DNA from: Mesorhizobium sp. AR02
Lineage (GTDB): Bacteria > Pseudomonadota > Alphaproteobacteria > Rhizobiales > Rhizobiaceae
Length of the DNA stretch: 64,000 bases
NCBI RefSeq assembly: GCF_024746835.1
Contig: NZ_CP080531.1
Location: forward strand, 3,472,001 to 3,536,000
Direction of reading: 5' to 3'
Shown here: one piece after another, positions 1 through 64,000 of the stretch
How positions within the stretch are numbered: position 1 is the first letter of the stretch
Layout of the letters: every line of letters begins with the position of its first letter
Made by a program: the position numbers and the translations under genes
The notes under the pieces: generated by a model
The model's database searches: none
What the model was told of the DNA's origin: nothing
Seen by the model: only the letters and a program-made list of their open reading frames with translations

Positions 1-9
1 TTTTGCATG

Positions 10-1140
10 CTATCGAGCCAAGGTGTTGAGGTCGATGGTTTCTATTTTCTGATGTCTGAACCATGTGTCGAAGACGCCATCTGTGTTGGTAGGCCTGAAG
101 GCGACGGACTTTCCCGCGAAGGCCCTGCACAAGCGCATTGAGCGGCCAAGAATGGAGACGAAGCCGTGCTGCTGAACGCGGCGGATGAGATCGTCCTTAG
201 CGTATTCGAACGGCTCGACAGTTTCGCGATACTGGCGCTGCGAGGCTTGGTAGCGATCGAGCGGCACGCCGCCGTCCAGCGCGTCGTGGGGACGCTGGGC
301 GTTGTAGACGTGGCGCCACTGGTCGAATGCATCCTGGGCCTCGGCGAGATCGGCGAAGGGCGGTCCCTGCAGTGCCTCGGCCTTGAGCGAACGATGGAAG
401 CGCTCGTCCTTGCCGAGTGTCTGCGGATGGCAAGGCCTGGAGTGGCTCATGGTGATGCCCGTTTCGATCAGCCAGACGGTGAGCAAGGTGAAGTCGTTGC
501 GGCCGCCATCGCCCCAAGGCGGACCATTGTCGGTGGCGATGCGCCACGGCAGTCCGTAGCGACGGAAGGCGGTGATCAGCCGGGCTTTTACGGTCTCGGT
601 GGTCTGGTCGGCGCAAGCCGACAGCGCGACCGAGAAGCGCGAATGGTCGTCGAGCACGGTAAGCGGGTGCAGCCGGCCGGTACGCAAGGCAACGTGCCCC
701 TTGAAGTCCATCTGCCACAGGTCGTTGGGGGCGGCATGCTCGAAGCGAATGAAAGGCTGGGCTCCGCCGCCCAACGCCCCCAGTTCGATACCGTGGCGGC
801 GCAGGATGCCGGTCACCGTCGAGGCCGCCGGCGTGCCAATACCTTCGCGGGCGAGCACGCGCGCGATCTTGCGCCCACCCCAGGCGGGATGCGCCACACG
901 CACCGAAACGGCTGCCGCTTCCACCTCCGGCGCGCTGCGTGCCGGGCTCGACCGCGGCCGACGAGACTGCTCAACCAGTCCAGCCTCGCCCTCGATCCGA
1001 TAGCGCGAAAGCAACTTGTGGCCACAGGTCCGGCCGATACCGAAGCGCCGGCACAAAAGGCTCACATTCGCCCCAGGCGCTAGCGCCAGGCGCACAAACT
1101 CTTCCTTCTGCTTCATCGCGCTTCTGTCCTCGAATGGCAT
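10..1140 (-). CDS. IS481-type transposase (DDE, integrase core)
   Basis: This 376-residue protein should cut and join the ends of its insertion sequence. An N-terminal helix-turn-helix (about residues 10-65, with a FGIGRTCGHKLLSRYR stretch) is followed by an rve-type core. The likely catalytic triad is Asp145 (QMDFKG), Asp204 (TDNGPPWG) and Glu246 (KDERFHR), and the C-terminal part has the NAQRPHDAL motif usual in this family. The reading frame stays open upstream to 1356, but ATG 1140 gives the normal family length and begins just before the HTH. The coding region is intact. The left end of the element is not in the window, so its full borders cannot be given. The call to IS481 is from motif order and length; another rve-type family is less likely. 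Confidence 0.85.
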   Translation of the reverse strand: MPFEDRSAMKQKEEFVRLALAPGANVSLLCRRFGIGRTCGHKLLSRYRIEGEAGLVEQSRRPRSSPARSAPEVEAAAVSVRVAHPAWGGRKIARVLAREGIGTPAASTVTGILRRHGIELGALGGGAQPFIRFEHAAPNDLWQMDFKGHVALRTGRLHPLTVLDDHSRFSVALSACADQTTETVKARLITAFRRYGLPWRIATDNGPPWGDGGRNDFTLLTVWLIETGITMSHSRPCHPQTLGKDERFHRSLKAEALQGPPFADLAEAQDAFDQWRHVYNAQRPHDALDGGVPLDRYQASQRQYRETVEPFEYAKDDLIRRVQQHGFVSILGRSMRLCRAFAGKSVAFRPTNTDGVFDTWFRHQKIETIDLNTLAR

Positions 1141-1169
1141 CCCGAACCCCCTCGCGCAAAAGCGCAAAA

Positions 1170-1206
1170 CTGTTCGCGATGTCCTCGCACACCTGTTCGC
1201 GATGTC
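1170..1206. repeat. Repeated end motif upstream of the IS481-type transposase
   Basis: The 14-base motif CTGTTCGCGATGTC occurs twice, at 1170-1183 and 1193-1206, just upstream of the transposase start. Its position suits the right inverted-repeat region or a transposase binding site of the element. The matching left end would lie outside the window, so this is inference from position and duplication. Confidence 0.45.
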
Positions 1207-1298
1207 TCCGGTCCAAACACCCGTTTCATGGGGAGGTGAGGAGCGGTCCGCACAGCGGATGAAAAGCCAATTGCTTGGCTTTTCAAGCGACGAACGTC

Positions 1299-1514
1299 GG
1301 CAGGCGGATGAGGGGCCGCGCTGACGTTGGTGATTGACCGTGCATGAGGACTTCATCCGCCTGAGGCGATGACCTCACCGGCCGGCGCAGCGCCGGCTTA
1401 CAAGATTTCAGTCGAAGATGGCTTTCTGTGCTTGAGGGCAAGCCAATCGCGAGACGTTGGCGCCGCCCCTCATCCGCCCGTTGGGCACCTTCTCCCCGTG
1501 GAACGGGGAGAAGG
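1299..1514. repeat. Mosaic of palindromic intergenic repeats
   Basis: The stretch between the transposase and the Rieske gene holds no convincing gene. It contains an inverted pair (GGCAGGCGGATGAGGGGC at 1299-1316, near-complement at 1465-1480). It also has a perfect 12-bp stem with a 3-base loop (CCTTCTCCCCGT at 1488-1499, complement at 1503-1514) immediately after the Rieske stop codon. The second hairpin could stop transcription or protect mRNA ends, though no T-run follows it. Repeats of this general appearance are frequent between rhizobial genes. Confidence 0.6.
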
Positions 1515-1521
1515 AAGAGGT

Positions 1522-2724
1522 CTATCCCCGCGACCTCAGCGCGTCGTTCAAATTCCACATGTCCTTCTCCTCGGGCGCGGTCTCCAGGCCGAGCACCGGC
1601 AGCATCTTGCGCAGATGGTCGTGGTGGGTGCGCACGCCGTATTCGAGGTCGGAGAGATAAAAGCCCTCGAAGGCCTCGGACAGCATGGATTCGTTCGACC
1701 ACACCGACAGCTGGACATCTTCCGACATGGTGTCGCGGTCGATGCGGAAGGACAGGTACCTGGCGGCCGCCTGTTCGCGGTTTTCGTCGCGGTAGCGGTA
1801 GATGGCGCCGCGCAGCAGGGTCTCACCGGTCGACAGCGGAAACTCCTGATAGAACTGCACCGATTCCGGCATCACCGAAATGACCGCATTGGGGAAGATG
1901 CCGTAATAGACCCAGGCCTTCTTCAGATAGTCCGGCAGATGCGTCGGCTCGGGCGCGATCTTGACGTAGTTCTTGACGCTCCAGCGGCGGCCGGCATGCG
2001 GGTTGTAGGTGGCGAAGGACCGTGACACGCCATTGATGAAGGGCTCGTCGAAATAGGTCGCGCCATAGAGATCCTGCAGGGCAGGATGCGCCATGGCGAC
2101 GTGATAGCCCTCATTGTCGACATCGCGCACCGACTTCCAGTTGACCGGGGTCTTCTGGGTCCAGATGCCCCAGGACGGCACCATGTCGGCGGCCTTGTAG
2201 TGCGCGAATTCGGGCTCGATCGGCTTCATCAGCTCGGCGACCGAAGGCTGTGGGCCGCCATTGCGGAAGCGGATGAAGATAAAACCCATCCAGACTTCGA
2301 GGTCGAGCTGCATCAGGCCGAACTCGGTCTTGTCGAGGTCGGGGAAGGAGCGCGGTCGTGCGGCGCCGCGCAGTGTGCCATCGAGATTGTAGACCCAGCC
2401 ATGGAACGGACACACCAGAGCGTTCTTGCAATTGCCCTGGCTGTCGGCGACGACGCGGCTGCCGCGGTGGCGGCACATATTGTTGAAGCCGCGCACGACG
2501 CCATCCTTGCCGCGCACGATCAAGGCGCGTTCACCGACCACGTCCATGGTCAGGTAGTCGCCGGCATTGGGCACGTCGCTGACATGGCCGACGATCTGCC
2601 AGTGGTTGCGGAAAACATGCTCCTTCTCAAGCTCGAGAAGGGCATCGGAATGGTAACTCCAGCCCGGTAGTCCCCGCCGGTCCCAATCGTTGGGGATCGC
2701 CACGTCACGGAGGTGCGGGTTCAT
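1522..2724 (-). CDS. Rieske [2Fe-2S] ring-hydroxylating-type oxygenase, alpha subunit
   Basis: The 400-residue protein has the two-domain layout of Rieske non-haem iron oxygenases. The N-terminal Rieske domain (about residues 40-140) has CRHRG and CPFHGW, giving the Cys-x-His and Cys-x2-His cluster ligands. The C-terminal catalytic domain has NWKSVRDVDNEGYH followed by AMAHP, which supplies the two histidines of the mononuclear iron site, and YLSDLEYG near the C-terminus is a candidate for the acidic ligand. The length suits a single-component alpha subunit such as those that demethylate quaternary amines or hydroxylate aromatics, and the substrate cannot be read from sequence. No reductase or ferredoxin gene is adjacent. 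An inverted repeat just upstream suggests TetR-type control. Confidence 0.85.
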   Translation of the reverse strand: MNPHLRDVAIPNDWDRRGLPGWSYHSDALLELEKEHVFRNHWQIVGHVSDVPNAGDYLTMDVVGERALIVRGKDGVVRGFNNMCRHRGSRVVADSQGNCKNALVCPFHGWVYNLDGTLRGAARPRSFPDLDKTEFGLMQLDLEVWMGFIFIRFRNGGPQPSVAELMKPIEPEFAHYKAADMVPSWGIWTQKTPVNWKSVRDVDNEGYHVAMAHPALQDLYGATYFDEPFINGVSRSFATYNPHAGRRWSVKNYVKIAPEPTHLPDYLKKAWVYYGIFPNAVISVMPESVQFYQEFPLSTGETLLRGAIYRYRDENREQAAARYLSFRIDRDTMSEDVQLSVWSNESMLSEAFEGFYLSDLEYGVRTHHDHLRKMLPVLGLETAPEEKDMWNLNDALRSRG

Positions 2725-2743
2725 AAAACGTCTCTTCTTTTTG

Positions 2744-2759
2744 TTGAATAATCATTCAA
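2744..2759. promoter_or_regulatory. Inverted repeat upstream of the Rieske gene
   Basis: TTGAAT-AATC-ATTCAA is a perfect 6-bp inverted repeat with a 4-base spacer, 20 bases upstream of the Rieske start codon. Size, A+T content and position fit a TetR-type operator. No cognate regulator is adjacent. Confidence 0.45.
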
Positions 2760-3220
2760 TAAAATCATATTTTTCATTGAAATGCAATGGCTTGTGAAAA
2801 TACGAAAGATTCTAGGGCAGGTTTCTTGGATCGCCCGAGGCGGAATTCGATACGGCTGCTGCCTAGGAAAATCGCGGAGAATCCGGGTGTTAGCCCCGGT
2901 TCCGAAATGCTGTTTCTGCACGATTTCACAAAGCGTGCGAGCTGAAGAACAAGACGCCTCGCCGGGGGCAAAAGCACTCGCCCCGCATGGCCTGATCGGC
3001 TGTTCGGCAGGCGCCTGGGTCGGGATCGCCTGGCGAGAGTCGGCCTGAGATTCGCTTGCCTCGGCGAAATGCGAGTCGGAGTAACCGATTCTGCCCGGTT
3101 TTGCCCGATAGTGCCGTTGCAATCCGGTTACATTGCCAGGCTCGCACCAATTTTGTGCTGTTACAAAGTGCGATTACGTTCGTTTCATCAGCAAAAAGAA
3201 ACGCAACGAAGGGGAAGGCA
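2760..3220. other. Intergenic region, no gene recognised
   Basis: This 461-base stretch separates the divergent Rieske gene and small membrane-protein gene and must hold both promoters. Open frames occur on both strands (for example 2782-3048 plus), but none has a good ribosome binding site or a recognisable product. The first 60 bases are A+T-rich, as expected for a promoter. Confidence 0.5.
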
Positions 3221-3631
3221 ATGTATGCGAAAGTCGAGATCATCAGCAGCGAACACCGCCTCCAGGCTCCAGAGCGCGCTGACCGCCGCCCGAAACTGGC
3301 GCTACGTCAACGCGCCAGCGACCACCCCATGGCCATGTTCATGGGGCTGGCTGCTTGCGCCTTCATCGGCATGGCGCTCACGCCGACAGTCGGGCCGGCC
3401 TTCGCTTCGTTGAACCCGCCGGCCAACGTCGTCGACGGGGCGCCGACAACAATCAAGACCGCTCGCCTGCCCATGCCGGCGCTCGACTTCGCCTGCAAGG
3501 GGCAGGCCTGGGGTGCCGAGAGCGTCGATTGCTTGCGCGCCATCGCCGAGCAGTCCGGCACGCACAAGGCCCGTGCGATTCGCATGATCGCCAATGCCGC
3601 GCCGCTGACCAACACACCCAACATTTTCTAA
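3221..3631 (+). CDS. Hypothetical protein with one membrane-spanning or signal segment
   Basis: The predicted 136-residue protein is not one I recognise. ATG 3221 was chosen because it follows a purine-rich GAAGGGGAAGG binding site, while the frame upstream has none. A charged N-terminus (about residues 1-36) precedes a hydrophobic stretch (about 38-60, MAMFMGLAACAFIGMAL) ending near PAFAS, which could be an internal signal or anchor. The remainder holds two cysteines and an alanine-rich C-terminus. It ends just before a strong terminator and is convergent with the histidine kinase. A secreted or inner-membrane protein seems likely. Confidence 0.6.
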   Translation: MYAKVEIISSEHRLQAPERADRRPKLALRQRASDHPMAMFMGLAACAFIGMALTPTVGPAFASLNPPANVVDGAPTTIKTARLPMPALDFACKGQAWGAESVDCLRAIAEQSGTHKARAIRMIANAAPLTNTPNIF

Positions 3632-3717
3632 TTTTTGTCGAAGCCTGATCCCGAAAACCGGTTCCCTCTTCGGGCTCCTGCTCTGACCTCCCCGAGCGCT
3701 CCTCCAGCGCTCCCTTC

Positions 3718-3753
3718 GGCTCCCGCCCGCATGTCGGCCGGGAGCCTTTTTTT
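3718..3753 (+). terminator. Rho-independent terminator
   Basis: GGCTCCCG (3718-3725) pairs with CGGGAGCC (3739-3746) and is followed by seven T residues. It terminates the small membrane-protein gene on the plus strand, and its T-run overlaps the stop codon of the convergent kinase gene. Confidence 0.85.
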
Positions 3754-5840
3754 ATCCCTTCGATGCCGCTTGCTCGGCAATGGTTGAAAGCACGCTGCGC
3801 ACATCCAGCGTGCTGAACGGCTTTTCCAGGATCTGCGGCCGCTGCTGCGCCGGCAAGGCTTCGATTTCCGCCTTGGCGCCGATCAGGTCGCCGGTGACCA
3901 GCACGAAACGCCGTGCCAGCTCGGGCCTCTCGGCCAGCAGTTCGCGGTAGATGGCAATGCCTGATATGCCGGGCATGCGCAGGTCCGAAAAGACGATGTC
4001 CGGCGGCATGTGGCCGCCCAAGGTGGCGGAGCCCGATTCCCAGACAGGCGCGATCCGCGACTTGATGCCCATCAATTCGAGAATGTCGGACAAGGAGCCC
4101 GCGACATCAGGCTCGTCGTCGATGATCAGGGCATGGCGCAGGCCGCTCGAGCGTGGCTGGGTTTCGCCGGCAGCGACGAGGCCCGCCGAAATGGCCGGCA
4201 ACTGGACGACGAAACGCGCACCTCTGGGCAGCACTTCCTCGAACCAGACATTGCCATTGTGCCGTTCAATGATCGATTTCGAGATCGACAGGCCGATGCC
4301 GGTGCCCACACCAACCGGCTTGGTGGTGAAATAGGATTCGAAGATGCGGTTGCGGATCGCTTCGGGAACGCCAGGCCCGTTGTCCTCGACCGAGAAGCCG
4401 GGATTGCCGCGATCGCTGCGGAAGGTCCGCACCTTGATCAGCCGGTCGCCGGCAATGCCGGCCAGCGCGTGCTGGCTGTTGATGAGGAAATTGGCTGCCA
4501 CCTGTGTCACGTGGTCGGCGTCCGCCATGGCCAGCAGCGGACCCGGCGCGAAATCGGTGTCGATGATGATGCCGCTCGAGCGTGCGCCATAGGCGGTCAC
4601 TTCAAGCGCGGCGCGGATCACCTGGTTGAGATCGGTCTCGGCCTGCGCCGCCGGATGGAGGCGGACCATCGACAGGAAGCTCTTGACGATGCGGCCGCAG
4701 CGCTCGGCGGCGGCACGCACCTTCTCGGCGCGGACCTTGGTTTGTGGGTCGGAGGCGAATTCGTGCAACAGCGTCGATTGCGCCACCACCACCGCCAGCG
4801 GGTTGTTGAGCTCGTGCGAAACGCCCGCAAGCAGCGAGCCCATCGCCGCCATCTTCTCGTTCTGGTGCAGCTTCTCGCGCTGCCGGTTGATCTCTTCCTC
4901 GGCACGCAGCCTGTCGCGCAGGTCGCGGATCGAGCCGAAGATCAGGCGGCGGTCGGCGACCCGCATCTCGGTCGCCGTCAGCTCGATCGGAAACACTTCG
5001 CCAGCGGCATTCTGCGTCACGGTCTCGAGCCTGCTGGCCGACCATCGGCGCGCCGCGGCCCGACATGTAGTCGGCGCCGGAGGAATAGCCCTTGCGGTAG
5101 TATTCCGGCACGACGGTGTCGAGCAGGTCCTTGCCGAGGATGTCGCTGCGCTGGAAGCCGAACATCTTTTCGGCGGCAGGATTGAATTCGATGATCGATC
5201 CGGCCTCGTCGATGACGATGATGGCGTCAAGCGAGGCCTGCAGCATGGTGCGGCGGATCACCTCGCTGGCATGGGCGTCGGAGGGCGAGTGTTCGATGGC
5301 GTCGCCGATGGCGAGCGCGATGATGTGCAGCGTCGCCTCTTCCTCGTCAGTCCACTCGCGCTCGTCGACGCAATCATTGACGGCGAGCGTGCCCCACAGA
5401 TGGCCATGCGCGAAGACCGAAACCGACAGGAACGACTTGATGTTCTGCTTTTCGAAGTCGGTTCTCAGGAAACCTTCGAGATTGCGCGTATGCCCGGCAA
5501 AGATCTTACCCTGCCGTTCGTCCTCGGCCACGCGCTCCAGCAGCGGATCGGAGTTGACGATCGACTGCATGATGACGGTCGGCGAGGCCAGTTCCCCGCC
5601 GAAGTCGGGATCGATCCAGTAGGCGGACACCGATTGGGCAAAACCCTGGCCGGGCAATTCGCGCAAACGGAACAGGATGCCGCGCTGGCACTCCATGGCG
5701 CGGCACAGCGTTTCCAGTATGCCGTCCATCTCGCGCTGCCAGTCGCCGGCCTCGCGCAGCCGGCGAACGACGCGCACGGCCGCCATCGCCGCGCCCTGCC
5801 TGAAACCCTGTGTATCCGTGCTTGTTGCTTCGCCTGTCAT
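3752..5840 (-). pseudogene. Hybrid sensor histidine kinase (GAF-PAS-HisKA-HATPase-REC), frameshifted
   Basis: The protein is read in two frames that meet near 5035. The N-terminal part (start ATG 5840) carries a GAF-like domain and a PAS domain. The C-terminal part carries the HisKA dimerisation helix with GVSHELNNPLAV, an ATPase domain with NFLINSQHAL and DNGPGVPE, and a receiver domain with IIDDEPDV and SDLRMPG. Removing one base at about 5035 restores a continuous MVGRRLETVTQ through the end of PAS, so a single inserted base explains the break. Repaired length is about 695 residues. It should sense a signal in the cytoplasm and phosphorylate the regulator encoded next door. Either the gene is inactive, or the base is a sequencing error. 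Confidence 0.85.
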
Positions 5841-5928
5841 CAGCCGTTATTCCAAAGTCATGCCAATCCGATCGGCCCAATCGATCGGCGAGCAACGGCT
5901 GTGAACCTGAGACCCCGTGGCCTGGTGC

Positions 5929-6714
5929 TCAGTTGCTGTCGCCGGTCGGCAGCGAGAAGATATAGCCTTCGCCGCGCACCGTGCGCAGGAATTTCGGGTT
6001 GGCCGGATCCGCCTCGATCTTCTTTCTCAGGCGCATGATGCGGATGTCGACGGCGCGCGACGATTCCGGATCCTCGGTGAAGCCGATGGCCTCCGAGATC
6101 GCGGCGCGCGTCAAAAGCCGGTTGGCGCGGGTCAGGAAAACCTCCAGCACGTCGAATTCGCTCTTGGCCATGTCGATCACGGCGCCGTTGGCGCCGGTGA
6201 CCAGCCTGCCGTCAAGATCGGCCTGGAAGGGGCCGAAGGCAACGGAACGGCGGTCCGTCCTGGCTTTCCTGTTGAGCAGCTCCGTCGGCTCTGGAACGCG
6301 GCGCAGCACGCTGCGCACCCTCGCCAGCACTTCGCGCAGTTCGTATGGCTTGACGATATAGTCGTCGGCGCCGAGTTCCAGCCCGACGATGCGGTCGAGC
6401 GCTGTGCCGGCAGCGGTCGCGTAGATGATGCCGATCGGCATTTTCGAGCGCAGCCAGCGGCCAAGCGACAGCCCGTCCTCGCCCGGCATGGCGATGTCGA
6501 GAATGGCCAGATGGAAGGCTTGAGTCTCGATCAGGCTGCGCGCGGCGGCCGCGGTTTCCGCGGTCGCTACATCATAGCCGGCGGCGCCGAGATATTCGGC
6601 AACCGCGTCCCTCAGGTCGGGCTCGTCCTCGACGATAACAATTCTTGCCCGCACGATGCCGTCGCTCCCACTTTCAGTGGAAAGTAGATTGGGTATAAAC
6701 AACATGTCCAGCAC
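5929..6714 (-). CDS. OmpR/PhoB-family response regulator
   Basis: The 261-residue protein has an intact receiver domain (about residues 23-140). It shows the acidic pair in VIVEDEPD, the phospho-acceptor Asp in AILDIAMPGEDG and the conserved Lys in VKPYE. A winged-helix DNA-binding domain follows (about 160-255, ending RTVRGEGYIFSLP). The frame begins at 6714, but a GTG at 6654 preceded by GGGAG sits two codons before the receiver fold and is an equally good start. It lies directly upstream of the hybrid kinase gene on the same strand and is its obvious partner. It is divergent from the atypical regulator at 6748. Confidence 0.9.
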   Translation of the reverse strand: MLDMLFIPNLLSTESGSDGIVRARIVIVEDEPDLRDAVAEYLGAAGYDVATAETAAAARSLIETQAFHLAILDIAMPGEDGLSLGRWLRSKMPIGIIYATAAGTALDRIVGLELGADDYIVKPYELREVLARVRSVLRRVPEPTELLNRKARTDRRSVAFGPFQADLDGRLVTGANGAVIDMAKSEFDVLEVFLTRANRLLTRAAISEAIGFTEDPESSRAVDIRIMRLRKKIEADPANPKFLRTVRGEGYIFSLPTGDSN

Positions 6715-6747
6715 TCATATCCGGTTGCAAGGGAACGGTTGGAGAAC

Positions 6748-7449
6748 ATGGCTGCACGAGCCGTCATTGCGCTTGTTTCCGTCGCCGAGGTGGTGGCGAC
6801 CGAACTTGCCGACCATCTCGAGCGGCGTGGCCATGATGTGCGCCAGGCGCGGCAGCCCTGGGAGGCGGAATCGCTGCTCGCGGGCCGGGGCATCGACGTC
6901 GTTGTCGTCGGTGACAGTCTCAGCCAGGCGGAAGGGCGGGATCTGCTTAGGCGCTATGGCGGCCAAGGCGGGGGCGGCGAGGATGGGCCCGATTTCATCA
7001 TGATCTGCCGGCCGGCCGATCTCGTCGACAAGGTGCTGGCGCTCGAACTGGGTGCGGCCGACGTTGTCGAGAGCCCGCTCAATGTCAGGGAACTCGCCGC
7101 CCGTGTCGGCGGCCTGCTTTCGCGGCGCGGCAGGGGCACCCAGGAACTGATCGTGCTGGAGAACGCGACCGTCGATTTGAGATCGGCTATCGTCATGCAC
7201 CGCTCCGGTACGGAAGAACAGCTTTCGCCCGGTCAGGTGGCGCTGCTCAGGCTGTTCCTGGCGAGCCCCCGCAAGGTGCTGACGCGTGACGACATCATCG
7301 CCGCCGCACCGGCCGAGAACGCCGACGCCTTCGATCGCTCGATCGATTCGCGCATCGTGCGGCTGCGCCGCAAGCTCGACACCGAGACCATCACCACCAT
7401 ACGTGGCGCCGGCTACCGGTTCGACCCGCCGCAGCAATTCGCCGACTGA
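6748..7449 (+). CDS. Atypical response regulator: degenerate receiver plus winged helix
   Basis: The C-terminal half (about residues 140-230, ending TTIRGAGYRFDPP) is a clear OmpR-type winged-helix DNA-binding domain. The N-terminal half has the length and fold pattern of a receiver but lacks the phosphorylation residues. The acidic pair is replaced by SVAEVV, the acceptor region reads DVVVVGDSLSQAEG without the normal Asp-x-x-x-P layout, and the conserved Lys is absent (VVESPL). It should therefore act without normal phosphotransfer, perhaps by ligand binding or by pairing with the neighbouring canonical regulator. An alternative TTG start lies three codons upstream at 6739. It is divergent from the OmpR-type gene, sharing a short promoter region. 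Confidence 0.8.
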   Translation: MAARAVIALVSVAEVVATELADHLERRGHDVRQARQPWEAESLLAGRGIDVVVVGDSLSQAEGRDLLRRYGGQGGGGEDGPDFIMICRPADLVDKVLALELGAADVVESPLNVRELAARVGGLLSRRGRGTQELIVLENATVDLRSAIVMHRSGTEEQLSPGQVALLRLFLASPRKVLTRDDIIAAAPAENADAFDRSIDSRIVRLRRKLDTETITTIRGAGYRFDPPQQFAD

Positions 7450-7517
7450 CGGCAGCGCATTCGGGTTATCTTTTTGGCTGAGCATCGGATGTTCCAACTC
7501 ACCGACGCTCCCGAAAC

Positions 7518-7685
7518 TCAGCGTACCACCAGCAGCGACGGACCCGATGGCATGTCATTGGCCATGGCGATTTCGTTCGCGTGGGTGCGGTCCTTGAGGA
7601 GAACAGTGGCAAGCGCGGCAAAGCCGAGCAGGCCCTGCGCATAAAGCAGTGCGGAAAGCACCGAGGCCGCGAATTTCGTTTTCAT
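7518..7685 (-). CDS. Small membrane or secreted protein, 55 residues
   Basis: A short frame with a very good ribosome binding site (GGGGAG, 8 bases before ATG 7685) encodes a 55-residue protein. After MKTKFAAS comes a hydrophobic stretch (about residues 7-30), then a polar tail with MANDMPSGPS. This could be a single-span membrane protein or an uncleaved signal peptide. I do not recognise the family. It is convergent with the atypical response regulator, 68 bases away. The call rests on the binding site and the amino-acid pattern alone. Confidence 0.55.
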   Translation of the reverse strand: MKTKFAASVLSALLYAQGLLGFAALATVLLKDRTHANEIAMANDMPSGPSLLVVR

Positions 7686-8416
7686 CGTTCCAACTCCCCA
7701 GAAATGCCAATTCTTCAGAAATGAGTGTGTCGCGGGTCGCTTCAGGAAACTCCCGAAGTGCCCGCGCCGCCCACGGAGCCCCCCGTCGCGGCGCGGGCCT
7801 TCGGTCCTCTCGGCAGCAAGTTGCCGGAGGGGCCGCGCAATGCCAGCAACCGAAGGCCAACCCGCCAGAGGGCCTTGAGCCGGGTGATGCGCAGGCTGGA
7901 AACAATCCAGACCGTGGCGGAAAACAGGGCGACGTGCAGGTAGGGATCTCGCTCGAACTCATCGTCGCCAGCCTTGCCGCCGGGCCGCCGGCAACCGTGC
8001 CGACACCGCCGATGACTGCTGCCGCGATGCTGATCCTGAAGAGTCAGGACCGCGTTTTCGTTTTCGTTCCCATGGTCGTTGCCGTCTGCTTTCGTTGCGT
8101 CAACTTTGCTTCCGGCCCGTATCCGGATCATGCCGCCAGAAGCAGCGTTTTGTTGCAGATTGGTTTCGAGATCGAGCTCTGCTCTTTCATATAAGAGGTA
8201 TTCGAACTTTCGTTTCGCGGGAAATACCTATGTGCTGCATCTCATTCCCGTTTTGCGTGTGTGACCGTTGTCGCCATGACCGCCTGCTCGTTAACCAGAG
8301 GAAACATATTCGAAACAGAAACGAGCATTTCGCGAAATCTGTCCGAAACATGCCGCAGCGATAAGCCGCGCATCGAATGGAGCCGGCCGGACCGGCAGAG
8401 AGAGAGAGGGGACATC
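7686..8416. other. Intergenic region with one doubtful minus-strand frame
   Basis: No secure gene is visible in these 731 bases. A minus-strand frame (7742-8131) has a plausible membrane segment (HVALFSATVWIVSSL) and a basic tail, but no good start codon or binding site near it. A plus-strand frame covers much of the same ground. Near the transpeptidase promoter there is a perfect 12-base palindrome, ATTTCGCGAAAT, at 8327-8338, which may be an operator. Confidence 0.4.
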
Positions 8417-8872
8417 ATGCACACCACCATTTCCGCAAAGCTCATCAACATCACCGCCGCCGCGCTCACGGGTGCAGCGCTTCTGTTCGGCGCCAACGCA
8501 GCGCACGCCGCCAACAAGATCGTGGCGCGGGTCTCGCTTTCACAGCAGATCATGGAAGTTTCGGTCGATGGCCGGCCGACCTTCGCCTGGAAGGTTTCCA
8601 CCGGAGACAGGGCGCATGTGACGCCGACGGGCTCGTTCAAGCCGACGCGCATGCATGAGATGTGGTATTCGAAGAAATATGACAACGCGCCGATGCCGCA
8701 CTCGGTGTTCTTCAGCGGCGGCTACGCGGTGCACGCCACCTATGCCATCAAGCGCCTCGGCCAGCCGGCCTCGCATGGCTGCGTGCGGCTGCATCCCGAC
8801 AATGCCGCCGATTTCTACCAGCTTGTCGAGACCTTCGGGCCCGACAACACCAGCATCGTCATCGTCAAGTAG
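8417..8872 (+). CDS. L,D-transpeptidase (YkuD domain)
   Basis: The 151-residue exported protein should form 3-3 peptidoglycan cross-links or attach proteins to peptidoglycan in the periplasm. ATG 8417 follows AGAGAGAGGGGAC and opens a signal peptide ending near ANAAHA (about residue 32). The YkuD domain follows directly, with HATY (the conserved His region) and the catalytic SHGCVRLHPDNA motif carrying the active-site Cys near residue 120. It is a minimal form, with no extra peptidoglycan-binding domain. It stands alone, and its downstream terminator hairpin was split by an IS element. Confidence 0.9.
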   Translation: MHTTISAKLINITAAALTGAALLFGANAAHAANKIVARVSLSQQIMEVSVDGRPTFAWKVSTGDRAHVTPTGSFKPTRMHEMWYSKKYDNAPMPHSVFFSGGYAVHATYAIKRLGQPASHGCVRLHPDNAADFYQLVETFGPDNTSIVIVK

Positions 8873-8959
8873 CAGGCTGAGGAACGGGTCGGCACACCGC
8901 CGCACCCTGTCTAAGCTCCCTCCGGGAATGCCCGGCGGTCATCGAGCGCAGTCAAAAAA

Positions 8960-8982
8960 GAGGCCGGAAATTTTCCGGCCTC
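8960..8982. terminator. Terminator hairpin, left copy (target duplication of the IS)
   Basis: GAGGCCGG-AAATTTT-CCGGCCTC is a strong stem-loop preceded by six A residues, which serve as the T-run for minus-strand transcripts. An identical 23-base copy flanks the other side of the IS at 10508-10530. Before insertion a single copy would have stood between the convergent transpeptidase and efflux genes as a two-way terminator. Confidence 0.8.
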
Positions 8983-10507
8983 TCAGACCGCTGACAAACC
9001 CCGTCGATTTTCGGCGGGGTTTTTCTTATGGGGTTGGTGGGTCAGGATTTTCGGCCGTCAGCAGCGTTTGTCAGGGTTGCCTGCCTCATGCGAGGCGGGG
9101 TTTTGGCCTTGGGCTGAGGGCCAGGGCGATCTTCTTCATGTTCTGGGCTGCGGCGGCGATCAGACACTGGCAGGCTACCCTGGTGAGACTTCGGAACCGG
9201 GCATAGCGGTGGCCGTGCAGTTGCTTGGCGTCGGCGAAGGAGCGCTCGACAGTTTCCTTGCGGCGGCGGTAGACGGCCTTGCCCCACGCCGTCAGCCGGT
9301 TGGCGTCGGTGCGTTCCTTGGCATCGGCCCAGACGTGGCGGATGATGGTGCGCTGGGCCTTGGCATTGGTGGTGCAGGAAGCGAGCAGTGGACAGTCGCG
9401 GCAGATAGCGGGGGCGCTCTTGTAATGGCGGTAGCCATTGCGGTCGGTGGTCGCGTAGGCCAACAACTGGCCCTGTGGGCAGCGATAGCCATCGGTCTCG
9501 GGCTCATGGGTGAAGGATGACGGTCCCATCATGCCAGGCTTGGGCGGTGTTGGGCGGCGATAGCCGGTGACGCCGCGTATTGCGCGATCCTCCAGCCCTT
9601 TGGCGATGCCGGCCGTGGCATAGCCGGCGTCCAGCCCGACAGCGCCGACATCAAAGCCGAAGCGCTCCACCTGGCGGTCGAGCCGCGACAGGTAGACCGT
9701 AGAATCGTGGACGATCGCTGTCGTGTGCGTGTCGGTGATGATGGCGTGGGCCGCATCCACCGTGCGGTGGTCGAGATAGAAGAAGCCCTTCGGTTTGCCC
9801 TCGCGCACCATGTAGCCGCTGTCGGGATCGGTGCGCGATACCTTCGTCTCCTTCACCGCGGGCTGGCGTTGCTTCTCCTTCAGCGGCTTCTGGCCGTGCA
9901 GCCCTCGTTCGGCGTCGATCGCACGATCGAGGTCGGCCCAATAGTCGGCCCGCGACTTGGCGATCATGGCAAGATCGTATTTGCCCTTGTTGGCGTTGGC
10001 CTTCAGATGGGTGGAGTCGGTGTAAAGCACCGTGCCATCGACAAGGCCCGCTCGGATCGCCTGCTCGACGATACGGTCGAAGATCGCCTGCGACACGCTG
10101 GTGTCGTCGTAGCGTCGACGCCGGTTCTGCGACAGCGTCGAGGCGTCGAACACCTTGTCCGTCAGTTTCAGCCGCAAAAACCAACGATAGGCGACATTGA
10201 CCTCGATCTCGCGCACCAACTGCCGTTCCGAGCGAACTCCAAACAGGTAGCCGATGAACAGCGCCTTGAACATCAAGGTCGGATCGAGCGGCGGCCGGCC
10301 ATTGTCCGGGCAATAGAGTGGCGCCGTCAGATCGTGGATGAAGGAGAAATCGATCACACGGTCGATCTTGCGCAACAGGTGATCAGCCGGAACCAGCTGA
10401 TCCAGCGTTACCATCTCAAGCGCGGTCTGTTCAGGGGCGGGTCGCTTCAACATGACCCAGTGAATCAAAAACCCCCGGCAAATGCCAGGGGTTTGTCAGC
10501 AGTCTGA
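8983..10507. mobile_element. IS1182-like insertion sequence, 1525 bp
   Basis: The element is bounded by imperfect inverted repeats: TCAGACCGCTGACAAACCCC at the left and, on the complement, TCAGACTGCTGACAAACCCC at the right (19 of 20 identical). It holds one transposase gene on the minus strand. A hairpin (AACCCCG 8997-9003, CGGGGTT 9015-9021, then T residues) sits at the left end and a similar one at the right, which may block read-through from outside. The 23-base palindrome outside each end is identical, so it is read as the target-site duplication. Target duplications of variable length and preference for palindromes are known in the IS1182 family. Confidence 0.8.
9086..10468 (-). CDS. IS1182-family transposase
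   Basis: The 460-residue protein has the DUF772-like N-terminal region (YCPDNGRPPLDPTLMFKALFIGYLFG, here quoted in part) and a DDE_Tnp_1-type core. Candidate catalytic residues are the Asp in YTDSTHLKA, the Asp in VGLDAGYAT and the Glu in KETVERSFADAK. A cysteine cluster (CRDCPLLASCTT) lies in the C-terminal third, as in many IS1182 proteins. MLKRPAPEQ at 10453 is an alternative start. The gene is uninterrupted, so the element may still be able to move. Confidence 0.9.
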   Translation of the reverse strand: MIHWVMLKRPAPEQTALEMVTLDQLVPADHLLRKIDRVIDFSFIHDLTAPLYCPDNGRPPLDPTLMFKALFIGYLFGVRSERQLVREIEVNVAYRWFLRLKLTDKVFDASTLSQNRRRRYDDTSVSQAIFDRIVEQAIRAGLVDGTVLYTDSTHLKANANKGKYDLAMIAKSRADYWADLDRAIDAERGLHGQKPLKEKQRQPAVKETKVSRTDPDSGYMVREGKPKGFFYLDHRTVDAAHAIITDTHTTAIVHDSTVYLSRLDRQVERFGFDVGAVGLDAGYATAGIAKGLEDRAIRGVTGYRRPTPPKPGMMGPSSFTHEPETDGYRCPQGQLLAYATTDRNGYRHYKSAPAICRDCPLLASCTTNAKAQRTIIRHVWADAKERTDANRLTAWGKAVYRRRKETVERSFADAKQLHGHRYARFRSLTRVACQCLIAAAAQNMKKIALALSPRPKPRLA

Positions 10508-10530
10508 GAGGCCGGAAATTTTCCGGCCTC
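10508..10530. terminator. Terminator hairpin, right copy
   Basis: This 23-base stem-loop is identical to 8960-8982 and is followed by TTTTCTTGTT, so it would have terminated plus-strand transcription. It lies 22 bases beyond the stop codon of the efflux transporter gene and still serves that gene from the other strand. Confidence 0.75.
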
Positions 10531-10552
10531 TTTTCTTGTTCTTCGGCTTCTA

Positions 10553-13500
10553 TCAGTCCTGCAGCGCCGGCATCAGCTTCGGATCCGGCTTTTCCGCCAG
10601 ATGCGGCAGGTCCTTGCTGGCGATGAAGGTGTAGAACATGGGCACGACGAAGAGCGTGAACATGGTGCCAACCAAGATGCCGCTGAAGATCACGATGCCC
10701 ATCGAATACCGGGCCGCGGCACCCGCGCCGCTGGAAACGATCAGCGGCACCACGCCAAGCGCCATCGCAGCCGTCGTCATCAGGATCGGCCGCAGCCGCA
10801 CCTTGGCCGAGGCGATGATGGCGTCGCGCCGCCGCATGCCGTGGGCCTCGCGCTGTTGGTTGGCGAACTCGACCAGCAGGATGCCGTGCTTGGTGATCAG
10901 GCCGATCAGTGTAATCAGGCCGACCTGCGTGTAGATGTTGAGCGTCGCCGGTGGGATGCTGAAGTGTGATCCCATGATCATGAAAATCATATTGAGATTC
11001 GGGATCATGTTGAGCGGCAACATCGCGCCGAAGATCGACAGCGGCACCGCCATCATGATGATCAGCGGGTCGCGGAAGCTTTCGAACTGCGCCGCCAGCA
11101 CCAGATAAATGACGATAACGGCCGCCGCGAAAGCGATCAGAATCGTGTTGCCCTGCTCCTTCTCCTGCCGGGACTGGCCGGAGTAGTCGATGAAGAAGGT
11201 GTCGGGCAGGTTTTCCCTGGCGATGTCCTCCAGCGCTTTCAGCCCGTCGCCTGTGGTGACGCCAGGCAGCGGCAGCGCGGAAATCGTCGCCGAATTCAGC
11301 TGGTTGAACTGTTCGATGGCGGCCGGCGACGCATTGGTCGAAATCTTCACCACCGCCGATAGCGGCACCATCTCGCCGGTTACGCTGCGCACGAAATACT
11401 CGCCGAGCTTTTCGGGGTTGTCGCGGAACTCCTGCGGCACCTGCGGAATGATGTCGTAGCTGTTGGAGTCGCGGTCGAATTGCGCCACTTCAGCGCCGCC
11501 GACAAGCAAGGTCAGCGTTCGGCCGATATCGGCGATCGGCAGGTTCAGCGCGGCGGCGCGGTCACGGTCGATGGTCACTGTCACCTGCGGTGCATCATAG
11601 GCCATCGAATTCTGCACGACGATGAAGCGGCCGGAGGCCTGCGCCTTGTTCTTGATCTGCTCGGCCACCTCGTACACTTCCGAGGAATCGCCGGTCGAGC
11701 GCACCACCATGGAGATGGGCAGGCCGCCGCCGGAGCCCGGCAGCGTCGGCGGTGCAAAGACGAAGGCCTGGACACCCGCCACCTTAGCGATACGAGCCGT
11801 GATGTCGGCCTGCAGCTCTTTCGAATTGCGCTTGCGCTCCGCCCAATCCTTGAAGGCAAAGCCGACGAAGGCGCTGTTTGTCGTGCCACCGAAGGCGACG
11901 GCGGAGAACTGCGCCCGTGTTTCCGGAATGTCCTTCACCAGTCCCAGAATCTGGTTGACATAGGTCTCGGTGTAATCGGATGTCGCATAGCGTGGCCCCG
12001 TCACAATCGACAGCAGGAAGCCCTGATCCTCTTCCGGCGCCAGCTCGCTCGAGGTCTTGGTGAACATGAAGCCGGTCACGCCGACGAGTGCGAGCACGAT
12101 GATCAACGTCAAAGGACGATAATTCAGCGAACCGGTGACGGCCCGCTCATAGACGTGTTCGACCCGCGCGAAAATGCCGTCGACAATGCGCTGGAAACGG
12201 CCTGGTGTGCCCGCCTTCAAGAGGCGCGCGGACATCATCGGGGTGATGGTGACGGCGATGACGCCCGACAGCACCACCGAGCCGGCGAGCGTGACCGCGA
12301 ATTCGCGGAACAGCGCGCCGGTCAGGCCGCCGGTGAAGGCCAACGGCGCGAACACGGCGGCCAGTGTCATCGTCATGGCGACAATGGCCGAGGCGATTTC
12401 GCGCATGCCGCTGAAAGCCGCCTGCATTGGCGACATGTGGTCTTCTTCCATGTGGCGGTGGATGTTTTCCACCACCACGATGGCGTCGTCGACAACAAGG
12501 CCGATCGCCAGCACCATGGCCAGAAGGGACAGAAGGTTGATCGAATAGCCGACCGCAAACAGAAGAAAGCAGACGCCGATCAGCGACAGCGGGATGGTGA
12601 TGATCGGCATCATCACCGAACGGAACGAGCCAAGGAATAGAAGAATGACTACGACGACGATGGCAACCGCCTCGGCAATGGTCTTGAACACTTCGTAGAT
12701 CGAGGCGCTGATCTGGCCGGTTGCGTCGTAGACGACCTCGATCGTCATGCCTTTCGGCAATGTCTCCTGGATCTGCGGCACGAGCTTGGTGAGTGCCGCA
12801 GCCGTAGTCAGCGGATTGGCCGCGGGGGTCGGGAAGATGGCGAGGAAGGTGCCGGGCTTGCCGTTGAAGGATACCCTGGTGTCGGTGTTCGCGGCGGCGA
12901 GTTCGACCCGAGCCACGTCGCGGAGCCGCACGACATTGCCGTCGGTCGAGCGCAGCGGCAGCGCGGCGAAGGCTTCGGGCGTCTGCAGCGTCGAGCGCAC
13001 GGTGATCGACGAGACGACATATTCGTTCTGGGTGTTGCCGGGCGCTGACAGGAAGTTGGAGTTGTTGATCGCCGCCAGCGCTTCGGCTGCCGTCACACCG
13101 CGCGCGGCAAGCCTGACCGGATCGATCCAGACGCGCATCGAGTATTGCTGAGCGCCGAAGATCTGCACGTCGGCGACACCTTCGACCGTCGACATACGCG
13201 GCCGGATGACGCGCTCGATATACTCCGTCAGCTGCTCCTTCGTCATGTTCGGATTCTGCATCGAGATGTACATCATCGCGAACTGCTGGCCGGTGCCCTT
13301 GACGATGACAGGGTCTTTGGAGGCGTCCGGCAAGGTGCCGCGCACGCCCTGGACCTTGGACAGCACTTCGGTCAGCGCCACGTCGGGGTTGGAGCCGAGC
13401 TTCATCTGCACCGTCACGGTGCTGGAGGACGGGCGACTGGACGAGGTGACGTAGTCGATGTTCTCGGTCGAGGCGACGGCGCGCGCGATCGGGGCGGAAA

Positions 13501-13687
13501 TGAAGCCCTGAATCAGATCGGCGCTGGCGCCTGGATAGGCCGTCGTGATGGTGATCGCGGTCTCGTCAACCTTTGGATACTGCCGGATCGACAGGTTGAA
13601 GATGCCCTGGAAACCCAGAAGCAGGATCAAGCAGGCAAGGACCGTCGACAGGACGGGCCGGCGAATGAAGAGATCGGAAAAGCTCAT
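10553..13687 (-). CDS. RND-family efflux transporter, inner-membrane subunit
   Basis: At 1044 residues this is a normal-length HAE1-type pump. It should be a homotrimer that uses the proton gradient to extrude drugs or other hydrophobic compounds. Visible features are the N-terminal SFSDLFIRRPVLSTVLACL anchor, twelve hydrophobic segments in two halves, the proton-relay pair in TM4 (GLVVDDAIVVVENIHRHMEE), and a C-terminal GTMFTLFVVPMFY. The two large periplasmic loops are present. Its start overlaps the stop of the adaptor gene by four bases (ATGA), so the two are translationally coupled. No outer-membrane channel gene is nearby. The IS insertion lies downstream and does not damage it. Confidence 0.93.
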   Translation of the reverse strand: MSFSDLFIRRPVLSTVLACLILLLGFQGIFNLSIRQYPKVDETAITITTAYPGASADLIQGFISAPIARAVASTENIDYVTSSSRPSSSTVTVQMKLGSNPDVALTEVLSKVQGVRGTLPDASKDPVIVKGTGQQFAMMYISMQNPNMTKEQLTEYIERVIRPRMSTVEGVADVQIFGAQQYSMRVWIDPVRLAARGVTAAEALAAINNSNFLSAPGNTQNEYVVSSITVRSTLQTPEAFAALPLRSTDGNVVRLRDVARVELAAANTDTRVSFNGKPGTFLAIFPTPAANPLTTAAALTKLVPQIQETLPKGMTIEVVYDATGQISASIYEVFKTIAEAVAIVVVVILLFLGSFRSVMMPIITIPLSLIGVCFLLFAVGYSINLLSLLAMVLAIGLVVDDAIVVVENIHRHMEEDHMSPMQAAFSGMREIASAIVAMTMTLAAVFAPLAFTGGLTGALFREFAVTLAGSVVLSGVIAVTITPMMSARLLKAGTPGRFQRIVDGIFARVEHVYERAVTGSLNYRPLTLIIVLALVGVTGFMFTKTSSELAPEEDQGFLLSIVTGPRYATSDYTETYVNQILGLVKDIPETRAQFSAVAFGGTTNSAFVGFAFKDWAERKRNSKELQADITARIAKVAGVQAFVFAPPTLPGSGGGLPISMVVRSTGDSSEVYEVAEQIKNKAQASGRFIVVQNSMAYDAPQVTVTIDRDRAAALNLPIADIGRTLTLLVGGAEVAQFDRDSNSYDIIPQVPQEFRDNPEKLGEYFVRSVTGEMVPLSAVVKISTNASPAAIEQFNQLNSATISALPLPGVTTGDGLKALEDIARENLPDTFFIDYSGQSRQEKEQGNTILIAFAAAVIVIYLVLAAQFESFRDPLIIMMAVPLSIFGAMLPLNMIPNLNMIFMIMGSHFSIPPATLNIYTQVGLITLIGLITKHGILLVEFANQQREAHGMRRRDAIIASAKVRLRPILMTTAAMALGVVPLIVSSGAGAAARYSMGIVIFSGILVGTMFTLFVVPMFYTFIASKDLPHLAEKPDPKLMPALQD

Positions 13688-15066
13688 TGCTGGTCGGCCT
13701 GCTTGTTCGCCGATTTGGTCGGGTCGATAGTGTTGTCGACATTGACGGACATGCCGTTGAACAGGCGGTTCTGACCGGCGGTGACGACTTCGTCGCCAGC
13801 CTTCAGCCCTTCGACGATCTCGACCATGCCTTGATTGCGGCGGCCGGGCTTGACGAAGACCTGCGACAGCACCAGCGCGGGCTTGTCGCCTTCCGCCGCC
13901 GGCTTGGCCGGGTCGGCCGCTGGCTTGGTGGCATCAGAAGCGGCCTTGTCCGCTGGCTTGGCAGCATCGGCGGCAGGCTTCGTGGCATCAGCCGCCGGCT
14001 TCATGGCGTCGGCTGCCGGTTTCATCGCATCCGCAGGCTTGGCATCCGCGGGCTTGGCGTCCGCCGGTTTGTCGCTTGCGGTGGCCGCGGGCTTTTCCTC
14101 CGGCTTGGCAGGCTGCGCCGGGGCCGCCTCGGCGGGCTTTGCCGGCTGCACCACGAAGATGTAGTCGCCATAAAGGCTGGAGGTCAGCGCCGTCTGTGGC
14201 AGCGTCAGCACGTTCTGCTGTTCGGGCAGTTCGACACGCACCTGCACGAACTGCCCAGGAGTCAGCTTGCCGTCGGGATTGGCGACTTCGGCCCTGATGT
14301 TGACCAGCCGGCTGGAGGAGTCGATTTTCGGGTCGATGCCGCGAATGGCGCCGGCAAACGGCTTGTCCTCACCGCCGAAGCCCAACCGAACCGTCTGGCC
14401 GATCTTGAGCAGTGGGAGTTGCTGTTCGGGGACCGAGAAATCGACGCGCATCGTGTCGAGGTCCTGCAACGTCACCACGGCAGTGCCGGGCGCCATATAC
14501 TGGCCGATATCGATCTTTGGAATGCCGACCGTGCCACCGAAAGGCGCCGTCAGCTGCTTCTGGTCGAGCACGGCCTGCAGCTTGGTGACCTGGGATGCCG
14601 AGGCCGAGGCCGCCGCCCGCGCCGTGTCGAGCGTCGAGTCGGACCCCACGCCACGCTTGGTCAGTTCGATGGCGCGAGCCAGCGATGTCTGATCGAGCGC
14701 GGCCTGCGCCTGCTGTGCGTCGAGATCGGCGCGCTCGACAGCGTCATCGAGCTGCAGCAGAACCGCATTGGCCGCCACTTTCTCGTTGGCATGGAAAAGG
14801 ATGTCCTTGACGATGCCGGTGGTCTCGACCGTCAGGTCGACACCGCGTACCGCCTTGACCGTACCGATCGCCTCGACGCCCGGCGTCCAGCTCGACGGCT
14901 TGGCGATGGTTGTCGACACGGTCGCTGCCGGCGGCTTCATGGTGGCGAAAAACTGCTTGGTGCCGTATTCGCGCATGACGTTAGTGCCGACAATGATGCC
15001 GACAACAACAACGAGAACGACCAGGACCAGAATGATGAGAAAGATACGAAGTATGCGCTTGAACAA
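13684..15066 (-). CDS. RND efflux periplasmic adaptor (membrane fusion protein) with an Ala/Lys/Pro repeat insert
   Basis: The protein links the inner-membrane pump to an outer-membrane channel. A basic N-terminus is followed by a strongly hydrophobic anchor, then the lipoyl-like and hairpin region (VETTGIVKDILFHANEKVAANAVL, quoted in part) and a beta-barrel domain. TTG 15066, preceded by GAGGGG, is preferred because it starts right at the anchor; a longer frame begins at TTG 15141. Between about residues 305 and 395 there is an insert of KPADA and KPAADA units, rich in Ala, Lys, Pro and Asp and absent from ordinary adaptors. The last part (RRNQGMVEIVEGLKAGDEVV, partial) returns to the normal fold. 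The gene is first in the operon, divergent from its TetR regulator. Confidence 0.9.
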   Translation of the reverse strand: MFKRILRIFLIILVLVVLVVVVGIIVGTNVMREYGTKQFFATMKPPAATVSTTIAKPSSWTPGVEAIGTVKAVRGVDLTVETTGIVKDILFHANEKVAANAVLLQLDDAVERADLDAQQAQAALDQTSLARAIELTKRGVGSDSTLDTARAAASASASQVTKLQAVLDQKQLTAPFGGTVGIPKIDIGQYMAPGTAVVTLQDLDTMRVDFSVPEQQLPLLKIGQTVRLGFGGEDKPFAGAIRGIDPKIDSSSRLVNIRAEVANPDGKLTPGQFVQVRVELPEQQNVLTLPQTALTSSLYGDYIFVVQPAKPAEAAPAQPAKPEEKPAATASDKPADAKPADAKPADAMKPAADAMKPAADATKPAADAAKPADKAASDATKPAADPAKPAAEGDKPALVLSQVFVKPGRRNQGMVEIVEGLKAGDEVVTAGQNRLFNGMSVNVDNTIDPTKSANKQADQQ

Positions 15067-15160
15067 GGAAGTCCCCTCAGTCGAAATCCGGCGCGAAGCA
15101 CGGACATCGGGACACATATCGACTGCGGGTCCCGATTTCAAATAGTGGCGGTCTTACTGT

Positions 15161-15174
15161 ACCGTCTGGACGGT
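15161..15174. promoter_or_regulatory. Probable TetR operator of the efflux operon
   Basis: ACCGTC-TG-GACGGT is a perfect 6-bp inverted repeat in the gap between the divergent adaptor and TetR genes. Its position lets one repressor control both. This is inferred from symmetry and place. Confidence 0.6.
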
Positions 15175-15211
15175 CTTGTCAATTGGGCCTAAGCATGCGA
15201 AGGGAGGCGCC

Positions 15212-15745
15212 ATGAGAGCCCAACGACCGAATTCGCGCGAGAAAATCCTCGCCGCAGCGGCTGATGTCGCTCGGGAATCCGGGCCCGGCAGCCTGTCGCT
15301 GGATGCCGTCGCCAGTCGTGCCGGCGTGTCGAAGGGCGGGCTGCTCTATAACTTCCCGACCAAAGCCAAATTGATGCAGGGGCTGGTCGAGGGCTATCTG
15401 CGCGATTTTGAGCAGGCGCTGGAATCCGCCAGCATCGGCGACGACGGCAAAAATCCACTTGCCGTCTATATCAGGCTGTCGGCCAATGATTGCGAGGAAA
15501 AGCAGCCCTCGGCCTCCTGGATCTTTTCGGCGATCGCCGAGGATCCCGATTTCATGACGCCGATAAAGACATTCAAGCGGCAGCTTTTCGAACGGCTGAA
15601 GGGCGAGACGAAGGATCTCAAGTCGCTGCTGGTCTGCTATCTCGCCATCGAGGGGCTGCGCAGCATGAACCTCTTCGATTCCGATGTGCTGTCGAAAGAC
15701 GAACGCGAGCTGCTGGTGTCGTCCCTGCTGGAGATCGCCAAATAG
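15212..15745 (+). CDS. TetR-family transcriptional regulator
   Basis: The 177-residue protein has a standard N-terminal TetR DNA-binding domain (about residues 8-55, SREKILAAAADVARESG then AGVSKGGLLYNFPTKAKLM, quoted in parts). A ligand-binding C-terminal domain follows, of the type often listed as TetR_C_37-like. ATG 15212 follows GAAGGGAGGC with good spacing; the frame is open slightly upstream but without a site. The gene is divergent from the efflux operon and shares its promoter region and palindrome, so it is most likely the local repressor relieved by pump substrates. Confidence 0.9.
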   Translation: MRAQRPNSREKILAAAADVARESGPGSLSLDAVASRAGVSKGGLLYNFPTKAKLMQGLVEGYLRDFEQALESASIGDDGKNPLAVYIRLSANDCEEKQPSASWIFSAIAEDPDFMTPIKTFKRQLFERLKGETKDLKSLLVCYLAIEGLRSMNLFDSDVLSKDERELLVSSLLEIAK

Positions 15746-15778
15746 GCGGCGCCAAAGAATGACCTCTATTATGGGCAT

Positions 15779-16219
15779 TCAACCCGCGGCGCGTTCAATA
15801 TCCCGGCGCAGGACAATCGCGGTTGTCAGGTCCTCGACGCCGCCGAGCGTGGCAATGAGGTCGCGCACCGTATTGAGCCTGTCGATCGACGGCACCTCGA
15901 CCTCGACGATGAGATCGAGCTGGCCGCTCACCGACGACACGCGCCGGACCTCAGGATAGCGCGCCAGCTGGTCGAGAATGCCGATTGATGGCGTACGGAT
16001 CAGGGTGACCAGCAGGAAAGCGCAGACAAGCCCGGCGTCCATCTGACCGATATCGGCCCGGTAACCTCTGATGACACCACTCTTTTCCAGCGAAGCCACC
16101 CGCTCGCTCGTCGCGCTGCGCGACAGGCCGATGCGCCCGGCAAGCGTCTTCAGCGGGATGCGGGCCTCCTTCGACAGAATGGCGAGAATGTCCCGGTCCT
16201 TGGCGTCCAGTTCTTTCAT
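15779..16219 (-). CDS. Lrp/AsnC-family transcriptional regulator
   Basis: The 146-residue protein has the Lrp layout. An N-terminal helix-turn-helix (ELDAKDRDILAILSKEARI, then GLSRSATSERVASLEKSGVI) is followed by an RAM ligand-binding domain (about residues 65-140, with SGQLDLIVEVEVPSIDRL). ATG 16219 is preceded by GGAG nine bases upstream; a TTG five codons earlier is less likely. The gene is divergent from the kinase-aminotransferase fusion, which is the natural target, and an amino acid processed by that enzyme would be the natural effector. That link is from position only. Confidence 0.88.
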   Translation of the reverse strand: MKELDAKDRDILAILSKEARIPLKTLAGRIGLSRSATSERVASLEKSGVIRGYRADIGQMDAGLVCAFLLVTLIRTPSIGILDQLARYPEVRRVSSVSGQLDLIVEVEVPSIDRLNTVRDLIATLGGVEDLTTAIVLRRDIERAAG

Positions 16220-16350
16220 GACGTCACGCTCCAAGCGGTTCCGTTAATGTGCCGGTCAATGCAGTCATTGTGTCGGTGCAACCGACGCTTTGCCGGATGC
16301 CCGATTTTTTGGCCCATGCCAAGCTTGGACAAAGCAAATCCGGAATCCCG

Positions 16351-19300
16351 ATGACCAACGTTTCATACCCAGCGCCTCAAGTCTCGCAGAACGAGGCCGT
16401 CGATATCGCGATGCGGCACTTCGGCATTGCCGGCAGCGTCGCGCCGCTCGACAGCGAGCGCGACCGGAATTTCAAGCTGACTGCGCCGGACCATTCGCTG
16501 TGGATCCTGAAAATCGTCAACGCCAGCGAGCCGCTCGTCGAGAGCGAATTCCAGACGGCATTGTTCGATCACCTCGAGCGCAACAGCCAGGGTCTCGCCG
16601 TGCCGCGTTTGAGGAAGACGGTACAAGGCGCTTCGCTCGCCCATGCCAAGGGGCCTGGCGGGGAAGATCATGCTGTGCGCCTGGTATCATGGCTGCCCGG
16701 CCGACCGCTGGCCGAGAGCCAGACCACTCCAGCGCTGCTCGAAAGCCTGGGCGGCGCGCTCGGCCGGCTGGACCGCGCCCTGCAGGGGTTCATCCACCCC
16801 GGCGCTTTGCGGTCGTTCGACTGGGACATTCGCCAGGCGGGTGCTGCCCGGCAACGCCTTCACCATATCGACGACGATCAGGACCGCGCCTTGCTCGAAC
16901 GGTTTCTCGATCATTTCGATGCCGTGGTGGCACCCCGGCTGCCGGTGTTGCGGGCGCAGGTCATCCACAACGACGCCAATGACTGGAATGTGCTCGTCGA
17001 TCCCGACAGGCCCGAGCGTGTCGCAGGGCTGATCGATTTCGGTGATGCGCTACACAGCGTGCTGATCGCCGAGGTTGCCGTCGCCTGTGCCTATGCCATC
17101 CTCGATGCCGAGGATCCGATCGGCGCCGCCGCCCGTCTCGCCGCCGGCTTCGACGCCGAATATCCATTGCGGGAGGAAGAACTCGACCTGCTGTTCGACC
17201 TCATCGCGATGCGGCTCGTCACCTCTGTGACGCTGTCGGCAGCGCGCAGGGACCGTACCGCCGACAATCCCTATCTGTCGATCTCGGAGGCGCCGGCCTG
17301 GCGATTGCTGCACCGCCTGGGCAGAATGAACCGGCGCTTCGCGACGGCGATCCTGCGCCATGCCTGCGGCTTCGAGGCCGCTCCCGGTGCCCGCGCGGTG
17401 ACAGGCTGGATCGCGGCAAACCGCACGCGGCTCGCGCCGATCCTCGACCGGCACCCGGCGACGCTTGCCAAGGCGCTGGTGCCCTATGGCGATCCGCACA
17501 ATCCGATGACGGTGACATCGGCGGACCAGCAGCCCGACAAGGCCACAGCATGGTGGGATGCCTATTGCGCCGAGCATGGCATTGCGCTCGGCATCGGACC
17601 TTGGGGCGAGGCACGCACCGTCTATACCAGCGACATCTTCCAGTCGCGTTTCGTTGAAGGCGCGCGGCGCGCCAACCATCTCGGCTTCGATCTTTTCATG
17701 CCGGCGGGGACGCGGCTTTACACACCACTGGCCGCCACGGTCAGAAGCGTCGAGATCGAAGAGGATCCACTCGGCTATGGCTGCCTGGTGGTGCTGGAGC
17801 ATGCGGCGCCGGGATGTCCACCCTTCGTCACCCTGTGGGGACATATGGCGCATGAGGCGGGACAGCGGCTGAAGGCTGGGGACCATCTGGAAGCGGGCAC
17901 GCTTGTCGGCGAGATGGGCACACCAGCCGAAAATGGCGGCTGGGCACCGCATCTGCATTTCCAGATATCGACGGATATAAGCCTCGCCGCACGCGACATT
18001 CTTGGGGTCGGCGAGGAGCGTTATCTCGACGTGTGGAAGGAACTGTTTCCCGATGCCGCCGAACTCGCCGGCATTCCGCCGGAAACCTTCCGGCAGAGTG
18101 GCCGTTCGCGTCCGGAAATCGTTGCCGCACGCAAGGCGTCGCTGCTGCCCAATCTCTCCATTTCCTATTCCGAGCCGATCAAGTTCGTGCGTGGCGAAGG
18201 CGTCTGGCTGATCGACGATCGCGGCCGTGCCTATCTCGACTGCTTCAACAATGTCTGCCATCTCGGCCATGCCCACCCCGACGTGGTCGAGGCGATCGCC
18301 GGCCAGGCGGCAAAGCTCAACACCAACACGCGCTATCTGCACGACGCCATCGTCACCTATGCGGAGCGGCTGACAGCGACGCTGCCCGCCGGCCTGTCGG
18401 TGGCGTCGTTTGCCTGCTCGGGCAGCGAGGCCAACAGCCTGATGCTGCGCATGGCACGGACCCATACCGGCCGCAGCGAGGCGATCGTGCTCGACTGGGG
18501 TTATCACGGCACGACGCAGGAACTGATCGATCTCAGCCCCTACAAATACAAGCGCAAGGGCGGAAAGGGACGCCCGGCGCATGTGTTCGAGGCGATCATT
18601 CCCGACAGCTACCGTGCCCCGGACGATTGGCCGGTCGGCGAACATGCAAAACGTTTTGCCGAAAGCGTCGCCGAGCAGATCGCTGAGATGACCAGGCAAG
18701 GCCGTGCGCCCGGCCTGTTCCTGGCGGAATCGATCCCCAGCGTCGCCGGCCAGGTGTTCCTGCCGGAAGGCTATCTCGGCGAAGTCTACGCGATGGTGCG
18801 CGCCGCCGGCGGCATCTGCGTGGCCGACGAAGTGCAGGTCGGCTTCGGCCGCGTCGGCAGCCATTGGTGGGCGTTCGAGACCCAAGGGGTGACACCAGAC
18901 ATCGTCACCATGGGCAAGCCGATCGGTAATGGCCATCCGATGGCGGCCTTGGTGACGACATCGGAGATCGCCGCCTCGTTCAACAACGGCATGGAATATT
19001 TCAACACTTTTGGCGGCAATCCGGTGTCCTGCGCGGCCGGGCTTGCGGTACTCGACGTCATCGAGCGCGACGGGCTCAGGCACAATGCGCTGGAGATCGG
19101 AGATTATCTCGTGAGCCGGTTCAAGGCCTTGCAGGACCGCTACGGCATCATCGGCGATGTGCGCGGCCAGGGCCTCTTCCTCGGCATCGAACTGGTCGAG
19201 GACCGTAAAAGCAAGGCGCCGGCGACAGCACTTGCCCGCCGCATCAATGACGGGGTTCGGGCACGCGGCGTGCTGATCGGCACCGAGGGACCGCATGACA

Positions 19301-19407
19301 ATGTCTTGAAGATGCGCCCACCGATGATCTTCAGCCGGGCCAATGCTGATCACCTGGTCGGGGTACTCGACGAGACGCTGGCGGCGGTTCTGGCGGAAGG
19401 GGCTTAG
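16351..19407 (+). CDS. Three-domain fusion: APH-type kinase, M23 peptidase-like, class III aminotransferase
   Basis: This 1018-residue protein joins three folds. Residues about 20-330 form an APH/choline-kinase domain with HNDANDWN (His about 206, Asp 208) and the Mg-binding LIDFGD (Asp 229). Residues about 425-545 resemble M23/LytM, with HLGFD (His 443) and HLHF (His 534, 536), so the zinc ligands are present. Residues about 585-1018 are a class III PLP fold with [20 protein letters not shown] and the PLP lysine in [11 protein letters not shown] (Lys 856). Kinase plus class III enzyme recalls hydroxylysine kinase with phosphohydroxylysine phospho-lyase, so phosphorylation followed by elimination of phosphate and ammonia is plausible. 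The substrate is unknown. ATG 16351 has GGAA upstream; the frame is open to 16249. Confidence 0.88.
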
Positions 19408-19472
19408 GACATATCTGCGCACCGCCCCGGCGGGGCGTGAGCAAAATTCGAGAACAACGATTTCGCGAACTT

Positions 19473-19491
19473 CCGGCGCGTCACGCGCCGG
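19473..19491. promoter_or_regulatory. Hairpin between the fusion gene and the binding-protein gene
   Basis: CCGGCGCG-TCA-CGCGCCGG is a perfect 8-bp stem with a 3-base loop and no T-run. It lies 38 bases before the next start codon. It may be a weak terminator of the fusion gene, or it may shield the 5' end of the next message. Confidence 0.4.
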
Positions 19492-19528
19492 CGGCAGGAG
19501 AGGCTTTGCCTCAATAAGGGAGGAAACC

Positions 19529-20542
19529 ATGAAGCAGGCAATCATAACCGCGCTCGCTCTCGCATCGGTCACACTGGCGATGCCGGCGAAAGCGGACACA
19601 TTCGACATCGTCAAGCAGAGGGGCTCGATCATTTGCGGCGTCAGCCAGGGCGTGGCGGGTTTTTCGGCGCCCGACGACCAGGGCAAATGGAGCGGCTTCG
19701 ACATCGATTTCTGCCGCGCGGTTTCGGCCGCCGTTTTCGGCGACCCCGACAAGGTGAGCTATGTGCCGCTGTCGACCAAGGAGCGCTTCACCGCGCTGCA
19801 GGCCGGTACCGTCGACATCCTGTCGCGGCAGTCGACCTGGACCTTGTCGCGCGACACCGGCATGGGCATCCACTTCGTCGGCGCCGCCTATTATGACGGC
19901 CAAGGTTTCATGGTGCACAAGAACCTCGGCGTCGACAGCGCGCTCAAGCTTTCAGGCGCCACGGTCTGCGCTGAACAAGGCACGACCACCGAACAGAACG
20001 TCGCCGACTATTTCACCGCCCACCAAATGAAATACGAGGCGGTCGTCATCGATTCCGCCGACAGCATCATCAAGGCGTTCGATAGCGGCCGCTGCGACGT
20101 CTACACCACGGACGCGTCGGCGCTCTATGCGCAGCGCCTGAAGCTGACCGATCCTGCCGCTTTCACGGTGCTACCCGAGATCATTTCGAAGGAACCGCTC
20201 GGTCCGGCCGTCCGCAAGGGCGACGACAAGTGGTTCGACATCGTGCGCTGGACGCTGTTCTCGCTGATCGAGGCGGAAGAGGAGGGCATCACGCAGGCCA
20301 ATGCGGAGGCCTCGCTGAAGTCGCAGAATCCGACGATCCGCCGGTTCCTCGGCGTCGAGGGCGACAACGGCAAGCAGATCGGGCTCGACCCTGCCTTCGC
20401 CTACAATATCGTCGCCAAGGTCGGCAATTACGGCGAGATGTTCGAACGCAATCTCGGCCAGTCCAGCCAGCTGAAGATCGCACGCGGCATCAACGCGCTG
20501 TGGAACGCCGGCGGCCTGATGTACGCGCCACCGGCGCGCTGA
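19529..20542 (+). CDS. Polar amino-acid ABC transporter substrate-binding protein (AapJ-like)
   Basis: The 337-residue periplasmic protein belongs to the AapJ-like branch of family 3 binding proteins. A signal peptide (MKQAIITALALASVTLAMPAKA, cleavage near residue 22) leads into VKQRGSIICGVSQGVAGFS and WSGFDIDFCRAV, the amino-acid contact region of this family. FDSGRCDVYTTDASALY is also typical, as is the long C-terminal tail. ATG 19529 follows AAGGGAGGAAACC. No permease or ATPase follows directly; the next gene is a LacI regulator after a strong hairpin. It may feed the upstream aminotransferase fusion or work with a transporter encoded elsewhere. Confidence 0.9.
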   Translation: MKQAIITALALASVTLAMPAKADTFDIVKQRGSIICGVSQGVAGFSAPDDQGKWSGFDIDFCRAVSAAVFGDPDKVSYVPLSTKERFTALQAGTVDILSRQSTWTLSRDTGMGIHFVGAAYYDGQGFMVHKNLGVDSALKLSGATVCAEQGTTTEQNVADYFTAHQMKYEAVVIDSADSIIKAFDSGRCDVYTTDASALYAQRLKLTDPAAFTVLPEIISKEPLGPAVRKGDDKWFDIVRWTLFSLIEAEEEGITQANAEASLKSQNPTIRRFLGVEGDNGKQIGLDPAFAYNIVAKVGNYGEMFERNLGQSSQLKIARGINALWNAGGLMYAPPAR

Positions 20543-20618
20543 GGCCTGAAAGCCGAACGCCTGTTGGTGCCGGCAGGAGGCGGTGTCTGGCTCCTTGGTC
20601 GACCCTGTCCATCTGACT

Positions 20619-20652
20619 GGCGGGGCGATGATGCGTGCATCATCGCCCCGCC
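20619..20652 (+). terminator. Strong hairpin, probable terminator of the AapJ-like gene
   Basis: A perfect 16-bp stem (GGCGGGGCGATGATGC at 20619-20634, complement at 20637-20652) with a 2-base loop lies 77 bases after the stop codon. The T-run is poor (GTCGTTTC), so it may act mainly by blocking RNA decay. Confidence 0.65.
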
Positions 20653-20686
20653 GTCGTTTCAATCTTGCTCGGGAGAATGGCTATAT

Positions 20687-20718
20687 AAACGTTTTTATTA
20701 TTCTTGAAAACGTTTTTA
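20687..20718. promoter_or_regulatory. Pair of LacI-type half-palindromes
   Basis: AAACGTTTTTA occurs at 20687-20697 and 20708-20718 in an A+T-rich stretch upstream of the LacI gene. The AAACGTTT core is a common LacI/GalR-type operator core. The spacing of 21 bases, two helical turns, suits cooperative binding. Autoregulation is the likely role. Confidence 0.55.
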
Positions 20719-20760
20719 TGTGATGCTACGGATGCTTACCCCACGGGATAGCAACCATCC

Positions 20761-21831
20761 ATGGCAGAGAACAAGAAATCTGAACGCCGAGAGCTTTCGC
20801 CGACGATCAAGACATTGGCGGCCCACACCGGGTTTTCGATCGCGACTGTCTCAAAGGCCTTGCACGGTTCGCCCGTGGTTGCGCAGCAGACCAGGGACGC
20901 CATCGTCGCCGCCGCGCGGCATCTGGGTTATCAGGCGAACACCCGAGGCATGGCGCTGAGGACCGGCAAGACCTATCGGGCGGCGGTGCTGATGCCGATA
21001 ACGTCCGCGGCTGGCTATGAATGGGACGGCGTTGAATACACACAGATCCTGAGCGGCATAAGCCAGGCGCTGGAAAACAGCGACTATCAGCTGTCCGTGC
21101 ACGGTTTCCGGGATTTCGGCGACGCCTTCGACGCCGCCCGCCGCATCGTCGATCAGAGCGCGGCCGACGGCCTGATCTTTTCCGGCGTGCGGGCCGACGA
21201 TCCTCGTATCGACATGCTGGTCGAAAGTGATTTTCCATTCGTGTCGCTCGGCCGCTGTCGCAAGCCGCTCACCTATGCCCATGTCGATGTCGACAATGAA
21301 TGGGCGGCCTTCACCGCCACGGCGCGGCTGATCGCGGGCGGACATCAGCGGATAGCACTGATCAACGCGGATCGCCGTCTTTCCTATGCCCTGGACAGGA
21401 TCGACGGATTCTCGCGTGCTTTTGACGAGGCAGGGCTTGCCGCCTCTATGGACCTTGTGGCTGACGGCGATCTGTCGACCCGCTTCGGCCGTGACAGCGC
21501 GCTCAGGCTTCTTGGCCTGCCCAGTCCACCGACGGCTTTGGTGTGCATCAACGAATCCACCACGCTCGGCGTCCTGTCGGCGTTGGGCAGCCTTGAGCGG
21601 CGGGTCGGGGTGGATGTCGACGTCATCGCCTATGACGACATCAACGTCAGCGCCTACTTCACCCCGCCGATCACGACATTCTACCAGCCAATCGAACTCC
21701 TCGGCCGCAAGCTAGGCGAGTTTCTGCTGCGGCGCATGGCGGGCGAAGACCCGGCAAAGCTCGCCATGGTCTCGAGGCCCGAGCTCATCGGCCGGCAGCC
21801 GGACAATCTCGGCGGACGAAACCGTCGCTAA
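20761..21831 (+). CDS. LacI-family transcriptional regulator
   Basis: The 356-residue protein has an N-terminal LacI DNA-binding domain (about residues 13-65: TIKTLAAHTGFSIATVSKAL). A periplasmic-binding-protein-like sensor domain follows (about 75-345, with ADGLIFSGVRADDPRID and DVIAYDDINVSAYF). It sits between two binding-protein genes and upstream of a permease and a beta-glucosidase gene, all on the same strand. It therefore probably represses the uptake and hydrolysis genes in answer to a sugar. The tandem AAACGTTT sites just upstream suggest autoregulation. Frame and length are normal. Confidence 0.92.
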   Translation: MAENKKSERRELSPTIKTLAAHTGFSIATVSKALHGSPVVAQQTRDAIVAAARHLGYQANTRGMALRTGKTYRAAVLMPITSAAGYEWDGVEYTQILSGISQALENSDYQLSVHGFRDFGDAFDAARRIVDQSAADGLIFSGVRADDPRIDMLVESDFPFVSLGRCRKPLTYAHVDVDNEWAAFTATARLIAGGHQRIALINADRRLSYALDRIDGFSRAFDEAGLAASMDLVADGDLSTRFGRDSALRLLGLPSPPTALVCINESTTLGVLSALGSLERRVGVDVDVIAYDDINVSAYFTPPITTFYQPIELLGRKLGEFLLRRMAGEDPAKLAMVSRPELIGRQPDNLGGRNRR

Positions 21832-21852
21832 TCATCAAATGGGAGGAAGAGC

Positions 21853-22599
21853 ATGAAGAAGATCCTGATCGGACTTGCGCTGGCGCTGTTGACGGCCGGC
21901 GCTGCCGGCGCCGCCAACCTCGGCGGCAAGGTGCTGAAGGTGGGTTCCGACACCACCTCGCCGCCGATGGAGAGCGTCGACACGGCGACTGGCCAGATCG
22001 TCGGTTTCGACGTCGACGTGATCAAGGCGGTCTGCGGCAAGATCAACTGCAAGGCTGAATTCGTCACCACCGGCTGGGACGGCATTTTCGCTGCCCTCGA
22101 CCAGGGCAGTTTCGACCTGGTCGCCTCCGGCGTCTCCATCACCGAGGAACGCAAGAAGGCGATGGATTTCTCGGACCCCTACATCATCAACAGCCAGGCA
22201 GTCCTCATGCGCGTGGAAGACGAGGGCCTGTCCCTCGATGACTTCAAGGCGAAAGGCAAGAAGCTCTCGGCGCAAGCCAACACCACCGACTCGCAGGTCG
22301 CCGAAGGCATTGTCGGCAGGGACAATGTGGTCGCGTATGACAGTTTCGCGGCCTCCATCATCGCGCTGAAGAACAAGGACGTGGACGGGGTTGTGATCAA
22401 CGGCGCCAATGCCGCCGCGTATGAAAGGGAATTCGCGGGTGAACTGGTGGTGCCGATCAAGAATCTCCAGTCCGATCCGCTGGGGCTGGTCTTCCGCAAG
22501 GGTGACGAGAATGTCGCCGCCTTCAATGAGGGGCTGAAGGCGATCAAGGCCGACGGCAGCCTCGATGCGCTGATCGCCAAATACTGGGGCGCAAAATAG
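21853..22599 (+). CDS. ABC transporter substrate-binding protein, family 3
   Basis: The 248-residue periplasmic protein starts with a clear signal peptide (MKKILIGLALALLTAGAAGA) preceded by GGGAGGAAG. The mature part is a standard family 3 fold for polar amino acids or similar small solutes: KVGSDTTSPPMESVD, GFDVDVIKAVCGKINCK, and FDLVASGVSITEERKKAMDFSDPYI (quoted in part). Two cysteines (in CGKINC) may form a disulfide. It is followed after a hairpin by a permease gene, so it is the receptor of that transporter. Linkage to a beta-glucosidase raises the possibility of a non-amino-acid ligand. Confidence 0.9.
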   Translation: MKKILIGLALALLTAGAAGAANLGGKVLKVGSDTTSPPMESVDTATGQIVGFDVDVIKAVCGKINCKAEFVTTGWDGIFAALDQGSFDLVASGVSITEERKKAMDFSDPYIINSQAVLMRVEDEGLSLDDFKAKGKKLSAQANTTDSQVAEGIVGRDNVVAYDSFAASIIALKNKDVDGVVINGANAAAYEREFAGELVVPIKNLQSDPLGLVFRKGDENVAAFNEGLKAIKADGSLDALIAKYWGAK

Positions 22600-22605
22600 C
22601 TGCTT

Positions 22606-22636
22606 GAACGCTCCGGCGCCTGGCACCGGAGCGTTC
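22606..22636. promoter_or_regulatory. Intercistronic hairpin after a binding-protein gene
   Basis: GAACGCTCCGG (22606-22616) and CCGGAGCGTTC (22626-22636) form a perfect 11-bp stem with a 9-base loop and no T-run. Hairpins here usually protect the binding-protein message so that it outnumbers the permease message. Confidence 0.6.
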
Positions 22637-22656
22637 GTTAGGGAGGATGGGACCGG

Positions 22657-24306
22657 ATGCAGTTTCTGATGCGCCTGCGGCCGAGCAATCTGATCATCGT
22701 CGCGGCACTGCCGTTCATCGTCTATCTCTTTGCTTCGTCGGTGAACTACCAGCGCTCGCTTCGCGCCATCCTCGGCGTGGAGAACGGCTCGTCGGCCTTT
22801 GTGCCTGGCTTCCTGACGCTGGCCGTCGCCTTTTTTGGCGGCCTTGCCGTAGTCGTGTTCTCGCGCGCTTCGTCGCGGTCGCCTCGTCTTGCGGCGGTTG
22901 CCGCCGGGGTCAATCTTGCTGCCGCGGTGCTGCTGGCGACAACCGGTGTGGTCTATCCCTTTGTGGCATCGGTCGTGGCGAACGCTGTCGATCCGTTCAC
23001 CTCCGATCTGGTGGTTCAGGGCGTCACGCCGCGCCGATTGACGGATGCCGCCGACATCATGGTGAGCGGCCAGGCCACACTCTTGTTGCGCGCCTATCTC
23101 GGCCTGACGGTCGTGATGCTCGGCGCGTTCTTCATCACCGCCCGTGACGGGACCGGCAACGTGATGCACCGTTTTGCCCGCCTTGCGCTTGCGGGGGTGA
23201 ACGGCGCCGGGTTGGTCTTCATCCTGCTTTTCGCACATATCGCATTCGCGGCGGGTGTTGCGACGACGATCCGCGCGGCCGTCGCGGCCTACCTGCTGGC
23301 GGCAATGCTGGGGCTGCTCTGGGTCGGGCTGCTCAAGCTCAAATACAGCTGGCGGGCAGACCTGATCTGCATCGCGGCAACCATCCTCATGATCTGTGCC
23401 GCCGCGTGGTTCCTGCTTCAGCCGCGCGACAGTTATGTGCTCGTGGGGTCTCTCGCCGGCAAGGTCGCGGTCACGACCGGCACGCCGTCCGGGATCCTCG
23501 GCGCCGTCCGCTACGGGCAATTTCCCGGTGGCCCCGATACCGATGTGCCGCTGCGAACCTTTCGTGGCCCACCGGAAGCGATCGATGCCATCGGCAAGAT
23601 TCCCGATGTCAGTGCAGCGCTTGTGCCCGCCGCAACAGCGCCGGGCGGGCTGCCGGTGCTGTGGCAGACGGAGGCGTTGAACGATCGCGACAAGGCGTTC
23701 GGCATCACGCTCGCGGTGCTGGCGATCGTGCTTGGCCTGCTGACCTTCGGCGGCCATATCCACCGCAGACATCCGCTCTCGATCGGGTCGGAATTCATCG
23801 TCGACACGATCCGTGGCATCCCGATGCTGGTTATCGTTCTCTATGTCGGCCTGCCGCTCGCCGGCGCGCTCAAGGATGCGACGCAGGGCGTGGTCGATCC
23901 GCCGAACCTGGTGCGCGGCATTGTCGCCATGGCGCTCGCCTATTCGGCCTATCTCGCCGAGATATTCCGCTCCGGCATCAATGCCATTCCCGCGGGTCAG
24001 ATCGAGGCGGCGCACAGCCTCGGCCTCAACGGCTGGCGTACCGCCCGGCTGGTCGTGCTGCCGCAGGCCTTCCGCATCATCATCCCGCCGCTCGGCAACG
24101 AACTGATCGCCATCCTCAAGGACACGTCGCTGCTCTCGATCCTGTCGATCCGCGACATCACGCAGCGTATGCGGGAATTCCAGTCGGCAAGTTTCCTGCC
24201 GTTCGCGCCCTACAACTCAGCCGCCATCTTCTACATTTTCCTGACGCTGGCCGCGGCAAGCCTCGTCAGCACCATCGAGAGAAAATATGACATCAAGCAT
24301 CGATAA
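22657..24306 (+). CDS. ABC transporter permease, polar amino-acid family, with long membrane N-terminal half
   Basis: The C-terminal 200 residues are a classic HisMQ-type permease domain. They carry the ATPase-contact EAA loop (IEAAHSLGLNGWRTARLVVLP, quoted in part) and RDITQRM. The first 350 residues add about seven further hydrophobic segments and a periplasmic loop (about 255-345), making 549 residues against 220-400 for usual family members. A single polypeptide may thus form the whole membrane domain as a dimer. No ATPase gene lies in this gene set; the nearest, at 26430, belongs to an oppositely oriented sugar operon. The stop overlaps the start of the beta-glucosidase gene by 20 bases, showing coupling. 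Confidence 0.85.
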   Translation: MQFLMRLRPSNLIIVAALPFIVYLFASSVNYQRSLRAILGVENGSSAFVPGFLTLAVAFFGGLAVVVFSRASSRSPRLAAVAAGVNLAAAVLLATTGVVYPFVASVVANAVDPFTSDLVVQGVTPRRLTDAADIMVSGQATLLLRAYLGLTVVMLGAFFITARDGTGNVMHRFARLALAGVNGAGLVFILLFAHIAFAAGVATTIRAAVAAYLLAAMLGLLWVGLLKLKYSWRADLICIAATILMICAAAWFLLQPRDSYVLVGSLAGKVAVTTGTPSGILGAVRYGQFPGGPDTDVPLRTFRGPPEAIDAIGKIPDVSAALVPAATAPGGLPVLWQTEALNDRDKAFGITLAVLAIVLGLLTFGGHIHRRHPLSIGSEFIVDTIRGIPMLVIVLYVGLPLAGALKDATQGVVDPPNLVRGIVAMALAYSAYLAEIFRSGINAIPAGQIEAAHSLGLNGWRTARLVVLPQAFRIIIPPLGNELIAILKDTSLLSILSIRDITQRMREFQSASFLPFAPYNSAAIFYIFLTLAAASLVSTIERKYDIKHR

Positions 24307-25690
24307 CGCACGCCGGACCCTCGAGGCCCGCGCCTCCGGGCTGGCCTTTCCGCAAGGCTTCATGTTCGGCGCCGCGACCGCGGCCTATCAGATAGAGGGC
24401 GCGCCTGACGCGGATGGCAAAGGCGAAAGCATATGGGACCGGTTCTGCCGCGTTCCCGGTGTGATCGTCGACGGCTCGAGCGGCGATGTCGCCTGCGACC
24501 ACTATCATCGCTGGAAGGAGGATATCGCCGTGCTCAAGGCGCTCGGCCTTGGCGCCTATCGTTTTTCCCTGGCATGGACGCGGCTTCTTGCCGAAGGTCG
24601 GGGCGAGGCCAATGCCAGGGGTGTCGCCTTTTACGACCGGCTGATCGACGATCTGCTGGAGGCCGGCATCGAGCCCTATGCAACGCTCTACCACTGGGAT
24701 CTTCCGCAGGCGCTGCAAGACCGTGGCGGCTGGTACAACCGCGAAACTGCCACCGCCTTTGCCGACTATGCCGGGCTTGCCGCCCGCAGTTTCGGCGATC
24801 GCGTCAAGAAATGGACGACGCTCAACGAACCCTGGACCTTCTGCTGGTCAGGACATGCGACCGGCGAGGACGCGCCGGGACTGCGGGACGGCGTGAGAGG
24901 CGGTGTGGCCGCCAGCCATCATGCGTTGCTGGGGCATGGCCTGGCTGTTCCAGTCATCCGGGCCGAGGTGGCCGACGCCTCGGTTGGCATCGTTTTCGAT
25001 CTCAATGTGGCGGAAGCCGCCACCGACGATCCGCGCGATGTCGCGGCGACACGGCGTTTCGACGGCGCCCAGAACCGTTGGTTCCTCGATGCCGTCTTCA
25101 AAGGCGCATACCCGCAGGACATGCTGGCGCTCTACGGCGATCTGTTGCCGCCGATTCATGCGCAGGACAACGAGATCATCGCCGCGCCGGTGGACTATCT
25201 GGGCATCAACATCTACCGCCGCTCGGTGATCGCCGCGGGTGACGAACTCGCGCCGCTCAGCTATCGACGGGTGCAACCGGAAGGCATCTATTCCGCTGTC
25301 GATTACGAAATCTGGCCGCGCTGCATGTACGACATCCTGCACTATGTGAACGATCGCTATGCGCCGCCGGCAATCTACATTTCCGAGAACGGCGTCGCCA
25401 CCACGCCGGAAAATGTTGGCGAAGACGGGCATGTCTGGGATGATTTGCGTGCCGCCTATTATGTCGACCATCTCGAGCAGGTGGCCAAGGCGGCAGCCGA
25501 GGGCGTGCCGGTGCGCGGTTACTTCGCCTGGACACTGACCGATAATTTCGAATGGGCCTATGGCTATACGACACCCTTCGGCATCACCCATGTCGATTTC
25601 GCCACGCAGCAGCGCCGCATCAAATATTCCGGTGAGGTCTACGCCATGATTGCCCGGCAGGAGACCGTGCCGGTCGCCAAGAGCGCCTGA
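24287..25690 (+). CDS. Beta-glucosidase, glycoside hydrolase family 1
   Basis: The 467-residue enzyme should hydrolyse beta-linked glucosides such as cellobiose or plant aryl-glucosides in the cytoplasm, since no signal peptide is present. The GH1 N-terminal signature FMFGAATAAYQIEGA is clear. The acid/base Glu lies in TTLNEPWTF and the nucleophile Glu in YISENGVAT. The C-terminal DNFEWAYGYTTPFGI region is also standard, and the length is normal. It overlaps the upstream permease gene, so uptake and hydrolysis are likely co-expressed under the LacI regulator. Confidence 0.94.
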   Translation: MTSSIDNARRTLEARASGLAFPQGFMFGAATAAYQIEGAPDADGKGESIWDRFCRVPGVIVDGSSGDVACDHYHRWKEDIAVLKALGLGAYRFSLAWTRLLAEGRGEANARGVAFYDRLIDDLLEAGIEPYATLYHWDLPQALQDRGGWYNRETATAFADYAGLAARSFGDRVKKWTTLNEPWTFCWSGHATGEDAPGLRDGVRGGVAASHHALLGHGLAVPVIRAEVADASVGIVFDLNVAEAATDDPRDVAATRRFDGAQNRWFLDAVFKGAYPQDMLALYGDLLPPIHAQDNEIIAAPVDYLGINIYRRSVIAAGDELAPLSYRRVQPEGIYSAVDYEIWPRCMYDILHYVNDRYAPPAIYISENGVATTPENVGEDGHVWDDLRAAYYVDHLEQVAKAAAEGVPVRGYFAWTLTDNFEWAYGYTTPFGITHVDFATQQRRIKYSGEVYAMIARQETVPVAKSA

Positions 25691-25691
25691 C

Positions 25692-26390
25692 TTGGCCGGA
25701 GACGGGCAAGGCCGCCGCACGGTCCTCATAACGGGCGCCGGGCGCGGGCTCGGTCGCGAGTTGGCACGGCAATACACCCAACATGGCTGGCACGTGATCG
25801 CTTGCGGGCGAACGCGTCCAGCGCAAGGTTTCGAAGATGGAATCGAGTTCCAGCCGCTCGATGTCGCCGATCCGACTTCCATCTCCAACCTTGCCGTGCG
25901 TCTCACCGGCAGGCCGCTGGATGTGCTCGTCAACAACGCCGGCATCCGCAGCGACATTCCTGGCCTGCACAGTTTCGCACCGGATGAATTCCTGAAGCTC
26001 ATGCGGACGAACACGCTCGGCCCGCTGTTGCTGGCGAGGGCGCTGCAACCGAACCTGGTCGCGGGGCGTATGCGGACCATCGCCAATATCGGCAGCCGCG
26101 CCGGCTCGATGGCGGAAGGGCTGCTCGATGACTATGATGACGACTATGCCTACCGCTGCTCGAAGGCAGCGCTCAACATGGTCTGCGCCCAGCTGGCGCA
26201 GGATTTGCGCATCGACGGGATAATTGTGTTGTCACTGCATCCGGGCTGGGTGAAGACCGATATGGGCGGCGATCAGGCGGTGCTGGCGGTCGAGGACAGT
26301 GCGCGGGGCCTGCGCACGGTCATCGACAACGCAATGCTTGGGGATAGCGGCTCATTCCAGACATTCGATGGCATACATATCGGGTGGTAG
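25692..26390 (+). CDS. Short-chain dehydrogenase/reductase
   Basis: The 232-residue protein is an SDR with the cofactor motif TVLITGAGRGLGREL at the N-terminus, DVLVNNAG in the middle, and the catalytic pair in YRCSKAALN. The Ser is probably in NIGSRAGSM. The sequence resembles C-factor-like SDRs. The start is uncertain: TTG 25692 gives a normal N-terminus, while another TTG at 25650 overlaps the beta-glucosidase gene. No good ATG exists. It is the last gene of the beta-glucosidase cluster and faces the sugar ABC ATPase gene. Substrate unknown. Confidence 0.8.
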   Translation: MAGDGQGRRTVLITGAGRGLGRELARQYTQHGWHVIACGRTRPAQGFEDGIEFQPLDVADPTSISNLAVRLTGRPLDVLVNNAGIRSDIPGLHSFAPDEFLKLMRTNTLGPLLLARALQPNLVAGRMRTIANIGSRAGSMAEGLLDDYDDDYAYRCSKAALNMVCAQLAQDLRIDGIIVLSLHPGWVKTDMGGDQAVLAVEDSARGLRTVIDNAMLGDSGSFQTFDGIHIGW

Positions 26391-26429
26391 CCGAAGGGTC
26401 GCTGTCCATGCCGAACATCCCTCAGGATC

Positions 26430-27539
26430 TTAGCGCGACGCCGTCTTTTCGAGCGCCGCTGCCGGCAGGGCTTTGTCTGTCGAGGGGTCGAACAAGCGAA
26501 GCGCTGTCTCATCGAAGGTGAGGCTGCGCCTTTCGCCCTTGGCGACCTGAGACCTTGGCGGCAGGCAGGCCGTCAGCCGTTGCGTGCCGATCCGGGCCGT
26601 GGTGACCAGTTCGGGGCCGGTCAGTTCGACGACCTCGATCTCTACGGGCAGTGACAAATCCGTCGCGGCGCCGGTCGCGACGCGAAGCGCTTCCGGCCTG
26701 ATACCGACGACCACCTGTGCGCCTTCGCGCGCCGCGTTCGCATAGCGTGCCGGCAGAGGCATCCGCACGTCGGACTCGGCGATGGCCAGCTTGCCGTCGG
26801 TGATCACCGCCTGCAGCATATTCATCGACGGCGCGCCGACAAAGCCGGCGACATAGAGCGTAGCCGGCTCGTTATAGATTTCCTCCGGCGTGCCGAGCTG
26901 CTCGATCCTGCCGTCACGCATCACCGCGATGCGGGTGGCCAGCGTCATCGCCTCGATCTGATCGTGGGTGACGTAGACGACGGTGGTCTGCAGCATCTGG
27001 TGCAGGCGCTTCAACTCGGTGCGCATTTCCAGGCGCAGCTTGGCGTCTAGGTTGGACAGCGGCTCGTCGAAGAGGAAGACCTGCGGCTTGCGCACCAGCG
27101 CCCTGCCGATGGCGACGCGCTGGCGCTGGCCGCCGGACAGCTGGCTCGGCTTGCGGTCGAGCAGGACCTCGATCTGCAGCAATCTTGCCGCCTCGGCCAC
27201 CGCCTTTTCGCGTTCGTCGGCGGCAACGCCGCGCATCTCCAGCCCGAAGCCGATGTTGCGACGTACGGTCAGGTTCGGATAGAGCGCGTAGGACTGGAAG
27301 ACCATGGCGATGTCGCGGTTCTTGGGGTGGACGCCAAGGATCGAGCGGCCGCCGATCAGCACATCGCCGCTCGTCGCTTCGGCGAGGCCGGCGATGATGT
27401 TGAGAAGCGTCGACTTTCCGCAGCCTGAGGAGCCGAGCAGCACCAGGAACTCGCCGCTCTGCAGCGCGATGTCGATGCCTTTCAGCGTTTCGACGCTGCC
27501 GTAGTTCTTGCGGATGTTGCGGATTTCAAGCGCGCTCAT
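26430..27539 (-). CDS. Sugar ABC transporter ATPase (MalK/UgpC type)
   Basis: The 369-residue ATPase powers the sugar importer encoded in the same operon. It shows Walker A GSSGCGKST, Q-loop MVFQSYALYP, signature LSGGQRQRVA, Walker B VFLFDEPLSNLD and the switch His in YVTHDQIEAM. A C-terminal TOBE-like regulatory region (about residues 235-350) is typical of MalK/UgpC proteins. It is the last gene of the operon and overlaps the PfkB gene by 14 bases. Confidence 0.93.
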   Translation of the reverse strand: MSALEIRNIRKNYGSVETLKGIDIALQSGEFLVLLGSSGCGKSTLLNIIAGLAEATSGDVLIGGRSILGVHPKNRDIAMVFQSYALYPNLTVRRNIGFGLEMRGVAADEREKAVAEAARLLQIEVLLDRKPSQLSGGQRQRVAIGRALVRKPQVFLFDEPLSNLDAKLRLEMRTELKRLHQMLQTTVVYVTHDQIEAMTLATRIAVMRDGRIEQLGTPEEIYNEPATLYVAGFVGAPSMNMLQAVITDGKLAIAESDVRMPLPARYANAAREGAQVVVGIRPEALRVATGAATDLSLPVEIEVVELTGPELVTTARIGTQRLTACLPPRSQVAKGERRSLTFDETALRLFDPSTDKALPAAALEKTASR

Positions 27540-28464
27540 GCATAGATCCCTCGAACTGCATCGGCCCGCCATAGTTGCGGGGCAGAGTGGAAATGGCACG
27601 CGACGCCACCTGCGTCGCGGCATTCAGCGAGGCGGTCAGCGTCTGGTCCTGCGCCAGTGCGGCCAGGAATGCCGCATTGAAGACATCGCCGGCGCCGATC
27701 GTGTCGATGACCTTGACGTCCGGTGCGGTCGCCCTGACCAACGCTCCGCCCGGGCCGATGGCGATCGCCCCCTCTGGGCCGCGCTTGACGACGGCGGTCG
27801 CGCCCTTCTTCATGCTGGACTGGATTTGCCGCGCGGCTTCGACCGGATCGGGCAGGCCGGCCAGAGTCACGGTCTCCACCTCGTTGAACAGGGCAAGGTC
27901 GCAGTGCGCAAGCCAGCTGCGTGCCGCCTTGCAGTTCGCTGGCGTCCAGCCCTGCATCGGCCAGCCGGTGTCCAGCGCCACCGCGATGTCGTGCCCGTTC
28001 GCCCAGTCGAAGAACGCCTCGTAGTCGCGGGTGAGATCATCGGTGAGGAAGGAGCCGCACAGCAGCGCATAGCCACCGCCGAGCCGCTTGCCGTCGAGTA
28101 CTGAAAATACGTCGGCAAGGCTGAAGCGGGGCAGGTGGCCGCGCGTGGTGAAGAACGTCCTTTCGCCGTCGGGATGGGTCATGCCGACGGAAAGGGTCGT
28201 GCTCTCGGGGCGCGTCGGCCATTTGTCGGCACGGGTGCCGAACGCCTCGCGAAGCCAGCGGCCAAACTGGTCGTCGCCGACATTGGCTGCGATCTCGAAA
28301 TCGACGCCCAGCGCCTGCCAGGCAAGTCCGGTGTTGCCGGCCTGTCCACCAACGCGCAGATCGTCATGGTCGACGACGGTTTCCGTGCCCGCCTTCGGCC
28401 ATGGCGCGACCGGACCGACGATCAGGTCGACATTGACGTTGCCGATCACTGCGAGCGGACGCAT
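27526..28464 (-). CDS. PfkB-family carbohydrate kinase
   Basis: The 312-residue protein should phosphorylate a sugar or sugar derivative with ATP. It has the two PfkB signatures: LRVGGQAGNTGLAWQALG near residues 36-53, and DTIGAGDVFNAAFLAAL near 250, which contains the catalytic Asp and anion hole. ATG 28464 overlaps the stop codon of the SIS gene, so the two are coupled. Together with the SIS enzyme it suggests that the imported compound is phosphorylated and then isomerised, de-aminated or cleaved. Ribokinase-like and fructokinase-like roles cannot be told apart. Confidence 0.9.
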   Translation of the reverse strand: MRPLAVIGNVNVDLIVGPVAPWPKAGTETVVDHDDLRVGGQAGNTGLAWQALGVDFEIAANVGDDQFGRWLREAFGTRADKWPTRPESTTLSVGMTHPDGERTFFTTRGHLPRFSLADVFSVLDGKRLGGGYALLCGSFLTDDLTRDYEAFFDWANGHDIAVALDTGWPMQGWTPANCKAARSWLAHCDLALFNEVETVTLAGLPDPVEAARQIQSSMKKGATAVVKRGPEGAIAIGPGGALVRATAPDVKVIDTIGAGDVFNAAFLAALAQDQTLTASLNAATQVASRAISTLPRNYGGPMQFEGSMHERA

Positions 28465-29486
28465 CACTCGCTCCTGGTGATCTTGGTGGAGCGCACAGGC
28501 GTGCCGGCATTGTCGACGCGGCTGTCGGCGAAAGCGATCATCAGGCGCTGCGCCACTGGCAGCATGGCGAAGATGGCGGCGAGACCAGAAGCCGGTTTGA
28601 ACGACAGCGTGACGGCACCGGCGACGGGCGATTGCCCGGATGCGTCGAAGATGACGAGCGGCGCGCCGGCCTCTACGACGGAGGTGGCCATGGCGGTCAC
28701 CAGTTCCGCGGTCGGATCGTTGCCACGAAACAGGATGACGCCGATCTTCGGGCCGAGCATCTCCATTGGTCCATGCCGCAACTGGCCGCCTTCGAGCGAA
28801 AAGCAAGGCAGCCGCGACAGTTCGGTAAGACCAAGCGCCAGCGCTTCGGCAACGCCTTGCAAGCGGCGGCCGGAGGTGACGAGGGTCGTCACCTTTTCCA
28901 GCGCAGCGAGCGCTTGTGTGATGTCGTTGTCTTGTGGCTGGTTCAATGCGCCAAGCGCTGCCTTCGGGTCTTCGCCGAGTGCCGCCAGAATGGCCAGGTG
29001 CAAGGCGAAGGTTACGGTCAGGCTGCGGGTGGCGGCGAAGGCCTGTTCGGTGCCGCCGGCGCCGACCAGGCAAGACGCCGTGCGCGCCAGGAACGAGCCG
29101 CCTTCGAGCGTCAGGCCAAAAACATCAGCGGGGCTGTTGGCCTCCGAGAACCATCTGACGACTTCTGCGCTCTCGCCGGACTGCGAGGTGATGAGCACTG
29201 TCCTGCCGGTGAGCGGCACCGGCTGGCCAAGCTGTTCGGACAGCGGCAGGGCCAGCGCATCGATGCCGAGTGCACGGTAGAGCGGCTCGACGGCACGCCC
29301 GACCGCATGCGAGCCGCCCATGCCGAGCAGAAGCAGACGGCCGGTCTTCCTGATCGAGGCGGCGACGTTTGCCGCCACGGCAGCGTTGTTTTCGAACGAG
29401 GCGCGCGCGTCCGTATGCTGTCGCGCCATTTCGCGGTCGATGGCGACCAGTCCTGCCGGCCGGGGTTTTTCTGCAGTCATCGTCAT
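28464..29486 (-). CDS. SIS-domain sugar isomerase/deaminase (AgaS/FrlB/GlmS C-terminal-like)
   Basis: The 340-residue protein contains two SIS domains, as in the isomerase half of GlmS. Residues about 45-170 carry GMGGSHAVGRAV and TSQSGESAEVVRW (phosphosugar binding), and about 190-330 carry GGQLRHGPMEMLGP. No glutaminase domain is present, so it would be a deaminase, deglycase or isomerase acting on a phosphosugar such as an amino sugar or fructosamine phosphate. It sits between a permease gene and the PfkB kinase gene with short overlaps on both sides, which places it in the catabolic pathway for the imported solute. Confidence 0.87.
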   Translation of the reverse strand: MTMTAEKPRPAGLVAIDREMARQHTDARASFENNAAVAANVAASIRKTGRLLLLGMGGSHAVGRAVEPLYRALGIDALALPLSEQLGQPVPLTGRTVLITSQSGESAEVVRWFSEANSPADVFGLTLEGGSFLARTASCLVGAGGTEQAFAATRSLTVTFALHLAILAALGEDPKAALGALNQPQDNDITQALAALEKVTTLVTSGRRLQGVAEALALGLTELSRLPCFSLEGGQLRHGPMEMLGPKIGVILFRGNDPTAELVTAMATSVVEAGAPLVIFDASGQSPVAGAVTLSFKPASGLAAIFAMLPVAQRLMIAFADSRVDNAGTPVRSTKITRSE

Positions 29487-30328
29487 CCTTTCACACCGCC
29501 ACTGGTCAGGCCAGAGATCAGCGCGCGCTGCATGACGAGGCCGATCAGCACCGGCGGCAAGGCGGCGAGCACGCCGGCGGTGGCGATCAGCCCGTAGTCG
29601 GAAACGCGGCCGCCGGCCAAATCGGCGATGGCGACGGTCAAGGTTTTTGCGCGCTGGTCGGAGGTGAACAGCAGCGCATAGAAGAATTCGTCCCAGGCAA
29701 GCAGCACGGCAAACAGCGCCGATGTCGCCATGACAGGTGCGGCGAGCGGCAGTGTGATGATGCGCAGCGTCTGGAACAGGCCGGCGCCGTCGATCATCGC
29801 CGCCGCCTCGATCTCGCGCGGGATGGAGTCAAAGCCGGACTTCATCAGCCAGGTGGTGAAAGGCGCCAGAATGGTCAGGTAGACCAGCGCCAGGCCGAAG
29901 ACATTGTTGAGCAAGCCGAGATGCGACAGGCCCATATAAAGCGGCACGGCGAGCGCCACCGGCGGCAGCATGTAGGTCGCGATGACCATCGACAGCGACC
30001 AGCCGATCGCCGGCGTGCGCGACACCGCCCAGCCGGCGGGAATGGCCAAAGCGAGTGCCGCCAGCGTCGCCATGCCGGCGATCTCCAGGCTGTTGCGCAG
30101 GGATGAGGTGAAGGCGGCACCGGCGCTGTTTTCCGCCGTCGACAGCAATACCTTGTAGCGCGAGAAGTCGGCTGTTTGCGGCCACCAGCGCAGCGGCTTG
30201 GCGGCAAGATCGGCAGCCGGCGAAATGCTCATGATGAACAGCCAGGCGATGGGCGCCAGGATGATGGCGGCCAGCAGCAGCGCGCAGGCATAGATAAAGA
30301 TCGTAAAGGCGGGGCTCCTGCGTTCCAT
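29483..30328 (-). CDS. Sugar ABC transporter permease (MalG type)
   Basis: The 281-residue inner-membrane protein has six predicted membrane spans, the first at about residues 10-32. The ATPase-contact EAA loop (EIEAAAMIDGAGLFQTLRIITLP, quoted in part) lies near residue 190. ATG 30328 shares a base with the stop codon of the upstream permease. It forms the heteromeric channel with the product of 30328-31212. Length and topology are normal for MalG/UgpE. Confidence 0.93.
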   Translation of the reverse strand: MERRSPAFTIFIYACALLLAAIILAPIAWLFIMSISPAADLAAKPLRWWPQTADFSRYKVLLSTAENSAGAAFTSSLRNSLEIAGMATLAALALAIPAGWAVSRTPAIGWSLSMVIATYMLPPVALAVPLYMGLSHLGLLNNVFGLALVYLTILAPFTTWLMKSGFDSIPREIEAAAMIDGAGLFQTLRIITLPLAAPVMATSALFAVLLAWDEFFYALLFTSDQRAKTLTVAIADLAGGRVSDYGLIATAGVLAALPPVLIGLVMQRALISGLTSGGVKG

Positions 30329-31212
30329 CAGGCGGCACTCCCGGCGGTCTTCCTGACCAATGCCGCATAGGCGACGGCTAGCACCGTGACGAGCAAGGTG
30401 ACGATCAGCGCCAGCGATGCGCCGGAGCCGGCGCGCTGGAAGGAGAAGGCTTCCTGATAGACGAGGATAGACAGCGTGCGCGTGCTGTTGGCCGGGCCAC
30501 CGCGGGTCATCACCCAGATGATGTCGAAGACCTTGAAGGCCTCGATGGTGCGCAACACCAGCGCCACCATCAGCGGGCCGGCGAGATAGGGCAGGATGAC
30601 GAAGCGGAAGCGGTTGAAAGGTCCCGCGCCATCGACAAGCGAGGCGGCGGTGATGTCGCGCGGCACCGCCTGCAGGGCGGCGAGCGCGATCAGTGCCACC
30701 AGCGGAAAGTTCTTCCAGCAGTCGGCGACGATCAGGGCTGTGAGCGCCGTGCCGGGTTCGCCGAGCCAGGAGCGGTAGGCGTCGATGAGATGCAGTTGAG
30801 TCAAGGCGGCGTTCAGCGCGCCATATTCGGGATTGTAGATCAGTCGCCACAGGGTGGCGTTGACCACCGTCGGCAGTGCCCAGGGCAATATCATCAAGGC
30901 GCGCAGGACGGCGCGGCCGCGGAATTCCTGGTTGAGCAGAAGGGCGGCGAGAACGCCGATCACCATCTCGGCGGCAACGGAAATCACCGCGAACAGCGTC
31001 GTGGTGACCAGCGTGCGCGAAAAATTCGAGCTCGACAGCATGTTGGTGTAATTGTCGAAGCCGACGAAATCGCCGCCGGTGCCGACCAGCTTGGCGTCGG
31101 TGAAGGAAAGGCCGACCGTATCGACCAGCGGCCAGCCGATGACGGCGACCATGACCACGAGCAGCGGCAGCATCAGCAACCAGGCACGGGTCGTCATCCA
31201 GGTGCTCGACAT
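30328..31212 (-). CDS. Sugar ABC transporter permease (MalF/UgpA type)
   Basis: The 294-residue protein has six membrane spans (the first at about residues 12-32, LLMLPLLVVMVAVIGWPLV) and an EAA loop near residue 205 (DITAASLVDGAGPFNRFRFVILP, quoted in part). It lacks the extra N-terminal spans of E. coli MalF, as is usual for UgpA-like proteins. It lies between the binding-protein gene and the second permease gene in the operon, which it overlaps by one base. Confidence 0.93.
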   Translation of the reverse strand: MSSTWMTTRAWLLMLPLLVVMVAVIGWPLVDTVGLSFTDAKLVGTGGDFVGFDNYTNMLSSSNFSRTLVTTTLFAVISVAAEMVIGVLAALLLNQEFRGRAVLRALMILPWALPTVVNATLWRLIYNPEYGALNAALTQLHLIDAYRSWLGEPGTALTALIVADCWKNFPLVALIALAALQAVPRDITAASLVDGAGPFNRFRFVILPYLAGPLMVALVLRTIEAFKVFDIIWVMTRGGPANSTRTLSILVYQEAFSFQRAGSGASLALIVTLLVTVLAVAYAALVRKTAGSAA

Positions 31213-31254
31213 CAGAGCAGCCTCTCCCTAACGATCTTGGTTTCAGACATAGCA

Positions 31255-31275
31255 CGGGCGGCACAAGGCCGCCCG
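31255..31275. promoter_or_regulatory. Intercistronic hairpin after the sugar-binding-protein gene
   Basis: CGGGCGGC-ACAAG-GCCGCCCG is a perfect 8-bp stem between the binding-protein stop codon and the permease start codon, with no T-run. It would lower read-through or stabilise the binding-protein message. Confidence 0.55.
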
Positions 31276-31292
31276 CAACTGGAGAAAACTGC

Positions 31293-32531
31293 TCAGAGGC
31301 CGCTGTTCTTGGCGGCGGTCTTCAGGGCGTCTTCCGGCGAGGACTGGCCGAGCAGCGATTCCTGGATCGCCTGCTGCAGCGCGGTCGACAACTCCTGGTA
31401 CTTCGGCGTGGTCGGACGCGGATACATGGCGGCCAGGCCGAGCTTGGCGGCGGCGATCAGCTCTTCCTGGCCCTTGGTGACGGCCGGATCGTCATAGGAC
31501 GAGGCCCAGATCGGCAGCGAGAGCTTGGCATACTGGTTCTGCGTCGCCTGCGAGGTCATAAAGGTGATGTACTTCCAGGCTTCGTCCGGATGCTTCGAGA
31601 CCGCGGTGACGCCGAGGCCCATCGAGCCGTTGACGGCCGACACATCGCTGATGCCCGTGACGCCCGGGGCCGGCACGACACCGACCTTGCCCACCACCTT
31701 CGAGTCCTTCGGATCGTTGGCCATGTTGTACATGTAGGTCCAGTTCAGCGCGAAGGCGGCGTCGCCGTTTTCGAAGACCTTGCGTACGTCCTCTTCCAGG
31801 AATTCCTTGGAATTCGGGTTGGTGAGGCCGGACTTGTAGCTGTCGACCATGTATTTCAGCGCCGACAGGCCGCCGCCATTCTGGAAGTCGGGCTTGCCGT
31901 CCTTGAGGAAGTCGCCGCCATAGGCGCTGACCAGCGTGGTGTAGTCGCAGATAGCCGCTTCGGCCTGCGACCAGCTCCAGGCGATCGGCGTCTTCAGCAG
32001 GCCCTTGTCCTGGATGATCTTGGCCTGTGCGCCGAGCTCTTCCCAGGTCTTCGGCGGCGTCTTGATGCCTGCCTTTTCCAGGATGTCCTTGTTGTAGAAC
32101 AGATATTTTGTGTCGAGAATCCAGGGCATGCCATAGTACTTGCCGTCGTACTGGACCGTGGTCCAGGCGCCGGGCAGCACGCCCTTCTTCATGTCGTCGG
32201 TGATCTTCGACGAGACGTCGACCAGCACCTTGTTGGTAGCGTATTCGGCCGGCCAGATGACGTCGAACAGCACGACGTCGTAGCCGCCGCCCGACCCTTG
32301 CGCGAGCACCGTCTTGTCGTGCAGACCCTCATAGGGGACGAATTCGAGATTGACCTTGACGTCCGGGTTGGCCTTGCTGAAGGCATCCGTCATGGCGCGC
32401 ACGTCGGCCTCGCTATAGGCGGCCTGCGCCATGAAAAGCGCGTTGAGCGTCGTTTCGGCGAAAGCGTGGGGAACGAGCAGTCCTCCGGCGAAGACCGCGC
32501 CGACCAGTGTCTTGGTGATTGTCTTAAGCAT
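31293..32531 (-). CDS. Sugar ABC transporter substrate-binding protein, family 1
   Basis: The 412-residue periplasmic protein begins with a signal peptide (MLKTITKTLVGAVFAGGLLVPHAFA, given here only as residues 1-25 of the start region). A family 1 fold follows: VNLEFVPYEGLHDK, YDVVLFDVIWPAEYA, YGMPWILDTKYLFYNKDIL, and GVTAVSKHPDEAWKYITF, in order. It delivers a mono- or oligosaccharide to the two permeases. ATG 32531 follows GGGAGAAG. It is the first gene of the operon, reading away from the ROK regulator. Confidence 0.92.
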   Translation of the reverse strand: MLKTITKTLVGAVFAGGLLVPHAFAETTLNALFMAQAAYSEADVRAMTDAFSKANPDVKVNLEFVPYEGLHDKTVLAQGSGGGYDVVLFDVIWPAEYATNKVLVDVSSKITDDMKKGVLPGAWTTVQYDGKYYGMPWILDTKYLFYNKDILEKAGIKTPPKTWEELGAQAKIIQDKGLLKTPIAWSWSQAEAAICDYTTLVSAYGGDFLKDGKPDFQNGGGLSALKYMVDSYKSGLTNPNSKEFLEEDVRKVFENGDAAFALNWTYMYNMANDPKDSKVVGKVGVVPAPGVTGISDVSAVNGSMGLGVTAVSKHPDEAWKYITFMTSQATQNQYAKLSLPIWASSYDDPAVTKGQEELIAAAKLGLAAMYPRPTTPKYQELSTALQQAIQESLLGQSSPEDALKTAAKNSGL

Positions 32532-32684
32532 CTTCTTCTCCCATTTCCGGCGTTGACGGGCCGGCGATGCTGATATTTCGCATCGTCTTCCCGGATCCAT
32601 GTCGCGTGACCTGATGGTTACCCGGCTGACCAGTGGCGACAGGCAGAGGCCTTTGCCATCTTGTTTTGGGGCATTCGGTTTGCA

Positions 32685-32709
32685 TTAAGTCAACTCGCTT
32701 GACTTAATT
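32685..32709. promoter_or_regulatory. Perfect 10-5-10 palindrome, probable ROK operator
   Basis: ATTAAGTCAA and TTGACTTAAT are exact complements separated by five bases. The site lies in the gap between the divergent sugar ABC operon and the ROK regulator, 41 bases before the GTG start of the latter. The symmetry and place make it the likely repressor site for both promoters. Confidence 0.8.
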
Positions 32710-32750
32710 AGTCGATCAATATTCTAATGGAGTCAAGAGGGGAAACGCCG

Positions 32751-33965
32751 GTGGACGACATCAGCCCGATCCGCGCCAAAAGCGGCACCAATCAGGAAGG
32801 CACCAGCGCGCACAACCGCCGTGTCATGATCGAAGCGTTGCGTCTCAATGGCGCCCTCTCGCGTGCCGATCTGGCGCGGGCGACTCAGCTCACCAAGCAG
32901 GCCGTCTCCAACATCATCGAGGATCTCGAAAGCGACGGCCTGGTCGTCGCGCTCGATGCGGTGCGCAAGGGCAGGGGGCAACCATCAACGCCGTATAGGC
33001 TGGTGCCCGAAGGCGCCTTCGCCATCGGCCTGCATATCGACCGCCATCTGACGCGGGCGGTCGCCGTCGACCTGATGGGCAGCGTGCTGGCGCGGGCCGA
33101 GGCGAACCTGCCTTTCGATGAGCCGTCGAAGGGGGTCGAGATCATCCTCGAGCTGATCACCGGTGTCCGCCGCGACCTGGCCGGCATTTCGGCTCAGTCG
33201 GAAAAACGGCTGGTCGGTCTCGGCGTCGCCATGCCCGGCCCTTTCGGCCTGAAGGATTCCGACGACAAATGGATGATGCCGGCCTGGCAGAAATTTCCGC
33301 TGCTGGAGACGCTGGCCAAAGGCACGGGACTGAATGTCGGCCTGCAAAACGATGCCGCCGCCTGCGCCACGGCGGAGCGTATCGTCGGCGCCGCACACGG
33401 CGTCGATCACGCGGTCTGTCTCTATGTCGGCTACGGCATCGGCGCCGGCCTGATCCTCAATGGCGAGCTCTACAGTGGCGGCCATGGCAATGCCGGCGAA
33501 ATCGGCATGGCGCTGCTGGCACCGGCCGGTCCGGGTTCGACGCCGCTCGAGCACCGCGCCTCGCTGGCCTCGCTCTACCAGCATCTCGGCCTCAACCCCG
33601 CCGACAGCGACATCTACGAACAGATGAACGCCCTGGTGCTGGCCGAGGACCCGAAGATGATGGCCTGGATCGATGGTGCAGCGCATGATCTGCGCTGGAG
33701 CGTGCATCTCATCGAAACGATCTTCGATCCGCAGACCGTCATCCTGACCAGTGGCGCGCCGGAAGCGCTGGCGCGCCGGCTGGTCGAGGCGATGCACCCG
33801 CTGCTGCCGTCGATCGCCGACCGGCCCGGAAGGATGCTGCCGCGCCTTCAGCTTGGCACCACCGACCCCTGGTCGATCGCGCTTGGCGCGGCCGCGGCGC
33901 CGATCAGCCGTGCCTTCGATCCGCTGTTCTCGGCGATCCTGAAGACAAGCCCCGCTCCAATGTAG
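32751..33965 (+). CDS. ROK-family transcriptional regulator (NagC/XylR type)
   Basis: The 404-residue protein joins an N-terminal winged helix (about residues 20-75, HNRRVMIEALRLNGALSRADLA, then LTKQAVSNIIEDLESDGLV) to a ROK sugar-kinase-like domain. GLGVAMPGPFG, GLQNDAAACATAE and GHGNAGEIGMALL mark that domain. The cysteine-rich zinc motif of many ROK kinases is absent, as often in repressors. GTG 32751 is chosen because GAGGGG lies eight bases upstream; the ATG at 32727 has no such site. It is divergent from the sugar operon and the perfect palindrome lies between them, so it is the local sugar-responsive repressor. Confidence 0.92.
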   Translation: MDDISPIRAKSGTNQEGTSAHNRRVMIEALRLNGALSRADLARATQLTKQAVSNIIEDLESDGLVVALDAVRKGRGQPSTPYRLVPEGAFAIGLHIDRHLTRAVAVDLMGSVLARAEANLPFDEPSKGVEIILELITGVRRDLAGISAQSEKRLVGLGVAMPGPFGLKDSDDKWMMPAWQKFPLLETLAKGTGLNVGLQNDAAACATAERIVGAAHGVDHAVCLYVGYGIGAGLILNGELYSGGHGNAGEIGMALLAPAGPGSTPLEHRASLASLYQHLGLNPADSDIYEQMNALVLAEDPKMMAWIDGAAHDLRWSVHLIETIFDPQTVILTSGAPEALARRLVEAMHPLLPSIADRPGRMLPRLQLGTTDPWSIALGAAAAPISRAFDPLFSAILKTSPAPM

Positions 33966-34069
33966 GGAGCGTCGAAGGCCTGAAGCCCGGCTGTCGGCGT
34001 CACACAGGGTTCATCGACCGGACATAGCGTCTTTCCCAGTTCTTTGCTGCGATGCAATAGGAGTGGGAC

Positions 34070-35680
34070 ATGGTGGACATAATTTCCAGTGAGGCGGGCA
34101 TTCCGAGACCGGATCATCCGCTGGATAGTTCGGGCAGCGCGAAGTGGTTTCTGCCGGCCTTCGGCGTGCTGGTGCTGGTCGGCGTGGTCTATGTCGGCTA
34201 TGCGCTGAGCCAGGATCTGGCAGTGGCCAAAACCGTGCCGTGGATCCTGCTCGGCATCGCCCTGCTGATCGCGCTCGGCTTCGAATTCGTCAACGGTTTC
34301 CACGACACCGCCAATGCGGTGGCGACCGTCATCTATACGCGCTCCCTGCCGGCCGAATTCGCCGTCATGTGGTCCGGCGCCTTCAATTTCCTCGGCGTTC
34401 TCACCTCCAGCGGCGCGGTTGCCTTCGGCATCCTGTCGCTGCTGCCGGTCGAGTTGATCCTGCAGGTCGGCTCCTCCTCCGGCTTTGCCATGGTGTTCGC
34501 GCTGCTGGTCGCCGCCATCCTGTGGAATCTCGGCACCTGGTTCCTCGGCCTGCCCGCCTCGAGCTCGCATACGATGGTCGGCTCGATCATCGGCGTCGGC
34601 CTCGCCAACCAGTTCATGGCACCGGCCGGCAGCGCCACCAGCGGCGTTGACTGGTCGCAGGCGACCAATGTCGGCGTGACCTTGCTGGTGTCGCCGATCA
34701 TCGGCTTCTTCGCCGCCGCGATCCTGCTCTATGCGATGAAGCTGCTGGTCCGCAATCCAGCGCTCTACGAAGCACCGAAGGGCAATGCCCCGCCGCCCTG
34801 GTGGATCCGCGCCCTGCTGATCTTCACCTGCACCGGCGTCAGCTTCGCGCACGGCTCCAATGACGGGCAGAAGGGCATGGGCCTGATCATGCTGATCCTG
34901 ATCGGCGTCGTGCCGACGGCCTATGCGCTGAACCGGACGCCCGACATCAACTATCTCGAAGCCTACAAGGCGGCTTCGGTCAGCGTCGAGACCGCGTTGG
35001 GCAAATATGCGAAGCCCGGTGTCAGCATTGCCGATGCCAAGGCCGCCAAGGCAGCCGTCCAGGATGCCGTGCGCACCCGGACCTGGAGCGACCAGACGAC
35101 CGTCGCGCTGCAGACCTACATCCACAACACCACCGCTTCGCTGCAGCCTTACGCCTCGGTCGACAACGTACCGACCGATCTGGTCAGCAACGCCCGCAAC
35201 GACATCTATCTGATCGGCGAGGCGCTCAAGCTGATCGACAAGAAGCAGTTGCTGCCGATGCAGGCCGCCGACCTCAAGGCGGTGACCGACTACCACAAGG
35301 CCGTCGACAACGCGACGAAGTTCATCCCGATCTGGGTGAAGGTCGCGGTAGCACTGGCGCTTGGCCTTGGCACCATGGTCGGCTGGAAACGCATCGTCGT
35401 CACCGTCGGTGAGAAGATCGGCAAGAGCCATCTGACCTATGGCCAGGGTGCGGCGGCCGAACTCGTCGCCATGGTGACCATCGGCATGGCCGACCGGCTC
35501 GGTCTGCCGGTGTCGACAACCCATGTGCTGTCGTCGGGCGTCGCGGGAACGATGGCCGCCAACGGCTCGGGCCTGCAATGGTCGACGGTGCGCAACTTGC
35601 TGCTGGCCTGGGTGCTGACCCTGCCATGTTCGATCACGCTGGCCTTCGTGCTGTTCATCATCTTCCGCCAGGTGTTCTGA
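34070..35680 (+). CDS. pit: Low-affinity inorganic phosphate transporter, PiT family
   Basis: The 536-residue membrane protein imports phosphate, probably as a metal-phosphate complex with protons. Both PiT signatures are visible. One is GFEFVNGFHDTANAVATVIY near residue 70, and the other is the C-terminal GMADRLGLPVSTTHVLSSGVAG. About ten membrane segments surround a long soluble loop (about residues 300-430), usual for bacterial PitA-like proteins. ATG 34070 follows AGGAGTGGGAC. It is a single gene with its own terminator. No phoU-like partner gene is adjacent. Confidence 0.93.
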   Translation: MVDIISSEAGIPRPDHPLDSSGSAKWFLPAFGVLVLVGVVYVGYALSQDLAVAKTVPWILLGIALLIALGFEFVNGFHDTANAVATVIYTRSLPAEFAVMWSGAFNFLGVLTSSGAVAFGILSLLPVELILQVGSSSGFAMVFALLVAAILWNLGTWFLGLPASSSHTMVGSIIGVGLANQFMAPAGSATSGVDWSQATNVGVTLLVSPIIGFFAAAILLYAMKLLVRNPALYEAPKGNAPPPWWIRALLIFTCTGVSFAHGSNDGQKGMGLIMLILIGVVPTAYALNRTPDINYLEAYKAASVSVETALGKYAKPGVSIADAKAAKAAVQDAVRTRTWSDQTTVALQTYIHNTTASLQPYASVDNVPTDLVSNARNDIYLIGEALKLIDKKQLLPMQAADLKAVTDYHKAVDNATKFIPIWVKVAVALALGLGTMVGWKRIVVTVGEKIGKSHLTYGQGAAAELVAMVTIGMADRLGLPVSTTHVLSSGVAGTMAANGSGLQWSTVRNLLLAWVLTLPCSITLAFVLFIIFRQVF

Positions 35681-35706
35681 GCGGAGCGTATAAGCGTCCA
35701 AACAAG

Positions 35707-35740
35707 AGGCAGCGCCGGTCGCCGGCGCTGCCTTTTTCTT
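35707..35740 (+). terminator. Rho-independent terminator of the phosphate transporter gene
   Basis: AGGCAGCGCCGG (35707-35718) and CCGGCGCTGCCT (35722-35733) form a perfect 12-bp stem with a 3-base loop, followed by TTTTCTTT. It lies 26 bases after the stop codon. Confidence 0.9.
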
Positions 35741-35823
35741 TGAGCGGGCACTGTGTTCAGGGGGCGAGGACGCATTCGTTTCTGTTGACGTGGAACATGC
35801 CTAGGAAATTGGCCGAAACATCG

Positions 35824-36011
35824 CTTCGTCATCCTATGGCGGAGCAAGGAGCAAAGCGACGCGGCGCAGACCATAGGATCCATGCCGCGACTTCAAAGCG
35901 CTGCCACGGTGCAGAATTCCGCTCCGCTGCACTCTACGGCTAAGGTCGTGGCATGAATCCCAGGGTCTCCGCGACGGAGCTTCGCTCCTGCTCCGCCCGG
36001 GGATGACGAAG
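35824..36011. repeat. 188-bp palindromic repeat element (MITE-like)
   Basis: The stretch begins with CTTCGTCATCC and ends with its exact complement GGATGACGAAG. The arms are imperfect complements over about 70 bases each, for example GGCGGAGCAAGGAGCAAAGC on the left against the complement of the right arm. It holds no credible gene and fills most of the 428-base gap between the phosphate transporter and patatin genes. Elements of this appearance are, to my knowledge, frequent in Mesorhizobium genomes. Whether it is a mobile MITE or a REP-like repeat is not clear. Confidence 0.65.
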
Positions 36012-36108
36012 TCGAGAGGCTTCAGCCAATCTCGAACGTTGGCGACGGCCGCTCAGACGAATCCTGGCTAACACGGCTGAACCGTCGAGAATCAACGGCC
36101 TCGCCAGT

Positions 36109-37269
36109 CTACGTCGGATCCTCGCGATGCAGATCATGGATGGCAACGCCATCGACACTGGTCGGCATCGTCAGCCACTTGCGATGGCGCAAGGTGCGCT
36201 GCGTGTCTTCAAGGCCTGTCTCCCAATGCTCGCGCATCGAGGTGCCGGAGAACTCATAGTCCTTGGCGTGACCTTCATAGCCCTTGTGCTGGTAGATCAG
36301 GTGCACGATGTTGACGATGCCAGCGTCGGAATAGTCCGCGATCAGCGCTTCTTCCGCCGGCGTCAGCTGTTCCTTGGGCACACGCTTGAGCGCGTCGAGC
36401 AGCCGCATCTTCAGGCCATGGACGCGCTTGAAATTGTCGGTGTTCTGGCGCGTGCGGCTGGAGTACATGATGTCCTTGTGGCGCGACAGCACGTCCGGCA
36501 TGCTGCGCGGCAGCACACCGCGGGCGCTGAACAGGTCGACCTGGAACACCAGCGACGAACGGTCCTCTTCCTGGTCGAGCAGATATTGCAGCGGCGTGTT
36601 GGAGACGATGCCGCCGTCCCAATAATATTCGCCCTCGATACGGACCGATGGGAAGGCGGGCGGCAACGCGCCGCTGGCCATGATGTGCTCGGGTCCGATG
36701 CGCACCTTCTCGGTGTCGAAATAGACGAAATTGCCGGTGCGGACATTGACTGCGCCGACGCTCAGCCGCTTCTTGCCGTCGTTCAGCACGTCGAAATCGA
36801 TCAGGCTCTCCAGCGTGTCCTTCAATTCGGCGGTGTCGTAGAAGCTGGTGGCGCCCTCGGCGCCCTGCGGCTCGAACCAGGGATTGGGGTTGCGCGGCTT
36901 GAAGAAGCCGGGCTGTCCCATGGTCATCGTCATCCACGACGAGGTGCGGTTGCGGATGTCGCGGTAGATGTCGCCTTCAGGCGTGTAGGACCAGATCTTG
37001 CGGCCCGAGATGGTCTGCCAGAACTGTTCGAGGCGCTGCAGGCGGCGGCTCGGCTCATTGCCGGCGATGATCGAGGCATTGATGGCGCCGATCGACACGC
37101 CGGACAGCCAGCTCGGTTCGCAGCCGGCATCGGCCAGCGCCTGATAGACCCCGGCCTGATAGGCGCCAAGCGCGCCGCCACCCTGGAACACCAGGGCGAT
37201 GCGGTCATATTGCGCCGAGATCTCCTCGATCGTGGCGGCGGCTTCCTTGTTTCGGTTGCGTTCAAGCAC
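36109..37269 (-). CDS. Patatin-like phospholipase/acyl hydrolase
   Basis: The 386-residue protein should hydrolyse acyl esters. It carries the oxyanion-hole motif [14 protein letters not shown] (about residues 28-41), the nucleophile elbow [10 protein letters not shown], and the catalytic Asp in [10 protein letters not shown]. The C-terminal part (about 270-386) matches the extra domain (DUF3734-like) seen in patatins encoded beside 3-hydroxybutyrate dehydrogenase. GTG 37269 has GGAGA six bases upstream and overlaps the end of the acetoacetate decarboxylase gene by eight bases, so the two are coupled. The neighbours suggest a role in PHB or storage-lipid turnover. Confidence 0.88.
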
Positions 37270-38050
37270 GAATCTTCTCCGGCTGGGTTGTGCTGGTTGC
37301 GAGCCGGCTGTGATCGGCAAGATAGTCGTGCACGACCTCGCCCAAGCCAAGCGTCAGATCGGCTTTGAAATGAACGGCGGAGACGATGTCGAGCACCGGC
37401 AGCTTCGCCACGTCGGCCATGACGTGGGGCCGAAGATCGAGTGCCGCAGGCGCCGTCCAGGCTTCCTTCAGCGTGATGTCGGTGAGGTAGTAGCGCACCA
37501 GCTCGCAGATACGCGGCGTGCCGTCGACATGCGGGATGATCTTGATGAGGAAGTTGGGAGCGGCGAGCGCGGCGAGCACGGAATCGTGATCGGCTTCCCG
37601 GTGCTTATAGCCCATCGTGCCGGTGGCGCACAGAACGCTGCCATAGTGCAACGTGCCGACGATCACCTCGCCTTCATGGACGATCTTGGGATTGGCCAGC
37701 TTCTTGGGAAACCCCCACAGCTCGCGGCCGCCGGCGATTGGCGCGTCGTCGTCGAGATACATCGAGTGGACATAGCCGCCATGCTGGCCCTTGTACTTCA
37801 CCGGGATGACCTGGCCGGTCTCGGTGTAGTCGCCGAAGCCCGTGGAGTCCGGCATGCGGATGAATTCGTATTTGACCAGCGGTTCGTCGATCTCCAGCGG
37901 CGCCGGCACCACGGCCTCGAGCGCCTCGCGCGTCGTGCGGTAGGTGATGATGATGTATTCGCGGTCGAAGAAACGATAGGGCCCGGGCGGGAAAGACGGA
38001 TTGGTCAGCGGCATCGCATAGGCGCGCTTCACGACATCGGCGATTTCCAA
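37262..38050 (-). CDS. adc: Acetoacetate decarboxylase
   Basis: The 262-residue enzyme converts acetoacetate to acetone and CO2 through a Schiff-base lysine. The N-terminus ([20 protein letters not shown]), [18 protein letters not shown] and [14 protein letters not shown] (the region of the catalytic lysine) are typical. TTG 38050 is taken as start because it puts the family N-terminus at residue 1 and follows GGGGGTGCAGC; an ATG would add 28 unrelated residues. It is coupled to the downstream patatin gene and diverges from bdhA, whose product makes acetoacetate. Together they form a ketone-body unit. Confidence 0.92.
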
Positions 38051-38292
38051 GCTGCACCCCCATGGTTCTTCAGACGGGTTTTCATTCAGGAATAAGCGCG
38101 CGAATGCGCAGCCGATTATGTTGCACGGCACCATGACAATGCCGTGTCAGCCTGACCGTGGTTTCGCGGCGGGCGAGAGCCATGCCGGCGCGGTCGTCTG
38201 GCTGTAATCGCATCGACATATGGCTCTGTCATTGTCATGTTGCGACGCACAATTATATCCTCCTATTCCCCTCCCACTCTCGCGAGATCACC

Positions 38293-39081
38293 ATGGGTTC
38301 CCTGTCTTCGAAGAATGCCCTCGTCACCGGCTCGACCAGCGGTATCGGCCTGGCCATCGCCCGCGCCTTCGCCGCCGAAGGCGCCAACGTCACCATCAAT
38401 GGTCTTGGCGATGCGGCTGCCATCGAGCAGGAGCGCGCCGGCATCGAGAAGGACTTTGGCGTCAAGTGCCGCTACTCCGACGCCAACATGATGGATGGCG
38501 CGGCAGTGAGCGCCATGGTGCATGACGCCGAGGCGGCGTTCGGCAGCCTCGATATCCTGGTCAACAATGCCGGCATCCAGCATGTCGCGCCGATCGAGGA
38601 CTTCCCCGACGACAAGTGGGAAGCCATCATCCGCATCAATCTCTTGGCGGCCTTCTATGCCATCAAGGCGGTGGTGCCCGGCATGAAGGCACGCAAATGG
38701 GGCCGCATCATCAATACGGCGTCGGCGCACGCGCTGGTCGCCTCGCCATTCAAATCGGCCTATGTCTCGGCCAAGCACGGCATTGCCGGCCTGACCAAGA
38801 CGGTGGCGCTGGAAGTCGCGCAGGACGGCATCACCGTCAACGCCATCGCGCCGGGCTATGTCTGGACGCCGCTGGTCGAAAAGCAGATCCCCGACACGAT
38901 GAAAGCGCGAGGCATGACCGAAGAGCAGGTCAAGCACGACGTGCTCTTGGCTGCACAGCCGACGAAGGAATTCGTCACTGTCGAGGAACTTGCGGCGCTG
39001 ACGCTGTTCCTGTGCTCGGATTCAGCCAGGCAGATCACCGGTACGACTTTACCGATGGATGGCGGCTGGACGGCACAGTAA
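38293..39081 (+). CDS. bdhA: 3-Hydroxybutyrate dehydrogenase (SDR)
   Basis: The 262-residue NAD-dependent SDR oxidises 3-hydroxybutyrate to acetoacetate in the PHB cycle. It has ALVTGSTSGIGLAIARAFA, DILVNNAGIQHVAPIEDFP, and the catalytic YVSAKHGIAGL. The C-terminal FLCSDSARQITGTTLPMDGG and final GGWTAQ are characteristic of this enzyme. ATG 38293 follows CTCGCGAGATCACC, a weak site. Its last 33 bases overlap, antisense, the 3' end of the Dpp-type ATPase gene. A second diverged copy of its 3' end stands at 46828-46905. Confidence 0.95.
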   Translation: MGSLSSKNALVTGSTSGIGLAIARAFAAEGANVTINGLGDAAAIEQERAGIEKDFGVKCRYSDANMMDGAAVSAMVHDAEAAFGSLDILVNNAGIQHVAPIEDFPDDKWEAIIRINLLAAFYAIKAVVPGMKARKWGRIINTASAHALVASPFKSAYVSAKHGIAGLTKTVALEVAQDGITVNAIAPGYVWTPLVEKQIPDTMKARGMTEEQVKHDVLLAAQPTKEFVTVEELAALTLFLCSDSARQITGTTLPMDGGWTAQ

Positions 39082-40737
39082 GCCGGCCCCTGGCTCTGTT
39101 GTCGCGATTGCATCCGGACGCGACAGTTTCGGGATGGCGGCGATCAACTCGCGGGTATAGGCCTGCTGCGGCCGGTCCAGAACGTCTTCCGTGTTGCCAT
39201 ACTCAACCAGCTTGCCGTGCTGCATGACCGCAACCTGTTCGCAGAGATAGCGCACCACGCCCAGGTCGTGGGAAATCAGGATCAGCGTCAGCGACAATTC
39301 GCGACGCAGCCGCGCAAAGAGGTCGAGGACCTGGGCCTGGATGGTGACATCCAGAGCGGAGGTGACTTCGTCGGCGATCAAAATCTCCGGCTCCAGCGCC
39401 AGGGCTCTTGCGATGCCGACGCGTTGGCGCTGGCCGCCGGAAAGTTGCGTGGTGCGGCGGTCCAGCAGCTGACGAGGCAATTCCACTTTCTCCATCAGCT
39501 CGCGGATCCGCGTCGGAATTTCCCGCTGCGGGCAGATATTCTGTTGCAGCAGTGGTTCGGCCAGGGTCCGTGCAACCGTAAAAGCCGGGTTGAGGGACAT
39601 AAACGGGTCCTGGAACACCATCTGCAGTTTGCGGACCTGCTCCGGCCGGCGCCTTGCGAGCGCGCGGTCGAGCGATTGGCTGTCCACCTCGATCTCTCCT
39701 TGTTGCGGCTGCACCAGGCCGGCGATGGCCCGGGCGATGGTGCTCTTGCCGGAACCGGACTCGCCGACAATCCCGAGTGCACCGCCGCGACGCAGCGCCA
39801 ACGAAACATTGTCGACCGCGCGCACGATCTGCGGCGGCTTGCGCGTCGCCCAGGCCGCAAGGCTCTGCCCCGGATAGAAGTTCACGCACAGGTTCTTCAC
39901 CAGGAGATGCGGTTTCGCCGCCGCCACGGGACAGGCGTGCGTGGTTGGCTTCATCAGCGAGGGTTGGGAAGCGATCAGGCGCTTCGTATAGTCATGCGCC
40001 GGTTCACGCAGGATCTGGTCGACCGATCCGATCTCCAGCACGGCACCGTCCTTCATGACAACGACGCGGTCGCACATTTCCGCGATCACGCCAAGGTCGT
40101 GAGAGACCAGAATGATCGACAGCTTGCGTTCGCGCCGGATGCCGCGAAGCAGGTCGAGTATCTGAGCTTGCACCGTGACATCAAGTGCTGTCGTCGGCTC
40201 GTCGGCAATCAGCAGTTTCGGTTCGCAGGCAAGGGCCGCCGCGATCATCACCCGCTGACGCATGCCACCCGACAGCTCGTGTGGATACGCAGCCGCCCGC
40301 CTGGCCGCGTCCTTGATATGCATGTTCTCCAGCAGGCCGATCGCCCGAGCATTGGCCTGTCGCCAGGATATGCCCTGATGAACCACCATCGCCTCGCCCA
40401 CCTGACGTCCGACCGTCATGATCGGATCGAGATGCGTCGACGGATTCTGGAAGATCATCGCCGCTTGCCCGCCACGCAGCCGCCCCAGCTCGACATCCTT
40501 CATGGCGAGGACATCACTGCCCTCGAACATGATCCGGCCCGACTTCACCAGCGCGTTACCGGCAATCAGCTTCAAGATGGCCCTGCAAGCCACCGTCTTG
40601 CCGGAGCCGGATTCACCGACGATTCCAAGGACCTCGCCTTCCTTCAACGAAAAGCTGACGCCGCGCAGGGCTTGGACATCGCCAAAATTGGTGGTGAAGT
40701 CGATGGTGAGGTTCTCGACGCTGACGAGGTCGCTCAT
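39049..40737 (-). CDS. Peptide-type ABC transporter ATPase, two ATPase domains fused (DppD-DppF type)
   Basis: The 562-residue protein carries two full ATPase domains. Domain 1 (about residues 1-265) has GESGSGKT, LSGGMRQRV and LIADEPTTALD. Domain 2 (about 275-545) has GESGSGKST, LSGGQRQRVG and LIADEVTSALD, in which the usual Pro is replaced by Val. It drives the DppBC-type permeases encoded just upstream. The last ten residues (LLCRPAAIHR) are encoded by the antisense of the bdhA 3' end, which suggests that the natural stop was lost when this block joined bdhA. It is the last gene of its operon, two bases after the DppC-type gene. Confidence 0.92.
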   Translation of the reverse strand: MSDLVSVENLTIDFTTNFGDVQALRGVSFSLKEGEVLGIVGESGSGKTVACRAILKLIAGNALVKSGRIMFEGSDVLAMKDVELGRLRGGQAAMIFQNPSTHLDPIMTVGRQVGEAMVVHQGISWRQANARAIGLLENMHIKDAARRAAAYPHELSGGMRQRVMIAAALACEPKLLIADEPTTALDVTVQAQILDLLRGIRRERKLSIILVSHDLGVIAEMCDRVVVMKDGAVLEIGSVDQILREPAHDYTKRLIASQPSLMKPTTHACPVAAAKPHLLVKNLCVNFYPGQSLAAWATRKPPQIVRAVDNVSLALRRGGALGIVGESGSGKSTIARAIAGLVQPQQGEIEVDSQSLDRALARRRPEQVRKLQMVFQDPFMSLNPAFTVARTLAEPLLQQNICPQREIPTRIRELMEKVELPRQLLDRRTTQLSGGQRQRVGIARALALEPEILIADEVTSALDVTIQAQVLDLFARLRRELSLTLILISHDLGVVRYLCEQVAVMQHGKLVEYGNTEDVLDRPQQAYTRELIAAIPKLSRPDAIATTEPGAGLLCRPAAIHR

Positions 40738-40738
40738 C

Positions 40739-41590
40739 TCAGGATTCCGTGTTCAAGAGGCGGGCGAGACCATCAGCGGTCAACGAGAGGCCCAGCGCCA
40801 GAAGGCAGATGGCGATGCCTGGAAAGATCGCAATCCACCAGGCGGTGGTCAGGTAGGTCTGCCCGTCGGCGATCATCGCGCCCCATTCCGGTGTCGGCGG
40901 TTGGATGCCGAGGCCGAGAAAGCCCAGCGACGATCCAAGCACGATGGCCAGCACGGCATCGGTCATGACGAAGACGATCGATGGGACGATGGCATTTGGC
41001 AGGATGTGGAACAGCATGATGCGCGAATGGCCAAAACCCATGCCGCGCGCCGCCAGCACGAAATCGGCGCCGCGCAGCACCAGCGCCTGGCTCCGCACCA
41101 GTCGTGCATAGCTGACCCAGTTCACCAGGGTGAGCGAGATGAAGTAGCTCTTGAGGCCCGGCCCCAGCACGGCAACGATGGCGATCACGAGGACGAAATA
41201 GGGAAACGATACCGTGACCTCGAGGATGCGCATCAGCACCGCATCGACCCTGCCGCCCAGATAGCCGGCGACAAGGCCGAAGATCGTTCCCAGGATGATC
41301 GGCCCGACCACGCCGAAGAAGGCCATGGCGAGATCATAGCGCGCGGCAAACAGTGTCCGTGCTAGGACATCCCGGCCGATGGCGTCGGTGCCAAACCAAT
41401 GCTCGGCGCCGGGTGGTTTCAGTGCCTGCATAACATCGACCTTGATCGGGTCGAAGCTGGTCAGCACCGGTGCCAGTATGGCCGGGATGATCCAGGCCAG
41501 GGTGATGGCGCCGCCAAAGACCAGGGTTGCCGGCAGGGTCCGAATCCGCGCCATGGCCAAGGGGCCGCTGCCCCGCATCACATCGCTCAC
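40739..41590 (-). CDS. Peptide-type ABC transporter permease (DppC type)
   Basis: The 283-residue permease has the short cytoplasmic N-terminus and first span typical of DppC, followed by HWFGTDAIGRDVLARTLFAAR. The EAA-type loop is AARGMGFGHSRIMLFHILPN. GTG 41590 overlaps the stop of the DppB gene in a GTGA arrangement; ATG 41578 is an alternative start. It forms the channel with the DppB-type protein and is driven by the fused ATPase. Confidence 0.92.
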   Translation of the reverse strand: MSDVMRGSGPLAMARIRTLPATLVFGGAITLAWIIPAILAPVLTSFDPIKVDVMQALKPPGAEHWFGTDAIGRDVLARTLFAARYDLAMAFFGVVGPIILGTIFGLVAGYLGGRVDAVLMRILEVTVSFPYFVLVIAIVAVLGPGLKSYFISLTLVNWVSYARLVRSQALVLRGADFVLAARGMGFGHSRIMLFHILPNAIVPSIVFVMTDAVLAIVLGSSLGFLGLGIQPPTPEWGAMIADGQTYLTTAWWIAIFPGIAICLLALGLSLTADGLARLLNTES

Positions 41591-42525
41591 AATTTCACCC
41601 GTGGATCGAGAATGGCGGTCAAGATGTCGACGGCAAAATTCGAAATGACAACACCGACGGCCAGCAACAGGGCCACTGCCTGGACAACGAACTGGTCGTG
41701 CGTGAGAACGCCGCGGATGAGCAGATTGCCAAGCCCTGGAATGTTGAAGACATTTTCGACAACGACCGTTCCGCCAATCAGGAAGGCGACAACGACGCCC
41801 AGCAGATTGACTGTCGGCAGCAGAGAATTCCAGAACACATGCCGGGAAAAAATGTAGCTCTCCGGCAGGCCCTTGGAGCGGCAGGCGATCGCGTAATCCT
41901 TGTCCATCTGCTGAATGAAGGTCGCGCGCAGATTGCGGGCGAGGATCGGCGTCACCCCGATGCCGATCGTCAGGGCCGGCAGGAACAGATGCCACAGATT
42001 GTTGGCAAAGGTTGGTCCGTACCCCGATACCGGGAAAATCTTCAGCCTCAGGCAGAAGCCCATGATCAGCAGCAGGCCGACAAAGTAGGACGGCACACCG
42101 ACGCCCGCGACGCAGACGAGACGGATGAGATGGTCGATCCACCGCCCGCGTTGCCGGGCAGCGGTGACCGCGAGTGCGAATGTCAACAGCAGCGAGATGA
42201 CGAGGCCATAAAGGATCAAGAAAACCGTTGGCGCGATCCGTGCCACGATGACGCCGCTGACCGGGCCACGAAAGGCAATCGACTGACCGAAATCGCCGCG
42301 CAGGCAATTCAGCACATAATAGAAATACTGCACGGGGACGGGCTGATCGAGACCGTATCGCGCCCGCACGAATTCAATCGCCTCCGGGCTGGCCTTGGGG
42401 CCAAGCATGAGGCGAACCGGGTCGCCGGGCGTCATTTGCAGCAGCAGAAAGGTGATCACACTGATACCCACCAGCACGGGTATCAACTGTATCGGCCGCC
42501 TGAGCACGAAGGAGAATCGATTCAT
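41587..42525 (-). CDS. Peptide-type ABC transporter permease (DppB type)
   Basis: The 312-residue permease shows the usual N-terminal span (RRPIQLIPVLVGISVITFLLLQ, in part) and the MTPGDPVRLMLGPKAS motif. The contact loop reads DYAIACRSKGLPESYIFSRHV, near residue 205. Six membrane spans are predicted. The amino-acid pattern does not separate peptide from nickel, opine or amide transport. The adjacent amidase gene favours a solute with an amide bond. Confidence 0.92.
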   Translation of the reverse strand: MNRFSFVLRRPIQLIPVLVGISVITFLLLQMTPGDPVRLMLGPKASPEAIEFVRARYGLDQPVPVQYFYYVLNCLRGDFGQSIAFRGPVSGVIVARIAPTVFLILYGLVISLLLTFALAVTAARQRGRWIDHLIRLVCVAGVGVPSYFVGLLLIMGFCLRLKIFPVSGYGPTFANNLWHLFLPALTIGIGVTPILARNLRATFIQQMDKDYAIACRSKGLPESYIFSRHVFWNSLLPTVNLLGVVVAFLIGGTVVVENVFNIPGLGNLLIRGVLTHDQFVVQAVALLLAVGVVISNFAVDILTAILDPRVKL

Positions 42526-42598
42526 GTCGGAATCCTGGTGTCAAATCGATGCGAGGCACGGACGAACTGCTTCGCCCCGCCCCCGCATCCTGTGCCGA

Positions 42599-44132
42599 TC
42601 AATCCAGGCTGGTTCCGCCGATGGACGAGAACTGAAGGCCGACGTTCAGGGTCAGTCCCTTTACGCTCGGGGCGTAGGCGTTGAGCCACGTCGGGTGATA
42701 GAGCGCGACCTGCGCCACTTCATCGACCACGGTCTTCTGGATCTGGGCATAGAGTTCAGCCCGTTTGGCATTGTCCGCCTCGCCCGAGGCTTCATCGATC
42801 AGCTTGTTGACCGTCTCGTTGTTGTAGCGGGTGTAATAGGATTTGTTGTCGCCCGCGCCCCAGACGCACCAGCGCAATGCGTTGTCCGGGTCTCGCGTCT
42901 CGTTGTACCACCAGTTCATTTCCGCCTGATATTCGCCGTCGGCGAGGCGGGTCCAGGCCTGAGTCGAGTCGATCTTGGCGATGTTGACGGTGATGCCGAC
43001 TTCCGCCAACTGCGCCTGGATCAGCACGGCCGCCTTTTCCTCGTCGGCACTTCCGGCATTCTGGATGAGTTCGAAACTGGCTCCGGACTTGCCAGATTCG
43101 GCCAGCAGGGCCTTGGCCTTTTCGACGTCCCGGGCAATGACCGGCAGCGATTTGTCGAAGAAATCGAGCGCCGGGCTCATGATGGAACTGGCCGGTGTGC
43201 CGAGACCCAGCGTCACCGCGGCGTTGATCGCGGCGCGGTCGATGCCATAGCTGACAGCCTGGCGGAATTTGAGGTCATTGAAGGGTTCGGCCGAATGGTT
43301 GATCAGCATGTCGTAGGTGGTGCTCGAAGGTTCGGGGTCGGCCCGGAAGCCGGCGGCCTTCAATTCGGCCATGCGCGGGGCTGGAACTCCGAGGCAGACA
43401 TCAAGCTCGCCCGCCTGCAGCATCGAGACCCTTGTGTTGTCGTCAGGGACATAGCGGAATTCGACGCCGTCGATCTTCGGTTCGCCTTCGCGGTAATAGT
43501 GCTCGTTGCGGCCAAGGACGACGCGGTCGCCCGGCTTCAACTCGACGAATTTAAATGGCCCCGATGTGACCGGCGCCTTGGCGAAAGCGTCGTCTCCCAT
43601 TTTCTCAACCGCTGCCTTCGGCACGATGCCGGTATTCCAGATTTCGGTCAGCGTCAGGAAGGGCGTGAATTTGCGATCGAGGGTCATCACCACTGTCTTG
43701 GCATCTTTTGCCTCGATCTTGGTCAGGGGGCTGGAACGGCGCTGCGTAAGCGGAGTCCTTCTGGAAGCGCATGCGGTTCCAGCTGAATGCCACATCCTCG
43801 GCCGTAATCGGCGACCCATCGGAAAATTTGGCCTCGCGCAGGTGGAAGGTATAGGTCTTGCCGTCATCCGCGATGTCCCAGCTCTCGGCAAGGCCCGGGC
43901 CGACTTCGGTGCGATCGGGATTGGCATGCAGCAGGCGTGCATACATCATGCCCTGGATGAGGATATCGGCTCCATAGGTGGTCTTGATCGGGTCCAGGGT
44001 GAGAACCTCGGCCCCATAGGCCATACGCAGGACCTTGCTGCCATCAGCATTGGCTCGAAGCAATGTCGCCGGCAATGTCGCGATGCTGAAGCCGGCAAGT
44101 GCTGCGCTCTTGAGGAATACTCTGCGGTCCAT
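42599..44132 (-). pseudogene. Peptide-type ABC substrate-binding protein (DppA/OppA family), frameshifted
   Basis: The protein would be a family 5 binding protein of about 510 residues. The N-terminal frame (ATG 44132) starts with a twin-arginine-type signal (MDRRVFLKSAALAGFS) and runs through ADILIQGMMYARLL and DVAFSWNRMRFQKDSAYAA. The rest (SPLTKIEAKDAKTVV onward to residue 447 of the second frame) is in another frame. Removing one base near 43734 joins them as AAPFSPLTKIEAKD, so a single extra base explains the break. If the break is real, the transporter of this operon lacks its own receptor. The operon order is regulator, amidase, binding protein, DppB, DppC, ATPase. Confidence 0.85.
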
Positions 44133-44183
44133 GACAATCTCCCATTGTGTTGATGATGTTCCCTGGGCAATCCATGCTTGTTG

Positions 44184-44216
44184 GTTCAAGCAGTCTTGTT
44201 AGTTCAAGCAGTCTTG
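44184..44216. repeat. Tandem 15-base repeat across the amidase stop codon
   Basis: GTTCAAGCAGTCTTG occurs at 44184-44198 and again at 44202-44216, with the amidase stop codon (TAA on the minus strand, 44199-44201) between them. A short slip duplication is the simplest origin. No function is evident. Confidence 0.7.
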
Positions 44217-45647
44217 GGTGACGTGGGTGGGTGGTTTGCGCTGGTGCCAGGAGTATTCGGCCTCGAGCACCGCCCCTAGCCGCAGCAGCAGGTCGTCGCG
44301 CCCGAATGCGGCGACAAACTGCACTCCGATCGGCAGGCCGTTTTGCGTCCAGCCGAGCGGCAGGGATATCGCCGGCGACCCGGTGCCGTTGAAGAGCGCA
44401 CTGAAAGTCTCCTTCGGCGCCAGATCGGCAAACACCGTGTCGATGTCGCGGCCAGGACGATCCGGGTTGTGCGTGCCGATGAGTTCCGGCGAGATCGGAC
44501 AAGTCGGCGTCACCAGCACATCATGGGCGGCCAGGAATTCACCGACTGTCCGGGTGATCTGGTCATAAACAGCGAGAGCCGCGATCAAGCTCGCCGCATC
44601 GAGCGTTTGGCCATGACGGTAGACGGCCAGTGTCGTCTGCTGCAGGCAGGCCTCTTCGAGCGGCCGCCGCAGCAAGCCCGCCAGCTCGTCGAGCGACTGC
44701 GCCGTGGAGGCTGCCCAGATCACTTTCTGTGCCGCCAGATAGCGCTCGTAGTCGAACACGGGGCTGGCTTCGACGACCTTGTGGCCCAGTTGCTCCAGCC
44801 TCTTGCCCACATCGAGGACCGCCGCCTTCACCTCGGCGTCGAGCGGATAGCCGGACCAGGACGTTGTGCACAGGGCGACACGCAAAGCCTTGGGCGGCGA
44901 TGTGATCGCCTGGGCATAGCTGGTGGTCGGATGGACGATCTCATAGCTGTCGCCGGGAAGCGCACCAGACCCGAGATCAAGCAAAGCGGCCGTGTCCCGG
45001 ATCGAGCGTGTCAGCATGAACGAAATGGCGAGGCCCAGCATTGGCGCATTCGATTCCGGCGCGCCGCTGATCCGGCCACGGGACGGCTTCAGGCCAACGA
45101 CACCACAGAAGGCGGCGGGGGTGCGAATGGAGCCACCGCCATCGGCGCCTTGCGCGAAGGGAACGATACCGGCGGCAACGGCCGCGGCCGCGCCGCCGCT
45201 CGATCCCGAAACACCCCGGCTGGTATCCCAGGGGTTGCGCGTCGCACCGTAGAGCGAGGATTCGGTCGCCGCCGCGATGCCGAATTCCGACGTGGTCGTG
45301 CGCCCGATATTGGCAAGGCCGCCGGATCGCATTTTCACCCAGAAGGCGTGATCGTCGCCCGAGGTGAAGCCCTTGGCGAAAACGCTGCCGAACTCTCCCG
45401 GCCGGCCGGCTTCAATGGGGAAATCCTTGGTCAATGTCGGCATGCCGTAGAAAGGTGCCGGTCCAGGAACTTCGCCAAGTGCTTCGATCGCATCGGAATA
45501 GGTTTCGATCACGGCATTGAGCTGCGGATTGACCGCGGCGATCCCCGAAAGGATGCAGTTTCCCAACTCGCGCGGCGTGATTTCCCGCTTGCACAGGAGC
45601 TCGGCCAGGCCGAGCCCGTCATGGGTGGCGTATTCCGTCAACTTCAT
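44199..45647 (-). CDS. Amidase, amidase-signature family
   Basis: The 482-residue enzyme hydrolyses a carbon-nitrogen amide bond through a Ser-cisSer-Lys triad. The lysine lies in TLTKDFPIEAG (about residue 79). The serines lie in GVSGSSGGAAAAVAAGIVPF and the oxyanion stretch is GADGGGSIRTPAAFCG. Length is normal and no signal peptide is present, so it acts in the cytoplasm on an imported solute. ATG 45647 gives the family N-terminus (KLTEYATHDGLGLAELL); ATG 45668 is possible. It lies between the RpiR regulator and the binding-protein gene of the Dpp-type transporter, which suggests uptake and hydrolysis of an amide-containing compound. Confidence 0.92.
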   Translation of the reverse strand: MKLTEYATHDGLGLAELLCKREITPRELGNCILSGIAAVNPQLNAVIETYSDAIEALGEVPGPAPFYGMPTLTKDFPIEAGRPGEFGSVFAKGFTSGDDHAFWVKMRSGGLANIGRTTTSEFGIAAATESSLYGATRNPWDTSRGVSGSSGGAAAAVAAGIVPFAQGADGGGSIRTPAAFCGVVGLKPSRGRISGAPESNAPMLGLAISFMLTRSIRDTAALLDLGSGALPGDSYEIVHPTTSYAQAITSPPKALRVALCTTSWSGYPLDAEVKAAVLDVGKRLEQLGHKVVEASPVFDYERYLAAQKVIWAASTAQSLDELAGLLRRPLEEACLQQTTLAVYRHGQTLDAASLIAALAVYDQITRTVGEFLAAHDVLVTPTCPISPELIGTHNPDRPGRDIDTVFADLAPKETFSALFNGTGSPAISLPLGWTQNGLPIGVQFVAAFGRDDLLLRLGAVLEAEYSWHQRKPPTHVTQDCLN

Positions 45648-45693
45648 GCGCTTGCCCTGCCCATCCACGGATCCAGCAACGGGTGATGCATCG

Positions 45694-46644
45694 TCATTCT
45701 TTGCCTTCTTCCTCCTTGATGTGCCGCGCTACGCGCCGCGGCGGTTTGTGAAAGGTCCGCAGGATGCCGGCGATATCCTCCAGCTCATTCATCCGCGTCT
45801 CGGCCGATTTGCCGAGCTTCTCGGCAACGGAATGCGTGAGCAGGTTCAATACGGAACTTATCGCGGCCGTCGAATCCCAGTACAGGTCGACGCGTGTCGA
45901 TACTTCGAGCGCGAGCTTTGTGTATTCAGATGCCCAATGACTGTATTTGTCGGTGACGATGATCAGCGGAATCTTGCGACGCTTGATCTGAGCGCAAAGC
46001 CGAAAGCTCATCGCCGCGTATTCGGCCGTATCGATCAGCAGGACGCAGGAATTCTCGCCGCTGTCGGTGAGGATTTCCGAGAACGTGCCGCCCAAGCCTT
46101 CGGCAAAACGGACACCGCCCCGCACCCAGCGCAGACGCGTCGCGAAATCGAGCCCCAATCCCTTCACTGCCTGGAAGCTCACGCAGTTCACGCGGTCGCA
46201 GGTGCTGAGCAGGTGGACGATTTCAGACCACATCTCGCCTTGGGCCAGGCCATAGGCCGCGGTCAGGGCCTGTTGCTCCATCTCCAGGCTGCGAGCCAAC
46301 CGCTCCTGCTTCTCGCCGCCGATGCGAAACCGCAGCTCAGCACTATCCAGGCCCGGGCCCGCGGCTTTCGGCGCCAAGCGCAGGCCACGCTTCATTTCCT
46401 TGAGGTCGGTGTAGCCGAGACGCCGCACGAAACGGGTAACGCTTGCCTCGCTCACGCCAGCGCCGGCGGCAATGGTGGCGCCCGTTTCAAAGGGAATGTC
46501 ATGGATGTTGGCGAGAAGGTATCGCGCGATTGCCTGCTCGGTCCGAGCGAAATCCAGCCAGCCTTCACGCAACCTGGCTTCCAGCGCACTGGCCACCTCA
46601 GTCTCGCCAGGCACAGCCTTCTTGCTAGCCGCCTTCGTCTTCAT
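45694..46644 (-). CDS. MurR/RpiR-family transcriptional regulator
   Basis: The 316-residue protein has an N-terminal HTH_6 domain (about residues 30-100, FARTEQAIARYLLANIHDIPF then GVSEASVTRFVRRLGYTDL, quoted in parts). A SIS domain follows (about 135-280, with LLIDTAEYAAMSFRLCAQIKRR) that normally senses a phosphosugar or related ligand. It is the first gene of the amidase-Dpp block, in the same direction, so it probably controls that operon and itself. The frame is open upstream to 46752, but ATG 46644 gives a normal N-terminus. Confidence 0.9.
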   Translation of the reverse strand: MKTKAASKKAVPGETEVASALEARLREGWLDFARTEQAIARYLLANIHDIPFETGATIAAGAGVSEASVTRFVRRLGYTDLKEMKRGLRLAPKAAGPGLDSAELRFRIGGEKQERLARSLEMEQQALTAAYGLAQGEMWSEIVHLLSTCDRVNCVSFQAVKGLGLDFATRLRWVRGGVRFAEGLGGTFSEILTDSGENSCVLLIDTAEYAAMSFRLCAQIKRRKIPLIIVTDKYSHWASEYTKLALEVSTRVDLYWDSTAAISSVLNLLTHSVAEKLGKSAETRMNELEDIAGILRTFHKPPRRVARHIKEEEGKE

Positions 46645-46753
46645 CGACCGCAACGTCCCATGACAAGATTGTTTCGGGGCAGACCGGAAATGCCACCCAA
46701 GGAAGCGCACTTCATTTCCAGCTACGGATGCGACGCTAGCACGCGAAAACACG

Positions 46754-46775
46754 TTGTGAAAGATAAATTTTACAA
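46754..46775. promoter_or_regulatory. Imperfect inverted repeat upstream of the RpiR gene
   Basis: TTGTGAAA and TTTTACAA, separated by six A+T-rich bases, form an imperfect dyad about 110 bases upstream of the RpiR start codon. RpiR proteins often bind A+T-rich dyads of this kind. The assignment is from position only. Confidence 0.35.
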
Positions 46776-46827
46776 TTTAATATTCCGGTACTTTTATTTC
46801 ATGGCCGGCCAGGTTGCGGCACCGGCG

Positions 46828-46905
46828 CGGTTCCTGTGTTCGGATTCAGCCAAGCAGATCACCAGCCCGAACTTGTCGATGGACGGCGGCTGGACCGCAC
46901 AGTAG
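46828..46905 (+). pseudogene. Remnant of a bdhA 3' end
   Basis: These 26 codons, including the stop, read RFLCSDSAKQITSPNLSM then DGGWTAQ. This matches the C-terminus of the intact bdhA product (FLCSDSARQITGTTLPM then DGGWTAQ). Nucleotide identity over about 84 bases is roughly 80 percent, so it is a diverged copy and not a recent duplicate. The rest of the gene is missing. It lies on the far side of the RpiR-amidase-Dpp block, on the same strand as bdhA. Confidence 0.85.
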
Positions 46906-46981
46906 AGGGGGTAGTGTCCAAGCGTTCCATTTGTCTGCCGGTGCCGCCAGGCGCCAGCGGGAAAACACTGCGGTCAGGTCC

Positions 46982-47732
46982 ATGAAAATCATCCAACTCT
47001 CCGATCCGCATCTGATGGCGCCGGGTGGCCTTCTCTATGGCTCCGATCCGCTCGCCAGACTGGACGCCTGCCTTGCCGACATCGGCAAGAACCATGCCGA
47101 TGCCGAACTGGTGGTGATCTCAGGCGACCTGACCAATGACGGCGAGCGCGCCGCCTATGTGGCGTTGCGGGAGAGGCTGGCGCAATTTTCTCCGCCCTGC
47201 CGGCTGATGCTCGGCAACCACGATGACCGGGCGCTTTTCCTTGAAATGTTTCCCGACGCCGCGGCCGAGCAAGGGTTCGTACAGAGTGTGTTCGATGGCA
47301 GCGAGGGTCGCCTGATCCTGCTCGACACGCTGGACAGCGGCCATGTCGAGGGCAGGCTGTGCGCCGCGCGGCTCGAATGGCTGGACGAAAAAGCTGAAGG
47401 AAGCGCGCGGCCCGGCCTTCCTCTTCATGCACCACCCGCCTTTCCGGATACACATGCCGGTGCTTGACGAGGTCAGGCTCGCCGACGCTGACAGCTTCCA
47501 TGAGGTGCTGTCGCGCCATGGCAATGTCCGTCACATCTTTGCGGGGCATGTCCATCGGCTGATCGCCGGTAGCTGGCGCGGCATACCGGTCAGCACATTG
47601 CGCAGCACCAACCATCAGACCGCACTCGATTTTTCGCAGAGCTGGAGCCTGGGGCATGAGCCGCCCGCCTATGCCGTGATCTTCATCGATGCTGATGGGG
47701 TGATCGTGCATTTCCACGATTTTCCGGTGTAG
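46982..47732 (+). pseudogene. Calcineurin-like metallophosphoesterase (CpdA-like), frameshifted
   Basis: The first frame (ATG 46982) carries metal-binding motifs SDPHLM, VVISGDLTNDGE and MLGNHDDR. The second frame carries FMHHPPFRIHMPVLD and IFAGHVHRLIAG, ending at 47732. The family needs all of these. Dropping one A from the run at 47388-47392 restores EWLDEKLKEARGPAFLFMHH. Repaired length is about 249 residues, normal for CpdA-like cyclic-nucleotide or related phosphodiesterases. An error in a homopolymer is a good alternative to real inactivation. It stands just after the bdhA remnant and may once have followed bdhA directly. Confidence 0.85.
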
Positions 47733-48045
47733 GCGGTGTCGGATCGAGTTCTGTAGAGGTCTCCAGTCCGAGAATGGGTTCAGCGGTCGTGATGAAGCGA
47801 CTGTCGAGACCGCCTGAAAGAGTCTCCCGTCCCCGTGCGCCGAGGATCATATCCCGGCGATCGTCTGCCCGCGCGCATCGTCCTGTGCGGTTACCGCGCC
47901 TGACTGTGCTTTTTTGGCTGACACGAGGCTCCGCGAAAGGGTGCCAAAAAGCACACGGATTTGGACATTAGTCTTGACAGAAATACAGATGTTCAATACC
48001 GGTCAAGCGAATGAACAAGCCTGCAATGTGGGAGGAATGAGCGGT
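47733..48045. other. Intergenic region with a long inverted repeat, promoter side of the SAF gene
   Basis: No gene is recognised in these 313 bases. At about 47907-47956, TGTGCTTTTTTGGC and GCCAAAAAGCACA are near-complements around a loop of about 24 bases; one arm has an extra T. A TTGACA box follows at about 47974, which could be the -35 element of the next operon. TGTTCA and TGAACA flank the spacer beyond it. Confidence 0.45.
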
Positions 48046-49374
48046 ATGGCTTCCAATGTTTCGTTGACGGGCCTTGCCCGCGATCTCGAGGAACGCGGCA
48101 AGTCGGGCAAGCCCATCCGCATCGGTTTGATCGGCTCCGGCGAGATGGGAACCGATATCGTCACACGCGTCGCCCATATGTCCGGCATCGAGATCGGCGC
48201 GATCTCGGAACTAAACCTGCCGGCTGCCAGCAGGGCGGTGGACATCGCCTTCCAGGAAACCGGGCATGCGCGCGAAGTGTCGAACGCTTCGGCAATGACG
48301 GCTGCCATGGAGGCCGGCAAGGTGGCGGTCACAAACGACGCCAGCCTGGTCATCAACAATGACCTGATCGACGTCGTCATCGATGCCACCGGTGTTCCCG
48401 CCGTCGGTGCCGAGATCGGCTTGCGCGCCATGGAGCATGGCAAGCATCTGGTGATGATGAATGTCGAGGCCGACGTCACCATCGGCGCTTATCTGAAGAG
48501 CGAGGCAGACCGGCTCGGCGTCACCTATTCGCTGGGCGCCGGTGACGAGCCGTCCTCGTGCATGGAACTGATTGAATTCGTCTCGGCCATGGGCCATCCG
48601 ATCGTCGCCGCCGGCAAGGGCAAGAACAATCCGCTCAACATCGACGCCACGCCGCCCGCCTATGAGGAAGAGGCCAAGCGCCGGCACATGAATGTGCGCA
48701 TGCTGGTCGAATTCGTCGATGGCTCGAAGACCATGGTCGAGATGGCGGCAATCGCCAATGCAACCGGGCTGGTGCCCGACAAGGCCGGCATGCATGGCCC
48801 CGCGGCAACGCTCGGCGAACTCTCGAAAGTCCTGGTGCCTGAAAAGGATGGCGGCGTGCTGTCCAGGGTCGGCGTCGTCGACTATTCGATCGGCAAGGGC
48901 GTCGCGCCCGGTGTCTTCGTCGTCGCCGACATGTCGCATCCGCGCATTTCGGAGCGCATGGAAGATCTGAAGATGGGCAAGGGTCCATACTTCACCTTCC
49001 ACCGCCCCTATCACCTGACCTCGCTCGAAGTGCCGCTGACCTGCGCCCGCGTCGTGCTCTACGGCAAGGCCGACATGGTGCCGCTGGCAAAGCCCGTGGC
49101 CGAAGTCGCCGCCGTGGCCAAGAAGGACATGCAGCCGGGCGAAAAGCTCGATGCGATCGGTGAATATTGCTACCGCGCCTGGATCATGACGGCGCCGGAA
49201 GCGCATGCCGCCAAGGCCATTCCTTGCGGCCTGCTGCAGGGCGGCTCGGTGACCGCGCCGATCAAGAAGGGCGAGCTCATCACCTATGCCAATGCTGCCC
49301 CGGCTCCGGGCTCCAAGATCGCCGAACTGCGCGCCCGCCAGGACAAGCTCGTCTACGGAACCGTGGGAGCCTGA
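48046..49374 (+). CDS. NAD(P)-binding, homoserine-dehydrogenase-like protein with C-terminal SAF domain
   Basis: The 442-residue protein starts with a Rossmann fold (about residues 23-150: IRIGLIGSGEMGTDIVTRVA and DVVIDATGVPAVGAEIGLRA). A catalytic-type middle domain follows, and a SAF-like segment lies near the end (about 340-425: AVAKKDMQPGEKLDAIGE, VTAPIKKGELITYANA). Proteins of this layout are often labelled oxidoreductase or SAF-domain protein, with few known reactions. ATG 48046 lies ten bases after GGAGG; ATG 48037 is too close to the site. It leads an operon whose next genes, three bases on, encode a 2-oxoacid dehydrogenase. It probably makes or reshapes the 2-oxoacid used there. Confidence 0.82.
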   Translation: MASNVSLTGLARDLEERGKSGKPIRIGLIGSGEMGTDIVTRVAHMSGIEIGAISELNLPAASRAVDIAFQETGHAREVSNASAMTAAMEAGKVAVTNDASLVINNDLIDVVIDATGVPAVGAEIGLRAMEHGKHLVMMNVEADVTIGAYLKSEADRLGVTYSLGAGDEPSSCMELIEFVSAMGHPIVAAGKGKNNPLNIDATPPAYEEEAKRRHMNVRMLVEFVDGSKTMVEMAAIANATGLVPDKAGMHGPAATLGELSKVLVPEKDGGVLSRVGVVDYSIGKGVAPGVFVVADMSHPRISERMEDLKMGKGPYFTFHRPYHLTSLEVPLTCARVVLYGKADMVPLAKPVAEVAAVAKKDMQPGEKLDAIGEYCYRAWIMTAPEAHAAKAIPCGLLQGGSVTAPIKKGELITYANAAPAPGSKIAELRARQDKLVYGTVGA

Positions 49375-49376
49375 TC

Positions 49377-50405
49377 ATGGCCGGAGCCAGCAAAGCCGTC
49401 GCCGACAGTCGCGCCAACCTGCCTTTCGTCTATCGCCAGTACAGCGCCGAGCAGCTCAAGCAGGTGCTCTACAAGATGTACCTCATCCGCCGCTTCGAAG
49501 AGGGCGCGGAGGAAAGCTACATGCGCGGCCTCATCCACGGCACCATGCATTTGTCGATCGGACAGGAAGCCAGCGCCATGGGCATCTGCATGCCGCTTGG
49601 CGAGGATGACCAGATCACCTCGACGCATCGCGGCCATGGCCACTGCATCGCCAAGGGCGCCGAGGTCAAGCGCATGTTCGCCGAGTTCTTCGGCAAGACC
49701 ACTGGCTACTGCAAGGGCCGTGGCGGTTCGATGCACATTGCCGATGTCGCCAAGGGCAATCTCGGTGCCAACGGCATCGTCGGCGGCGGCATTCCGATCG
49801 CCGTCGGCGCAGCGCTCTCCTCCAAGATGCTGAAGACCGGCAAGGTCGTCGTCTCCTTCTTCGGCGACGGCGCCAACAATGAGGGCGCCTTCCACGAGGC
49901 GCTCAACATGGCGGCGGTCTGGAAGCTGCCTGTCATTTTCGTCTGCGAGAACAATGGCTACGGCATGTCGACGTCCACGGCCCGCTCGACCGCGGTCAAG
50001 AACATCGCCGACCGCGCCGCCGCCTATTCGATGCCCGGTGTCATCGTCAACGGCAACATTTTTTCGGAAGTCGCCGAGGCGTCCTACAAGGCCGTCGAGC
50101 GCGCCCGCGCGGGTGAGGGGCCGACGCTGATCGAATCCAAGACCTATCGCCATCGCGGCCATTCCAAGAGCGACCGCAACCGCTATCGCACCAAGGAGGA
50201 GATCGAGGACTGGATGTCGAACCGCGACCCGATCACGCTGTTCGAAAACGAGCTGCGGGAATTCGGCTTCATCGACAACAAGGGCATCGAGGCCATCCGT
50301 GACGCGGTGGCGCAGGAGATCGCCGACGGCATCGAGTTCGCCAAGGCGAGCCCGTCGCCTGATGTCAGCGAGACTGGGAATTACGTGTATACGGAGCAGG
50401 CGTGA
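49377..50405 (+). CDS. 2-Oxoacid dehydrogenase E1 component, alpha subunit
   Basis: The 342-residue protein binds thiamine diphosphate and decarboxylates a 2-oxoacid together with E1-beta. The TPP/Mg motif [20 protein letters not shown] then FVCENNGYG is clear (about residues 165-200). [11 protein letters not shown] and [10 protein letters not shown] are the usual phosphorylation-loop and cofactor regions. The sequence resembles pyruvate or acetoin dehydrogenase E1-alpha. ATG 49377 starts three bases after the SAF gene, and the stop overlaps E1-beta. No lipoamide dehydrogenase gene lies in the window, so E3 would be shared. Confidence 0.92.
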
Positions 50406-51403
50406 TGGACGCGATGGTGCGTGAACTAAGCTACGCCCAGGCGATCCAGGAAGCCATGGCGATCGCCATGGACATGGACGAACGCGTCTTCCTGATGGGC
50501 GAGGATATCGGCGTCTATGGCGGCGCCTTTCAGGTGACCGGCGATCTGGTCGAGCGCTATGGCACTGAGCGCGTCATCGACACGCCGATTTCGGAGCTGG
50601 GCGGCGCGGGCGTTGCGGTGGGTGCGGCGCTTACCGGCATGCGGCCGATCTTCGAATTCCAGTTTTCCGATTTCGCGACGCTTGCCATGGAGCAGATCGT
50701 CAACCAGGCGGCCAAGATGCGTTTCATGCTGGGCGGCGAGGTTTCGGTGCCCGTGGTGATGCGCTTTCCTGCCGGCTCCGGCACCGGTGCGGCGGCCCAG
50801 CACAGCCAGAGCCTCGAGGCGTGGCTCGGCCATGTGCCTGGTCTGAAGGTCATCCAGCCGGCGACGCCCTATGATGCCAAGGGCATGCTTCTGGCGGCGG
50901 TCGCCGATCCCGATCCGGTGATGATCTTCGAGCACAAGCTGCTCTACAAGATGAAGGGCCCGGTGCCCGAGGGCTATTACACAGTGCCGATCGGCAAGGC
51001 CGACATCCGCCGCGAAGGCCGCGATCTCACCATCGTCGCCACCTCGATCATGGTGCAGAAGGCGCTCGACGCCGCGGCTACGCTGGAAGCCGAAGGCATC
51101 GACGTCGAAGTCGTCGACCTCAGGACCATCCGGCCGATGGACAAGCAGACCGTCATCGACAGCGTCAAGAAGACGTCGCGGCTGATGTGCGTCTACGAAG
51201 CGGTGAAGACGCTGGGCATCGGCGCCGAGGTCAGCGCCATGATCGCCGAGAGCGAGGCGTTCGACTATCTCGACGCGCCGATCGTGCGGCTGGGCGGCGC
51301 CGAGACGCCGATCCCCTACAATCCGGAGCTCGAAAAGGCCACGGTGCCGCAGGTTCCCGACATCATCGCCGCCGCGCGCGACCTGGTGAAAGGGGTTCGC
51401 TGA
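50405..51403 (+). CDS. 2-Oxoacid dehydrogenase E1 component, beta subunit
   Basis: The 332-residue transketolase-like subunit completes the E1 heterotetramer. [37 protein letters not shown] and [19 protein letters not shown] are typical and include active-site Glu and His residues. The C-terminal domain (about residues 205-325) is the transketolase C-terminal fold. It lacks the N-terminal lipoyl domain that rhizobial housekeeping PdhB proteins have, which marks this as an accessory complex. ATG 50405 lies within the E1-alpha stop; GTG 50402 is possible. Confidence 0.92.
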
Positions 51404-51406
51404 TCC

Positions 51407-52783
51407 ATGCCGACCGAAGTCATTCTTCCCAAGGTCGACATGGACATGGCGACCGGACAGATCTCGCGTTGGTTCGCCGAGGAAGGCGCCCGGGTCAAGA
51501 AAGGCGATGTGCTGTTCGAGATCGAGACCGACAAGGCCGCGATGGAGATCGATGCGCCGGCCAGCGGCGTGCTGCGTGACGTGACCGGCAAGGAGGGCGT
51601 CGATATTCCAGTCGGCGCGCCTGTGGCCTGGATCTATGCCGATGGCGAGGCTTATGGGGCTGATGTCGCTGCGGTAAAGCAGGACGAAGCGCCAATCTCC
51701 CCACCCGTGGGGGAGATGTCGGCGAAGCCGACAGAGGGGGGCGCTGCCCCACCAACGTCGCACTCTGTCACGCCCCCCTCTGCCCTGCCGGGCATCTCCC
51801 CCACAAGGGGGGAGATCGGCCAATCGCCATCTGTTGCGCGCGCTACACCTTTGGCTCGCCGCCTGGCCCGTGAGGCCGGCCTTGCCCTCGCCAGCATCAC
51901 CGGCACCGGCCCGCATGGCCGTGTGGTAAAGGCGGATGTTGATGCGGCGATTGCCGGCGGCGGCGCCAAGGCGACGCCTGTCGCAAAGGCTGCACCTGCG
52001 GAGGCTCCCGCCGCCTCCCCGGCGGTGAAGCCGATGTCGGACGATCAGGTGCTGAAGCTGTTCGAGCAAGGCTCCTACGACCTCGTCCCGCACGACAATA
52101 TGCGCAAGACCATCGCGCGGCGCCTGGTCGAAGCCAAGACCACCATCCCGCATTTCTACCTGACGCTCGACTGCGAACTCGATGCGCTGCTGGCGCTGCG
52201 CACGCAGATCAATGCGGCAGCTCCCGTCAAGAAGACTGACAAGGGTGAGGCTCCCGCCTACAAGCTCTCCGTCAACGACATGGTGATCAAGGCGATGGCG
52301 ATGGCGCTGAAGGCGGTGCCGGATGCCAATGCCTCATGGACCGAAAGCGCCATGGTCAAGCACAAGCATGCCGATGTCGGCGTTGCCGTCTCGATCCCCG
52401 GCGGCCTGATCACGCCGATCATTCGGCATGCCGATGAAAAGACGCTGTCCACCATCTCCAACGAGATGAAGGATCTGGCCAGCCGCGCCCGCAGCCGCAA
52501 GCTGAAGCCGGAAGAGTACCAGGGCGGCACCACGGCGGTGTCGAACCTCGGCATGTTCGGCATCAAGGACTTTGCGGCGGTGATCAACCCGCCGCATGCG
52601 ACGATCCTGGCGGTTGGTGCCGGCGAAGAGCGGGCGGTGGTCAAGAATGGCGAGATCAAGATCGCGACCGTGATGTCGGTGACCCTGTCGACCGACCATC
52701 GCGCGGTTGATGGAGCACTCGGTGCCGAACTGCTGGTCGCCTTCAAGCGGCTGATCGAGAACCCGATGGGCATGCTGGTTTAA
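51407..52783 (+). CDS. 2-Oxoacid dehydrogenase E2 (dihydrolipoamide acyltransferase), linker enlarged by a repeat
   Basis: The 458-residue E2 has one lipoyl domain (about residues 1-80, lipoylated Lys43 in ETDKAAMEI). The E1/E3-binding domain lies at about 146-182 (ATPLARRLAREAGLALASI, then GRVVKADVDAAI). The catalytic domain at about 215-458 ends with STDHRAVDGALGAELL, which holds the active-site His and Asp. Between the first two domains a linker of about 42 residues (ISPPVGEMSAKPTEGG through ISPTRGEIG) is encoded by a palindromic DNA repeat, described separately. The frame is kept, so the protein is probably functional. Acyl chain specificity cannot be read. Confidence 0.92.
   Translation: MPTEVILPKVDMDMATGQISRWFAEEGARVKKGDVLFEIETDKAAMEIDAPASGVLRDVTGKEGVDIPVGAPVAWIYADGEAYGADVAAVKQDEAPISPPVGEMSAKPTEGGAAPPTSHSVTPPSALPGISPTRGEIGQSPSVARATPLARRLAREAGLALASITGTGPHGRVVKADVDAAIAGGGAKATPVAKAAPAEAPAASPAVKPMSDDQVLKLFEQGSYDLVPHDNMRKTIARRLVEAKTTIPHFYLTLDCELDALLALRTQINAAAPVKKTDKGEAPAYKLSVNDMVIKAMAMALKAVPDANASWTESAMVKHKHADVGVAVSIPGGLITPIIRHADEKTLSTISNEMKDLASRARSRKLKPEEYQGGTTAVSNLGMFGIKDFAAVINPPHATILAVGAGEERAVVKNGEIKIATVMSVTLSTDHRAVDGALGAELLVAFKRLIENPMGMLV
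51694..51817. repeat. Palindromic repeat element inside the E2 gene, in frame
   Basis: About 124 bases form nested inverted repeats. ATCTCCCC-x-GGGGGAGAT forms a hairpin at 51695-51717, and a matching one lies at 51794-51816. An inner pair AGAGGGGGGCG / CGCCCCCCTCT lies between them. The outer arms also pair with each other, so the whole element can fold as one long structure. Its base pattern is unlike the flanking codons and like intergenic repeats of rhizobia. It falls exactly in the flexible linker between the lipoyl and E3-binding domains and leaves the frame open. Confidence 0.85.
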
Positions 52784-53049
52784 GGGCAGTCGAAGCGCCC
52801 TTTGGGGCGCGCCGGGAAAGCATGGTTGCGGGCATCCCGTTGCGCCAAGAAATCAGTCGCCACAATGGTCATGAGGCTCGCGGAAGGCCAATTCCGCGGG
52901 CCCTCTTGTCGTGCAGTGAGAGCCAGGTTGTCGCTTGATCTGATCGCGCATGTGCGCTGTCATCCACCAGTCATATGCGCCGTGCAGGGAGGGAACGGGA
53001 ACCGGCCACAACGCCGGACCACTCATGCACGGACAAGACAGGAGGTCTC

Positions 53050-54036
53050 ATGAAGACGCTACTCATCAAGCTGCTGGCCAGCCAGCTGGCGCTCGCGGCA
53101 ACTTTGTTTGCCGGCGTGGCAAACGCCGAAACACTGACGCTCTATACATCCCAACCTGAAGCCGACGCGGCGAAGATCGTGGACGCCTTCAAGAAGGCGC
53201 AGCCCGGCATCGACGTGACCATCTATCGTTCCGGAACCAGCGATATCCTGACCAAGATGGCGGCCGAGTTTGCCGCCGGCAGCCCGCAGCCCGACGTATT
53301 GTTGATCGCCGATGCGGTCTCGATGGAACTGTTGAAGAAGGACGATCGGCTGCTGCCTTATGCCGAGGCAAAGCTCGACGGCATCGAGGCGGATGCCTAT
53401 GACGCCGACAAGACCTATTTCGGTAGCAAGCTGATCACCACCGGCATTGTCTACAACACTGCGGCGGCTGAAAAGCCGCAGCATTGGGCCGATCTCGCCA
53501 AGCCCGCCTATGCCGATGGCCTGGTCATGCCGAGCCCGCTCTATTCCGGTGCGGCGGCCTATCTGCTTTCCGGCTTCGCCGGCGATGCCAATTATGGCTG
53601 GGATTTCTTCCAGAAGCTGAAGACCAACAACACCGTCAGCGTGCGCGGCAATGGCGCGGTGCTGAAGTCAGTGGCATCAGGCGAGAAGCCCTATGGCATC
53701 CTCGTCGACTTCATGGCGATGAATGCCAAGAAGAAGGGCTCGCCGGTCGAGTTCGTGTTCCCGAGCGAAGGCGTGCCGGCGGTGACCGAACCGGTCGCCA
53801 TCATGAAGACCGCTAGGAATGTCGACGGCGCCAAGAAGTTCGTCGACTTCATTCTGTCGGATGAAGGCCAGAAGCTGGCGCTGTCCATGGGCTATCTGCC
53901 GGCGCGCGCCTCGGTCGGCCGCCCCGAATGGCTGCCGGAAGGCGTCAAGGTCAAGGTGATGACGTTCGACACCAAGGCGATCGTGGCCAAGACCGACGCC
54001 GACAAGGCGAAATTCTCGGAACTGTTCGGCGGCTGA
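53050..54036 (+). CDS. ABC transporter substrate-binding protein, Fe3+/sugar-phosphate (AfuA/FbpA-like) family
   Basis: The 328-residue periplasmic protein has a signal peptide (MKTLLIKLLASQLALAATLF, cleavage near ANAE at about residue 26) after GGAGGTCTC. The fold pattern (LTLYTSQPEADAAKIVDAFKKA, in part, then VTIYRSGTSDILTKMAAEF) is of the group called iron(III) or 2-aminoethylphosphonate binding proteins. The paired tyrosines that hold iron in FbpA are not seen; the corresponding stretch reads NYGWDFF. It is therefore more likely to bind an organic anion, possibly a phosphate ester. Permease, ATPase and two hydrolase genes follow. Confidence 0.87.
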   Translation: MKTLLIKLLASQLALAATLFAGVANAETLTLYTSQPEADAAKIVDAFKKAQPGIDVTIYRSGTSDILTKMAAEFAAGSPQPDVLLIADAVSMELLKKDDRLLPYAEAKLDGIEADAYDADKTYFGSKLITTGIVYNTAAAEKPQHWADLAKPAYADGLVMPSPLYSGAAAYLLSGFAGDANYGWDFFQKLKTNNTVSVRGNGAVLKSVASGEKPYGILVDFMAMNAKKKGSPVEFVFPSEGVPAVTEPVAIMKTARNVDGAKKFVDFILSDEGQKLALSMGYLPARASVGRPEWLPEGVKVKVMTFDTKAIVAKTDADKAKFSELFGG

Positions 54037-54051
54037 GCCGACAATCGCGGG

Positions 54052-54077
54052 CGGGATGCCGTCTAGATGGCATCCCG
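54052..54077. promoter_or_regulatory. Intercistronic hairpin after the AfuA-like gene
   Basis: CGGGATGCC (54052-54060) and GGCATCCCG (54069-54077) form a perfect 9-bp stem with an 8-base loop, between the binding-protein and permease genes and without a T-run. It probably tunes binding-protein over permease expression. Confidence 0.6.
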
Positions 54078-54120
54078 TTCTCGACAAAGTCCGATCGCAT
54101 CGATCTCAGGAAAATCAATC

Positions 54121-55824
54121 ATGGCGACACGGATCAGGGAAAGCCGGGGCCAGGAAATGGCCCTGACGGCGGCGGTGGCCGTCGTCATCGTGCTGCTTTC
54201 GCTGCTGCCCATGCTGCGCCTGATCAAGGAGATCGTGGCACCTGGCGGCACCTTGTCGACCGTGGCCATTGCGGCTGGATTGCGCAGCCCGGCGACCTGG
54301 ATCGCGACCTGGCATACGCTGGTCGTCGGCATCGGCGGCACCTTGCTTGCGGTGCTGTCGGGAACGCTGGTGGCGGTGCTCGTCTCGCTGACCGACATAC
54401 GTGGCCGCGGCGCCCTGGTGCTCTGCTACGTCATGCCGCTGATGATTGCGCCGCAGGTGACGGCGCTGGCCTGGCTGCAGCTGTTCGGCCCGGCCAGCCC
54501 GTTCCTCAAGCTCTTCGGCGCGGCGCCACCGCTCGGCACGAAAAACCCGCTTTATTCGACCTCGGGCATCATCCTGCTGCTCGGTGTACAATATGGCCCG
54601 CTGGTCTTCCTGCTGGTGCGGGCCGGCCTGCGCAAGCTGCCGCGCGAACTGGTCGAGGCCGCGCGGGCCGGCGGCGCCGGCTGGTTCACTGTGCTGGTCA
54701 CCATCGTGCTGCCCTTGATGACGCCGTCGATCATGGCTGCGGCCGCCCTGGCCTTCGTGTCCTGCGTCGGTAATTTCGGCATTCCGGCCTTCCTCGGCAT
54801 TCCCGCCAACTATCTGGTGCTGCCGACGCTCATCTATCAGCGGTTGGCGGGCGGCGGTCCCGCCGTGCTCGGCGAAACCGCGTTCCTGTCGGTGCTGATC
54901 GGCGTCATCGCCATGGCCGGCATTCTCGCGCAGGAAGTGATGAGCCGCCGCCGCGACTACCGCATCTCTTCGACATCGCTGCCGGCTGAACCCTATGAGC
55001 TCCGCCGCTGGCGGCCCGTCGTTCAAACCGGCATGTGGTTGCTGATCGTGCTGGTGCTGTTCCTGCCGCTGTTCGGGCTGGTGCTGACATCGCTGGTGCC
55101 GGGCTACGGCATTGCGCTCACCGCCAAGACGGCGACGCTCGACAATTACCGCTTCGTGCTGTTCGAGCATGACGCCGCCAACCGCGCCTTCTTCAACAGT
55201 TTCTGGCTGTCGATCGCGGCCGCCTTCTTCGCGGTCATCGTCGCTGTGCCGATCGGCTACCTCATCGCCTGGGGCAAGCAGCGCTGGGTGCGGCTGCTCA
55301 ACCTGGCGGTCGAACTGCCCCATGCCTTGCCCGGCGTCGTGCTGGCGATTGCCTCGCTGCTGCTGTTCCTGCGGCCGATCCCGCTGACCGGCATCCAGCT
55401 CTACAACACGGTCTGGATCATCCTCTACGCCTACCTCGCCCGTTTCCTGGTGCTGGCGCTGCGGCCGACCATAAGCGGCTATCACCAGATCGACCGGGCG
55501 CTGGAGGAAGCGGCACAGGTGGCGGGCGCCGGCCTGTTCACGCGCATGCGCACCATCATCTTTCCGCTGGTCGCGCCGGCGGCGATCGCCGGCGGCCTTT
55601 TGATCTTCATGACGGCGCTCAGCGAACTCACCGTCTCGGCGCTGCTGTGGTCTTCGGGCTCGGAAACGATCGGTGTGGTGATGTTTTCCTTCGAGCAGGG
55701 CGGTGATTCCAACTATGCGGCGGCGATGTCTGTCATCACCGTCGCGGTCACCTTCGTGCTGATGCTGGTGACCAATCTGCTTGCCCCCTACCTTCCCAGC
55801 GGAGTGCTGCCATGGCGCGATTGA
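54121..55824 (+). CDS. ABC transporter permease, FbpB/AfuB type, two fused halves
   Basis: The 567-residue inner-membrane protein contains two permease halves of about six spans each. The EAA contact loops are LVEAARAGGAGWFTVLV (about residue 180) and LEEAAQVAGAGLFTRMRTI (about 460). One chain thus makes the whole channel, as is normal for the FbpB/AfuB group. ATG 54121 has AGGA eight bases upstream; the frame is open to 54067 but without a site. Its stop overlaps the ATPase start by 13 bases. Confidence 0.92.
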   Translation: MATRIRESRGQEMALTAAVAVVIVLLSLLPMLRLIKEIVAPGGTLSTVAIAAGLRSPATWIATWHTLVVGIGGTLLAVLSGTLVAVLVSLTDIRGRGALVLCYVMPLMIAPQVTALAWLQLFGPASPFLKLFGAAPPLGTKNPLYSTSGIILLLGVQYGPLVFLLVRAGLRKLPRELVEAARAGGAGWFTVLVTIVLPLMTPSIMAAAALAFVSCVGNFGIPAFLGIPANYLVLPTLIYQRLAGGGPAVLGETAFLSVLIGVIAMAGILAQEVMSRRRDYRISSTSLPAEPYELRRWRPVVQTGMWLLIVLVLFLPLFGLVLTSLVPGYGIALTAKTATLDNYRFVLFEHDAANRAFFNSFWLSIAAAFFAVIVAVPIGYLIAWGKQRWVRLLNLAVELPHALPGVVLAIASLLLFLRPIPLTGIQLYNTVWIILYAYLARFLVLALRPTISGYHQIDRALEEAAQVAGAGLFTRMRTIIFPLVAPAAIAGGLLIFMTALSELTVSALLWSSGSETIGVVMFSFEQGGDSNYAAAMSVITVAVTFVLMLVTNLLAPYLPSGVLPWRD

Positions 55825-56891
55825 GCCTGGACCATGTGACCAAGAGCTTCGCTGATTTCGATGCGGTGAAGGATGTCTCGATCGACGTTGCCGACGGCGA
55901 GTTCCTGGCGGTGCTCGGTCCCTCGGGCTGCGGCAAGACGACGTTGCTGCGGCTCGTCGCCGGCTTCGAGAAAGTGACCTCGGGCGAGATCCGCATCGGC
56001 AGTGAGGTCGTGTCGGGCACGGGCGGCAGCGTCGCGCCGGAAAAGCGGCGCGTCGGCATCGTCTTCCAGAACTATGCGCTGTGGCCGCACATGACGGTGG
56101 CCGAGAATATCGGCTATTCGCTGAAAGTGGCGAAGCTGGACAAGGCTGTCGCGCGCCAGAAGGTCGAGGACGCGCTCGCCTTGGTCAATCTTCAGGGGTT
56201 GGGCGAGCGCAGGCCGGCCAATCTGTCCGGCGGCCAGCGCCAGCGCGTGGCCTTGGCGCGATGCCTTGTCGCCGCGCCGTCGCTAGTGCTGTTCGACGAG
56301 CCGCTCGCCAATCTCGACGTCCACCTCAGGGCCTCGATGGAGGATGAATTCTCCGCCTTCCACAAGCGCACCGGCACGACCATCGTCTACATCACCCATG
56401 ATCAGGCCGAGGCGATGGCGTTGGCCGATCGCATCGCGGTGATGGACCACGGACGCCTGGCGCAGCTTGCGACGCCGCGCGAGCTCTATCATGAGCCGGC
56501 AAATGAAATGGTGGCGTCCTTCATCTCGCAAGGCATCTTGCTGCCGGCGGATGTGCTGACCTGCGAGGAGGCCAGCCATTGCAAGGTCAGGGTTCTTGGA
56601 ACCGAACTGGTGGTCCGCTGCCGCCCCGGCGAAAGGCCGCGCGCCGGCGCGAAGATCTGCTGCCGGTCGGCGGATCTCGACGTATCACCGGATAATCCTG
56701 GCTTCGATGGTCTCGTCAAGCGGGTGATTTACCAGGGGGGTGCCGCGCGCATCGAATTCACACCTGCGGCCGGTCCCGATCTCACCTTGCATTTCGAGCA
56801 GCCGGACCCGGTCACGCTGGAGAGCGGGGCACAGGCCCGGCTGCGGATAAATTCCGGCTGGCTGATCCCGACTGCGGGAGCAGCCGCGTGA
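55812..56891 (+). CDS. ABC transporter ATPase, FbpC/AfuC type
   Basis: The 359-residue ATPase has Walker A GPSGCGKTT, VFQNYALWPHMTVAENI, signature LSGGQRQRVALARCL, Walker B LVLFDEPLANLD and the switch His in YITHDQAEAM. The C-terminal part (about residues 235-355) is a TOBE-type domain with several cysteines (TCEEASHCK, CRPGE, KICCRSAD). It overlaps the permease gene at its start and the metallo-hydrolase gene at its end, so the five genes from 53050 to 58796 look like one operon. Confidence 0.93.
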   Translation: MARLSLDHVTKSFADFDAVKDVSIDVADGEFLAVLGPSGCGKTTLLRLVAGFEKVTSGEIRIGSEVVSGTGGSVAPEKRRVGIVFQNYALWPHMTVAENIGYSLKVAKLDKAVARQKVEDALALVNLQGLGERRPANLSGGQRQRVALARCLVAAPSLVLFDEPLANLDVHLRASMEDEFSAFHKRTGTTIVYITHDQAEAMALADRIAVMDHGRLAQLATPRELYHEPANEMVASFISQGILLPADVLTCEEASHCKVRVLGTELVVRCRPGERPRAGAKICCRSADLDVSPDNPGFDGLVKRVIYQGGAARIEFTPAAGPDLTLHFEQPDPVTLESGAQARLRINSGWLIPTAGAAA

Positions 56892-58053
56892 TGATGCTGG
56901 ACCTGCTTGGCGGCTTTGGTGAAAAGGGCCGCACCAGCCTCGCCGCCAACAGCGCTGGGGACCGCATCCTGCTCGATGTCGGCATCAAGGTTGGCGCCTC
57001 CGGGGTGGACTACTATCCGGCGCTCGACGGGTCGATCGACGACATCGATGCGCTGTTTGTCTCGCACGCGCATGAGGATCATATCGGCGCGTTGAGCTGG
57101 CTGCTGTCGCGCGGCTATGCCGGCCCGATCTTCATGACGGCCGAGACCCGCGACGAGGCGCCGGCTACGCTTGCCGCTATGCCGATCCGGGGGATTTGAA
57201 ACGCTTTCCGTTTCCAGCCGATCTCATTGAAATCTTCGAACCCGGAGACACGCTGAAGATCGGCAATCTGGCGATCAGGACCGGGCGATCGGGGCATGTC
57301 GTGGGCGGCGTATGGTTCGCTGTCGATGACGGCAAAAGCCGCATGGTCTATTCCGCCGATGTGGTGCCGGACAGCCATGTGTTCGTCATGGATACGATCC
57401 CGTACTGCGATCTCCTGGTCTTCGATGCCTCTTACGGCGCCGATCCCGTGCCGGGGGCTGTGCGGGCGCGGGAAATTTCTGAATGGGTGGCGCAGCATCC
57501 GCAGGGGTGTCTCTTGCCGACGCCGCTGTCGGGCCGGTCGCTGGAATTGATCGCGGCCTTGCCGGGGCCATTCGCCATCCATGCCGGCATGCGTTCGTCG
57601 CTGGAAGCGCAGATCGGCGCCACGGCGGCCCTTTTGCCTGATATTTCCGAGCTTCTGCGTGGCCGTTTGGCAAGTGCTGCCGACTGGACCGATGCCGATC
57701 CCCTGCCGTCGCTGCCGTTGCTGGCCGATGACGGTATGGGCGAGGCTGGCCCGTCGTCGCGGCTGTTGCCACGTGCCGACGATGCCGGGTTTCCTGTGCT
57801 TCTCACCGGGCATCTGCCGGCGGGTTCTCCGGGCGATCTCCTGCACAAGGCAGGCCGGGCGGACTGGGTGCGCATGCCCACCCATCCGACGCTGTCGGGC
57901 AATGTCGAGATCTGGGAGATGGCAGGACGGCCTGAGGCACTGGGACATTCCTGCGCGACCGATCTTCTCGGCGACCTCAAAAGCCACATCCCGTCGCTGC
58001 ACACACAATACCGCACCGGCCAGCGCATCACGGTGCCGCAAGGAAGCAAATAA
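56891..58053 (+). pseudogene. Metallo-beta-lactamase-fold hydrolase, frameshifted
   Basis: The first frame ends at 57199 and holds the metal motif SHAHEDHIGAL (HxHxDH). The second frame, from about 57181 to 58053, holds TGRSGHVVGGVWF, MVYSADVVPDS and LVFDASYGADP, the other metal-ligand regions. Reading APATLAA into YADPGDLKRFPFP needs one added base near 57178, so a single deletion explains the break. Repaired length is about 388 residues. The fold is shared by RNase J-like nucleases and phosphodiesterases. Its place between an AfuABC-like transporter and surE, with overlaps on both sides (TGATG and TAATG), suggests hydrolysis of an imported phosphate ester. Confidence 0.85.
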
Positions 58054-58796
58054 TGAGAATTCTGATCTGCAATGATGACGGCATCGACGCGCCGGGGATT
58101 GCCCGTCTCGTCAACGCGGTCGCCGGCCTGAGCGACGATGTCTGGGTGGTCGCGCCCGATGGCAAGCGCACCGCCGCCGGTTCATCGCTGACAATTGCGA
58201 GGCCGCTGACGATGCGGCGCGTCAAGCCGAACTGGTATTCCTGCTCGGGCACACCGGCCGATTGCGTGGTGAGCGCCATGACATGGCTGTTCGCTGATAC
58301 CAACAAACCCGATCTGGTGCTGGCGGGCGTCAATGACGGCCGCAACGTCGCCGAGGACCTTGCCTATTCCGGCACGCTCGGCATTGCTCGGGAGGCAACC
58401 TTCTGGGGCGTCCCGGCGATCGGTTTTTCGCGAGTGAAAAATCCTGATCTCACCGACGGCGACGACCAATGGCTGGGCGCGCTGATCGCCTCGCTGTGGC
58501 AGTCTCGCCCCGACTGGGCGAAAGAAGGCCATTGGCTCAGCGTCAACCTGCCGACCACTCTGCCGGCTGAAATCCGCCAGCCGCGCATCGGCCGCGACAA
58601 GATCGGCCGCAAGGCCGAGATCGTCGAAAGCGACGGCGATCGCACTGTCATCACTGTTCCGCGCGGGCGCGCACATGCCAGTGAGCTGGGCGACGAGAAC
58701 GCGGTGATCGATGCCGGCTTCGTCAGCATCAACCGGCTGAACTGGTTTGGCGAAACGCAGCTGGACGAACGGTTTCTGGGCGGAATTCTGGGCTGA
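58053..58796 (+). CDS. surE: 5'/3'-nucleotidase SurE-family phosphatase
   Basis: The 247-residue protein is a SurE phosphatase, which removes phosphate from nucleoside monophosphates and similar esters in the cytoplasm with a divalent metal. The N-terminal NDDGIDAPG supplies Asp8 and Asp9, SSLTIARPL the Ser, and AGVNDGRNVAEDLAYSGTL the Asn, and SGTPADCV is also diagnostic. Length is normal. It does not lie beside pcm or nlpD, the usual surE neighbours. It overlaps the metallo-hydrolase gene (TAATG) and ends an ABC transporter operon, so it may be a second SurE with a catabolic role. Confidence 0.92.
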   Translation: MRILICNDDGIDAPGIARLVNAVAGLSDDVWVVAPDGKRTAAGSSLTIARPLTMRRVKPNWYSCSGTPADCVVSAMTWLFADTNKPDLVLAGVNDGRNVAEDLAYSGTLGIAREATFWGVPAIGFSRVKNPDLTDGDDQWLGALIASLWQSRPDWAKEGHWLSVNLPTTLPAEIRQPRIGRDKIGRKAEIVESDGDRTVITVPRGRAHASELGDENAVIDAGFVSINRLNWFGETQLDERFLGGILG

Positions 58797-58901
58797 TCTT
58801 CTGCGTGTGATCATTCAGATCACCAAGCTGTCAGCGGCCAAATTGCGCCAATCCAGTGCTTATGCTTGAAGCTGCCGCTATTTCATTCCACATCGGGCGC
58901 A

Positions 58902-60071
58902 ATGAACGGCAAGATACGAGAGTGGTTTCGCAATTGGCGATGGGCCTTGGCCGCATCGCTGATCCTGCATACCTTGATCGCAGCGTTCTTGTTCTTTGGC
59001 CTGCCGAGACCCGAGCAGCAGCCGGATGAGCAGGAACAGCCCGTCAATGTCGCGATCGTGCCGCCGCCCGAGAAACCTAAGCCGAAACCTGCTCCAAAGC
59101 CACCAGAGCCGACACCTGAAAAGAAGGCTGAAAAGCCGCCTGAACAAAAGCCGCCTCCTGAGCCGCCGAAACAGCCAGACGACCATGTTCTGAAGCGCGT
59201 CTTCCAGTACGGCGAGAAAGATACGGGGCCGGAGAAATCGCTCGACGGAAGCAGCGCTAAACCCAACACGCCATCGCCGGCCAAGGATGAGGCGGCGAAG
59301 CCGCCTATAACACCGACACCCGCGCCGACCCAGCCCGCCCCGGCTGCAACGCCACAGCAGAAGGCAGAGCCCAGCAAGCCTGACGACAAGCCGGCCACCG
59401 TTGCGCCGGACGAAAAACCCGCGCAAAGCGAGGAAAAGCAGGCGACCGATGACACCGACAAACAACAGCCGGACAAGCAGGAGCCGGCGTCGCAAACCGG
59501 CGAAAAACCAGCGGTCGTGGCGCCAAAGCCGTTGGCGGCTGAGACCGACAGCAAACCTGCGCCTCCGTCCTCGGCCGGAAAGGCAAAGCCTAAACCTGCA
59601 AAGACAATGACGTTCAAACCCGCGAGAGCCTTCAAAGCCCCAAGCGCGAACGCAGGAAGGTCAAATCCCACCAACAACGACGTTGCGGGGTCACCGATCT
59701 ATTCCGGCCTTCCGGGCGTCAGAAAGCTCTACTCGCAGGGGGCAACCGGCGATGCGTTCGCCACAAGCTCCATGGAGAACGTGCCGCGCGGTCAGCGCGT
59801 GGCCAATCTTTGTGGCAACGTTCTGAGCCAAGAATTGCAAAGTGCCGACTATACGATCAAATGGGTGCCAACCATTCAGCTGGACAGAGGCAATGTCCTC
59901 AATCCTCCGCTGGCCGCCTTCAGCACGAGAAACACGTGGTACAATCTGAACTTCCGGTGCGAGGTCGACGCCGACGCGACGAGGGTCCTGTCGTTCAACT
60001 TCCGTGTTGGGTCATTGATCCCGCCCGGCGAATGGGCCAGCCGAGGATTCACGAAGTATCCGCTAAATTAG
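58902..60071 (+). CDS. TonB-like proline-rich envelope protein with DUF930 C-terminal domain
   Basis: The 389-residue protein has a TonB-like layout. A short basic N-terminus is followed by one membrane span (about residues 12-32, ALAASLILHTLIAAFLFFGL). A long periplasmic Pro/Lys/Glu/Ala-rich stretch (about 38-245, PPPEKPKPKPAPKPPEPTPE) leads to a folded C-terminal domain (about 275-389). That domain has LCGNVLSQELQ, WYNLNFRCEVDADATRVLSF and a closing IPPGEW, which fits DUF930. It probably spans the periplasm, but the function is unknown. ATG 58902 is chosen; a TTG at 58866 would extend it by 12 residues. It is the intact member of a tandem pair. Confidence 0.82.
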   Translation: MNGKIREWFRNWRWALAASLILHTLIAAFLFFGLPRPEQQPDEQEQPVNVAIVPPPEKPKPKPAPKPPEPTPEKKAEKPPEQKPPPEPPKQPDDHVLKRVFQYGEKDTGPEKSLDGSSAKPNTPSPAKDEAAKPPITPTPAPTQPAPAATPQQKAEPSKPDDKPATVAPDEKPAQSEEKQATDDTDKQQPDKQEPASQTGEKPAVVAPKPLAAETDSKPAPPSSAGKAKPKPAKTMTFKPARAFKAPSANAGRSNPTNNDVAGSPIYSGLPGVRKLYSQGATGDAFATSSMENVPRGQRVANLCGNVLSQELQSADYTIKWVPTIQLDRGNVLNPPLAAFSTRNTWYNLNFRCEVDADATRVLSFNFRVGSLIPPGEWASRGFTKYPLN

Positions 60072-60217
60072 GCCGGCACGCCGAGCCGGGACAATTGCCG
60101 GCTAATACCATGCCAGTTGGAGCAGACGAAATCAGTACCAGCCGCCGTCAGCCGCGCGCCATGGCGTAGGTGTGGCTGCCGCCGATGTAGCCGTCATGCC
60201 GGAGGCAACCGCGCCCT
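60072..60217 (-). pseudogene. Remnant of the HAD hydrolase 3' end between the DUF930 copies
   Basis: About 145 bases after the first DUF930 gene align with 61442-61599, the 3' end of the HAD gene on the opposite strand. Shared stretches include GGCCGGCACGCCGAGC and CAGACGAAATC, and the match ends at CCGCGCCCT in both. The remnant has substitutions and gaps, encodes no useful product, and stops where the second unit begins. Confidence 0.8.
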
Positions 60218-60254
60218 TTGGTCGGGCTGCCCTGGTGGGGTGATCCAATTCAAC

Positions 60255-61599
60255 AAGCTGTCAGCAGCCAAATTGCGTCAATCCAGTGCTTATGCTTGAA
60301 GCCGACGCTATTTCATTCCACATCGACTGGGATGAAGGACGAGGCACGAGAACGGCGTCGGAATCTGTTGTGGGGCATCCCCGCATCGCTGATCCTGCAC
60401 GTGCTTGTCGCGGTGATCCTGATATATGGCCTGCCAATTCCTCCACAACAACCGCAAGAGGAACAGCCGGTCAATGTCGCGATCGTGCCTCCGCCCGATC
60501 AGCCGAAACCGAAACCTGCTCCCGTGCCGCCGCCAAAGCCACCGGAACCGAAAGTAGAAAAACCACCCGAGCCGAAAGTTGAAAAGCCGCCGCCGCCGGA
60601 AAATCAGGCGCAGAAGCTTCCGCCGGTCGAGGCCTTGAAGCCTGTCTTTCAGTTCGGCGACAAGGATACCGGCCCGAGGAAATCCCTGGATGGGGCGAGC
60701 GCTCAGGATAGCTCGCCGTCGCCGGCCAAGGATGACAAGCCGCCGGTTGAGCCTAAGCCTGCGGAGAACCAGCCCGCCACGCCGGCAGATCCGACCAAGG
60801 CCGACCAGAAGCCGGTAACCGCGACGGCGGACGCGAAGCCCACACAAAGTGATCAGAAGCAGACAACCCAGGACACGGATAAACAACAGGCAGCTAAACA
60901 AGAGGCAGAAAAGCAAGGGGTCGACGCTGCCAAGCAACAGGGCGCGGTACCAGAGCCTTTGGTTGCCGATGGCGGCGACGGCGAGATCGAGCTTCCCATG
61001 TCGGCCGTAACGCCGCAGCCCAAACCCGCAAAATGCGCCGAAGCCCAGCCCTTCAAAAGCCTCGAAGTCTGCATCTCGGAACGGTTCGGGCTTTCCGGGT
61101 GTTCGCAAGCTCTACTCGCAGGGCGCTACCGGCGATGCGCTGGCGACGACCTCGATGGGTGACCTACCTCGCGATCGACGTGTTGCGATGCTTTGCGCCA
61201 ACGTTTTGCAGCAGCAGTTGCTGGACGCCTCATATTTTCCTGACTTGGTACCAAATGTTCGGCTGAAGGCGGGCAATATTCTTGTCGCCCCGGACACCGC
61301 TTTCCGCGAAGGGAGAACCAGATGGTATCATGTGGGCTTCCGGTGCGAGGTCGATAGCGATGCAACGCGGGTCTTGTCCTTCGACTTCCGTGTCGGACCT
61401 GTGATCCCGCAGAACGAATGGGCCAGCCTTGGACTCTACTAGGCCGGCACGCCGAGCCCGGCCAATTGCCGGCAAACTTCTTGCCAGTCGGCGCAGACGA
61501 AATCGGCACCGGCCGCCGTCAGCCGTGCAGCGTGCTCGGCATAGGTATGGCCGCCGCCGGTGTAGCCGATCGCCGTCATGCCGGCGGCGACCGCGCCCT
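60255..61599. repeat. Tandem duplication, second unit
   Basis: This unit repeats the leader (AAGCTGTCAGCAGCCAAATT), a DUF930 gene and the convergent HAD 3' end. Here the HAD gene continues beyond the unit and is complete, so this looks like the original right-hand junction and the first unit the added copy. Confidence 0.8.
60332..61442 (+). pseudogene. Second TonB-like/DUF930 protein, frameshifted paralogue
   Basis: The first frame (ATG 60332) gives a membrane span (SLILHVLVAVILIYGLPI) and a Pro/Lys-rich periplasmic stretch to KPKPAK. Beyond about 61030 the paralogous sequence continues in another frame (GVRKLYSQGATGD, then LCANVLQQQLL and WYHVGFRCEVDSDATRVLSF), ending at 61442. Removing one A of the run at 61030-61033 joins the parts. 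Repaired length is about 369 residues, against 389 for copy one. The break may be real loss of a redundant copy or a homopolymer error. Its stop overlaps the convergent HAD gene by four bases. Confidence 0.8.
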
Positions 61600-62113
61600 G
61601 AATGCCAAAGGGCGAATCCTCGATGACGATGCAGTCGGCCGGGTCGGCGCCCATTTTGGCGGCGGCGAACAGGAAGATGTCGGGTGCCGGCTTGCCGTTC
61701 TTGACCATCGAGGAGCTGTAGATCGCCTCGCCGAAGAAATGCGCCAGCCCGGTGACGGCAAGGCTGTGGTTGATGCGCTCGACCGAGGATGACGAGGCAA
61801 CGCAGCGGTCGCCTTCAAGCGTTTCCAGAAACGCGGCGATCCCCGGCGTCGGCTTCAATTCCTCAGTGAACAGCGCCTTGGTCTCGGCCCAGATGTCGCC
61901 GTCGGCGGCAGCGGGAAACTGATGGCCGGTCAATTCCCTGATCCTGACGATGATGTCGGACTGCTTCATGCCGACGCATTGGGCGATGATGCCGCCATGG
62001 ATGCCGGGCATGCCGTGCTTTTCATAGACGCGCTCATAGGCCCTGGCGGCCAGCGGCTCGCTGTCGACGAGAACACCGTCACAATCGAAAATGATAGGCC
62101 TTGGTCGCGCCAC
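61439..62113 (-). CDS. HAD-family hydrolase (beta-phosphoglucomutase-like phosphatase)
   Basis: The 224-residue cytoplasmic protein has HAD motif I FDCDGVLVDSEP (nucleophile Asp near residue 10). Motif II is SSSSVERI (about 107), the motif III lysine lies in VKNGKPAPDIF, and motif IV is VIEDSPFGIQGA. It carries the C1 helical cap of the phosphoglucomutase/phosphatase subgroup. It should act on a phosphorylated sugar or similar metabolite. The start codon is GTG 62113; no ATG is near. It lies near the gutM-srlA genes, but on the other strand. A decayed copy of its 3' end sits at 60072-60217. Confidence 0.88.
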   Translation of the reverse strand: MARPRPIIFDCDGVLVDSEPLAARAYERVYEKHGMPGIHGGIIAQCVGMKQSDIIVRIRELTGHQFPAAADGDIWAETKALFTEELKPTPGIAAFLETLEGDRCVASSSSVERINHSLAVTGLAHFFGEAIYSSSMVKNGKPAPDIFLFAAAKMGADPADCIVIEDSPFGIQGAVAAGMTAIGYTGGGHTYAEHAARLTAAGADFVCADWQEVCRQLAGLGVPA

Positions 62114-62218
62114 GCGCTTGTCTCCTCAAGTCAAATTTCGCACATCGCTATCGGCAAAAAGTCAAATGTTCAATAGCGCGATGTCTTGAGCGCGTTTTGG
62201 GCATGAAATGGCGAGCAG

Positions 62219-62869
62219 TCAAAGTTGGCGCAGCGCATCGCTTGCGCGGACGGATCCGAGCGCCCTTTGCATGGCTTGCCGGGACTGTGCGCGGTCCGGC
62301 GTGATCCAGTTTGGTTCCGCACCGAGGAAGCGGTCGAGGAAAGCCACCGCATAGGCTGGCATCTCGGTGACGTTCTCGCGATAGGACCACCAGGTGCGCA
62401 GGTCGTCGGCGCATTTGTCGATGTTGGGCGCCGTGCCGAATTCCTGCTCGTAGATCGCCGAAATCACCGAGACGCAGTAGTTGGTGTAAAGGAAGCCCTC
62501 CGGCCAGAAGCGGATGATTTCCAGCGTGCCGGCATTCTGATCTGTTTCGATAAGCTGGGCGAGGCCGGAGATTTCCCTGGCTGGTGCTTGCTTGATCAGC
62601 TCGCGCAGCACGAGGCCGGCGGCAAAGACAATGAAGTCGGCGCGGTCTATCGCGGCGAAGCGCTTTTGTGCCTCCATGATCTCGACCCAGTCGAGAAAAG
62701 CCCTTGTCAGCTTTGCCTCGTCGATCTCGAAACGAACGCCGAACGTGTCCGAGACCACCTTGGCGCTGCCGCGGAAAGTGGCGCGGAACCAGCGCAGCTG
62801 CCGCAACCGGTGGCGCAGGTCGGGCATAAGGGCCAGTTCATCCCTGAAGGGCAGTTCCATTGCATGCAT
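62219..62869 (-). CDS. Conserved-type hypothetical protein, about 216 residues
   Basis: I do not recognise this family. The predicted protein is soluble, mostly alpha-helical in pattern, and rich in Trp and aromatic residues (RLRQLRWFRATFRG, FWPEGFLYTNYCVSVI, DLRTWWSYRENVTEMPAYAV). No signal peptide or membrane span is seen. ATG 62869 is the first of three close ATG codons (also 62865 out of frame and 62860 in frame) after CCAAACGGG. The longer frame to 62989 overlaps the promoter side of gutM and is less likely. It is divergent from gutM. Confidence 0.7.
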   Translation of the reverse strand: MHAMELPFRDELALMPDLRHRLRQLRWFRATFRGSAKVVSDTFGVRFEIDEAKLTRAFLDWVEIMEAQKRFAAIDRADFIVFAAGLVLRELIKQAPAREISGLAQLIETDQNAGTLEIIRFWPEGFLYTNYCVSVISAIYEQEFGTAPNIDKCADDLRTWWSYRENVTEMPAYAVAFLDRFLGAEPNWITPDRAQSRQAMQRALGSVRASDALRQL

Positions 62870-63051
62870 CCCGTTTGGTGACAGGCTAGCACAGCCGTGC
62901 CGCCGCCGAAATCGGCGACGGCCCTGTGGATGACCGTGGTCAAGGCCAATATCATACATATTGACATTCTCGGAAACAAATGTTCTCACTTTGCTGTTGT
63001 CGCGCGCCGGTCCAAGGTGCGGTTCAACGGAGGCTTCGGGAGGAGAACCGA

Positions 63052-63489
63052 ATGGCGATTTGGCAGTGGGGACTGCTTCTGCTGGTTATTGTGTGGGCGC
63101 TGCAGTCGCTCGGCGTCTGGCTGCAGATGCGGCACTATTCGGATGTCTTCCGGGGCGTCACCGACCAGTACAAGGACGGCTTCGTCGGAGCCGGCAATTT
63201 TCGCGGCCGGCTGGCCAAGGGCACCATCGCGCTCGTCGTGGTGACACCTGACCTGATCGTGCGCCGCGTGATGGTGATGAGCGGCCGGTCCGTTTTCACC
63301 AAGTTCAAAAGACATGAAGAATTCGAGGGTGTCTCCCTCGATCGACTCCGGTCCAACCCTGCGATCATGGGGGAGGGGGAACCCGGTGTGGCCGAGGCCG
63401 TGAAGCGGGCGATCGAACAGATCGACAAAGCACGGTCGGAGCCGGGGAAGAAGCCGGGTCTATCCGGTTTGAACGTAGCAAGGGCCTAG
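63052..63489 (+). CDS. gutM: GutM-like glucitol operon activator
   Basis: The 145-residue protein resembles GutM (SrlM), the accessory activator of the glucitol operon in enteric bacteria. It has an N-terminal membrane segment (WGLLLLVIVWALQSLGVWLQ), then VFRGVTDQYKDGFVGAGN, LVVVTPDLIVRRVMVMSG and SVFTKFKRHEEFEG. ATG 63052 follows GGGAGGAGAACCGA. It lies 51 bases before an srlA-type gene, the same association as in the enteric operon. How a membrane-anchored GutM activates transcription is not well understood. The upstream gap (62870-63051) must hold the promoter; TTGACA occurs at about 62961. Confidence 0.85.
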   Translation: MAIWQWGLLLLVIVWALQSLGVWLQMRHYSDVFRGVTDQYKDGFVGAGNFRGRLAKGTIALVVVTPDLIVRRVMVMSGRSVFTKFKRHEEFEGVSLDRLRSNPAIMGEGEPGVAEAVKRAIEQIDKARSEPGKKPGLSGLNVARA

Positions 63490-63540
63490 AGGACGCCGCG
63501 CACCGACTGGGATAACCGGCGGGCGGCATAAGGAGGAGAA

Positions 63541-64000
63541 ATGTCTGTATTTTCGTTGTTGGCGCAGCATGCCGACATGGCCGTGCATAATCTGCATGTC
63601 GCAGGTGCCATGGTCTCGGATGCTGCTTTGCATGGCAAGCTCGCCGTCGAGCATGCTTCCGACCATCTCGTTGTTCTCGCGCAAGCAGACAGCGGGCCGA
63701 TCACCGTCGACCAGTTCAAGGAAAAGCTGAAGGACGTCCAGCAGGAAGAGCAGCTCGGCTGGCTGACCGCCATCGGCAAGTACTTCATCGGCATCTTCCA
63801 GAAAGGCGGCGAAGTGTTCGCCGGCTTCGTCACCGGTATCATCCCGACGCTGGTGGTGCTGATGACCGCCTTCTATGCCGTCACCGAACTGGTCGGCGAA
63901 GAGCGCGTGCATGGCCTGGCGCGCGGCGCCGGCAGGATTGCCTTGACCCGCTATACGCTGCTGCCGCTGCTGGCGGTGTTCTTCCTCACCAATCCGATGG
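63541..64000 (+). CDS. srlA: PTS glucitol/sorbitol-type permease IIC component (partial, runs off the window)
   Basis: The first 153 residues are visible. After an extended N-terminal region of about 60 residues (HADMAVHNLHVAGAM) comes a stretch close to SrlA: FIGIFQKGGEVFAGFVTGII, then PTLVVLMTAFYAVTELVGEE and TRYTLLPLLAVFFLTNPM. SrlA-type IIC imports and, with IIBC and IIA, phosphorylates sorbitol or a related polyol. The start ATG 63541 follows AAGGAGGAGAA. The N-terminal extension is not in the enteric protein. The remaining genes of the set must lie to the right. Confidence 0.85.
   Translation, partial: MSVFSLLAQHADMAVHNLHVAGAMVSDAALHGKLAVEHASDHLVVLAQADSGPITVDQFKEKLKDVQQEEQLGWLTAIGKYFIGIFQKGGEVFAGFVTGIIPTLVVLMTAFYAVTELVGEERVHGLARGAGRIALTRYTLLPLLAVFFLTNPM

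Follow-up and report, generated by a model that had tools for sequence, protein, structure and literature searches.

A segment of about 45 codons within a pyruvate dehydrogenase gene of Mesorhizobium sp. AR02 is very probably one copy of a family of palindromic Mesorhizobium elements of about 130 bp that is predicted to be read as protein. The gene lies in a window of 64,000 nucleotides, the whole stretch of DNA analysed (positions 3,472,001 to 3,536,000 of contig NZ_CP080531.1), to which coordinates below refer unless a contig is named. Judged from its sequence, and with translation assumed, the segment appears to be repeat DNA that has turned into protein-coding sequence and kept its DNA symmetry. 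The host gene (51407..52783, forward strand, as are all features given here) encodes 458 amino acids, and its predicted product is the dihydrolipoamide acetyltransferase (E2) of the pyruvate dehydrogenase complex, scoring 480.8 bits against NCBIfam model TIGR01349, above the curated cut-off of 445. Pfam placed a lipoyl domain at residues 4-75 (PF00364, Biotin_lipoyl; 51416..51631), an E3-binding or peripheral subunit-binding domain at residues 145-178 (PF02817; 51839..51940), and the catalytic acyltransferase domain at residues 224-457 (PF00198; 52076..52777). The gene sits in a genome of 8.9 Mb (G000), and its nearest named E2 relatives are from Mesorhizobium. A second E2 paralogue with 75% identity is encoded far from the window (G000:C2:6717039-6718409). 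Elsewhere in the window, at 58805-61528, two adjoining diverged copies of a stretch of about 1.4 kb share 72-85% identity across six blocks and probably arose by tandem duplication of a gene.

The element spans 51692..51826 (PISPPVGEMSAKPTEGG...PSALPGISPTRGEIGQS) and was delimited by inverted repeats, folding, and comparison with orthologues and across genes. It consists of a left outer hairpin (51695..51717, ATCTCCCC...GGGGAGAT, inverted repeat I17), a left inner hairpin (51718..51732, GTCGGC-GAA-GCCGAC) that encodes S-A-K-P-T and belongs to a variant seen only inside genes, a right inner hairpin (51781..51794, TGCCC-TGCC-GGGCA) that encodes A-L-P-G and is supported by Watson-Crick pairing in genic copies, and a right outer hairpin (51794..51816, ATCTCCCCCACAAGGGGGGAGAT) supported by inverted repeat I12 and pattern matches. 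The sequence-only reading, made before any comparison with other genomes, had described nested inverted repeats here, and this was borne out: outer arms of 28 nt each (51691-51718 and 51793-51820) are 86% complementary and enclose the inner hairpins, and the strand of 124 nt folds at -43.3 kcal/mol, compared with -24 ± 2.8 kcal/mol for shuffled sequences (z -6.97; none of 200 as good). Its placement of the repeats in frame between the lipoyl and E3-binding domains also agrees with the Pfam boundaries and with a reading frame (51407-52783) that is open across the whole element. The insert is in frame as proposed, but the length of about 42 residues given for it was too short, as 45 were counted (residues 96-140). 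With about 135 nt and terminal inverted repeats, as were also read in the DNA of GlyS copies, the element resembles Rickettsia palindromic elements (RPE, about 100-150 bp) in size and form and MITEs in its ends. A search of the region against Rfam returned four matches to microRNA precursors, all below threshold, of a kind that a long hairpin may give.

Other DNA copies of the repeat had been predicted, and 103 matches to a 131-base query of the element were found in its own genome. The first 60 or so cover mainly the right half, and the remainder, which are weaker, align chiefly with the left half on the opposite strand. Among 14 other copies in this genome that were read, 11 consist of a half, the core and the inverted half in that order, and two have one half only; one (L005) is arranged outward like the E2 copy, and its middle part is longer. 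The half-element repeats of this genome mostly look intergenic, judged from unannotated open reading frames. The left inner hairpin of the E2 copy occurs exactly once in the genome and is three bases longer than that of the abundant repeats, and because of this the E2 element appears from its sequence to be kin to the abundant repeat but a distinct hairpin variant, not a plain copy. No second convincing in-frame genic copy of the E2 form was found in the few places of this genome that were examined. A separate sequence, TGTCGGCGACCTCGACAGAGG, occurs ten times in the genome (G000:C2 and C4) and is perhaps another repeat or a mobile gene.

Across the genus, a frame-blind DNA pattern for the left hairpin detected 91 copies in 61 of 117 genomes, and the reversed control detected none. 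Seventy-three of these copies were read as loci, 17 were placed within E2 matches by coordinates only, and one was L328. Seventy-five distinct copies were classified, 74 of the 91 and one from a wider hairpin search. Sixty-nine lay in the sense orientation and shared the register of a host motif recognised on at least one flank (both flanks in 30; one in 39, because the motif list often covered one flank), and four were antisense within PcrA or XdhC reading frames. The remaining two had no motif assignment: one in a 5-oxoprolinase gene (L164) that loses its frame at the element, and one in a contig-end chimera (L247). None of these 75 copies, which carry the SAKP and STKS variants of the inner hairpin, looked intergenic. 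The SPKAT variant is commoner: with a search that also caught it, 123 of 146 genomes gave matches, one of them as many as 36, and most of the 22 SPKAT loci that were read look intergenic, judged from unannotated open reading frames, with one in UvrB and others antisense in GlyS. Across the order, a profile search matched 15 of 297 genomes and 6 of 122 genera; in another genus, the E2 paralogue of Aquibium microcysteis (P0016), known here from the protein only, carries the element peptide.

Ten sites were occupied according to the DNA pattern: two in E2 linkers (linker 1, and linker 2 in L168), one in the E2 paralogue, sites S1 and S3 of GlyS, one in GlyQ, sites A and B of 5-oxoprolinase, one in XdhC, and an antisense one in PcrA. 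A third GlyS site, S2, is occupied mostly by antisense copies of the SPKAT type. Three protein searches, which scored the element region only, extended the list: IleRS was added by the first (among the matches listed, 120 of 187), UvrB and an RluB-like enzyme by the second (all 52 matches), and the third gave GlyS only among the matches listed (120 of 278). A GNAT protein and a dipeptide ABC ATPase were reached through a profile search. In two of the hosts the element falls beyond the conserved domain: in UvrB, and at one end of the RluB-like protein. E2, GlyS, UvrB, XdhC, GlyQ and the dipeptide ABC ATPase scored above the cut-offs of their NCBIfam models; PcrA (757 of 911 bits) and a partial IleRS fell below, as did the 5-oxoprolinase host with every oxoprolinase-like model, and this host was named from Pfam domains and source names. 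The RluB-like enzyme reached 143 of the 290 bits of the RluB model and passed the broader TIGR00093. Identical left halves of 48 nt are shared by E2, GlyS and 5-oxoprolinase, and another by GlyQ, GlyS and 5-oxoprolinase.

The terminal arms encode ISPxxGEM...ISPxRGEI on either strand, and all ten sites found by DNA pattern are read in this type of register (ISPxxGEM or ISPxRGEI), whichever strand is used. In some copies another sequence has taken the place of the right end. The register was not imposed by the method for these ten sites and was given by it for the hosts found by peptide. In the register used, none of 110 genic copies contains a stop codon, partly by construction because host motifs were sought in that register, and stops occur in 22 to 49 of the 110 in the other registers. 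This comparison leaves out 22 copies in short open reading frames, which had been selected by short open frames. Two rows from G031 that are shifted by one base were kept in these counts and in the pairing counts of the left halves below.

In at least four of the 69 sense copies (L173, L175, L215, L216), the host frame does not continue on one side. The frame is broken at the element in GlyS of G100 (L173) and in E2b of G116 (L175), and is possibly broken in GlyS of G204, G116 and G093, where open frames are short. In G031, three genes each lose the frame at the element (L164, L215, L216), either through misassembly at runs of G and C or through genuine decay; sequencing error at G/C runs is a plausible source of frame breaks. 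Such breaks at G/C runs in some genomes, elements located at some contig ends, and the chimeric look of one of these (L247) could suggest that annotation or assembly created the pattern. But copies were seen in many genomes, both finished and draft, and public databases list these proteins from several sources; the chance of such an artefact is negligible, and for the family as a whole it is already refuted. Removal of the insert before the protein acts, through RNA splicing, ribosome bypassing or protein splicing, was also considered. The element forms a strong hairpin (the fold was computed for the E2 copy) and inserts occur in genes expected to be essential, such as glyS; yet the stop-free, in-register reading of most copies and the in-frame variation in length of E2 linkers among relatives both suggest translation, so that removal is highly improbable.

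Among E2 orthologues (E2a), the element was present in 43 of the 44 rows of one Mesorhizobium clade, 41 recognised by motif and two (L134 and L139) by eye, with the right half replaced or shortened in some copies; L065 has a repeat of another family there. The E2 protein of M. japonicum (P0052) also carries the element. As an alignment of orthologues had been expected to reveal, it is missing outside this clade in nine of ten rows, L052 being the only outside row to carry it. In the E2b paralogue it was present in 8 of 42 unique sequences and unrecognised in 34. Because the E2 copy is common to nearly the whole clade it is old, and it therefore provides no evidence of recent movement. The proposal that such repeats move and become protein sequence is thus better served by the patchy occupation of GlyS described below than by the E2 copy from which it was drawn. 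Relatives contain other repeat-like peptides in the same E2 linkers (PPDRPLAGHPPLEGEGK; SPSxGGGRAxGAGGGE...PHKGEG; SPLRGGVRGGG; in L048, L049, L051, L059, L064, L065, L076, L088, L101 and L102), and several repeat families therefore seem to use the E2 linker.

Divergence by codon position was compared between the element and the rest of the same E2a genes in 30 elements of equal length out of 34 matched by pattern. Mean pairwise divergence at first, second and third positions was 0.123, 0.099 and 0.167 in the element and 0.055, 0.034 and 0.257 in the core. Third positions diverged 1.50 times as much as the others in the element, and in the core no contiguous 42-codon window gave a ratio below 3.20; at the third position alone, the 95% range of the element (0.112-0.221) overlaps that of the core (0.193-0.323). 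The arms of the element (0.092, 0.074 and 0.119) were less diverged than its middle (0.202, 0.161 and 0.286). In GlyS, the arms had third-position divergence of 0.055-0.101, and two stretches of the core reached 0.30 and 0.364, a comparison across differing genome sets that is limited to third positions because the patterns used to pick the arms fix some residues.

Pairing within the hairpins points in the same direction. In 74 genic left halves, 93.7% of cells in the left outer hairpin were paired, and over all pairs 95.9% of cells were paired, compared with 94.0% in shuffled and 38-60% in slid alignments. The central pair of the left inner hairpin (31:37) was GC in 47, AU in 17, CG in 5, wobble in 3 and broken in 2 of these 74 halves, part of which had been fetched by a pattern that restricts this pair, and its covariation score was 0.083 compared with 0.041 when shuffled (0 of 500). 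No other pair among the 15 was seen to change on both sides, a tally of one against 1.1 in shuffles, and further pair types numbered 10 compared with 8.5 (18 of 500 shuffles). Judged by residue, the left pair is Watson-Crick in 40 of 42 recognised E2a copies, or 38 of 39 without three pattern-fetched rows, and the variable pair of the right inner hairpin is Watson-Crick in 59 of 63 genic copies and in all 79 of the others. Because the two sides of a hairpin pair change together, the protein changes reciprocally, between S-A-K-P-T, S-T-K-S-T and S-P-K-A-T on the left and between A-L-P-G and G-L-P-A on the right. In DNA, the sequence GCGAAGC folds into a mini-hairpin of unusual stability. Given the near-even divergence across codon positions and a hairpin pair that changes on both sides, conservation of the element's arms is stronger at the level of DNA than at that of protein.

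These results bear on whether selection favoured the residues as a useful flexible linker of E2, with the palindrome a by-product. The Pro-rich sequence suits an E2 linker, and its in-frame retention throughout nearly all of the E2a clade would be expected of a useful part. Against this, the same DNA occurs in unrelated genes, most E2b sequences have no recognised element, the codon-position pattern is not protein-like, and L065 has another repeat family in its place, all of which makes selection for a spacer improbable. Read as a repeat, the element in E2 extends a linker that was already flexible and is probably near neutral for the enzyme.

GlyS has three sites, each of which was found both empty and occupied among 51 Mesorhizobium proteins; 40 of these had been fetched across the genus and 11 chosen as element carriers, so the set is not a random sample. 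The empty sites read KCFVT|RPQGAGED|LSN, LAPIV|GADPAL|AR and DAVIT|PQS|DDLL. On a tree of the 51 rows, in which 19 of 48 forks are open, the occupied rows and the fewest changes needed to explain them were 8 and 8 at S1, 19 and 13 at S2, and 21 and 11 at S3. Relics and other repeat families were scored as occupied in this count, and L299, L300 and L304 were scored as empty at S2 despite an unrelated stretch of 21 residues there. Collapsed relics that keep the frame were found in four rows at S3, and L291, L305 and L310 contain other repeat families at these sites. By sequence mapping only, S1 lies between the residues aligned to 289 and 296 of 7yse chain C; a predicted structure of GlyS with three elements had a mean pLDDT of 38.5 and was not used. 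When empty and occupied junctions were compared by eye, host bases at the left edge were seen to change and no clear target-site duplication was found. In L273-L312, the stretch of GlyS from the 'ILVEN' helix to 'DLLAFFHDR' contains hypervariable, mutually unrelated inserts of about 5 to 100 residues, a puzzle separate from the palindromic elements.

Patchy occupancy could also have arisen from a few old insertions if homologous recombination of housekeeping genes between species, rather than transposition, spread the occupied alleles. The E2 copy is indeed old and spans the clade, many species are occupied at the same sites, and similarity between genomes was higher at the same site (median 0.887) than at different sites (0.839). 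However, about sixteen sites in ten gene families still require separate arrivals, the nearest neighbour of 17 of 52 elements is at a different site, and one GlyS site hosts different repeat families. As a full account such recombination is possible though doubtful; as a partial explanation of patchy occupancy, exchange of gene segments between species remains serious.

For the favoured explanation, a palindromic repeat family read as protein, the following course is proposed. Some activity, or recombination, would insert the element into genes; copies would persist where they fall in a loop or linker in the stop-free register, coding for a spacer rich in Pro, Gly, Ser and Glu; and a later process acting on the DNA would keep the sides of the hairpins complementary, candidates being correction templated by the hairpin, recombination between copies, or selection acting on the strand when folded. 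No transposase or other mover was identified for the element, and movement itself was not observed. Y1 transposases of the RAYT type were found in one of 19 Mesorhizobium genomes searched and not in the element's own, and being nearly absent from these genomes they are unlikely to mobilise it. Concerted evolution within genomes was tried as well and was not significant: among 52 elements, different-site copies of one genome had a similarity of 0.850, compared with 0.827 when permuted (85 of 1,000). More tentatively, the subfamily with the GTCGNC/GAA hairpin may be specialised to genes, coding only and in one register on either strand, with an active process that keeps its stems complementary and so changes residues reciprocally in unrelated proteins throughout the genus. 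If this rather speculative proposal is true, the subfamily would be a standing, self-maintaining supply of spacers that recurrently enters core enzymes.

Several known repeats invite comparison. RIME (rhizobial intergenic mosaic elements) are palindromic mosaic repeats of rhizobia; compared by description only, they share the palindromic form and the rhizobial hosts, but are known as intergenic. REP/RAYT systems are likewise short palindromic repeats in many copies, but the Y1 family is missing from the genome studied here and was seen in only one of the 19 searched. The intragenic enterobacterial repeat units RU-1/ERIC, RU-2 and RU-3 and Correia/NEMIS are described as small mobile repeats with open frames that form in-frame gene fusions (PMC2759123, PMC2229807). 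The Mesorhizobium element is, by those descriptions, another small open-frame repeat fused within genes, set apart by repeat names and hosts; some of the described fusions are at protein ends, whereas several of those in Mesorhizobium are inside conserved enzymes. The RPE and the Wolbachia palindromic elements (WPE) are described as short palindromes with terminal inverted repeats, located in conserved protein genes and intergenic regions, RPE being about 105-150 bp long (PMC2229807, PMC10969869, PMC3733652, PMC4224334). The same body of work reports in-frame palindromic repeats from Rickettsia, Wolbachia and enterobacteria and a Rickettsia guanylate kinase that is translated and active with such a repeat (PMC2229807, PMC10969869, PMC2759123, PMC3733652, PMC4224334). 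The element had been likened to the Rickettsia repeats from the outset, and the likeness, a short palindrome in frame within unrelated conserved protein genes, was strengthened by the in-frame relatives in about ten Mesorhizobium gene families and by the empty GlyS sites. It differs in that its host is a free-living soil genus, its hairpin variant is seen only in genes, its sites recur across species, and both its strands read the same terminal peptides, all as judged by description. A literature search, which left subscription journals largely outside, found no in-frame palindromic elements of Mesorhizobium. The family works like RPE and is best filed with them as a further form, marked by another lineage, a hairpin variant seen only in genes, ambidextrous ends and recurrent sites.

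Palindromes that code for protein in frame are best known from Rickettsia and Wolbachia, obligate intracellular bacteria for which relaxed selection explains them easily. That explanation loses force with these elements in free-living rhizobia, where they occur in pyruvate dehydrogenase, tRNA synthetases and enzymes of DNA repair. Rhizobia are genetically tractable and offer dozens of natural comparisons of empty and occupied sites, so that the conversion of mobile DNA into protein sequence, the cost to a core enzyme of an insert of 45 residues, and the reason for which DNA symmetry persists within coding sequence are now testable.
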